A stretch of DNA of 33,968 nt from a virus. The notes under the pieces are model-generated. The model saw only the letters and a list, made by a program, of their open reading frames with translations, had not been told where the DNA came from and did no database searches. The translations under genes were made by a program, and so were the position numbers. Each line of letters begins with the position of its first letter. Position 1 is the stretch's first letter. Location: positions 1 through 33,968 of IMG/VR virus record IMGVR_UViG_3300006802_000280, one strand, 5' to 3'. Shown one piece after another: positions 1-33,968 of this stretch.

Positions 1-402
1 ACGTTCCAATTTCCAAGCATGTTTCTGCCAAACCCCAGCTGGCGCGTCGTTCAGCGCGTCAAGGGTTCGCGCTGAACTCTCACGAGCTGCTAGATCGATT
101 TCCTGAGCAAATTGCGGGTTTTCTGTCATCCATCGATGACAAACTTCGACGGAACAAACGCCTTTGACGGCCAAGCGCAGCGGCAAACCCTTCAGAACGT
201 AGGCAATGATGTCCGAACCAGCATCCGGATCAAATTCACGGGGTGGCCTTCCCGGTTTTCGCGCGGGTAGCACCTCAACTTGTTGAGGTGCCGCGACGCG
301 GGGCGTGGGGCCAGAAGGTTTGTTGCGTCGCTTGCGGGACGGCGCGGGAGCCTTCGGCTCGCGTGCGGTCCTTGATGCGCCAGTCTTCGACTTCACAGGC
401 AT
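1..402 (-). CDS. Terminase small subunit-like protein (3' end beyond window)
   Basis: Reading leftward from an ATG at 402-400, the frame is open to the window edge (134 codons). The first ~65 residues are basic and rich in Pro, Lys and Arg. Then comes a helix-turn-helix region of the form GRPPREFDPDAG...KGLPLRLAVKGV...VCHRWMTENPQFAQEID, followed by a helical stretch. This arrangement (GRP motif, 'hRWh..NP.F...h..AR' recognition helix) is typical of phage small terminase subunits, which bind the packaging start site and recruit the large subunit. I see no good Shine-Dalgarno sequence before the ATG. The gene runs in the same direction as the late operon at the right side of the window, as expected if terminase and head genes continue beyond the left edge. 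A generic HTH DNA-binding protein is the main alternative. Confidence 0.65.
   Translation of the reverse strand, partial: MPVKSKTGASRTAREPKAPAPSRKRRNKPSGPTPRVAAPQQVEVLPARKPGRPPREFDPDAGSDIIAYVLKGLPLRLAVKGVCSVEVCHRWMTENPQFAQEIDLAARESSARTLDALNDAPAGVWQKHAWKLER
271..290. repeat. Perfect 9-bp inverted repeat inside terS
   Basis: CACCTCAAC, a 2-base spacer TT, then GTTGAGGTG form a near-palindrome of 20 bases. It lies within the coding part for the disordered N-terminal region of the small terminase-like gene. Such symmetry can be a protein-binding site. In P22-like phages the packaging recognition (pac) site lies inside the small terminase gene, so a pac or operator role is conceivable but unproven. 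Confidence 0.4.
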
Positions 403-475
403 AACGCCAGCGTAACGCGAGGAGATCGGTCTGTCCAGTTCGCGCACGGGGCGAAGCCCTGCGCGTGAACTAGGG

Positions 476-504
476 TTGACAAACGACAGCGAAAATGCAT
501 CAAT
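476..504 (+). promoter_or_regulatory. Candidate sigma70 promoter for early plus-strand transcript
   Basis: A perfect TTGACA (476-481) is followed after 17 bases by ATCAAT (499-504), with a TG one base before it (extended -10 pattern TGCATCAAT). It points into the structured region 508-1084 and the plus-strand genes that follow. A second TTGACA at 516-521 has no convincing -10 box. The -35 is strong and the -10 moderate (3 of 6). Confidence 0.45.
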
Positions 505-507
505 GGT

Positions 508-930
508 GGCGTCGTTTGACAGCGACAACATTCCGTTGCCGGGTAAGCCCAAGCGAAAGGGCGAAAGTTAATGAAGCCTGATGTCAACCGAGAGATTAGA
601 ACCCTCTCAAGCTGAACCTACCGCGAGGTTTGTGCAAGCCTGACCCCTAAAAGGGGCTGGAATTCAGGGACTACGGTTCCCAAGGCCAGACTGTGACAGA
701 GTCTGGATGTGGTCGAAGATAGCGCATCGACGAATTCCACGAAGGGAATCCCGCCCACCAGTCTACAACTGGAGCAACGGCGGGCTCCGCAGGGAAACCA
801 CGGCTACTGGTGGGGGATAAGTGATCTTCATGGCTCGGCTATCGTCTGAAAAAACGACGAAGCAACAAAGACCCCCTGATGCCGTAGGCATGAAAAAGGC
901 ATCTTCATCCGGCGGGACAGTCCGGTTTCA
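508..930 (+). ncRNA. Candidate large structured RNA, unclassified
   Basis: There is no reading frame of note here, but perfect or near-perfect helices follow one another: 547-562 (GCCC/GGGC), 590-608 (GAGAG/CTCTC), 615-630, 639-668 (CCTGA/TCAGG around CCCC-TAAAA-GGGG at 644-656), 686-706 (7 bp CCAGACT/AGTCTGG), 712-731 (GTCGA/TCGAC) and 734-749. A 9-bp helix 754-762/806-814 encloses a GGAGC/GCTCC hairpin (771-788) and a GAAA-capped arm (787-803). Further helices are 838-863 (8 bp with a bulge), 878-903 (GATGCC/GGCATC) and 891-930 (TGAAA/TTTCA). Helix density, GNRA-like loops, lack of coding and a promoter just upstream suggest a phage ncRNA. I could not match it to tmRNA, RNase P or a group I intron core. 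Boundaries and strand are inferred. Confidence 0.45.
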
Positions 931-972
931 TTGTGTCCAAACCAATCGTTCACTCTCAACTGTGTAGCAATC

Positions 973-1048
973 TGTCGCCAAAGCGACAGCCCCCGGTTCT
1001 ACGCCGGGACACACTTGAGCCACCTCGGAGAGGTGGTTCAATCGTGTC
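973..1048 (+). promoter_or_regulatory. Three consecutive hairpins in the 5' leader of the 1085 gene
   Basis: Hairpin one is TGTCGC-CAAA-GCGACA (973-988). Hairpin two is CCCGG-TTCTACG-CCGGG (992-1008). Hairpin three (1008-1048) pairs GACAC/GTGTC, TTGA/TCAA and CCACCT/AGGTGG around a CGGAG loop, about 15 pairs in all. No T tract follows, so it is not an ordinary intrinsic terminator. It ends 36 bases before the start codon and upstream of the AGAAAGG ribosome site. It may be the 3' domain of the structured RNA, an mRNA-stabilising leader, or a control element. Confidence 0.5.
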
Positions 1049-1084
1049 TCGCAACCCTAACCCCTAACCAGAAAGGTTATTACC

Positions 1085-1405
1085 ATGTCGAAGTCCACCA
1101 CCACCATCGTCAATGCCTCCGCCCTGTTTCGTCAAGCGACCCACGCAACGGAGACGCTGAAGGCGTCCAGCAAAGCCCGCGTTCTCAACCAAAAGGAATT
1201 CCGGGACGCTACTGGCCTGAAAGGCCAGCACATGAAGCGGGAGTATCGGAAATATCTCACCGATACGAACCGTGAAGTCCGTCAGTCCATGTCGAGTTAC
1301 GACGTGAAATCCATCCGCCACGCCAATAATGGTAAGACCATTGTCGTTACCTACACGCCTCGGTTCAAGGCCACCAAGCCCCGTCGTCGCAAGGCGACGA
1401 AGTAA
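1085..1405 (+). CDS. Small basic hypothetical protein
   Basis: This is a 106-residue protein with a clear ribosome site (AGAAAGG, nine bases before ATG). It is strongly basic, with a Lys/Arg-rich tail (RFKATKPRRRKATK), so it probably binds nucleic acid. I recognise no family. The middle contains a predicted helical stretch (LNQKEFRDATGLKGQHMKRE) and a C-terminal part that may be beta (GKTIVVTYTPRF). It is the first gene after the structured leader and probably the first early gene of the plus-strand operon. The final codons can form a CGTCG/CGACG stem in the mRNA. Its position next to a structured RNA makes an RNA-binding or ribonucleoprotein role worth testing, but nothing shows it directly. 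Confidence 0.7.
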   Translation: MSKSTTTIVNASALFRQATHATETLKASSKARVLNQKEFRDATGLKGQHMKREYRKYLTDTNREVRQSMSSYDVKSIRHANNGKTIVVTYTPRFKATKPRRRKATK

Positions 1406-1523
1406 GGTTCGGACAGCCTGATTCTCCAGCCACGGGGCTCCCTCCGGGGAGCCTCGCACTGGGCAATCACGCTCAACCCCGGTTTAGTCAGCCGGATAAC
1501 CCCTAAACGAAAGGAAATCAAAA
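1406..1523 (+). promoter_or_regulatory. Structured intergenic leader of the AAA+ gene
   Basis: The gap contains a perfect 7-bp hairpin GGCTCCC-TCCG-GGGAGCC (1436-1453) capped by a UNCG-class tetraloop. A second small stem, CCGG/CCGG, lies around 1479-1495. There is no T run, so I do not call a terminator. The stretch ends in AACCCCTAAACGAAAGGAAATC, the ribosome site of the next gene. AGAAAGGAA(A)TC-like sites recur before many plus-strand genes here. Confidence 0.4.
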
Positions 1524-2990
1524 ATGGCTATCAATACATCAGACCTAGAATTCGTAGTCGGACCCCGCGCCACCGCAATCGTGACCTCGGTCCCGTCCAC
1601 GAATCGCAACGCCACAAAGAAGTGGCTCCGGGACAACGGCGTCTACCACGAAGTGGCTGGGGCGTTGTCGCTGGCGGAGCTGACCGACATCGTGCGGGAC
1701 GAAACCGACGGTCTCCTGAACCACGCCAAGGACAGCGGCACGGTCGAGGAATACCGGGCCGCTTTGTCCAAGCCAACCATGCCGGTCCCGCCCAAGCCGA
1801 CGCCGGCTCCGGCTCCCGCTCCGAGCCCCACGCTGGACACCAGTAGCTTGGGGCTGGGCATCCTCGAAGGGGCGATCAAGACGCTGGTCGTAGACGTTGT
1901 CAACAGCACCCCGTCCGGGGTGAACGAAGACGAGGTCAAGGGCATCGTCAAGGGCATCCTAGATGCCGAGGGCATCGACGAAAGCAAGATCAAGTGCGCC
2001 GTCGCGAAAGCGATCAGGGACGCCGGTGTGCAGGACCTGATCGACGCAGTCAACGCCACCGCTGGCACCACTGCCCGCACCCCGGTCGTGGTCACCGCTG
2101 CCAAGGGCAGCAAGATCATGGCGCAGATCGCTCCGTTCTACGTCCCCGGCAAGGATAGCGGGACGCAGATCATGCTCACCAGCCCGCCGTCTTTCGGCAA
2201 GAGCCACACCATCCGGCAGCTGGGGCAGACGTATGACGTTTACCTCGAGCACGGCTGCTCTGATGACCTCGACGAGGTCACTACGCTGTTGGGTAATCCG
2301 TCGCCGGACGAAGACGGTGGCTTCATCGTCTTCGATGGAGTCATCGTGGAGGCTGTCCGGGCTGCGGCCGAAGGCAAGAGCGTTCTGCTCCTGCTCGACG
2401 AGGTCCTTCGCCTGCCCACCAAGGCACAGGAGTGGCTGCTCATGTTCATGACTGGATACGAGAAAGCAGACGGCAGCGTCTGGTATCGCCTCCGGACACG
2501 CCGCGTCGAGGATCGTAAGCTGGAGGTGATCGAGGCACCCGCCACTCACTTCCACCTGATCTCGGCCACGAACCTCGGGTTGATCAACCCGGTCGAGGCG
2601 TTCTGGTCCCGCTGGGAAACGTGCCGCATCGAATGGAACGAGGCGGACGCCACCGCCATCGGCCAGTCCATCATGGATTCCTTTGGAATCCTCGCTCCCG
2701 CCGCACCGGCCAAGCCGAGGCTGGCCAACGCATTCGCCAAGCTGATCGGCGAATCCCGCCGGGCCCTCAAGGAGGGCAAGGTAAACAAGCCCATTGACTT
2801 CCGCATCCTGAAGCGGGCTTGCAAAGCCTGTCCGGACCCGACCGAACGCGGCATCGCCGAGTTCATGGCTAGGCGCATCACTAACAACTGCGCCAGCTGG
2901 GACGGCGACACCGGCGACATGGATGCCGAGTCCAAGGGACTCACCGAAGGCTGGGCCACCACGCTCAAGTCGATTCACGGGGCTGTGTAA
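1524..2990 (+). CDS. MoxR/CobS-like AAA+ ATPase
   Basis: The protein has 488 residues. The N-terminal ~85 residues form a small helical domain, followed by a Pro/Ala linker (about 87-103) and a helical region to ~195. The AAA+ core follows: a degenerate Walker A at about 220-228 (SPPSFGKSH, keeping GKS), Walker B LLLLDEV at about 288-294, a sensor-1-like ISATN at 346-350, and a likely arginine finger in FWSRWE (R363). Enzymes of this MoxR/CobS class use ATP to remodel partners that carry VWA domains. The next gene encodes exactly such a partner, 49 bases downstream, each gene having its own GAAAGGAA ribosome site. The substrate is unknown. A link to cobalt chelation itself is unlikely; the resemblance is architectural. 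The residues after 380 are helical, resembling an AAA+ lid plus extension. Confidence 0.75.
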   Translation: MAINTSDLEFVVGPRATAIVTSVPSTNRNATKKWLRDNGVYHEVAGALSLAELTDIVRDETDGLLNHAKDSGTVEEYRAALSKPTMPVPPKPTPAPAPAPSPTLDTSSLGLGILEGAIKTLVVDVVNSTPSGVNEDEVKGIVKGILDAEGIDESKIKCAVAKAIRDAGVQDLIDAVNATAGTTARTPVVVTAAKGSKIMAQIAPFYVPGKDSGTQIMLTSPPSFGKSHTIRQLGQTYDVYLEHGCSDDLDEVTTLLGNPSPDEDGGFIVFDGVIVEAVRAAAEGKSVLLLLDEVLRLPTKAQEWLLMFMTGYEKADGSVWYRLRTRRVEDRKLEVIEAPATHFHLISATNLGLINPVEAFWSRWETCRIEWNEADATAIGQSIMDSFGILAPAAPAKPRLANAFAKLIGESRRALKEGKVNKPIDFRILKRACKACPDPTERGIAEFMARRITNNCASWDGDTGDMDAESKGLTEGWATTLKSIHGAV

Positions 2991-3039
2991 CAGCCCTTTC
3001 CTCTCTCACCCTGCAACTATCATCGAAAGGAACTCAATT

Positions 3040-4689
3040 ATGTCTCTGATCACCGTCAAAGAAACTGTGTCCGCCATCAAGAAGGCGGTTTCATTCTGCA
3101 AGCGGCGTCCCGTGGGCCGACAGAAGGAAGGCGTCCTTCACTACCTCGCCAACAAGCGGGTCAACGGAGTCGACCGAGTCAATGTCGACATCCGTGAGAA
3201 GTTCGACACCGCCTGCTGGAAAGTCGACACTGTCCGGGGCCGCCGCACCCACCTCATCCACATCGGCGACGACATCGCCAAGCGGTTGAAGGCGGGGCTC
3301 GCTGCCACTACGAACCGGCTCAACTACCTGAAGTCCTTCGCCGCCGCGCTCACGTGGCACGAGGCGGAGCACGGGCTGAACTCCGAGCAGGACCTGCCCC
3401 GTGTCGCCCAGCTGTGCGAGGATCGGAAGGTCCCCTTCCGCCTGCTGAACCTGTTTGAAGACGCTCGCATCGAGCACCTCGGGAGAGAGCGGGTGAAGGA
3501 TGGCCGCCGCCAGCCCCGTTTCGGCTGGGTCAAGTGGGAGGAATGCAAGCCGCACACCTCCGAGCCCGGCGCATGGTTCTTCGCTCATGTGAAGACCGAA
3601 GCGTCATCGTATGTCGGTGATCGGGCCGCTGTCCGGAGGCACACCCGCTGGACAGGGAATGCTCACGACGACACGCTTGTGACGCAGTTCTACCGCCGGG
3701 CCTGCCGCATCCCGTCCACGCTGGCCATGATCCCGCTCTGCGAGGAATGGCTCCGCCACTTCCCCGGACTGCCGCAAGGTTGCGACTGGGTGGAGGACAA
3801 CATCGGCGGCAAGGAATGCCCCATCGCCGTGACCGAAGGCAAGACCGGGTCCGGATACAACGAAGGCGGTGGCTCCATCACCGGAGGCAACGAGTCCAAG
3901 TATGACGGCGAGCTCGCCACCGGCGACACCCCGACATCGGCGGAACAGATGGAACTGGAACCCTTCCTTGCTCCGAAGAACAAGGAAGGTGATAGCTGGC
4001 TGGCCAAGTGGAAGGGCGTCGATTGGAACATGGTCCGCCGCCTGATGCACAAACTGATCGGCATCGTCCACCTCGCTGGACACGCACCGACTCGGGTCGG
4101 GATGTCCGGCTCCCGCCTCCACATCCCCAACGTGGCAGCCCGACGGGCTGACTGCTTCCGGGGCAACCGACAAGACAACGGCAAGCCTAGCCTGACGTTC
4201 ATCATCGACTGCTCGGGCAGCATGTGCGGTCGGGACTTCAAGGACGGCGAGAACCTGTTGCTCGCACTGATCGGGATGCACCGACGGGGAATCATCCACG
4301 CCGACATCTTCACCACCGGCGGAGGCAAGCACTGCCAGATCAATCCGCATTGGAAATATGAGGTCATCGAGAGGCTGCTCCCAACCCACGGTTGCGAGTC
4401 TGTCCGGGCCACGTTGGAGGCACCGAAAGTGCGCCGCTCAATCCGGTCGACCGACACAACCATCGTCTACACCGACGCTCAACTGACCGACGGCAATGTC
4501 AACGCCAACCAGTATCGGCGGATGGGTGTCGACCTGCTGGGCTGCGTCACCGTCGACGACCCCGGACTCAAGGAGTCCGCATCGCGGCAGATGGCCCGCC
4601 ACTTCGGAGCCTACTTCGTAGAGGACTCGGCACCACAGCTGGCCACCCGCATCGTCAACCACGTGGCACGGAGGAACCATTGTGGGTAG
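3040..4689 (+). CDS. CobT-like protein: zincin-like HEXXH domain plus VWA domain
   Basis: I start at ATG 3040 because GAAAGGAAC lies just upstream; the frame is open further back but only over the end of the previous gene. The protein has 549 residues. The N-terminal part has HEAEH at about 107-111 and NLFEDARIE at 137-145, the pattern of the putative metallopeptidase domain found in CobT/DUF2201-like VWA proteins (two His plus a downstream acidic ligand). A C-terminal VWA domain begins near 385 with a MIDAS motif DCSGSM (390-395) and has a later acidic residue in YTDAQ (D479). Acidic and Gly-rich linker sequence lies between ~260 and 310. With the AAA+ gene upstream this forms a MoxR/VWA pair: the ATPase probably remodels a target delivered by the VWA protein. 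Whether the HEXXH site cuts protein or only binds metal is open. Confidence 0.75.
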   Translation: MSLITVKETVSAIKKAVSFCKRRPVGRQKEGVLHYLANKRVNGVDRVNVDIREKFDTACWKVDTVRGRRTHLIHIGDDIAKRLKAGLAATTNRLNYLKSFAAALTWHEAEHGLNSEQDLPRVAQLCEDRKVPFRLLNLFEDARIEHLGRERVKDGRRQPRFGWVKWEECKPHTSEPGAWFFAHVKTEASSYVGDRAAVRRHTRWTGNAHDDTLVTQFYRRACRIPSTLAMIPLCEEWLRHFPGLPQGCDWVEDNIGGKECPIAVTEGKTGSGYNEGGGSITGGNESKYDGELATGDTPTSAEQMELEPFLAPKNKEGDSWLAKWKGVDWNMVRRLMHKLIGIVHLAGHAPTRVGMSGSRLHIPNVAARRADCFRGNRQDNGKPSLTFIIDCSGSMCGRDFKDGENLLLALIGMHRRGIIHADIFTTGGGKHCQINPHWKYEVIERLLPTHGCESVRATLEAPKVRRSIRSTDTTIVYTDAQLTDGNVNANQYRRMGVDLLGCVTVDDPGLKESASRQMARHFGAYFVEDSAPQLATRIVNHVARRNHCG

Positions 4690-4864
4690 AACACGAAGGC
4701 TGTCCTTCACGGGGCGGGGACACACTCCCCGCCTCGCCTCGGACAGAGTAACCATCCGCAGTCCCCGCTTCCGCAACGCTAAGGCGATGGCGTTGGAGGC
4801 ATGGGAGGAACAACAGTTCGTCGCCACCATCCGCAACCTCAACATCAGAAAGGAATCAGAATGA
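4682..4864 (+). CDS. Small hypothetical protein, GTG start
   Basis: The gene encodes 60 residues and starts with GTG, seven bases after a strong GGAGG. It overlaps the end of the VWA gene by eight bases. Its stop codon overlaps the next ATG exactly (ATGA at 4861-4864). Good ribosome site plus coupling at both ends is why I keep it, although it matches no family I know. The protein is Arg-rich in its first half and ends in a helical stretch (AMALEAWEEQQFVATIRNL). It could be an adaptor for the AAA/VWA pair; that is only an inference from position. Confidence 0.55.
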   Translation: MGRTRRLSFTGRGHTPRLASDRVTIRSPRFRNAKAMALEAWEEQQFVATIRNLNIRKESE

Positions 4865-5292
4865 CTAACCCTTGGATCACCTCATCCCGTCCGGCCCGTG
4901 TCCGGACCCCGTTCAAAACCACGAAGGCACTGCTCGTCGACGCCATGGCGGCGGGCAGCGTGTTCGGAATCTCGTTCGACTTCGTCGTGCCCGGCAAGGG
5001 TGACGATGACAAGATCACCGACCAGCTGCTGGACTGGGCAGACTTCCATGCCCTGTCCATCGGCGGCGTGACTGGACACAAGTCCGAGTTCTCCGCTGAA
5101 GCTCGCACCGAAGGTGACAGCCTGACCGGCGTCGAGTTTGCGGGAGCGGTCTTCGACTTGTCGAAGCGGTTCGACAACCTGCTGGACGGGACAGCCAGCT
5201 GGACAGACACACAGGAAGCGACCACCCCGCCGCTTACCTTCGCCACCATCCGGCTGTCCAAGCTGGAGAAACTCAACCACATCGAAGCATGA
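4861..5292 (+). CDS. Hypothetical protein of the AAA/VWA cassette
   Basis: This is a 143-residue protein starting at ATG 4861, with AGAAAGGAATCAG just before it. The sequence suggests a mixed alpha/beta fold: a beta strand FGISFDFVVPG near 35-45, a helical segment around DQLLDWADFHAL, and a further strand (LTGVEFAGAVFDLSKRF). There is no recognisable catalytic motif and no membrane segment. It is joined to its neighbours on both sides by four-base ATGA overlaps, so it is probably made in step with them and may act in the same process as the ATPase/VWA pair. Confidence 0.65.
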   Translation: MTNPWITSSRPARVRTPFKTTKALLVDAMAAGSVFGISFDFVVPGKGDDDKITDQLLDWADFHALSIGGVTGHKSEFSAEARTEGDSLTGVEFAGAVFDLSKRFDNLLDGTASWTDTQEATTPPLTFATIRLSKLEKLNHIEA

Positions 5293-5633
5293 CTACGTTT
5301 CTCCACATACCCAAACACGACGAGCTGCCGGACAACCAGATCGTCGTCCCCAACCCGGACACCAAGACGTTGTTGAGTCTCGACACCTGCTCCCGCTACC
5401 CGGTCGGGACACCAATCCTCATCGACGGCTTCGAGATCAGGACTCACGTTGCCATGCTGAAGCCGGGCTGGTTCAAGTTGCGGACACCGGTCAACCTCAC
5501 CCCGACCGGAGTGCCGGCTGGACACGCCGACCTCGTAGTCGCAGCCAGCGACGACGGCAAGCACGAGATCGTCATCCATCTCCGCCCCGGTAACAGTTCA
5601 TTCACCGCAACCCTAACTGACTACGACCTATGA
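5289..5633 (+). CDS. Hypothetical protein of the AAA/VWA cassette
   Basis: The protein has 114 residues, starts at the ATGA overlap with the preceding gene, and ends in another ATGA overlap. It looks beta-rich, with alternating hydrophobic stretches such as GTPILIDGFEIRTHVAML, HADLVVAA and HEIVIHLRPG, which would suit a small beta-barrel or sandwich. There are no Cys pairs, signal peptide or membrane segment. I do not recognise the family. Its function can only be linked to the cassette by position. Confidence 0.65.
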   Translation: MTTFLHIPKHDELPDNQIVVPNPDTKTLLSLDTCSRYPVGTPILIDGFEIRTHVAMLKPGWFKLRTPVNLTPTGVPAGHADLVVAASDDGKHEIVIHLRPGNSSFTATLTDYDL

Positions 5634-5797
5634 GCATAAACCAGCAAGACTACTGCCCGCCAGACGAGTTCAACGAGGAATTCAAAGGCTGCCCCATGTG
5701 CAACGGCACGGGGATCATCCGCACCACCATCGACGAGGAACCCGCCGAGGTCCGGTGCTCGACCTGCTTTCCCGTGGGTAGGGAGGTGGGCGCATGA
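5630..5797 (+). CDS. 55-residue zinc-ribbon protein
   Basis: The short gene starts at ATG 5630 inside the stop of the previous gene and ends in an ATGA overlap with the next. It contains CPMCNGTG near residues 26-33 and CSTC near 44-47. Two CxxC pairs, the first followed by GTG, resemble half of the DnaJ-type or a small zinc-ribbon fold. It is likely to bind one zinc ion and act in protein or nucleic acid contact. It is supported by overlap coupling and by the Cys pattern despite its size. Confidence 0.6.
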   Translation: MSINQQDYCPPDEFNEEFKGCPMCNGTGIIRTTIDEEPAEVRCSTCFPVGREVGA

Positions 5798-6276
5798 GCT
5801 ACGAAGTCATCACCATCCCCAACCTCGACCGAGGCATCCGCCTGTTCAAAACCGACCCGCCCCCTACGTTCTGGGGGCGGGTGTCCATGTTGGAACATCT
5901 GGAGGCGACGCTCGGAACCGAGATCAAGCGGTGGTATGTGGGCCGGACGCCGGGCCCCCCGACCCACCTCGTCCGGTGTAACATCGCTGTCCGGTGGCCG
6001 GAACCTGACCGGGAACCTGTCCATCCCGACGAGCTCGGCGGATATCACAACCATGTGGCGTTCGACATCGCCCTCGTCATCCCTTTGTTCGGCGGGATGG
6101 GCGAAGACAACGGAGGGACAGCCGTCCCCGGACCGGATCCGGTCAACGACTGGACCATCCCCTACGTCGACGAAGGTGAGGCCCTCCTGATGTCCGGCGA
6201 CCAGCTGCACGGGTTCACCGTGAACACCAGCTTCTACCCCCGCCTCGCGGCGACCTTCTTCTGCCGGCCAAACTGA
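5794..6276 (+). CDS. Hypothetical protein, possible cupin/2OG-oxygenase-like fold
   Basis: The protein has 160 residues and is the last gene of the cassette. The second half shows NHVAFDIALVIPLFG, then DEGEALLMSGDQLHGFTVN and FYPRLAATFF. A Gly-containing strand leading into a 'GDQLHGF' turn and a late Arg resembles the C-terminal part of double-stranded beta-helix proteins (cupins, Fe/2-oxoglutarate oxygenases), where His binds metal and Arg binds the co-substrate. A clear HxD...H set is not evident (H55, D60 and H192-type spacing cannot be assigned), so I call only a fold resemblance. It is followed by a 395-base gene-free segment, so the operon probably ends or is re-started after it. Confidence 0.55.
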   Translation: MSYEVITIPNLDRGIRLFKTDPPPTFWGRVSMLEHLEATLGTEIKRWYVGRTPGPPTHLVRCNIAVRWPEPDREPVHPDELGGYHNHVAFDIALVIPLFGGMGEDNGGTAVPGPDPVNDWTIPYVDEGEALLMSGDQLHGFTVNTSFYPRLAATFFCRPN

Positions 6277-6290
6277 ACAAACCGGACAGG

Positions 6291-6620
6291 GTGGACCTTG
6301 CACCGGACAAGGTCGACCCACTTCACCCCTGTAAACACAGGCTCAAACCAATGGGGGTGGAGCACCATGGTAGGAGCCCCGTCTGTTAGGGTCCACCGCT
6401 TAACCCGGCACACACCAACGACTTACGCACCCTCTGTAGTATCTTTCTAGAGAGAGAGAGAGAGAGAGATAAAAAGAAAGATATAATATGGTATGTATAT
6501 AATACGACCTCGGACCATGGTCCTACGGTCCACCCTTGGTCCACTTCGACCCTGCAAATAAAGGGCGAAACGAAGGTGGCCCCCCCCCTCAAACCGGGTC
6601 CACTTTGGAATATGGTCCAC
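6291..6620. repeat. Six GGTCCAC motifs, possible integrase arm sites or operators
   Basis: Direct copies of GGTCCAC start at 6390, 6527, 6538, 6597 and 6614; an inverted copy GTGGACC lies at 6291-6297. All but one are within 330 bases immediately upstream of the integrase gene. By chance, far less than one copy of a given 7-mer is expected in such a length. Tyrosine integrases bind several short arm-type repeats beside the attachment core, and repressors bind similar arrays; either would fit. Confidence 0.5.
6449..6469 (+). repeat. AG dinucleotide repeat (10 units)
   Basis: Ten AG units run from 6449 to 6468 with one further A. Such a purine run is unusual in this dense GC-rich genome and may change length by slippage. 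It lies between GGTCCAC copies, so length changes would alter their spacing. Confidence 0.85.
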
Positions 6621-6632
6621 CACCGGCATAGC

Positions 6633-6661
6633 TTGACAACCGACAACCCTGTTGCATAACT
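6633..6661 (+). promoter_or_regulatory. Integrase promoter, near-leaderless
   Basis: TTGACA (6633-6638) is followed by CATAAC/ATAACT at 6655-6661, a 16-17 base spacing, with TG before it. Transcription should begin near 6667, only about five bases before ATG 6672. There is no Shine-Dalgarno sequence in front of that ATG, so a leaderless or almost leaderless mRNA is likely. Confidence 0.55.
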
Positions 6662-6671
6662 AACACTCATC

Positions 6672-7826
6672 ATGTCTCACCGAAACAAAACCGCATCCTT
6701 ACGACACTACCCTAAACCGGGACAGAAACCGTGGCTTCTGGAAATCCCCGAATCGTATATTGGAAAGCGAATACGACAGCGATTCAGCACCGAAGCCGAG
6801 GGCAAAACCGCCCTAGAATACCATACCGCCCGCGCACGTAAGGGGGCCAAGCTCCCGATCTCCACCCCCGAAGCCCTGCTCCTTGCCCGCTACCGTGGCC
6901 GGCTCTCCCTCACCGAGATGGGCCGGGCCTTGGACGGTGCGCTGGCCACCAAGGAGAAGTTGATCACCCCCCTCCGCAAGGTGGCCTACCTCTACCTAGA
7001 CCACGTGGATCGCCGACACCGGGCCGGATCCGTGTCCGACCTCCATGCCCGTGACGTTGAGCGGATCATCCCCATCATCATGGACCACGATGTCGGCGAC
7101 ACTCCGCTGGACAAGCTGGCCAAGTCCGACATCCAGAAATGGATCGACAGCCTCCCCCTTGGTGAGAAGTCCAAGCGCAACTACCTCGCCCACTTCCGCA
7201 CCATCCTCACCTACGCCGTGGCCGAGGGCTACCTGTCTGTCCCGCCGGCCACCGACGTCATCATCCCACCCGAACCCCGCACCATCCCGATCATCACCCC
7301 CGACGAGATGCGCTTCCTGCTGGCTGCCGCCAAGCGACTGCGCTGCCATCCCACCTACTGGTGGTTGATCTTCGGTGGCTTCGCCGGCCTCCGCACCTCC
7401 GAGATCGAGCGACTGGACTGGTCCGACATCCGCCCCGAACACGACGGCGAGCTCTATGTCCGGCCCGGCAAGACCAAGAACTCCGAGCGGTGGGTTGCCT
7501 TCACCGACCCCCTCCACTCCATCGACTGGCACCTCATGCCCAAGTCCGGCAACGTCCTGATGGACACGCCGAAGCGGAAGCGGCAGGACTTGGTGGCCAA
7601 GGTCTACGCACTGGCCAAGACCTCTGTCCCGACCAACGCCCTGCGCCACAGCTTCGCCAGCTACCACCTGTGCTGGCACAAAGAGCCGTCCATCACCGCT
7701 GTTCAGCTTGGCCACCACTCCCCGACCCAAACCTTCGCCGCCTACCGCCGTGCCGTCACGTGGAAGGACAGCAAGGAATGGTTTCGCCTCGTCCCACCCA
7801 TGCTCCCATTCCCCCGATTCAAATGA
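6672..7826 (+). CDS. int: Tyrosine recombinase (integrase)
   Basis: The protein has 384 residues. Its catalytic domain keeps the first Arg in GLRTSEIERLDW (R241), a Lys in GKTKNS, the second Arg in NALRHSFASYH (R325), a His in LGHHSPTQ (H348) and the nucleophile in FAAYRRAV (Y358). The usual His of the HxxR box is Asn (N322), a change I know from integrases of the PVC bacterial group and their phages. The N-terminal half contains an arm-binding/core-binding portion. It would catalyse phage integration and, with the excisionase-like neighbour, excision. The start ATG has no ribosome site but sits just below a good promoter. The repeat-rich segment upstream fits its binding sites. Confidence 0.9.
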   Translation: MSHRNKTASLRHYPKPGQKPWLLEIPESYIGKRIRQRFSTEAEGKTALEYHTARARKGAKLPISTPEALLLARYRGRLSLTEMGRALDGALATKEKLITPLRKVAYLYLDHVDRRHRAGSVSDLHARDVERIIPIIMDHDVGDTPLDKLAKSDIQKWIDSLPLGEKSKRNYLAHFRTILTYAVAEGYLSVPPATDVIIPPEPRTIPIITPDEMRFLLAAAKRLRCHPTYWWLIFGGFAGLRTSEIERLDWSDIRPEHDGELYVRPGKTKNSERWVAFTDPLHSIDWHLMPKSGNVLMDTPKRKRQDLVAKVYALAKTSVPTNALRHSFASYHLCWHKEPSITAVQLGHHSPTQTFAAYRRAVTWKDSKEWFRLVPPMLPFPRFK

Positions 7827-7856
7827 CGAGAACGACGACTAATATTACGACAAGTA

Positions 7857-7885
7857 TTGACAACACCGAACAAACAAGACATAGT
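7857..7885 (+). promoter_or_regulatory. Promoter of the HTH gene, apparently leaderless
   Basis: TTGACA (7857-7862), a 17-base spacer, then CATAGT (7880-7885, four of six to consensus). The start point would fall at about 7891-7893, at the ATG itself (7892), and no ribosome site precedes it. It resembles the integrase promoter in both boxes. Confidence 0.55.
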
Positions 7886-7891
7886 CCCCTT

Positions 7892-8089
7892 ATGGAAAAT
7901 CTCCTGACAATCACACAAGCCGCGAAGCTGCTGACGATCCACCCCCGAACGCTGGATCGGTTCGCCCGCCGTGGCTCCATCCCATCCTACATGGTGGGCC
8001 GCCGCTTTCGCTTCAAGGAATCCGACCTCGAAAATTGGTTGGAGGAACAGAGGGTCACCCCGCAACCGACCACCACCGAAGCTGAATAA
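7892..8089 (+). CDS. Excisionase-family helix-turn-helix protein
   Basis: The gene encodes 65 residues. The protein is a MerR/excisionase-type (HTH_17-like) domain: LLTITQAAKLLTIHPRTLDR is the helix-turn-helix, followed by ARRGSIPSYMVGRRFRFKES, the wing with the typical 'G.IP...VGRR.RF' pattern, and an acidic end. Proteins of this family act as recombination directionality factors or small repressors. Placed directly after int and with its own promoter, an Xis role is likely but a regulator of the early operon is possible. The ATG was chosen because the upstream in-frame region is the int gene's tail and a promoter lies in the gap. Confidence 0.8.
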   Translation: MENLLTITQAAKLLTIHPRTLDRFARRGSIPSYMVGRRFRFKESDLENWLEEQRVTPQPTTTEAE

Positions 8090-8090
8090 C

Positions 8091-8675
8091 ATGGGCACCT
8101 TCCGCACAGGACCGGACATGCTCTCCGAGCACGAGGACCTCATCCACACCGACGCATTCAACGTCGAGGTGGCTATCGACCCCGGAGCCAACGGAGGGTT
8201 TGCCGTGTCCTTTGAGGGTGAGCTGCCCTACACCTACCGGATGCCCCGCACCGAGGGGGACATCCATGATCGGATCAAGGACATCACCAAGGCATCGGTC
8301 ATGGTGGGGGCCCGGTATCGCTACGCCTACGTGGAGGAAGTGGGCGGCTTTGTCGGTGTCCACCAGCCGGGCTCGGCCATGTTCAAGTTCGGTCGCAACT
8401 ACGGGTTCCTGCTGGGAGCCCTGCAATCTCTCGGCTGGCATGTCCAGCTGATCAAGCCCCAAGCATGGCAACGCGCCCTTCGCCTGCCATACAAGCGGGG
8501 CAACTCCAACACGGAGTGGAAGAACAAGTTGAAGGCAGAGGCACAACGGAGATTCCCGAGCCTCAAGGTCACCCTTCAAACAGCGGACGCGCTCTTGCTG
8601 CTCGATGCAGCCCGGCTGATCGCGTCCCACCCCAACACCAAAGAGAAAGGAAAGACAGATGGCAAAGACACGTGA
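8091..8675 (+). CDS. RuvC-like Holliday junction resolvase
   Basis: The protein has 194 residues with an RNase H-like fold. Motif one is VAIDPGANGGFAVS (D30), motif two AYVEEVGG (E82/E83), and the C-terminal acidic residues lie in TADALLLLDAARL (D166, D172). This set matches phage RuvC-like resolvases, which cut branched DNA during recombination and packaging. A helical region with LLGALQSLGWHVQLIKPQAW links motifs two and three, as in the family. The start follows the HTH stop by one base, with no clear ribosome site; a later Met (residue 10) is possible. The gene overlaps the next by 17 bases. Confidence 0.8.
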   Translation: MGTFRTGPDMLSEHEDLIHTDAFNVEVAIDPGANGGFAVSFEGELPYTYRMPRTEGDIHDRIKDITKASVMVGARYRYAYVEEVGGFVGVHQPGSAMFKFGRNYGFLLGALQSLGWHVQLIKPQAWQRALRLPYKRGNSNTEWKNKLKAEAQRRFPSLKVTLQTADALLLLDAARLIASHPNTKEKGKTDGKDT

Positions 8676-9078
8676 AGGCGGGTCCTCCATGGCCCATGAC
8701 ATGTTCCCCGAGGGCTCACCCCTCCGCAACTTCAACAAGCGTTCGTGCATCCTTGCATTCCACCACGGGATCAAGACGGTTGGCGACCTCGACAGCTGGC
8801 TGTCCAGCCACAAGACGGCGGTCGCTGCCGCCAAGGCGATCAAGAAGCACGAGCTGACCGGCGATCAATCCGTCAAGGAACTGTTCGCTGCGTCCACCCT
8901 GCCGTGGTCGATCTCCGACGTCCGCATCGGACAGCAGGCTCCGTTCAGCCGGCGCGTTGCCGAGCTGGAGGAATCGCTGGCCGACGCGCTGGAACAGTTG
9001 GACGACCTGCGCCTCCGTCACGACGCGCTGCTCGCCCGAGTCAATGAACACCTCGACGGTCATCGCCATGAGTGTTGA
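8659..9078 (+). CDS. Hypothetical protein with C-terminal coiled coil
   Basis: The protein has 139 residues, with a good ribosome site (GAAAGGAAAGACAG before ATG). The first part has FNKRSCILAFHHGIKTVGDL, which looks like a small helical DNA-binding or helix-hairpin-helix-like segment ('hhhhGIkTVgDL'). The end, from about residue 98, is a predicted coiled coil (RRVAELEESLADALEQLDDL). A helix of 'GIKTVGDLD' type is seen in RNA polymerase alpha C-terminal domains, but I cannot claim that relation. It lies between resolvase and helicase genes, overlapping both. Confidence 0.65.
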   Translation: MAKTREGGSSMAHDMFPEGSPLRNFNKRSCILAFHHGIKTVGDLDSWLSSHKTAVAAAKAIKKHELTGDQSVKELFAASTLPWSISDVRIGQQAPFSRRVAELEESLADALEQLDDLRLRHDALLARVNEHLDGHRHEC

Positions 9079-10336
9079 TCTCTACGATCACCAGATCGAA
9101 AACGCCGTAACCCTTGCTCGGTCCATTGCCGAGAAGGGGGCGGCGTTGGATACCAGTGACACCGGCACCGGCAAGAGCTACACCGCTCTGTCGGTTGCCG
9201 AGATTCGCCACAAGAAACCCTTCGTCTTCTGCCCCAAGTCCGTGGGCCCCAGCTGGGAAACCAAGTTCTGTAAGTTCGGGATGCTGCCCGAAGACACGTG
9301 GTGGATCAACTACGAGAAGGCCCGCAAGGACGACTGGCTGGACAAGGCCGGGCTCGACCCCAAGGAGTGGCTGTTGATCTTCGACGAGTGCCACCGCGTG
9401 AAGGGCAAGGACACGTTGCAGGCCCGGCTCGTGAAGCAGGCCAAGGAGATGGGATACGAGATGCTGTTCCTGTCCGCCACCCCTGCGGCCACGCCGTTGG
9501 AGACCCGCGCCCTGTTCTATGCCCACGGCATCACGGGCTGGGGGAACTGGTGGTCGCTGCTCCCCAACTTCGGATGCCGGAAACAGACTTGGATTCCCGG
9601 CTCCCCGTGGGGTTGGAAGCCGAAGGACGACCTCGAAGCTGACGAACACATGAAGAATGTCCGGGCCCTGTTCGGGCAGTCCATGGTCCACACCCCGTGG
9701 CGGGACGTCGACGGGTTCCCCGAGTATGCGCTGGCTCCGGAGATCGTGCGCTTGTCCGGGCCCAACAGGAAGAAGCTGGACGATGCCCGCATGGAGCTCG
9801 ACCCGTGCAATCCCGGCAGCCACACCGTTGAGCGGGTGCTGATCGAGGACGTTCGTGTGGCGACCATGGTGGAGCTGACGCTCGACTTGGTGGAGCAGGG
9901 GCACACGGTCATCTCGTTTTTCAACTTCCGCCAGCCGCTATCCAACTACTGGAACAAGTTGCGGGACAACCCGAAGATTCGGCGATTGTTGTGCACGCTG
10001 GAAGGCAGCACACCGTTGGAGATACGCGCCGCCATCGTGGACCGTGTCCAAAAGGACACGTGCCGCGTGCTTGCGTGCCAGTCCCAGTGCGCCGCCGAAG
10101 GCATCGACCTCCATGATGTCACCGGCAAGCATCCACGGGTCAGTTTGATTTCCCTCCCATATTCTGCCACGATCTACCGGCAGATTTTGGGGAGGACTCA
10201 CCGGGCCGAAGGTCGCTCTCGTGCCGTGTTCAAACCCGTCGTGGTTTCGGACACGGTGGAGCAGTCGCGCATCCTTCCGGCGATCACCCGCAAGATGGAC
10301 AACCTGTCCACCCTCCTCGACACCGAACTATACTAA
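9068..10336 (+). CDS. Superfamily 2 (SNF2-like) DNA helicase
   Basis: I start at ATG 9068, which overlaps the previous gene by 11 bases and gives 422 residues. Motifs appear in order: an 'LYDHQ' Q-motif-like start, Walker A GTGKS (33-37), DECH box in IFDECHRVKG (106-109), SAT in FLSATPA (136-138) and motif VI QILGRTHRAEGRS (near 372-384). This is an SF2 DNA-dependent ATPase of the SNF2-like type common in phage replication modules, probably unwinding or remodelling DNA at forks or during recombination. The protein is short and lacks obvious accessory domains. Neighbouring nuclease, polymerase and primase genes support a replication role. Confidence 0.85.
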   Translation: MSVDLYDHQIENAVTLARSIAEKGAALDTSDTGTGKSYTALSVAEIRHKKPFVFCPKSVGPSWETKFCKFGMLPEDTWWINYEKARKDDWLDKAGLDPKEWLLIFDECHRVKGKDTLQARLVKQAKEMGYEMLFLSATPAATPLETRALFYAHGITGWGNWWSLLPNFGCRKQTWIPGSPWGWKPKDDLEADEHMKNVRALFGQSMVHTPWRDVDGFPEYALAPEIVRLSGPNRKKLDDARMELDPCNPGSHTVERVLIEDVRVATMVELTLDLVEQGHTVISFFNFRQPLSNYWNKLRDNPKIRRLLCTLEGSTPLEIRAAIVDRVQKDTCRVLACQSQCAAEGIDLHDVTGKHPRVSLISLPYSATIYRQILGRTHRAEGRSRAVFKPVVVSDTVEQSRILPAITRKMDNLSTLLDTELY

Positions 10337-10337
10337 T

Positions 10338-10667
10338 ATGGACCAACGACTCCAGATAAACCAACTGCAACAGCAGGTCGCCACGTTGTCGACCCAGCTG
10401 ACGAACTGCCAGAACAGCCTCCGCGCTGCGTTGGCTACGAACCATCTCGTGAACCTGTGTGCCGGTGGGGCTGGCGTCGCCACCCTCACCCCGGCCAAGG
10501 TTGTCGAACGGGCCTACGCTGTCCGGGACGCCCTGTCCGCCCGCATGGCTGCTGATGCCGAGGCCGCCGCGCAAGAGGAAGCGAAGGCTGCCGAGGAAAA
10601 GGCCGCCGCTGCCAAGGCCAAAGCCGTCCAAGCGAAGGCGAAGGCGCAGAAGAAAGGACGACGCTAA
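10338..10667 (+). CDS. Small coiled-coil protein, Ala/Lys-rich
   Basis: The ATG lies just after the helicase stop and gives 109 residues. Residues 4-30 form a heptad-like helix (LQINQLQQQVATLSTQL). The last ~40 residues are a highly charged Ala/Glu/Lys segment ending in KAQKKGRR, which should be helical and may bind nucleic acid. I do not recognise a family. Coding bias agrees with neighbours and the gene is tightly packed between two clear replication genes, so I accept it. The low-complexity tail means similarity searches could mislead. Confidence 0.6.
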   Translation: MDQRLQINQLQQQVATLSTQLTNCQNSLRAALATNHLVNLCAGGAGVATLTPAKVVERAYAVRDALSARMAADAEAAAQEEAKAAEEKAAAAKAKAVQAKAKAQKKGRR

Positions 10668-10668
10668 G

Positions 10669-11724
10669 ATGCCCGACGTCCACCACGAACACGGACCGAG
10701 CTCGCTGAACTACAAGCGGGTGTGCCCGGCATGGCGCAACCGCGAGGGTTCATCGGAGTATGCCGACGAGGGCGAGCTCATGCACAAAGCAATGGAGACC
10801 GGCTACGACGAGGCTCTCGATCACGAGCAACTGCAGATGGTCGACAAGTGCCGCAGCTGGATCAATACCATGATCGCGTCCGGCCATGCCGACGATCAGC
10901 AGAACGAGGTGAAGCTGACCATCAAGGCCGGCGTCCACGAAATCTTCGGGACCACTGACCTGCTCGTGATTCAGGATGACTGGACACGGGGCACGATGGT
11001 GGACTTCAAGTTCGGCCGACTGGCTGTTCCCGAGGCCGAGGAAAACATGCAGGCTCTTGCCTACGCCATCGGCATCTTCCAGTTGTATCCGAAGTTGGAC
11101 AAGCTGGACGTCGTGTTCCTCCTGCCCCGACGGGACGAGGTCACTCGTTGCTCGCTGACACGGGACCGCCTCGCCGATTACGAAAACGTCATCGCCGAGA
11201 TTCTGGATCGTGTCCACGCCACTGAGCCGGAACAGGTTCCCTTCAAGGGCTGCGAATACTGCAAGCACCAAGGGTCCTGCCCAGCGTTGGCCGGACACAT
11301 CTCAGCCTTGGCCCACAAGGCACCCGAGGGTTTGACCCTGCCGGAAAACATGGACGTCAGCACCATGACCCCCGAGGAAATCGACGAGTTCGCCCTGCCA
11401 ATGGCACGGCTCGCCGAGGCTTGGGCCAAGTCAGTGAAGGCGCGGGCCATGGAGATGATGAAGGACGGCACCGAGTTGGCGCACCACGAGATCGCCTATC
11501 GCGCCAAGCCGCAGAAGCTGGGCGGTCCGATTACGGACTGCTACGCCCTGTGCAACCGGCTCGGCATCTCGCTCACCGACTTCCTTGAGTCGTGCAGCCT
11601 GTCCATGTCGCAGCTCCGCTCCAAGGGGAAGCGGGCGAAGATCGCAAATTTCGAGGGAGAGCTCATCGCTGGTGGGTTCCTCTCGGACAACAAAGAGAAA
11701 TACGAAACCCTCAAACGAAAGTAG
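10669..11724 (+). CDS. PD-(D/E)XK nuclease, Cas4/RecB-like with Fe-S cysteines
   Basis: The protein has 351 residues, of the phage DUF2800/Cas4-like class. An early Cys sits in YKRVCPAW (C19). An active-site His lies in EGELMHKAMETG, an Asp in IFGTTDLLVI and the D-x-K signature in MVDFKFGRL, followed by QALAYAIGIF (QxxxY-type motif). A trio CEYCKHQGSC (C195, C198, C204) with C19 forms the likely 4Fe-4S cluster. Such enzymes trim single- or double-stranded DNA ends, usually 5' to 3', and pair with a recombinase or ssDNA-binding protein, here the next gene. The C-terminal third is helical and of unknown role. Confidence 0.8.
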   Translation: MPDVHHEHGPSSLNYKRVCPAWRNREGSSEYADEGELMHKAMETGYDEALDHEQLQMVDKCRSWINTMIASGHADDQQNEVKLTIKAGVHEIFGTTDLLVIQDDWTRGTMVDFKFGRLAVPEAEENMQALAYAIGIFQLYPKLDKLDVVFLLPRRDEVTRCSLTRDRLADYENVIAEILDRVHATEPEQVPFKGCEYCKHQGSCPALAGHISALAHKAPEGLTLPENMDVSTMTPEEIDEFALPMARLAEAWAKSVKARAMEMMKDGTELAHHEIAYRAKPQKLGGPITDCYALCNRLGISLTDFLESCSLSMSQLRSKGKRAKIANFEGELIAGGFLSDNKEKYETLKRK

Positions 11725-11733
11725 AAAGCACCT

Positions 11734-12495
11734 ATGCCAACAAACAACGAAGCAAACACTCAAAGCACGGCCCCCGTTGAGGCGGCCCCGCAGTCGGAAG
11801 ACAAAGCCCTCGCCACCACCGTTGCCACGGACGTCGCCCATCCCATTGGACAGATGTTCGACGACATCGATGGCGAGATCGACAAGGACGACATCATCAT
11901 CCCCCGCTTGGCTTTGTGCCAGAAGGGGAGCAACCTGCAAGACGACTTCCCGGTCGGCTCGTGGGTGATGAACAAGACGAACCAGATCGCCGAGCTCGGT
12001 GACGAGGTTCCTTTCACGCCCATCGCAGCGTCGAAGTATTATCAGGAGAACACGGAATACGAGGCGGGCGGTGCGATGCCCCGTCGATTCCGGACAGCCG
12101 CCGAAGCGCAGGACGCTGGCCTGCGCCTCGACTTCGACGACGAGACCGGCGAGAAGCCCGAGGTCCAGAAGTGCTTGGACCTGACGATCCTGATCCGCTG
12201 GACAGGGAAGGACGGCGCGTCCATGCCGCCCGAGTTCAACCTGAACTTTGATGGCGAATACTACGCCATGGTCATGTATTCCATGTCCAGCTGGTCGTCC
12301 TACCAGAACGCGGCTCGTTGGATTCTGTCGGCCCGGCAGATGCACATGCCGACCCTGAACCACCGTGAGTGGACGATCCATTCGGAGAAGTCCCAGCTCA
12401 AGAACGGCAACACCTTCTTCATCCCCCGCGTCAAGCAGGGGCAGGAGAACACCGCAGACTTCAAGGCGTGGGCCAACGGCCTCGTCGGGAAGTAA
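11734..12495 (+). CDS. Putative ssDNA-binding/recombination protein of the nuclease operon
   Basis: The protein has 253 residues and no enzyme motifs. The N-terminal ~40 residues are low-complexity. Then follow DIIIPRLALCQKGSN, a 'PVGSWV' turn and a beta-rich middle (EVPFTPIAASKYYQ...), an aromatic-rich stretch around YYAMVMYSMSSW, and an end that fits a basic DNA-contact surface. The phage pattern 'D...PRL.L.Q...' followed by a 'hGD.hn' turn is common beside DUF2800-type nuclease and polymerase genes, where it is thought to bind ssDNA. I infer that role from context. It ends 113 bases before the next gene, with a structured RNA in the gap. Confidence 0.6.
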   Translation: MPTNNEANTQSTAPVEAAPQSEDKALATTVATDVAHPIGQMFDDIDGEIDKDDIIIPRLALCQKGSNLQDDFPVGSWVMNKTNQIAELGDEVPFTPIAASKYYQENTEYEAGGAMPRRFRTAAEAQDAGLRLDFDDETGEKPEVQKCLDLTILIRWTGKDGASMPPEFNLNFDGEYYAMVMYSMSSWSSYQNAARWILSARQMHMPTLNHREWTIHSEKSQLKNGNTFFIPRVKQGQENTADFKAWANGLVGK

Positions 12496-12503
12496 CCCTT
12501 CAC

Positions 12504-12576
12504 GGGGCTGGCGGACGGACGAGGCTTAGGCCCGGTAAACAATCCGGGGTGGGTAGCGAGCGGTCCAGTCAGCCCC
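12504..12576 (+). ncRNA. Compact structured RNA element upstream of the DUF1599 gene
   Basis: A perfect 7-bp helix GGGGCTG (12504-12510) / CAGCCCC (12570-12576) closes a 73-base fold. Inside are GGAC (12513-12516) / GTCC (12563-12566) and the hairpin CCCGG-TAAACAAT-CCGGG (12531-12548). Unpaired stretches have riboswitch-like length. The acceptor-like closing stem is tRNA-sized, but there is no T-arm. There is no T run, so it is not a simple terminator. It ends 32 bases before the start codon. It may be a cis-regulatory element (aptamer or attenuator). Confidence 0.4.
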
Positions 12577-12608
12577 TTCATCTTTACCATTAGTAGAAAG
12601 GAAATCTC

Positions 12609-13007
12609 ATGGAACAACTGGAATTGAATCTGAACTTCAGCCGCAGCGCAAAGGTTAGCCGCAAGGCGCGTTACCTCAACGACACGGACAGGCTCTTTCA
12701 GGACATGCTCGCCCTGATCGAGAAGAAGAACAACGATTACTCCGGAGGCAAGGGCGTGGACGATCCGTTCGCCAACTTCCGAGGCGCGTCCGATTTCGGC
12801 GTCGACCCGCTGGTCGGGTTGGCTATCCGGATGGGCGACAAGTTCAAGCGCATCCAAGCCTTCTGCCGGGACGGCAAGCTAGATGTCACCAACGAGGGCG
12901 CAGTCGATGCCTTCAAGGACCTGATCGGTTACTCCGCGATTGGTATCGGGATGCTCAAGGAGCGGGAGCAGATCGGTCAGGCGGTAGAGCTGTCCGACGA
13001 GGCGTGA
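12609..13007 (+). CDS. MazG-like/DUF1599 nucleotide pyrophosphohydrolase-like protein
   Basis: The protein has 132 residues, with GAAAGGAAATC before the ATG. The segment LIEKKNNDYSGGKGVDDPF followed by NFRGASDFGVDPLVGLAIRM and then GDKFKRIQAF and a last helix with DAFKDLIGYSAIG matches the 'nucleotide modification associated domain 1' (DUF1599) of phages, an all-alpha MazG-like NTP pyrophosphatase fold. Acidic residues E/K/D in these helices would bind Mg2+ in the family. Such enzymes may clear or supply nucleotides, such as dATP/dGTP, during phage DNA synthesis; the DNA polymerase gene follows immediately. Which nucleotide is used is unknown. Confidence 0.75.
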   Translation: MEQLELNLNFSRSAKVSRKARYLNDTDRLFQDMLALIEKKNNDYSGGKGVDDPFANFRGASDFGVDPLVGLAIRMGDKFKRIQAFCRDGKLDVTNEGAVDAFKDLIGYSAIGIGMLKEREQIGQAVELSDEA

Positions 13008-13008
13008 C

Positions 13009-14772
13009 ATGATAGCCGTCGACTTCGAGTCCTTCTATTCGCGCCAGCACACGGTCCGGTCACTCGGGCCGTGGGCTTACGCGCACCACCCGGACACTGA
13101 TGTCTACATGGTGTCCGTGGTGGGCGAGGGGATCGAGTTTGTCGGTCGTCCTGAAGACTTCGACTGGGACCGGTTGACCGACAAGCACCTCGTCTCCCAC
13201 AACGCCGGCTTCGACATGACCATGGCCCACGCCTGTGTGTCCCGTGGCATCATCCCGAACCTGCAATACGCCAGCTGGTCCTGCTCTGCGGACATGGCTG
13301 CCAACTGCGGTTACCCCCGAGCTCTGGACAAGGCTGTGTCCGCCACCTTCGGCATCGAGTTGCCCAAGGTGATGCGCCAGTGGATGTCCGGGCGGCAGTG
13401 GGAATACGCTGTCGAGAAGGGCCGGGACAAGGAGCTCATGGAGTATGCGCTCAACGACTCCATCTACTGCGGGAAGTTGTGGGCCGCCCATGCCTACAAG
13501 TTCTGTCAGGAGGAACGCGAGCTGTCCGCCCACACCCGGAAGCTGATCTGGCGCGGTGTCACCGTCGACAAGTCCAAGGTCGCGTCCGCCGTGGATCACC
13601 TTCGTGATTTGCGTGACGCAGCCGAGGCCAAGATTCCATGGCGCGACGAGTTCCCCATCCTGTCCCTGCCGGCCTTGCGCGACTACTGCTCCACCCTTGG
13701 TGTCCCGGCTCCCAAGTCGCTGGCCAAGGACAGCGAGGAAGCGCAGGAGTGGGAGGATGATTGGGGCGGCAAGTTTGATTGGATCGCCGCGCTCCGTGAC
13801 TACCGCCGGACCAACGTGCTGCTCGGCAAGTGCGAAGCCATCATGCGTCGAATTCGCCCGGACGGCACCATGCCCGTCTATCTGAAATACTGGGGCGCAC
13901 ATCCCGGACGATGGTCGGGCGATGCCGGCGTCAACCTCCAGAACCTGCCACGGGGTGAGATGTTCGGGGTTAACATGCGGGAGATGATCACGCCCCGTCC
14001 CGGACACAAGTTCGTGGTGGTCGACCTGTCCCAGATCGAGCCCCGAGTTCTCGCCTACCTGTGCGGGGACTGGGACCTGCTCAAGGCGTTGCGGGATGGG
14101 ATGCCGTTGTATGAGGCACACGCCCGGATGTCGATGGGCTGGACCGGCGGCAGCCTGAAGAAGGAGAACCCGGCTCGTTACCAGTTGGCCAAGGCTCGTG
14201 TCCTTGGGCTGGGCTACGGTTGCGGGGCCGCCAAGTTCAAGCACCTCGCCAAGCTGATGATGGGCATGACGCTCACACAACCCGAGTCGAAGGAGATCGT
14301 CGATGACTGGCGTGGGTCGAACCCTGCCATCACATCGTTCTGGCGGCAGCTGGACTTCGAGGTTAAGAAGACAGCGGCTCACCGTGACGAAAAGATGGTC
14401 TACACCCTGCCATCCGGACGGAACATGCAGTGGTGGCATCCGGTCAAGGTGAAGGACGAGTTCGGCGGCTGGTCGCACAAAGTGCAGCAGCAGAAGGACG
14501 AGCACTACGTATTCACGTGGGGCGGGAAGCTGACGGAGAACGTGGTCCAAGCCACGGCTCGGGACATCTTCGCGCATCACCTACTCCAAGTTGAGGCGGC
14601 GGGGATTCCCGTCGTCTTTCATGTCCACGACGAATTGGTCTGTGAGGTTCCGGAAGATCAGGCCAAGGATGCGCTGGACACGGTCATCGAAATCATGTCG
14701 ACACCCCCACCGTGGATGACGGACATCCCGCTCGGAGCGGAGGGTGAGATTCTCAGTCACTACACGAAATAG
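13009..14772 (+). CDS. Family A DNA polymerase with 3'-5' exonuclease
   Basis: The protein has 587 residues, much like T7-type phage Pol A. The exonuclease keeps D5 and E7 (AVDFESFY), D69 (HNAGFD) and a YxxxD (Y146-D150). The polymerase has motif A VVDLSQIEPRVLAY (D339, with S341 Q342 I343 E344), motif B around K395 (LAKARVLGLGYGCG) and motif C VFHVHDELV (H540-D541-E542). Leu399 is at the position of E. coli Phe762, a change associated in phages with a temperate lifestyle. Upstream of the K the typical Arg is displaced by one residue. It replicates phage DNA with the primase and helicase genes next in line. Confidence 0.93.
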   Translation: MIAVDFESFYSRQHTVRSLGPWAYAHHPDTDVYMVSVVGEGIEFVGRPEDFDWDRLTDKHLVSHNAGFDMTMAHACVSRGIIPNLQYASWSCSADMAANCGYPRALDKAVSATFGIELPKVMRQWMSGRQWEYAVEKGRDKELMEYALNDSIYCGKLWAAHAYKFCQEERELSAHTRKLIWRGVTVDKSKVASAVDHLRDLRDAAEAKIPWRDEFPILSLPALRDYCSTLGVPAPKSLAKDSEEAQEWEDDWGGKFDWIAALRDYRRTNVLLGKCEAIMRRIRPDGTMPVYLKYWGAHPGRWSGDAGVNLQNLPRGEMFGVNMREMITPRPGHKFVVVDLSQIEPRVLAYLCGDWDLLKALRDGMPLYEAHARMSMGWTGGSLKKENPARYQLAKARVLGLGYGCGAAKFKHLAKLMMGMTLTQPESKEIVDDWRGSNPAITSFWRQLDFEVKKTAAHRDEKMVYTLPSGRNMQWWHPVKVKDEFGGWSHKVQQQKDEHYVFTWGGKLTENVVQATARDIFAHHLLQVEAAGIPVVFHVHDELVCEVPEDQAKDALDTVIEIMSTPPPWMTDIPLGAEGEILSHYTK

Positions 14773-14796
14773 GTCACAGTCAAAGAAAGGAAATCA

Positions 14797-15720
14797 ATGG
14801 AAGCAAAGTTCGAGGAAGTCATTGCCACCCTGCTCGGGGACGTCGAGTGGGACGAGCACAACCCTAACGTCGGATACGTCCGCTGTCCCGGACACAAGAA
14901 ACACACCGGCAAGTCTGGCACCAAGGACACCCGCATCTACTTGGACGGGTGCCCGACCCTGTTCTGCCTGCACCAGTCCTGCAAGCCCCTCGTCGAGGAA
15001 GCCAACGAGAACATCCGGGGCGCGTTGCAGTCGGTGGGATTCGAGATGCCGACCGCGTCGGGTGAGATCATGCAGCGGGCACGAGACAAGCGCGCCAATG
15101 CTCGGACAGCGAAACGCTTCGGCGAGAACCGCGAGTTCATCTACGAGCAATACGCTTGGCCGTCGCTCCTGTCCGAATCATCGATGTCCGGGTCGGCTGC
15201 GTTCCACGCCATGACCTCCAACCTGTTCAACGAGGACGACATCATCTGGGTGGGCGAGCCGACATGGACCGGGCCCCGCCACACGGGGAAGTTCAAGAAG
15301 CTGGCCGACTGGTATAAAGTCAAATGGCCGTTGCCCGGACAGTTCATCTGCCCCAACCCGTTTCGCATCGGGGCCCATGATCGCCGGCTGGACAATCTCG
15401 CCGACCATCGTTACTTCGTGGTCGAGGGTGATGACTGCTCCCCGATCCCGGACGAGAACAAGCGGCGATGCGCTGCCATCTTCAAGTTCTTGCAGGCGAC
15501 CAAGCCGGACCTTAGATTAAAGGCTGTGGTCGACGCGGGTAACAAATCTCTCCATGGCTGGTATGAATACCCCGGCCAAGACCTCTACAACTGGGCAAAG
15601 GAAGTCCTGCCTGCGCTCGGAGTCGACCCCGCCACCATGCGACTGGCCCAGCCTGTTCGCGCTCCCGGTTTCAAACGCTCAAACGGAAAGGATCAGAAGC
15701 TGCTATGGATTTCCAAGTAG
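14797..15720 (+). CDS. Primase, archaeo-eukaryotic type (PrimPol-like) with zinc finger
   Basis: The protein has 307 residues. The N-terminus contains RCPGHKKHTG and PTLFCLHQSC (C30, H33, C57, C62), a CHC2-like zinc finger. The AEP-like core has 'YFVVEGDD' (acidic motif near 208-213) and DAGNKSLHGWYEYP (around 246-260), the 'S.H.W' motif, then PAFGxD-type sequence LGVDPATMRLAQPVRAPG, typical of phage PrimPol proteins. It makes primers for the polymerase just upstream. A good ribosome site, AAAGAAAGGAAATC, precedes the ATG. It overlaps the following helicase gene by 16 bases; in related phages the two are often a single polypeptide, so they probably act as a pair. Confidence 0.8.
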   Translation: MEAKFEEVIATLLGDVEWDEHNPNVGYVRCPGHKKHTGKSGTKDTRIYLDGCPTLFCLHQSCKPLVEEANENIRGALQSVGFEMPTASGEIMQRARDKRANARTAKRFGENREFIYEQYAWPSLLSESSMSGSAAFHAMTSNLFNEDDIIWVGEPTWTGPRHTGKFKKLADWYKVKWPLPGQFICPNPFRIGAHDRRLDNLADHRYFVVEGDDCSPIPDENKRRCAAIFKFLQATKPDLRLKAVVDAGNKSLHGWYEYPGQDLYNWAKEVLPALGVDPATMRLAQPVRAPGFKRSNGKDQKLLWISK

Positions 15721-17036
15721 AAGTGGACGGGATGCCCGTCACCAACGGCACGAAGAAGCCATGGGAATGCGCCTACAACCCAGTCGGGAAGTCGGGCGGG
15801 TTTCTGTTCCGGGACAAGGCCGGCATATGGCGACGTCGGGATACCACGCTCACCCGCCTCATGCTCAAGGCCAACGGCCTGAACGGCGCGGTCAAGAAGG
15901 GGGAGGACATCAGCGAGGTGGATCAAGCCATCAAGTGGATCATCCAGAACAACGAGGTGGACTTCGCCATGCCGTTGGCTGGATACCGGGCAGGCTTGGT
16001 CACTTTCAACGAGCGGCGTGTCTTGGTTACTCGGGAGCGGCAGATGCTGAAGGCGGACCATCGCCCGTGGCCCACGCTCAAGAAGTTCCTGACCGAATTG
16101 CTGGGTGAGGATGCGTTGGAGCACCACATGGGTTGGTGGCAGTGGGCCCGTAAGTCCATCCGGGGTGACCAAGTCCTGCCCGGACAGGCCATGGTCTACG
16201 TCGGCAAGTCAGGCGTCGGCAAGAGCTGGCTCCAGAAGCAAACGACCAAGCTGCTGGGTGGGGACATGCCCGGCAAGCCCTTCAACTACATGACAGGCAA
16301 GACGACGTTCAACTCCGACCTGTTTCTCGCCACCCACCTGATGATCGAGGACGAGTTTGCGAACATGGACATGCGTGGCCGGCGTGAGTTCGGGGCCCGG
16401 TTGAAGGAGCTCGTGGTCAACGAGACCGTGCCGTGCCATGCTAAGGGTGTGGACGCTATCATGCTCAAGCCGAAGTGGCGCGTGTCCGTGTCCCTGAACG
16501 ACGAGGAAGAACACCTTCAGGTTCTGCCCCCGCTTGAGCCCAGCATTCTGGACAAGCTGATGTTGTTCATGTGCAACGTGCCGACGTTCCCCTACGACCT
16601 GTCCACCGAGGAAGGCTGGCAGCAGTGGGACGCCGTGGTGGAAGACGAGTTGCCGGGACTGGCCCATGCCATCGACAGCTTCAAGATTCCCACCCGGTTG
16701 CAGAACAGCCGCTACGGGGTCAAGCCCTACCACGCCAAGGCCATCACCCACCGGGAGGCGGAGGCGTCCATTGAGGAAAAGCTGATGCACATCATCGACC
16801 ACGACCTGCCGATGGTGACGAGCGAGCCTTACTGGGAAGGGCGGTCGCTGGACTTGGAGCGCGAGCTCTCGGCTGGACACATGCCCAGCTGCTTGCAAAC
16901 CCGGAAGCTATTTCAGTGGAATGGGGCGTGCGGCACCTACCTCGGTCGGCTTGCCAAGAAGTATCCGACTCGAATCACCAAGCGGTGTGTCCGGGGGACG
17001 AACCAGTTCCGCATCACGCTGCCCAAGAAGACTTAG
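15705..17036 (+). CDS. Superfamily 3-like (DUF5906/D5-type) replicative helicase
   Basis: The protein has 443 residues. Walker A is GKSGVGKS (167-174). Walker B-like acidic stretch MIEDEF is at 213-218 in HLMIEDEFANMD, and the sensor Asn lies in SVSLNDEEE near 260-266. This resembles phage helicases linked to primases, which act as hexamers unwinding DNA ahead of the polymerase. The start overlaps the end of the primase gene, with an AAAGGATCAG upstream of uncertain distance. The C-terminal quarter is helical with basic residues and probably DNA-contacting. It is the last gene of the plus-strand operon; a terminator follows. Confidence 0.85.
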   Translation: MDFQVEVDGMPVTNGTKKPWECAYNPVGKSGGFLFRDKAGIWRRRDTTLTRLMLKANGLNGAVKKGEDISEVDQAIKWIIQNNEVDFAMPLAGYRAGLVTFNERRVLVTRERQMLKADHRPWPTLKKFLTELLGEDALEHHMGWWQWARKSIRGDQVLPGQAMVYVGKSGVGKSWLQKQTTKLLGGDMPGKPFNYMTGKTTFNSDLFLATHLMIEDEFANMDMRGRREFGARLKELVVNETVPCHAKGVDAIMLKPKWRVSVSLNDEEEHLQVLPPLEPSILDKLMLFMCNVPTFPYDLSTEEGWQQWDAVVEDELPGLAHAIDSFKIPTRLQNSRYGVKPYHAKAITHREAEASIEEKLMHIIDHDLPMVTSEPYWEGRSLDLERELSAGHMPSCLQTRKLFQWNGACGTYLGRLAKKYPTRITKRCVRGTNQFRITLPKKT

Positions 17037-17046
17037 GGGTTGACCA

Positions 17047-17064
17047 CCCCGTCGGCGGGTTTTT
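17047..17064 (+). terminator. Short terminator after helicase gene
   Basis: A CCCG-TCGG-CGGG hairpin (17048-17059) is followed by five T (17060-17064). It lies 11 bases after the helicase stop. The stem is short (4 bp), so it may work together with the stronger one 16 bases on. The stem also overlaps an alternative GCGGG/CCCGC pairing with the following bases. Confidence 0.55.
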
Positions 17065-17079
17065 CCTTTCGCCCGCCTA

Positions 17080-17117
17080 CCCCCGTTGGCTCCGGACTGG
17101 CCAGCGGGGGTTTCTTC
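17080..17117 (+). terminator. Strong intrinsic terminator of the plus-strand operon
   Basis: An 11-base-pair stem (CCCCCGTTGGC at 17080-17090 with GCCAGCGGGGG at 17100-17110, one G-T pair) encloses a nine-base loop and is followed by TTTCTTCT. It ends the early/replication transcript just before the opposing late operon ends at 17129. On the minus strand no T run follows, so I call it for the plus strand only. Confidence 0.8.
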
Positions 17118-17128
17118 TGCAGTGAAGG

Positions 17129-17446
17129 CTACTTGAGTATCGCGACCAGCGCACCGGCTGCGCCCACGATACCGAATATGATGGCCATCAGCTTGCCCGC
17201 GCCTGCTGCGCGTCCTTCGATGGATTTGATCTCAGCCTCCAGCGCATCGGCTTTAGTTCGGGTGTCGTTGAGTTGGCTCCACAGTTCGGTGATGTTGCGT
17301 TCGGCGTATTCGCTGCGCTCGGTCAGCTTTGAGATGGCCCCGGTCTGCTCTGTCATCAGATCGCGAACCGTGGCGTTCATTGCGCGGATCTCGGCGCGGA
17401 TCTCGGCCAAGTCGCTCTTTAGATGTGACAGTAGATCGGAGCTCAT
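17129..17446 (-). CDS. XhlA/holin-like small membrane protein
   Basis: The protein has 105 residues. About 80 residues form a predicted coiled coil with charged heptads, and the last ~20 (AGKLMAIIFGIVGAAGALVAILK) are one hydrophobic segment, so it would anchor in a membrane by its C-terminus. This architecture resembles the XhlA family and small holin-associated proteins in lysis modules, and it lies at the end of the late operon, a usual site for lysis genes. No endolysin gene is in the window. A structural membrane protein is the alternative. Only a weak ribosome site (GAATTGAG) precedes the ATG. Confidence 0.5.
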   Translation of the reverse strand: MSSDLLSHLKSDLAEIRAEIRAMNATVRDLMTEQTGAISKLTERSEYAERNITELWSQLNDTRTKADALEAEIKSIEGRAAGAGKLMAIIFGIVGAAGALVAILK

Positions 17447-17492
17447 GTCTCAATTCAGTTCTAGCACGGGGTCCATCGTGGATGATGTGCTA

Positions 17493-17603
17493 TTATTTTT
17501 TATTTTTACCGAGGCAGCGCCCAGCTTTCTTACACTTCGCCGGGGTCGGACACCCACGGCAAGGTTTAAACGGTTTCGAGGTTTTCTTTTTTGCGTATGC
17601 CAT
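17493..17603 (-). CDS. 36-residue basic Cys-rich protein
   Basis: The gene is ATG to TAA with a good AAAGGAAG ribosome site. The protein reads as a Lys-rich head followed by CRGCPTPAKCKKAGRCLGK, a four-Cys pattern (CxxC-x5-C-x5-C) flanked by Lys. I recall similar tiny 'GCPTPAKCK' proteins in several marine phages. It may bind zinc or nucleic acid. The pattern and ribosome site make a chance frame unlikely despite its size. Confidence 0.6.
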   Translation of the reverse strand: MAYAKKKTSKPFKPCRGCPTPAKCKKAGRCLGKNKK

Positions 17604-17624
17604 TACTTCTTCCTTTTTGTTTTG

Positions 17625-17915
17625 CTACCATTTGGTCCGGTCCGCCCAATAAGCTGCAGACATCTTGCCCTTCGAAATGTTCTTGCCGTGCCGAGCTTTA
17701 AAGCTCGCACGCTTCTTCTTCATCGTCTCAGACTCGCCTGCTTTTGGTTTGCCGGCCGTCTTGGCGCCCTGCTCACCGAAGCGGATCGTCTTTACTTTGT
17801 CGCCTTCTTTGGCCACGACGACATGTGATTTTTTTGGGTGGCTTGGCGTCCGTTTAGGTTTGTTAAAGCCGTCGACGCCTGCACGAGCTAGTCTTGAATC
17901 CTTTTTAGTTGCCAT
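17625..17915 (-). CDS. Conserved small basic phage protein
   Basis: The protein has 96 residues, strongly basic, with a GAGG ribosome site seven bases before the ATG. Motifs such as RLARAGVDGFNKPKRTPSHP, KSHVVVAKEGDKVKTIRFG and a C-terminal KMSAAYWADRTKW look like a conserved family I have seen in marine podoviruses (I recall a DUF6321-type label but am not sure). No function is established. Its late-gene position next to ejection proteins and its basic, proline-rich N-terminus suggest DNA contact or a minor virion role. Confidence 0.7.
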   Translation of the reverse strand: MATKKDSRLARAGVDGFNKPKRTPSHPKKSHVVVAKEGDKVKTIRFGEQGAKTAGKPKAGESETMKKKRASFKARHGKNISKGKMSAAYWADRTKW

Positions 17916-17949
17916 GTGTTAACCTCATAGTTATCGATTTGCGACATTT

Positions 17950-20900
17950 TTATTCAGCCAAAAAGCGGGCTGATTGCAAGCGCAGTCTATCCAGTTCCCG
18001 TTTATTCTGCCCCATCCATTGCTTCTTCGCTGCCTCCCCCGCCTCGTTGGCTATGTTCGCCAAGATGACAGCGGCCTTGTCCGGATACTTGGCATAAGCT
18101 GTCCGGAATCCCTCGGACTGAAGTCCGCGTTCGTAAGCGTCGCCCTTGGCTCCTTGGACAGCGACATACATGCTGTCGTAGACTTTCGCCGGCAGGTTTA
18201 AGGTGGTCCCCTTCCACTCCAGTCGGCGCGGCACCACGGATGGGATGACCTCCGTGTTCCCGGATTCCTTGTAAAGCCGGTGGACCACGGTGACGATGTC
18301 GTTCTTCACCTCCTGCGACTTCATGTGATTCACCAGATGGAACACCGCCGGGTTCTGCCCCTCGGGTGTGGCCTCCATCGGATCGCCGAACAGCCCCCGC
18401 TTCTTGGGGAGCTGCGCAATGTCCCCGTAGAATCCTTTGTAGATCAGGACGTTCTCAATCGTCTGCGCCGGGCTGTCCGGGTCCACGAGTTGCGGGCGGA
18501 ACTGCTTTTCTTCGTCGCTGTCCAACGCCTGCCGGAATGCGATCACCGAGTTCGGCACCACCAGCGTGGTGAGGACGTTGACCTTGTCGGCGACCAACCG
18601 GGACAGCTGCCCGGACTCCATCGCCTTGTTCAGGCTGGACACGCCCTGCAACATGGACTGGTCGATGATAAACCGGCCGCCGGCCAGCATCCCCGCCATC
18701 TGATCCTGCCCATACTTGGTGAGCATGGAATCCGGAACGCTCTGCGGGTCGTTCTCATACATGCGGCGAGCCTCCGCCTTGGTTGCCATGACAAAGCCTG
18801 TCACACCAAGGGTGTCCAGACGGATGGTGGTGTCGCCCGGCTTGAACCGGCTGTCCTGTCCCTCCCGCAGACGGAGGAATCCGGACAGGTTGAATCGGAA
18901 GTAGCCGAAGCCGGACTCGTCGCGAGTCAGTCGCGTCTTCCTCTGGTTGCCCTCGTCCGGACCACCGCTGATGATCTCGTTCTCGTAAAGCCAGTTAGAC
19001 CACGCGCCGATCATGGCCCCCGTCATCGCATACCCGAAGGACAACAACGCCTCGCGGCGGTTGCCTTGCGCTGTCTTGAACAAACCATGGACCAGCCCGA
19101 ACTCGGGCAGCGCGAACTTCATGCCCTCCATCAACAGGTTGATAGGGGTGCGGATGTAGGGGGAGATGCCCACACGGTAGAAAAACCGGGCGATCTGCCC
19201 CCCGGCCGGGATGGCGGACAGGGCGTCCTCGAAACGCTGGAACGCCCCCGCCACCGCGCTGTCATTCTGGTAGGAGTATTGGAGCGCGGTTTCCTCGGCC
19301 GCTGCACGGGTCCGGTCGTCGACGAGGAACTGGGCTTCGGCAAACTCACGGGTGCCTCGTTTGATTCCCCGGATACGGGTTTCCTCGGCAGCGCGGGCTG
19401 CACGGAATCCATCCTTGGCCGCCTCGTCCAGTGCGGACAGGGAGCGAAGCATGATCTCGGGGGAGAAACCAAAGATGGCCTCCAGCAATTTTTTGAAGCG
19501 GTCCCCGAGCCGCACCTTGCCTGTCCCGACGTCCACGGGCAGCACGCTCTCGTCGTTGTTGATGAAACCACGGAGCGCAGCGTAGATGGACTGGGCCGGG
19601 GTGAATCCCCGGATGTGCTTCTCGCCAAGGACTACGTCCTCGGTTGAACCCCAGCGCAGGTTGGAGATTGCCTTGCGGTATCCCCGCTTGGAACCGCCGG
19701 CGAACCATGCGGCTTCCATGACGCTGGGCAGCGCCAGTTTCCGGGGCTTCCCGGTCACCGCAGAGTAAAAGGCGTCCATGGTCACAGCCAACGGGCGGGC
19801 GATTAGTGTCCGGGGAACGAGGGACACGTAGTTGCCCCCGAAGTTTCGGATGGTCGAGACCGTGGACAGGAGGTTGCCTTGGATGATCGTCACCAAGTCG
19901 TGGGGCAGGTCGCGCAGATGGCGCGGCATCACTGTCCGGACCTTGCTGATCATCTTGCGGAACGCGAGGTTTTCCTCGAACTCCGCCTTGCGGGCCGCGT
20001 TGTATTTCGTCTTGTTCGTCGGGTCCTCAAGGTAGGCGTCCAGCGTAGCGATAGCTTTCTGCTGCGTGCGCTTCTCCCGCTCGATCAACTCGGTGAGCTC
20101 GCTCTCCAGCTTCTTGTTCAGCTCCAGTCCCTCGTTCTTCAGGGCCTGCTTGATCAGGGCCATGCGGTTGGCGACGAAGTGCTCGTCCTTGTTGAACTGC
20201 CCCCTGAACTCACGGAACTGCCGCAGCATCTGGCCGAGCTGGGTGCCGGCCTTGGACAACACCTCGAATGCTTCCTCAACGGTCTTGAGGTCCCCGGCCT
20301 GCTGCGCCCTGTCCAGCAATTCCATGGTGGCCATCACCGCACGGTTCTCCTTGCCCGGACGCTGGGCGTCCTGAAGCAGGCGCATCTCAGCGCGGAGGTC
20401 GGCCTCGGAATACGAGGACACCTCGGTCTTGATCACCCCGGTAGACTGGCGGTCGTCGCCCTTCTCCCGGATGTCGTCGCGTCGTGCGCGAATCTTGGCC
20501 AGTTCCTCGTCGGTCTGGGCAGCGCGTGCCGCGAAGCGGCGCAGTTCTTCGGCGGTGATTGCCTTCTTCTGCGACTTGCGGGAGTAGAGCTGGTCCGGAT
20601 CCACGTGGGATGTCACATAATAATACTTGTCCATGGTGGCCAGCCCACCAGCATCGGACAGGGACTTGATGCCCTGCTTGATTCCAGCCTCGGTGAACTT
20701 GGGACGCTCCCGCTGTGCCGGGTCCTTGACGATGTTCTTCCGGAACACCTTCTGCCGTGCGCCCAACGCCCCCGCACCGTAGACGTCACCCACAAGCTCG
20801 GGCTCCTTCATGGCTTGGAGCACGGTAGCCGCCTCGGCATAGATCGCCTCGCCGAGTCCCATTTGTTCCGGCACTTGATTCAAGGTGAAGTCCCGCTCCA

Positions 20901-23900
20901 ACAGATTGAGATCAAGCATGGCCGCGTCGAAATCAACACGCTCCATGCCAGCGGCATCCGCAGCATCGTTCCAGTTCTCCGGGTGGAGGCGCAGGCCACG
21001 GTAGGCATTGCGTCGCTCTATGTAGTCGGAGTCGGTGGTGTCCGACATATTCAGGTAGGCGGGCCGCTCATTGTCCGTGGTCATGTAGAGGTAGCCGAGC
21101 GACTCGCTCTGCAGAAACTCCTTCTCCCACTTGGTTCCCATACGCAGCAGCTCGGCGTCGGAGATGTCGTTGTCCCGGAGCCTGTCCGGACCAAAGTATT
21201 CCTCGGCTCGCTTCTGAAGGTAGGGGACAATCCGTTTCTCATATTCCTCGTGGCTGCCTTTGCCTGCATAAATCCACAGCTCCTTGTCCGGATAGTTTGG
21301 ATCGTATTCCGGGTCCTGAAGCACGACGAGAGTCACGCCTTCTTGATCCTCGAAAGCTTGACCACGGCGGGTGAACGCGCCGCGATACAGCCCGGCCTTG
21401 TTGATACGGTTAAGGACTTCCTCGCCACGCTTCCGGATGATTTCTTCTTCGGCCATCGAGCTGATCCACTTGTCCAGCTGCGGACCACGGCGAGAGAACA
21501 GCATGTCACCGGGGTGGGTGACCTCGTCCAGCGCAGACTCGGTCGGCGGCAGGTCCATGGTTGCCTTCTTCGCATCCATATCCGCACGAAGGGCGGCCAG
21601 AAGCTCCTGCTTTAGTTTCGGAGCTCCCGGCCGCTGGGCCAACCGTTCGATGGCTCTCGAGATGGCGGCCTGTTGCGGTGTTTCGTCCGGCACACGGGGA
21701 GTCGCAGAGGATGCTGAAGACGCCGGATCATCCCCCGCCGTGGCGACACGAGGGGCCGTTAGTTCCCTCGTGCCGCCGGGCGTGGGTTGCGATGTGCTGC
21801 TTCCCTGCGGAGGGGAAACATCTGGTTCCACCGGGAAGGGATCACGTTTGGCCAACGTGACACCTTCTGTATTGGGGAAAAACTTTCTCTCGAACCGCCG
21901 GATGCCATCCGGACCAACGGTGGCCACGGACAAGGACAGCCCGTCCGGTTGAATCTCCATGACTCGTGCGGCAACCTGTTTGGTGCGTCCGGGCGCAACC
22001 TGTTCCTTGATCCGGACACGGTCACCGGGGCGAACGTCCGGACTGCTGTCTTTGGTTCCATACTTAAACGACGGCGGGGTGACTTCCGGGGTGACAGCCG
22101 TTGTCACGGGGGCAGGGGCTTCGACTTCCGGGGTCCGACCCATCCGGGACAAGAGTTCATCCCGCTCCGTGTTCAGATTTTTCAGGGTGTAGCGGGCTCC
22201 ACTGGCCAGATCAGGGTTGTCCAACGCCTTGCTGACGTTGGCAATGTCGGACTCAAGCGAAGCCAGCTGTTGCTCCAACGGACGCTCCGGCGGATCCACC
22301 CGGCGAAGGGCGTCGGCCAGCTGCTGCGGATCAGCCGGGGATGTCTGGACAGGACGCTGTCCGGGAGTTCCCTGCTGCTGCCGCTGGGTTGCACGGTCTG
22401 CTAAAGCCTGTCCCTCCCTCCGGGCTGCTGTCCGGAGACGCTGACGTTCTGCATCCACTTCCTGTTGGGCCCGAATCTTCTCGGCGGCGCGGGGCAGGGC
22501 CCCAAGGAAGTCCTGCCGTTCCTCGGACAGCTGGTTGTCCACGCTACGAATGGCTCCCTCCAGTTCTCCCTGCCGGTCCTGCAACGTGGTGAACTTCCGG
22601 CGGTCCAGCTCCCCGAGCAGCGCATTGGCCGCGTCCGCGAGCAAAGCTGAATTCACTTCCGTGGATGTCACGGGCCTGCCGGTCACCGGATTGATCGGTT
22701 CCTGCGGAGGCAGGGGCGTCAGCTCCAGCGGAGCGGCTAGCTGGCGGTTGGGCGGGATCAGGTTGGTCGGGTCTTCACTGGCAGCCTTGCGCTCCGCTTG
22801 CACGTTCTTACGCACTTGGTTCCGGTCGTAAGTAAATCCATCTCCGGCGTCCAGAAAGTTCCGCAGCGAGGCGTCGAGGCCGTCCACCAAGCCCAGTGTG
22901 CGCCCGACCTTCTCCGCCTTCTGGCGGAAATCGGTCGACAGCATGTTGAACATGGACGATGCGCCATCCGTGGCGATGCCCAGCTTGTTGTTGGCCCACT
23001 CCCCGTTTTTCAAAGCCATCCGGACGGCATACCACTCAAGGAAGCCACGGAGTTCCCCGCCAACACGGTCGGATGCCATGATGTCCGGGGTTACATCGGG
23101 CCGGACGACGCCATCTGCGGTGAACAGGGGTCCGGCCCCGTTGTCCATCTCCGCCTTCCACAAGGCGCGGAGGGAATTCTTCACGTTGGGTGGCAGGGTC
23201 TCGAAGTGGGCGTGCACTGCCTCGTGCAGAAGATCACGCGCCATGCCCTTCTTGCCGTTCCACCCGAAGATGCCGAGGAATGCAGTGATCGAGTTGTTCA
23301 CCCGGTCGTAGGCCGCCCGGACATTCGGGTCAGCATCAGCGGCAGCCAGATCAGCCCGGACATCCAACGGGATGGGCTCGGTCCCGTCGGTGATGGTGTT
23401 CCAGACGTTCATCAAAGCCTCGCGGGCAGCCTTCAGGTTGACAATGTCGGCCTGCCGTTCTTCCAGCACCTCGCCAGTGAGGTCCCGGAGCCCGGCGTTG
23501 GCGTCGATGATCTCCCTGTCTATCTGTCCAAGGATTCCCAGCTCCGTTTCCGGAGCGAACAGGTTCTGGTAGGTGACGTCCTTGCCCTGCCGCTTCAGCT
23601 GCACGGCCTGACCCAACTTACCTAAGCCGGTGAAGCCGGTCCGGACAGTTGCGCCGGTCACGGTTGCCAGCCCTAGCCGTTGGCCGGTGGTCCCTTTGGT
23701 GAGTTCCGTGTTTTCCAGACTGTTGAGGGTCTCGATGATGCCGATGTTGGCCCCCTCGAATGCAAGATCGTCGAGCGAGCCCTTGGCAATGTCGATCCCG
23801 GCTCGTGTGAACCCTGTCTTGGAATCGCCAGCGGTGAGGACTTTGGCAATCTTTGCTCGAACAGGGCTGATCGCAGCTTGCCTGCCTGCTTTGGCAGCGG

Positions 23901-24639
23901 TGACTCCGCCGATACGGCGCCCAGCCGCAGAGAGCCCTTTTCCCACGGGAACGACATTAGCTGCTGACAGGAGACCGGCCGCAGCCATGCCAGCGTTATG
24001 GCTGCGGCGAAACGAGTCAGCATCCCGAGCTTCATCATAGTCTGGGTTGGATGCGAGCTCGGACCAGTAGTTGTTGAGGGTCTCGCGGGACAGGGTTTCC
24101 GGCGCGTCGGAGGCGATGGACCCCACGGCAAAACCGGCTACGGCTCCCTTCGGTCCAGCCAGCGATCCGGCAGCTGCGACAGGCGCGGCCTTGCCCAGCA
24201 TAGCAGCCACGCCACCCGTGACACCGCCAGTAAGGGAGCCTTGACGAGCAAACCACCCGCTTTCGACACGCCGCTCGAATTCCGAATCCGCCAACGCTTG
24301 GGCCCGGCGTTGCGCGTCCGGGTCCGTGGTAAAGTTAAAGGTTCCCTTCTGCCGTCCGGGCAGGGGGAGGTCGCCACCGCCAAAGACAGTGTTCAGGAAT
24401 GCGTCGTTGAATTCCTCGGCGAACGCCTTGCCGAAAGTTTCCTTTTTGGGGTTGAGTAAACGCTCCCGGACGTTGGAGTGGAATCCGGACAAGCCGTGGA
24501 CACCGCCGGGACCATACGTTTGCTCCATCTGGCCGACCATGCGGTCTAGACGGGCGACTTGTTCCTGCGGCGACATCTGCTGGAATCGAGGATCAGCCTC
24601 GATCCCAAACCACGCTCGATGTAGCGGATTGGCTGGCAT
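17950..24639 (-). CDS. Giant internal virion/ejection protein (gp16 position) with zincin motif and LPD38-like region
   Basis: The protein has 2229 residues, the largest here, at the place of T7 gp16, the ejection-channel protein. The N-terminal ~400 residues include a Gly/Ala-rich, perhaps membrane-active stretch (about 135-185). HEAVH at 472-476 with downstream Glu (E529, E535) forms a zincin-like metallopeptidase motif. The middle (about 620-1080) is coiled-coil and Pro-rich linkers with a small beta domain (around 860-930). A central helical part extends to ~1700. A C-terminal region near 1800-1990 has FFYRVGISPYIRTPINLLME and YENEIISGGPDEGN, resembling the large polyvalent protein domain LPD38. 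Such proteins enter the host with phage DNA and may counter defences or open the envelope. The ATG follows the previous stop by three bases. Confidence 0.75.
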   Translation of the reverse strand: MPANPLHRAWFGIEADPRFQQMSPQEQVARLDRMVGQMEQTYGPGGVHGLSGFHSNVRERLLNPKKETFGKAFAEEFNDAFLNTVFGGGDLPLPGRQKGTFNFTTDPDAQRRAQALADSEFERRVESGWFARQGSLTGGVTGGVAAMLGKAAPVAAAGSLAGPKGAVAGFAVGSIASDAPETLSRETLNNYWSELASNPDYDEARDADSFRRSHNAGMAAAGLLSAANVVPVGKGLSAAGRRIGGVTAAKAGRQAAISPVRAKIAKVLTAGDSKTGFTRAGIDIAKGSLDDLAFEGANIGIIETLNSLENTELTKGTTGQRLGLATVTGATVRTGFTGLGKLGQAVQLKRQGKDVTYQNLFAPETELGILGQIDREIIDANAGLRDLTGEVLEERQADIVNLKAAREALMNVWNTITDGTEPIPLDVRADLAAADADPNVRAAYDRVNNSITAFLGIFGWNGKKGMARDLLHEAVHAHFETLPPNVKNSLRALWKAEMDNGAGPLFTADGVVRPDVTPDIMASDRVGGELRGFLEWYAVRMALKNGEWANNKLGIATDGASSMFNMLSTDFRQKAEKVGRTLGLVDGLDASLRNFLDAGDGFTYDRNQVRKNVQAERKAASEDPTNLIPPNRQLAAPLELTPLPPQEPINPVTGRPVTSTEVNSALLADAANALLGELDRRKFTTLQDRQGELEGAIRSVDNQLSEERQDFLGALPRAAEKIRAQQEVDAERQRLRTAARREGQALADRATQRQQQGTPGQRPVQTSPADPQQLADALRRVDPPERPLEQQLASLESDIANVSKALDNPDLASGARYTLKNLNTERDELLSRMGRTPEVEAPAPVTTAVTPEVTPPSFKYGTKDSSPDVRPGDRVRIKEQVAPGRTKQVAARVMEIQPDGLSLSVATVGPDGIRRFERKFFPNTEGVTLAKRDPFPVEPDVSPPQGSSTSQPTPGGTRELTAPRVATAGDDPASSASSATPRVPDETPQQAAISRAIERLAQRPGAPKLKQELLAALRADMDAKKATMDLPPTESALDEVTHPGDMLFSRRGPQLDKWISSMAEEEIIRKRGEEVLNRINKAGLYRGAFTRRGQAFEDQEGVTLVVLQDPEYDPNYPDKELWIYAGKGSHEEYEKRIVPYLQKRAEEYFGPDRLRDNDISDAELLRMGTKWEKEFLQSESLGYLYMTTDNERPAYLNMSDTTDSDYIERRNAYRGLRLHPENWNDAADAAGMERVDFDAAMLDLNLLERDFTLNQVPEQMGLGEAIYAEAATVLQAMKEPELVGDVYGAGALGARQKVFRKNIVKDPAQRERPKFTEAGIKQGIKSLSDAGGLATMDKYYYVTSHVDPDQLYSRKSQKKAITAEELRRFAARAAQTDEELAKIRARRDDIREKGDDRQSTGVIKTEVSSYSEADLRAEMRLLQDAQRPGKENRAVMATMELLDRAQQAGDLKTVEEAFEVLSKAGTQLGQMLRQFREFRGQFNKDEHFVANRMALIKQALKNEGLELNKKLESELTELIEREKRTQQKAIATLDAYLEDPTNKTKYNAARKAEFEENLAFRKMISKVRTVMPRHLRDLPHDLVTIIQGNLLSTVSTIRNFGGNYVSLVPRTLIARPLAVTMDAFYSAVTGKPRKLALPSVMEAAWFAGGSKRGYRKAISNLRWGSTEDVVLGEKHIRGFTPAQSIYAALRGFINNDESVLPVDVGTGKVRLGDRFKKLLEAIFGFSPEIMLRSLSALDEAAKDGFRAARAAEETRIRGIKRGTREFAEAQFLVDDRTRAAAEETALQYSYQNDSAVAGAFQRFEDALSAIPAGGQIARFFYRVGISPYIRTPINLLMEGMKFALPEFGLVHGLFKTAQGNRREALLSFGYAMTGAMIGAWSNWLYENEIISGGPDEGNQRKTRLTRDESGFGYFRFNLSGFLRLREGQDSRFKPGDTTIRLDTLGVTGFVMATKAEARRMYENDPQSVPDSMLTKYGQDQMAGMLAGGRFIIDQSMLQGVSSLNKAMESGQLSRLVADKVNVLTTLVVPNSVIAFRQALDSDEEKQFRPQLVDPDSPAQTIENVLIYKGFYGDIAQLPKKRGLFGDPMEATPEGQNPAVFHLVNHMKSQEVKNDIVTVVHRLYKESGNTEVIPSVVPRRLEWKGTTLNLPAKVYDSMYVAVQGAKGDAYERGLQSEGFRTAYAKYPDKAAVILANIANEAGEAAKKQWMGQNKRELDRLRLQSARFLAE

Positions 24640-24642
24640 GTC

Positions 24643-25719
24643 TTAGAAGAGGAAAGCTTCGTTCGATGGGTTGAGGTTCATTGGTGCGGGCCCCTGCTGT
24701 CCGGCCGCCGGGGCAGGGACAGCATTGATGGCCGCCGGGTCGATGTCATCAAAAAACCCTTGCCGCATTCCCTGACCCATACCGGGCCGGAACGGAGACG
24801 TGCGTGCGGGCCCCTGCTGTCCAGCCGGCCCCTGCTGTCCAGCCGGCAGATTTGGCGGATTTGACGGAGTCTGCCCAATCGCGCCGAACCCGTTGGCCGG
24901 CGGCGGAGGATTTGACGGAGTCTGCCCGAATACTATCGGACGGGCCTGTCCAGTGTTCAGGTCGACAATCGACGCCGGCGTCTTTATGTCTCCAAATCGG
25001 TCCATCAGCGCCGCCATGGGCTGGTTGTTCGGTCGCTCGGGCAGCGGCATAAAGGTGGACTTTGGCAACTGAAGTTGCAGGGCCTCGTTGATCCCGGACT
25101 GGTCTCCGTTGGCCACGGCCACGCGGTATTTGGACGCGATCTGGTATTCGGTCTCGGCGATGCCACCAAGCTGGTCCTCCAGTGCGCCGACCTCACGTTG
25201 CAGGCGATCTTCAAACTCGGGGGTGAGCTCCACGCCGGTCTGGTTCAGGAGATATTGGTTCTTCTCCCACTGCTGCATCAGCTCGCGCTTGAGCTGACGG
25301 CGGGCTGTGTTGGCCTCCATGAGCCGCTGGGACTCGGACTTGCTGTTCTCGTCCAGCTCGAGCTGTCGGAAGTGCAGCTGCTTCTGCGCCAGTTCTTGGC
25401 TTTGCTTGTGTTGCTTGATTGAGGCGCGAAGCTGCTTGCGGCGCATCTTGGCATCCGTTTTGGCTTGGGATTCGAGGGCAAGGTTGTGGCGGGACTGCTC
25501 GCCGATGGTTTCCTCGTGCCGGGTGTTGAGTCCACCCTCCCGCATCTCCGCGAGGTCGCGTGCGGCCTGCCGTTGGAGCTGGCTTTCCTTCCGACGGAAC
25601 TTGCGGTCCTTCGCAGCCATCTGGATTTCTTGCTCCATTTCCTTCTTCCGCATGGCGGCGGCCACCAACGGTTGTCCGAGTTGCATTCCGGCCTGAAATC
25701 CGGCGAGTAGGTCACGCAT
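24643..25719 (-). CDS. Coiled-coil ejection protein (gp15 position) with Pro/Gln repeat tail
   Basis: The protein has 358 residues. GGAGG lies six bases before the ATG, which overlaps the previous stop by eight bases. Residues ~20-150 are a long charged helix rich in Lys, Arg, Glu and Gln (RKKEMEQEIQMAAKDRKFRR and following). The C-terminal third is disordered: GQTPSNPP occurs twice and AGQQGPA three times. Position between gp14-like and gp16-like genes matches T7 gp15. No catalytic motif is seen. The repeats are also exact at DNA level, so tail length could vary between strains. Confidence 0.7.
   Translation of the reverse strand: MRDLLAGFQAGMQLGQPLVAAAMRKKEMEQEIQMAAKDRKFRRKESQLQRQAARDLAEMREGGLNTRHEETIGEQSRHNLALESQAKTDAKMRRKQLRASIKQHKQSQELAQKQLHFRQLELDENSKSESQRLMEANTARRQLKRELMQQWEKNQYLLNQTGVELTPEFEDRLQREVGALEDQLGGIAETEYQIASKYRVAVANGDQSGINEALQLQLPKSTFMPLPERPNNQPMAALMDRFGDIKTPASIVDLNTGQARPIVFGQTPSNPPPPANGFGAIGQTPSNPPNLPAGQQGPAGQQGPARTSPFRPGMGQGMRQGFFDDIDPAAINAVPAPAAGQQGPAPMNLNPSNEAFLF
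24689..24927. repeat. Short DNA repeats in gp15-like gene
   Basis: An 18-base unit GGCCCCTGCTGTCCAGCC occurs as a perfect tandem pair at 24809-24826 and 24827-24844, with a third copy (one mismatch) at 24689-24706. A 20-base unit beginning GGATTTGACGGAG occurs at 24857-24876 and 24908-24927. They encode the QQGPAG and GQTPSNPP tail repeats. Confidence 0.8.
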
Positions 25720-26767
25720 TGGCTACCTCCAGTTTGCTGTCCATCCAGTTCCGGATCATGCCCTTGATGTCCGGGCGATTCTTGATTGATTCGGCGATGC
25801 GCTCGCCGTTCTCGATGTAGAAGCGGCGGAAGTTCTCGGGCGCATCCTGAATCACCCACTTGCGGAACTTCTTCCACTTGGGGTTCTCCTCGCCGTAAAC
25901 CTCTCGGGCGACCCAGCAGCCGATCAGCTTGGCGGCACCAAGCTGACCGCCAAGGCCGGCAGCCATGCCGAGGCCTTGCATCCACGGGTTGGACTGGTTC
26001 GACATCTGGGTGTTGTAAATCTGGGCCTGTGTCCCAAACGTCTGCTGTGCGAAGGCGGCGGCTGCCTGTCCGGCGTTGTTGTTCTGTGCAATGCCTTGAG
26101 TGGCCAGCGTCGCAAACGGGGCTGCGCCAGCGGAAGCCTGACGAAGCTGTCCGAATTGGGACAGGGGTGTGGTGCCGGCCAAGAACGCGCTGGCATTCTG
26201 CTGACGCTGCTGGAAGACCTGCTCGCTCCGTCCGGAGGTGGCCATGGCCTCCTCGACAGCGGGAGCCACGCCGAAGATGTTGCCGCGAGCAGCCTGTGCG
26301 GCTCGGGTGGACTGCTCCACCGCCCGTCGCTGTCCCTCGGTCATCGAACGTCCGGCCGACAACTCGTTCGTGACGCTCTGTCCAAGCTGCTCACGCAGAG
26401 CAAAGCCGATTGGGTCGGAGGCGCGGAGTTGTTCGCGAGAAGTCTCAAGAAACTGCTGTCCGAATTCCGCTTGGACGTCCAGAAGGTCTTGAGCGCGGGC
26501 GAAGGCAGTCTCCCGATCCACACCAAGCTGGGCCCGCTGGATGTCAGCCTCGCCAAGCCCGGTGAAATCATACCCCACCATCTTCTTGCGACGGCTTGCG
26601 CCGCTCCCCACGTATTCACCAAGCCACACCTCGCCTTTGGTCCCCAGTCGGGACGCTTGGTCGATCTCCCGGCGGGCGGGAAGGGTCTCGATGTCGGCAA
26701 TGATGCCTTCGCGATTCGCTGCCGCGTAATCAGGCGGCGGCGGCGGTGGAGGTGCGGAACTTCCCAT
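25712..26767 (-). CDS. Internal virion protein (gp14 position) with CW/AREVYG C-terminus
   Basis: I use ATG 26767 (MGSSA then a run of Pro) because GAAAGG lies seven bases upstream; a TTG 15 bases earlier is poorer. The protein has 351 residues. It begins with a proline run, has Ala/Gln-rich helical middle stretches with few charged residues (for example AQNNNAGQAAAAFAQQTFG), which may insert into membranes, and ends in a conserved-looking motif CWVAREVYG followed by PKWKKFRKWV and ENGERIAE. I know this C-terminal motif from phage virion proteins. The gene sits where T7 gp14 would be. It overlaps the preceding gene by 38 bases. Confidence 0.65.
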   Translation of the reverse strand: MGSSAPPPPPPPDYAAANREGIIADIETLPARREIDQASRLGTKGEVWLGEYVGSGASRRKKMVGYDFTGLGEADIQRAQLGVDRETAFARAQDLLDVQAEFGQQFLETSREQLRASDPIGFALREQLGQSVTNELSAGRSMTEGQRRAVEQSTRAAQAARGNIFGVAPAVEEAMATSGRSEQVFQQRQQNASAFLAGTTPLSQFGQLRQASAGAAPFATLATQGIAQNNNAGQAAAAFAQQTFGTQAQIYNTQMSNQSNPWMQGLGMAAGLGGQLGAAKLIGCWVAREVYGEENPKWKKFRKWVIQDAPENFRRFYIENGERIAESIKNRPDIKGMIRNWMDSKLEVANA

Positions 26768-27161
26768 AGAGGTGCCTTTCAAATGTTGCAGCGTCGAACG
26801 TGCGTCGTTTGTTTCCAGTCAATCGGCGGAAGCTTACCTGCTTCCGGAGTCCATATCGGGTCTTCATGGCCAGCCACAACGTCGGGACAGCCTGCGAGCC
26901 GACCGCGACATCAACAAAGATGGTATCACCCATCTCGTCGTGAACATACCAGTCTTCGTCATCCATGCCAGCAGACAAACACCGGGCTGCCCCCACCCCG
27001 ATGACCTCGCTGTCCGGACCACCGTCATAGATCACGGCCATCCGCCGCGTGTCCAGCGACCACTGGACCCACTCCATCAGCCTGCGGTCGGACCACTTCC
27101 GGAACATCTCCGGAATTTCACGCCGCAAGAACAGGCAGACCAATGTCAGGGTGTCATTCAA
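26730..27161 (-). CDS. Small protein at T7 gp13 position, possible GNAT-like fold
   Basis: The frame opens with TTG 27161, which overlaps the previous stop codon by four bases (TTGA), giving 143 residues; an internal ATG at 27107 is the alternative. The middle shows VIYDGGPDSEVIGVGAARC and GDTIFVDVAVGSQAVPTLWL, then a helix and FRRLTGNKRRTF. This two-strand plus helix layout resembles the GNAT-like fold seen in phage gp13-type proteins, but I see no clear acetyl-CoA loop. In T7, gp13 is needed for gp14 to enter the virion. The gene order here suggests a similar assembly role. Confidence 0.55.
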   Translation of the reverse strand: MNDTLTLVCLFLRREIPEMFRKWSDRRLMEWVQWSLDTRRMAVIYDGGPDSEVIGVGAARCLSAGMDDEDWYVHDEMGDTIFVDVAVGSQAVPTLWLAMKTRYGLRKQVSFRRLTGNKRRTFDAATFERHLYGKFRTSTAAAA

Positions 27162-28918
27162 AATTCAATTCGCATGTTACGCAGGAACGCGGACAGCGTC
27201 ACGCTCCGGATTGACATCCGATTGGCGGACGTCTGAAGCTTCACCTGCACCGTGGAGACCCCTCGATACTTCAGGAGGTTGAACGCCCGCTTAAACTGCC
27301 CGCCGCTGGACAGGACAGCTGGGATCGTGAACGGGATAGTCAGCGGGTCGATCTCCGAGCGGATGTCGTCAGCGATCTGGACAAAGTTCATGTCATTGAT
27401 AGACAACCAGACGTCGATCAGAGCGTCCGAATTGGTGAACTCCAGCTGGATGTTCAACAGGTCCTTGTCCGAGATGGGGTCATTGAAGCTGAAGGACCGC
27501 AGGGTTACGTAGCTTCCGATGTCCGATTCGGTGAGGGTGATGTCCGTGTCCACTTTGGATGCGTCCTCGTATTCTCGGAGCTCCCCTTGGGGCGTGCCCA
27601 CGTAGAAGCCCGGCTCGTTGCCGAACCGGGAGCGGATCATCAAGTTCGGGGGAGCCGCGTCGCACCACTCGGACACCCAAACTTTGTGATAGGTGTCATA
27701 AATTAGCCACGTGTCGTTTTCGGCGGCGAGGTTAGACGGGAAGGCGAGAAACACCTTGTTGTCGTAGAACTCCATGGACGCTTTGGCTGCGATGGTCCAG
27801 TTTATCTGAGCGATGTAGTTGTGGACCGGGGCGGAGATGGTGTCGGTGATTTCGCGCTGCGTTTCCTGAAACAACCGGCGCAGGGACTGGACACCCTCTC
27901 GGGACAGCCACCAGACATCGAAGCCGACTTGCGTCGTGGTCCAGTGGGATACGCATCCGATGATTGAGCTGACCTTCTGGATCGTCCAGTTGGCCGGCGA
28001 CGCCCCCACGCAGTCGATGACGTAGACAGAGTTCGTCTTGAAGACCACGATGTTCCGGTTGTCCCAGCTGTGCAGCCCGGTGATGGGCTCGCCATCGCTG
28101 CCAATGGTCAAGCGGTTGGATACCGGGAAGCGTTGCGGGACAAGGATGTCCGAAATTTCCAAGCTGTCCGGGGCGTTGACATTATTCTTGAAGACGCGCT
28201 CCGTATGCCAGCAGGCGATGTTTCCCTGCGGCGGTTCGGTGATCTGGTAGGTAAAGGTCGCGCCTGTCCCGGACGCACTGGTCGTGAATCCGGCCGGGGC
28301 CACGGAGTAACCTTCACCGACGACAGCACCCGAACCGAAATCCACCTCGGTAATTCCACCAGAACCGTCCACGGCGGCCACGCGCATGATCGTCTGCACC
28401 TCGTAGGTTCCCCCAGTCAGGGTAAGCAATTCCCCTACAACGTAGCCTGTCCCGGCAAAGGTGATGGTCGCGATCTCGCCGACGCCGTTGTTGTAGAGCG
28501 TGGTGCCGTTGTAATACTCGGAGCCCCCGTCGCCGAAAAAGTAGGCGTTGTCCCCGCCTTGGAACGCAGACACCCGACCCTCCAGCGTGTAACCGACAAT
28601 CGTCGCCTCGCTGGAGTTGTTCCAAGCCTTCAGCGTCTCGGTGGTGCCATCATCGGTGGCCATGAGGATCAACTCCTTGGCCGTGGTCTCGTAGTAACAG
28701 ATGCCGGACACCGGGTCGCCGGACGTCGCCATCCGCGCCTTCAACCCGCCGCGTGTCCGGATGCGTCCAGTGTCGGTCAGGACCACGTTGTAGCCGACGG
28801 CGTATTGGTTGGGCAGCAACAAGTGCGGCAGCACGGTGGAGTTCATCCCTCCACGGAAATCCGTGGAGAGGTCGAACACTGGTTGATCGTCCAGCTCGTT
28901 GTTATCCCAGAGAGGCAT
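27158..28918 (-). CDS. Tail tubular protein B-like (nozzle)
   Basis: The protein has 586 residues. The start has FRGGMNSTVLPHLLLPNQYA and RIRTRGGLKARM, typical of gp12-like nozzle/tail tubular B proteins. The later part is rich in beta strands and aromatic residues, as expected for a beta-propeller nozzle. Between ~145 and 230 lies an inserted Gly-rich stretch (GTGYVVGELLTLTGGTYEVQ and a related VGEGYSVAPAGF) that looks like a small repeat domain. It closes the short tail and contacts the host surface. The start codon overlaps the preceding gene's stop by one base (TAATG). Confidence 0.75.
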   Translation of the reverse strand: MPLWDNNELDDQPVFDLSTDFRGGMNSTVLPHLLLPNQYAVGYNVVLTDTGRIRTRGGLKARMATSGDPVSGICYYETTAKELILMATDDGTTETLKAWNNSSEATIVGYTLEGRVSAFQGGDNAYFFGDGGSEYYNGTTLYNNGVGEIATITFAGTGYVVGELLTLTGGTYEVQTIMRVAAVDGSGGITEVDFGSGAVVGEGYSVAPAGFTTSASGTGATFTYQITEPPQGNIACWHTERVFKNNVNAPDSLEISDILVPQRFPVSNRLTIGSDGEPITGLHSWDNRNIVVFKTNSVYVIDCVGASPANWTIQKVSSIIGCVSHWTTTQVGFDVWWLSREGVQSLRRLFQETQREITDTISAPVHNYIAQINWTIAAKASMEFYDNKVFLAFPSNLAAENDTWLIYDTYHKVWVSEWCDAAPPNLMIRSRFGNEPGFYVGTPQGELREYEDASKVDTDITLTESDIGSYVTLRSFSFNDPISDKDLLNIQLEFTNSDALIDVWLSINDMNFVQIADDIRSEIDPLTIPFTIPAVLSSGGQFKRAFNLLKYRGVSTVQVKLQTSANRMSIRSVTLSAFLRNMRIEF

Positions 28919-29322
28919 TAGTTCGTAGGCCAGTTTGCGTCGGCAACGGTCAAGTCAGTGTCGGCAATCAGGCGGGCCTCTTCCGCATCGATGGCTTCGA
29001 TGGTGTCGGCCAAAGATTCCAGTTGATCCAGCAACGAAGTGTCCTGCCCACTCGCTTGTCCCTTTCCTTCCTTGCGCACACGCTTGACGGCCCGCATCAT
29101 AAGGTTAATCTGAGACTGGATGTCGGGGGTTCGGATGACGTCCTTCTGAGCGTTGGCAGCGGTGACAATCGCCTCCTGCCTCTCGGCCTCAATCTCCTCG
29201 GCAGATTTCTCTGGCGGCGGCACGAGGACGTAGCCCTTGCGGGTAGCCACCGAAATGATTTGGGCATCAGAAGGGTCGATGAGTTTCTCGACCCCATTGG
29301 GGTGTCGGTAAAGGTCTTTCAT
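28918..29322 (-). CDS. Hypothetical protein after tail-fibre genes
   Basis: The protein has 134 residues, starting at an ATGA overlap with the upstream gene. It begins KDLYRHPNGVEKLIDPSD and has long acidic helices (SAEEIEAERQEAIVTAANA, LLDQLESLADTIEAIDAEEA). It is likely all-helical and soluble. Its position right after two receptor-binding genes suggests a fibre assembly helper or a minor tail part, though nothing in the sequence proves it. Confidence 0.65.
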   Translation of the reverse strand: MKDLYRHPNGVEKLIDPSDAQIISVATRKGYVLVPPPEKSAEEIEAERQEAIVTAANAQKDVIRTPDIQSQINLMMRAVKRVRKEGKGQASGQDTSLLDQLESLADTIEAIDAEEARLIADTDLTVADANWPTN

Positions 29323-30125
29323 GATTCTCGCCCGAGGAATTCTTGGAACTCTTGAACTGCGTTGAAATAGTCAGTCGCCTCCGACGACGAGAACGACCGA
29401 CCGAAGGAGAGCCACTGGCAGGCACCGGACAGAAACCAGTTGCCAGCAGACCCCACTTCGTTGCCCGCCATGGCGTAAACCTCATACGTCGGGCGCACAC
29501 CTGACGATCCGGTAGCGTTCGCCGCCGAGGCGAACGACGTCGAACTGTTTCCCTTGTAGAGATCGTGCCGATTTGATGCCGATCTGTCCGAAAGCCAGAG
29601 ACCGCCGGCCATGCTGTCGGTATGCTGCGTCCGGCCACTGCCCGAATACCGGTTCCAGTGATCGGTGTAGGTGTCAGTCCCATGTTTGGGGTATAGGTAG
29701 AACGCTTGGCCGGCACCGTTGGCCGAACCGTAGATCAAGTCCGCCAGAGTCCCCGTTTTGTCGAGATAGGCACACCCATGCGAATCGTAAATCTGCATGT
29801 CGGTTGAGGGCGTGATCCCGGTCTGGAGGTAGTGTGCCGACACGCCTGTAAGCCCGACTGTCTCTGAGTAGTCGCCGTCGTTAAAACTGACGCTACCGGA
29901 CGGGTCGCTGCCGATGACGGCATAGAGCGGAGTGCGGGCCGCGTTAAAATTCTTCCCGACCAGTGGCAACACCCACTCGTAGGCGGCGGTAATGTCCGCT
30001 GCCCGGCTGCGTTGCATGAAACGGTCGAGCGCAATGGAGCCACGAGTCGATGGCTCACCCCCATTGGCTGCCGCTCGGCGTTGCCAATCGAGCACCTGAC
30101 TGTCATGTCGACGGTATGCCCTCAT
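29319..30125 (-). CDS. Receptor-binding/tail fibre-like protein
   Basis: The protein has 268 residues, rich in Gly, Ser, Asn, Tyr and Trp, with repeated surface-loop patterns (YSGSGRTQHTDSMAGGLWLS, WFLSGACQWLSFGRSF). The C-terminal part GRSFSSSEATDYFNAVQEFQ matches the 'L.d.EA..Y..AVQ.FQ..LGR' end that I know from phage tail fibre and spike tips. It is probably a fibre tip or capsular/LPS-binding component working with the larger fibre gene. Its ATG overlaps the fibre stop by one base, so they are translated together. Confidence 0.65.
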   Translation of the reverse strand: MRAYRRHDSQVLDWQRRAAANGGEPSTRGSIALDRFMQRSRAADITAAYEWVLPLVGKNFNAARTPLYAVIGSDPSGSVSFNDGDYSETVGLTGVSAHYLQTGITPSTDMQIYDSHGCAYLDKTGTLADLIYGSANGAGQAFYLYPKHGTDTYTDHWNRYSGSGRTQHTDSMAGGLWLSDRSASNRHDLYKGNSSTSFASAANATGSSGVRPTYEVYAMAGNEVGSAGNWFLSGACQWLSFGRSFSSSEATDYFNAVQEFQEFLGRES

Positions 30126-32320
30126 TAAGCGTAGCCGAAGAAAAATGTCGCAGAGATGAATTTGACGTCGCCAACAATCTCATCGGCGGCGTCGCCGGCG
30201 TGGCGCGACAGACGCAGGAACAGCATCTCTCCCGCAGCTCCGACGTCGGCAGCGGCGACAGTAAACGCGGCCGTCTCGTAAATTTTGTTCGCTCCCGCTG
30301 TGGTGTTGGCGGTGTCGGTCACGGTGTCCGCAGTCGACCAAGCAGCGTCCATCTGCTCATCGTTCGCGAGCGGGAGAGTCTGGAGATTCCATTTCACCGC
30401 ATCCGTTCCGGTGCCGCTCGGAGTTGTAGCAACAGTCCACTCGATCTTGACCGTGATGTCGTTTCCGTCCCAATCCGCAGGAACCTTGAGGCGACACTGG
30501 ACATACTCCTGCGTCGAGTCGTCGAAGTCGAACGTGGGCAGGGCGACATCATTGGTCGCCAGTTCGACGAAGCCGGGAGCAGCACCGTTGGTGACCGGAG
30601 CATACCATGCGCCGCTGTCCAACTGGATGGGTTGGGGGCTGACACCGCTGCCGCCGCCGCCGCCGCCTCCAGTCTGATTGGTGACTTGGTATTCACTCCC
30701 GCCATAGGCGTAGAAATACAGCTCGCCGTCTGACTTGGCGTAGAGGTGCGAAGTGCCCAAAATGGGAGCGGTCGGCGTCGTCGTGTGGTCGAGGATGTGG
30801 TGAGACGAAACCTGCGTCGTCGGGCCGGCAATGTTACCATAGAAAGTAGCGTCCTGCGCACTGTCCAGATGCAGGACTGCCAATCCGCCGACATAGAACT
30901 CCCACTCGCTGCTGCTCAGGTCAGCGTAGGTGGTGTTGTCCAACGTCGCGCCGAACACATTCGCGTAGACGTTGTATTCGCCGTAGTCGAAGTTGTTGGT
31001 CACTACCAACTGGCTGGCGTCAACCGACAACGCCGCCTCGTGTTGAGTGACGCTGGACGCCGAAATGCGGGCATCCGCGAACGTCCCCGACACGACTTCG
31101 CTCGCCGCGTGAGCGTGCGTGTGCGACAGCAACTGCAACAGCGTGACCTCGTAGTGCCCTGCCGCGCTCGCGTCGTAGATGACAAGAGTGTCGGCGTCGT
31201 TGGTCGTGCCCATCGCTGAGTAGCTCGGGATGTCCAGCGCACTACCAGATGCAGTCAAGTCCGTCTCCGTCCCGGTGTCGTCTTTGATGTAGACCTTGCC
31301 GTCCGTCTTGGCATAAAGCGTGACATGGCCTGCAGGCGGAGTCGCTGGAGGCGACCCCTCAACAAACGTGTTTTGCTCAATCCAACAGTTCAACCATCGC
31401 TTGGTCACGCTGCCAATGTCTTTAGAAAGATCCGCAGTCGGCAATACATGGTCTGAGAAAGTCTTGTTGGTCAGGGCATCACTTGAAGATGCAGTAATGT
31501 ATCCCTGCCCCGAGTGGTCGCCCCAGCTATACGCCGTGTCCCACTCCGAGGAGTTGGCGATGGCTTGGTCGAGTCCGTAAAGATGCGCCGTCAGGTTGTT
31601 AATGTTGTCGGCTTCCGTTGGCGTCGTGGACGGGGTGTAGTTGGACGGGGTCCAGTCGATGTCAAGCTTGTCGCCGTCAATCTCGTCGGACCCACCGGTG
31701 ATATGGTTGGAAGCGTGTGCGCCGCCGCCCGCTGCAGTCGTCTCAACCCAAACCGCCGCGCCCAGTGTGGAATCCAGACACACATACTCCTTGTCGTTGG
31801 TCAGGTCCAACCACCGAGACCCTACGGTGTAGGCTTGTAGCGAGTCGTCGTTGACGGTAGGGGCTGCTGTAGCGGCGTGGTTGTTCTTCGTGGTCTCAAT
31901 TGCCGTGCCCGCCGGGTCCATGTGGACAGAACCGTAGGGTTGACCAGAAAAGACCGACATCGCACCAGCCGAGTTGACCTTGATCAGCGACGTGGTGAAC
32001 GTCAGACCCGCGCTGACCTGACTCAACGCCAAGCTCAACGCAGCCTCGTGCTGAGTGACGTTTGACTCCGCAATCCGGGCGTCAGCCATTGTGCCGGAAA
32101 CGATCTCGCTCGCAGCGTGAGTATGGGCGGCAGCGGGAAACGTGGCGGGGGCTCCCGTGATGTTCGCCCACGCTACGGCAGACGCGCTGTCCGCCAGCAG
32201 GGCGTGGTCCACCCGTGACCCATGGTTGTTGACGTCGTAGGGGTTGACGTTCGTGCTGCGAGGGATTGCCGTCGCGCCCGTGGGATTCGAGTTGCTAGTA
32301 TAGGGTGGATTGTTCGCCAT
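30125..32320 (-). CDS. Tail fibre with HTHA-type repeats
   Basis: I start at ATG 32320 (MANNPPYTSN) because GAGG lies just before it; upstream codons in frame (to 32341) would extend only seven residues. The protein has 731 residues. Two copies of the fibre signature HTHAASEIVSGTMADARI...TQHEAALS occur, around residues 70-105 and 405-440. A Gly-rich hinge (GGGGGGSG) at about 553 separates a C-terminal ~175-residue domain. Low charge, many Asn/Thr/Gly and beta pattern fit a trimeric fibre. It probably attaches to the nozzle/adaptor complex and determines host range. It overlaps the adaptor gene by 26 bases. Confidence 0.8.
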   Translation of the reverse strand: MANNPPYTSNSNPTGATAIPRSTNVNPYDVNNHGSRVDHALLADSASAVAWANITGAPATFPAAAHTHAASEIVSGTMADARIAESNVTQHEAALSLALSQVSAGLTFTTSLIKVNSAGAMSVFSGQPYGSVHMDPAGTAIETTKNNHAATAAPTVNDDSLQAYTVGSRWLDLTNDKEYVCLDSTLGAAVWVETTAAGGGAHASNHITGGSDEIDGDKLDIDWTPSNYTPSTTPTEADNINNLTAHLYGLDQAIANSSEWDTAYSWGDHSGQGYITASSSDALTNKTFSDHVLPTADLSKDIGSVTKRWLNCWIEQNTFVEGSPPATPPAGHVTLYAKTDGKVYIKDDTGTETDLTASGSALDIPSYSAMGTTNDADTLVIYDASAAGHYEVTLLQLLSHTHAHAASEVVSGTFADARISASSVTQHEAALSVDASQLVVTNNFDYGEYNVYANVFGATLDNTTYADLSSSEWEFYVGGLAVLHLDSAQDATFYGNIAGPTTQVSSHHILDHTTTPTAPILGTSHLYAKSDGELYFYAYGGSEYQVTNQTGGGGGGGSGVSPQPIQLDSGAWYAPVTNGAAPGFVELATNDVALPTFDFDDSTQEYVQCRLKVPADWDGNDITVKIEWTVATTPSGTGTDAVKWNLQTLPLANDEQMDAAWSTADTVTDTANTTAGANKIYETAAFTVAAADVGAAGEMLFLRLSRHAGDAADEIVGDVKFISATFFFGYA

Positions 32321-33227
32321 AAGCCTCATCGACAGGCACAATAACCTGTCGGTTTTGTTGGTGATCTCGTTCTGCTGCGATCAGCTGTGCCACCAATCCA
32401 ACGGCTTCTTGACGTTTCGTTTGTGCCTTTGCGAACTGGCGTTCCAGTTCCAGCATATCCGCAACCGCGTGCGCGATCAAGGCGTCGTCCAGATTGGAAA
32501 TCGCAGGGGTGTCATTGTCGTGACGTAGCGGAGTGCAGCGACGCTTCACAAGGATCGTGATGACTTCCTCGGGGTCGCTTGTTTCAAAGTCGTAGACCAG
32601 CTGGATGCGCTTGTGCCGGCGTTCTGTCTCGTCCGGGAGAATCACCCCGACTTCGTCGGGCGTGGCTTCCACGGTATTGATGATGACAGAACCAACCGTC
32701 ACGGGCTTCGACCCGTGGATCAGCTCGTCGTAAAAGTTGATGGAGGTGACTTGGGACGTTCCGGACAGGTTCAGGGATTCCTCGCAGGTCAGTCCGTTGT
32801 AGGTGCCCCGGAGGCGAACCACGCCGGTCGTGTCGCTCGTGCTGGTGGATTTGATGGTGACCTTGTTTCCGTTCGGGTGGGTGTGTCCAGCGACGTCAGA
32901 CAGCGGCGTATAGGCCATGCGGGCCCCGGTGTCGTCCAGTGCGCCGGGGTTCAACAGGAAGATATCCTGCCGGGACACCATCTGAAGGTTGCGGGCGTCG
33001 CTGGCATTGTCCTCCCGGACCTGCACAATCTTGTCCACCCAGTCGGGGAGAATGATCTCGGCCGTGGTTGTCCGGAGTTGGATCGTCGCGTGGACCGACA
33101 TCCATGGGTGGAAGTCGTAGACAGACTTGTAGCGACGCTTGAGGAATTCCTTAGCGTTCCTTTTCGTGTCGGCGTCGTCCACACCAGCGAACAACACGAC
33201 ATGGTCTGCCATTTCAGCGAGCGTCAT
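32295..33227 (-). CDS. Tail tubular protein A-like adaptor
   Basis: I start at ATG 33227, which overlaps the previous stop in the standard ATGA form; a GTG at 33254 would extend nine residues with no ribosome site. The protein has 310 residues. The N-terminus has MTLAEMADHVVLFAG and a helix with NAKEFLKRRYKSVYDFHPW, typical of gp11-like adaptors, followed by a beta-rich part with ILPDWVDKIVQVRE. The C-terminus is helical (LDDALIAHAVADMLELERQF). It probably joins the portal to the nozzle. The presence of a nozzle homologue further on supports this. Confidence 0.65.
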   Translation of the reverse strand: MTLAEMADHVVLFAGVDDADTKRNAKEFLKRRYKSVYDFHPWMSVHATIQLRTTTAEIILPDWVDKIVQVREDNASDARNLQMVSRQDIFLLNPGALDDTGARMAYTPLSDVAGHTHPNGNKVTIKSTSTSDTTGVVRLRGTYNGLTCEESLNLSGTSQVTSINFYDELIHGSKPVTVGSVIINTVEATPDEVGVILPDETERRHKRIQLVYDFETSDPEEVITILVKRRCTPLRHDNDTPAISNLDDALIAHAVADMLELERQFAKAQTKRQEAVGLVAQLIAAERDHQQNRQVIVPVDEAYGEQSTLY

Positions 33228-33601
33228 ACCATAACCCGAACCACCACTTCCCACTGGTCTGCTGGGAAATTGTAGCTATTGCTGGCGGTGAAATCAGGGA
33301 GGCGAACATCCACTATTCCGAGCTCGATGTTCACCAGCACCTTGTCAGCGGTGATCCACACGGCCCCGGCGGAGCGAGGCGCGTTGTCGCAGCCGCAAAT
33401 CAAGGAATAAAAATCCAATTCCATTCCCGCAAAGATGCCGTTGCCAAGGCCCCGACGCGCCCGCAGGCGCACAGAGACCGCGCTCGGAACACGTTGCAGT
33501 CCGTGCTTGAACTCAATCTGCTGTGCGGCAAGCTGGGCGGGGAGCTCAATCCATGGTGACGCCTGTCCGGGCGTCCCCGTGGGTTTCAGATTCGAATCCA
33601 T
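33224..33601 (-). CDS. Small virion protein, hypothetical
   Basis: The protein has 125 residues and starts at ATG 33601, two bases after the upstream stop. It is beta-rich (DFYSLICGCD, AGAVWITADKVLVNIELG, WEVVVRVMV) and ends in the ATGA overlap with the adaptor gene. There is no membrane segment. I do not recognise the family. Location directly upstream of the adaptor gene suggests a head-tail or tail-completion role. Confidence 0.6.
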   Translation of the reverse strand: MDSNLKPTGTPGQASPWIELPAQLAAQQIEFKHGLQRVPSAVSVRLRARRGLGNGIFAGMELDFYSLICGCDNAPRSAGAVWITADKVLVNIELGIVDVRLPDFTASNSYNFPADQWEVVVRVMV

Positions 33602-33603
33602 GA

Positions 33604-33968
33604 TTATGCGTAGTCGCCCGCGTGCGCCGTGAAGTCAATCGCCACGCCGGGGGAAGCCTGAGTCAGGACAACCTGCAATTTGGAGGTGGCGTCCTTGAGG
33701 AACGCCCCGAGCTGCACGGTCTCCGAGAACGGCGCGAGCGTGTCGGACACAGTTCCGGGGTCAGTGATCGGGCGATCAACCAACACACGGGCGGTGCCTC
33801 CGGACACGATCATCTGAATCTTGTATCGAGATGCCGTCGTCAGGCCACCCAACGCCACGATAGTCACGCTGTCCACCCGCGTGCCGTCAACCACACCGGT
33901 GATCAAATCAACCGGGGTGGTGCCGGACCCGTTGGGGATTTGCGCGTTTTCGGAACGCGGAGTCTTAA
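33604..33968 (-). CDS. Partial virion protein (5' end beyond window)
   Basis: The frame is open from the right edge, giving at least 121 codons here; the visible part reads KTPRSENAQIPNGSGTTPVD and continues through DGTRVDSVTIVALGGL and RVLVDRPITDP to the stop at 33604. A TTG or other internal start at 33906 is possible, but the upstream residues are in frame and look coding. The protein is beta-rich and low in charge, like small head-decoration or tail proteins. The late operon presumably continues rightward into capsid and portal genes. Confidence 0.6.
   Translation of the reverse strand, partial: KTPRSENAQIPNGSGTTPVDLITGVVDGTRVDSVTIVALGGLTTASRYKIQMIVSGGTARVLVDRPITDPGTVSDTLAPFSETVQLGAFLKDATSKLQVVLTQASPGVAIDFTAHAGDYA

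Follow-up and report, generated by a model that had tools for sequence, protein, structure and literature searches.

The 33,968-base IMG/VR virus record analyzed here (hereafter the window, meaning the whole stretch) carries two adjoining genes, encoding a MoxR-class AAA+ ATPase and a protein that combines an N-terminal zincin-type site with a C-terminal VWA domain. Judged by profile comparisons and predicted folds, this pair is a divergent branch within the viral CobS/CobT-like MoxR-VWA pairs already known. It is probable that the two proteins form a single ATP-driven machine that remodels, and may well cut, other proteins; we infer complex formation, zinc binding and proteolysis from the adjacency of the genes, the intact site signatures, the MoxR-VWA folds and the homology to viral CobS/CobT. 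Published readings of such pairs are opposed. A role in vitamin B12 synthesis was proposed for the pairs of archaeal tailed viruses (PMC8651126; see also PMC11288001, PMC9503304), whereas Iyer and colleagues proposed a virion-related chaperone-peptidase for the jumbo-phage pair (PMC7824862).

The ATPase and its zincin-VWA partner

The ATPase gene (positions 1524..2990, + strand) encodes 488 amino acids with an SPPSFGKSH P-loop and an LLLLDEV Walker B motif. An N-terminal helical region (residues ~1-82) and a low-confidence region (~83-183) precede the AAA+ domain and its lid (~185-485). Profile searches against the PDB retrieved Midasin (7e-11), CbbQ (1e-7) and NorQ (1e-6), and the predicted model (mean pLDDT 75) best matched CbbQ2 (Z 17.0, rmsd 3.9, 254 aligned residues) and NorQ (Z 16.8, rmsd 4.0, 249 aligned residues). 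With its Walker A lysine, Walker B DE, CbbQ/NorQ-like fold and adjoining VWA partner gene, the protein belongs to the MoxR class, as an earlier note on this DNA had proposed. That note had also described the Walker A motif as degenerate. Two glycines do depart, but the P-loop GK (of GKS/GKT), the Walker B DE, Asn350 and Arg363 are invariant across 17 aligned ATPases. The close branch has PPSxGKS in common, and an ordinary GxxGxGKT is found in the more distant members; as judged from this alignment, the loop marks the near branch and does not signal inactivity.

The partner (ATG start, 3040..4689, + strand) is a 549-residue protein in which a zincin domain (~40-155), a helical region extending to ~240, a low-confidence linker (~260-325) and a VWA/MIDAS domain (~330-549) follow one another. 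The zinc-binding/catalytic motif HEAEH (residues 107-111; 3358..3372, + strand) is separated by 25 residues from the NLFEDARIE helix (137-145; 3448..3474, + strand), which contains the probable third zinc ligand. The MIDAS motif DCSGSM (390-395; 4207..4224, + strand) lies in the VWA domain and is completed by a downstream T and D within the VWA fold. Both sites had been noticed in the earlier note, and their key residues proved invariant in 17 of 17 aligned relatives: H107, E108, H111, N137, E140, D141, R143, I144 and E145 in the zincin site, and D390, S392, S394 (the DxSxS motif), T478 and D479 in the MIDAS. On this comparison, the conservation is beyond what chance would give. It should be noted that FEDARIE formed part of the bait for some loci, so that its invariance at those loci is partly selected; HExxH was in no bait and was also found at loci baited with the ATPase alone. 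The conserved HExxH and the downstream acidic candidate for the third ligand give the protein a zincin signature.

The predicted partner model (mean pLDDT 78.7) displays a zincin-like order, with three strands, the HEAEH helix and a second helix bearing NLFEDARIE. Among solved folds, it matched the Rea1/MDN1 MIDAS domain (Z 14-17) and the NorD VWA domain (Z ~13); the VWA domain took up the whole-protein lists, and the zincin domain drew no solved-structure match of its own. Among viral predicted structures, VWFA and CobT-like proteins of many phages lead, accompanied by proteins of Thermus phage P74-26 and haloarchaeal viruses and by ATV ORF892.

About 30 loci were recovered from IMG/VR by profile scans. 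Wherever both genes are present, in 27 distinct viral loci, the VWA gene comes immediately after the ATPase gene and is encoded on the same strand; at no such locus were the two found in unrelated places, and HExxH is present throughout. Four loci (L021, L022, L023 and L027) encode the zincin part and the VWA part in two adjoining ORFs. Copies of the pair are likewise present in bacterial contigs (Sulfurimonas, Verrucomicrobia, Agitococcus and others), in which no common neighbor was detected except within the related Verrucomicrobia and Sulfurimonas contigs.

Kinship with viral CobS/CobT and the fate of the HExxH motif

Searches of both window proteins in Pfam, PHROGs and NCBIfam and single-sequence searches of the PDB returned nothing convincing. 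Similarly, tblastn of the window proteins and of four proteins from relatives against cultured phages gave no match at 1e-5, a relaxed limit yielding a marginal match to HCTV-2; no profile match was found in the first 50 kb of Agrobacterium phage Atu_ph07 or the first 100 kb of Synechococcus phage syn9. In profile-profile comparison with hhalign, both proteins align at 97% probability with those of roseophage CRP-810, ICP2, SSU5, RHph_N1_15, nickie and a Cobavirinae phage. The ATPase matches viral CobS at 97.2% (E 5e-11), and the zincin region alone matches viral CobT at 96.9% (E 1.8e-10) with HExxH and NLFEDARIE in register. Homology at the profile level therefore extends to both proteins, and the resemblance to CobS/CobT pointed out in the earlier note reflects membership of the viral CobS/CobT-like superfamily. 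The pairs of CRP-810, ICP2, SSU5, RHph_N1_15, Cobavirinae and HCTV-2 share the two-protein plan with homologous AAA+, VWA and zincin domains. In CRP-810, the likeness extends to the surroundings, CobS and CobT being followed by small genes and then an integrase, with the virion genes on the opposite strand. The window family nevertheless forms a separate clade in a VWA tree (30 rows, support 99), and its ATPase-first gene order differs from the CobT-then-CobS order of ICP2, SSU5, RHph_N1_15 and nickie.

This kinship raises the question of whether the pair is a viral cobaltochelatase, in which CobS and CobT, joined by a CobN-type subunit of the host, would carry out cobalt insertion and increase vitamin B12 while the infection proceeds, as in the published proposal. 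The homology of both window proteins to viral CobS/CobT is in line with such a role, as are the scores of viral CobT proteins with the Pfam models CobT and CobT_C. However, no member of the window alignment passes the CobT models PF06213 or PF11775, none of the 19 records of relatives (the window record set aside) encodes a phage CobN, although the host may supply one, and the ribonucleotide reductase large subunit is missing from the window and 13 related viral records; several of the records searched are fragments. That subunit is present in four CobT-bearing phages outside the window family.

The zincin motif itself also bears on this question. Viral CobT loci were fetched by patterns from the VWA domain only, so that the zincin motif was not selected. 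HExxH, or a form longer by one residue, is kept together with a downstream acidic motif in 75 of 76 viral CobT-like proteins, a count that includes HCTV-2, which was missed by the pattern and re-scored by eye (HEMEH...NVLEDQYID). The longer form (HEAGGH, HEIVCH) was observed in the CobT-like proteins of L101, L134 and L182. The CobT-like protein of Pseudomonas phage nickie (L053, 2753-4837) reads SEISK in place of HExxH, an apparent independent loss. By contrast, the motif is missing in 51 of 57 cellular PF06213 proteins, a sample that leans to high-scoring CobT proteins and to which 18 lower-scoring ones were added by hand; the aligned region reads, for example, KLACHDPKVH...VEQARVEAIG. The six cellular proteins that keep the motif group with the window family in a supported set of 38 rows in the VWA tree, which also contains one cellular protein lacking it. 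The N-terminal regions of viral and cellular CobT are homologous (122 columns, 97.6%, E 3e-12), and bacterial cobaltochelatase CobT shares the VWA domain but lacks HExxH; the zincin region of the window shows no direct alignment with bacterial CobT (5.8% probability). On a VWA-only tree of 163 rows, four changes explain the state of the motif. Because some joins involve long branches, this tree fits loss in CobT or gain elsewhere alike.

Since viral CobT-like proteins keep the site and true bacterial B12 proteins lack it, the viral ones are, from their motifs, more likely to be protein-processing machines than vitamin genes. For the window pair, the comparison favors a putative peptidase of some kind, and cobalt insertion appears very unlikely. 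It is tempting to extend this view to the phage genes annotated as CobS/CobT as a class, which would be ATP-driven metallopeptidase machines, bacterial CobT having lost its peptidase site upon recruitment to cobalt insertion; we hold this wider view tentatively, as an attractive possibility that somewhat less than convinces.

A zincin-type site does not by itself imply cleavage. The conserved site can also be conceived as binding substrate or metal, and the nickie protein indicates that a pair can exist lacking the motif. By analogy with NorQD and RavA-ViaA, the zincin-like domain could serve metal-dependent binding or delivery in a machine that inserts a metal or separates a complex. The well-studied MoxR-VWA pairs are not known as proteases (PMC13036017), and the cellular CobT domain retained homology though it lacks the site. 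However, the catalytic glutamate of HExxH is conserved along with both histidines in the 17 aligned relatives and in the 75 of 76 viral CobT-like proteins, which exceeds the needs of metal binding alone and weakens the case for remodeling without proteolysis; we regard this alternative as rather unlikely.

Genome setting and the integrase-side interval

On the + strand of the window, a 106-aa ORF (1085..1405), the ATPase gene, the zincin-VWA gene, five overlapping small ORFs and a tyrosine integrase gene (6672..7826) are followed by genes for a small HTH protein, a helicase, a PD-(D/E)XK nuclease, a family A DNA polymerase and further replication proteins. On the - strand, some of the large ORFs weakly match internal virion and tail families. 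Only L001 carries, at the same place, a homologue (42% identical) of the 106-aa ORF that precedes the ATPase gene. The record looks truncated at both ends, and its left end cuts an ORF that by eye resembles, in place and sequence, the small terminase ORFs of relatives. Neither Rfam nor tRNA scanning of the window produced a match. The phage of this record is temperate.

For the jumbo-phage MoxR-vWA pair, which by its published description has the same architecture with an N-terminal metallopeptidase, Iyer and colleagues propose that structural proteins of the phage are remodeled and processed during virion assembly (PMC7824862). The presence of ATV ORF892 among the structural matches of the partner, with ATV tail chaperones as the analogy, would agree with a similar function here. 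The window phage differs in having an integrase and, to the extent that the record shows, in not being a jumbo phage. Moreover, the pair is encoded together with the replication genes on one strand and the virion genes occupy the other; CobS/T genes adjoin polymerase, primase or helicase genes in ICP2, SSU5, RHph_N1_15, nickie and a Cobavirinae phage; and the pairs of bacterial contigs have no evident adjoining virion genes. A chaperone-protease of virion assembly is thus an unlikely role for the window pair. Because the pair shares the replication strand, opposite the virion genes and beside the integrase, its location weakly suggests a part in replication, lysogeny or host interaction instead.

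The five small ORFs, all on the + strand, encode 60 (4682-4864, GTG start), 143 (4861-5292), 114 (5289-5633), 55 (5630-5797, with CPMC...CSTC) and 160 amino acids (5794-6276). The earlier note had joined them to the pair as a seven-gene unit, with the small proteins as possible adaptors, and their overlapping start and stop codons suggest co-transcription and coupled translation. This unit did not survive comparison with related loci. None of the five recurs there; in every relative, the small ORFs that lie between VWA gene and integrase are a different, unrelated set. IMG/VR scans with the 143-, 114- and 160-aa proteins, of a kind that reaches close relatives only, found no relative. It is therefore highly improbable that the small proteins are parts of the machine; their genes are best read as variable accessory cargo beside the integrase, outside the conserved pair. 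By eye, the 160-aa protein has the look of a double-stranded beta-helix (HNHVAFD ... GDQLHG ... R), to which the databases lend no support, a PDB search having given no match.

Downstream of the small genes, the integrase gene is the first landmark whose place is fixed, in the window as in L001, L004, L005 and L006. Clustered short repeats precede it in all five (window 6277-6671, L001 7261-7997, L004 8900-9680, L005 10470-11198, L006 10030-10940). GGTCCAC words occur six times in 395 bases of the window and eight times in L001, and GTGCCAC words are found in L004-L006; an AG/CT dinucleotide tract is seen upstream of the integrase in the window, L001, L004 and L005, not in L006. The repeats are possible integrase arm sites. 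Between the small ORFs and the integrase, a stretch resembling a tRNA 3' end is present in L005 (11033-11066) and L006 (10753 onward); the window, L001 and L004 showed no such stretch. The tRNA-like stretch is a candidate attP core in L005 and L006, in which case the ATPase-VWA genes would lie at the prophage end away from the integrase.

A proposed cycle and its implications

Of the solved folds, those of NorQ and CbbQ come nearest to the ATPase, and the NorD VWA domain is among those nearest to its partner. The targets of NorQ-NorD and CbbQ-CbbO are nitric oxide reductase and rubisco, respectively, for which no counterpart was found in the phage system, and the phage partner, unlike NorD and CbbO, has a zincin-type N-terminal domain. 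A finger-in-pore mechanism has been published for NorQD (PMC13036017). By analogy with that cycle, with the zincin domain replacing the N-terminal domain of NorD, the ATPase would assemble into a hexameric ring whose pore receives a finger of the VWA domain, while the MIDAS metal would grip an acidic residue of the target. ATP hydrolysis would then twist the VWA domain against the N-terminal zincin domain via the flexible linker, and this twisting may pull the target and offer a segment to the zinc site for cleavage.

Viral MoxR-VWA pairs of this kind were already known, and the window pair adds a divergent branch to them. Many reports list phage cobS and cobT among the auxiliary metabolic genes of vitamin B12. 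The split of the HExxH motif between viral and cellular CobT would provide a simple test to separate a B12 role from a peptidase role in phages amenable to laboratory culture.
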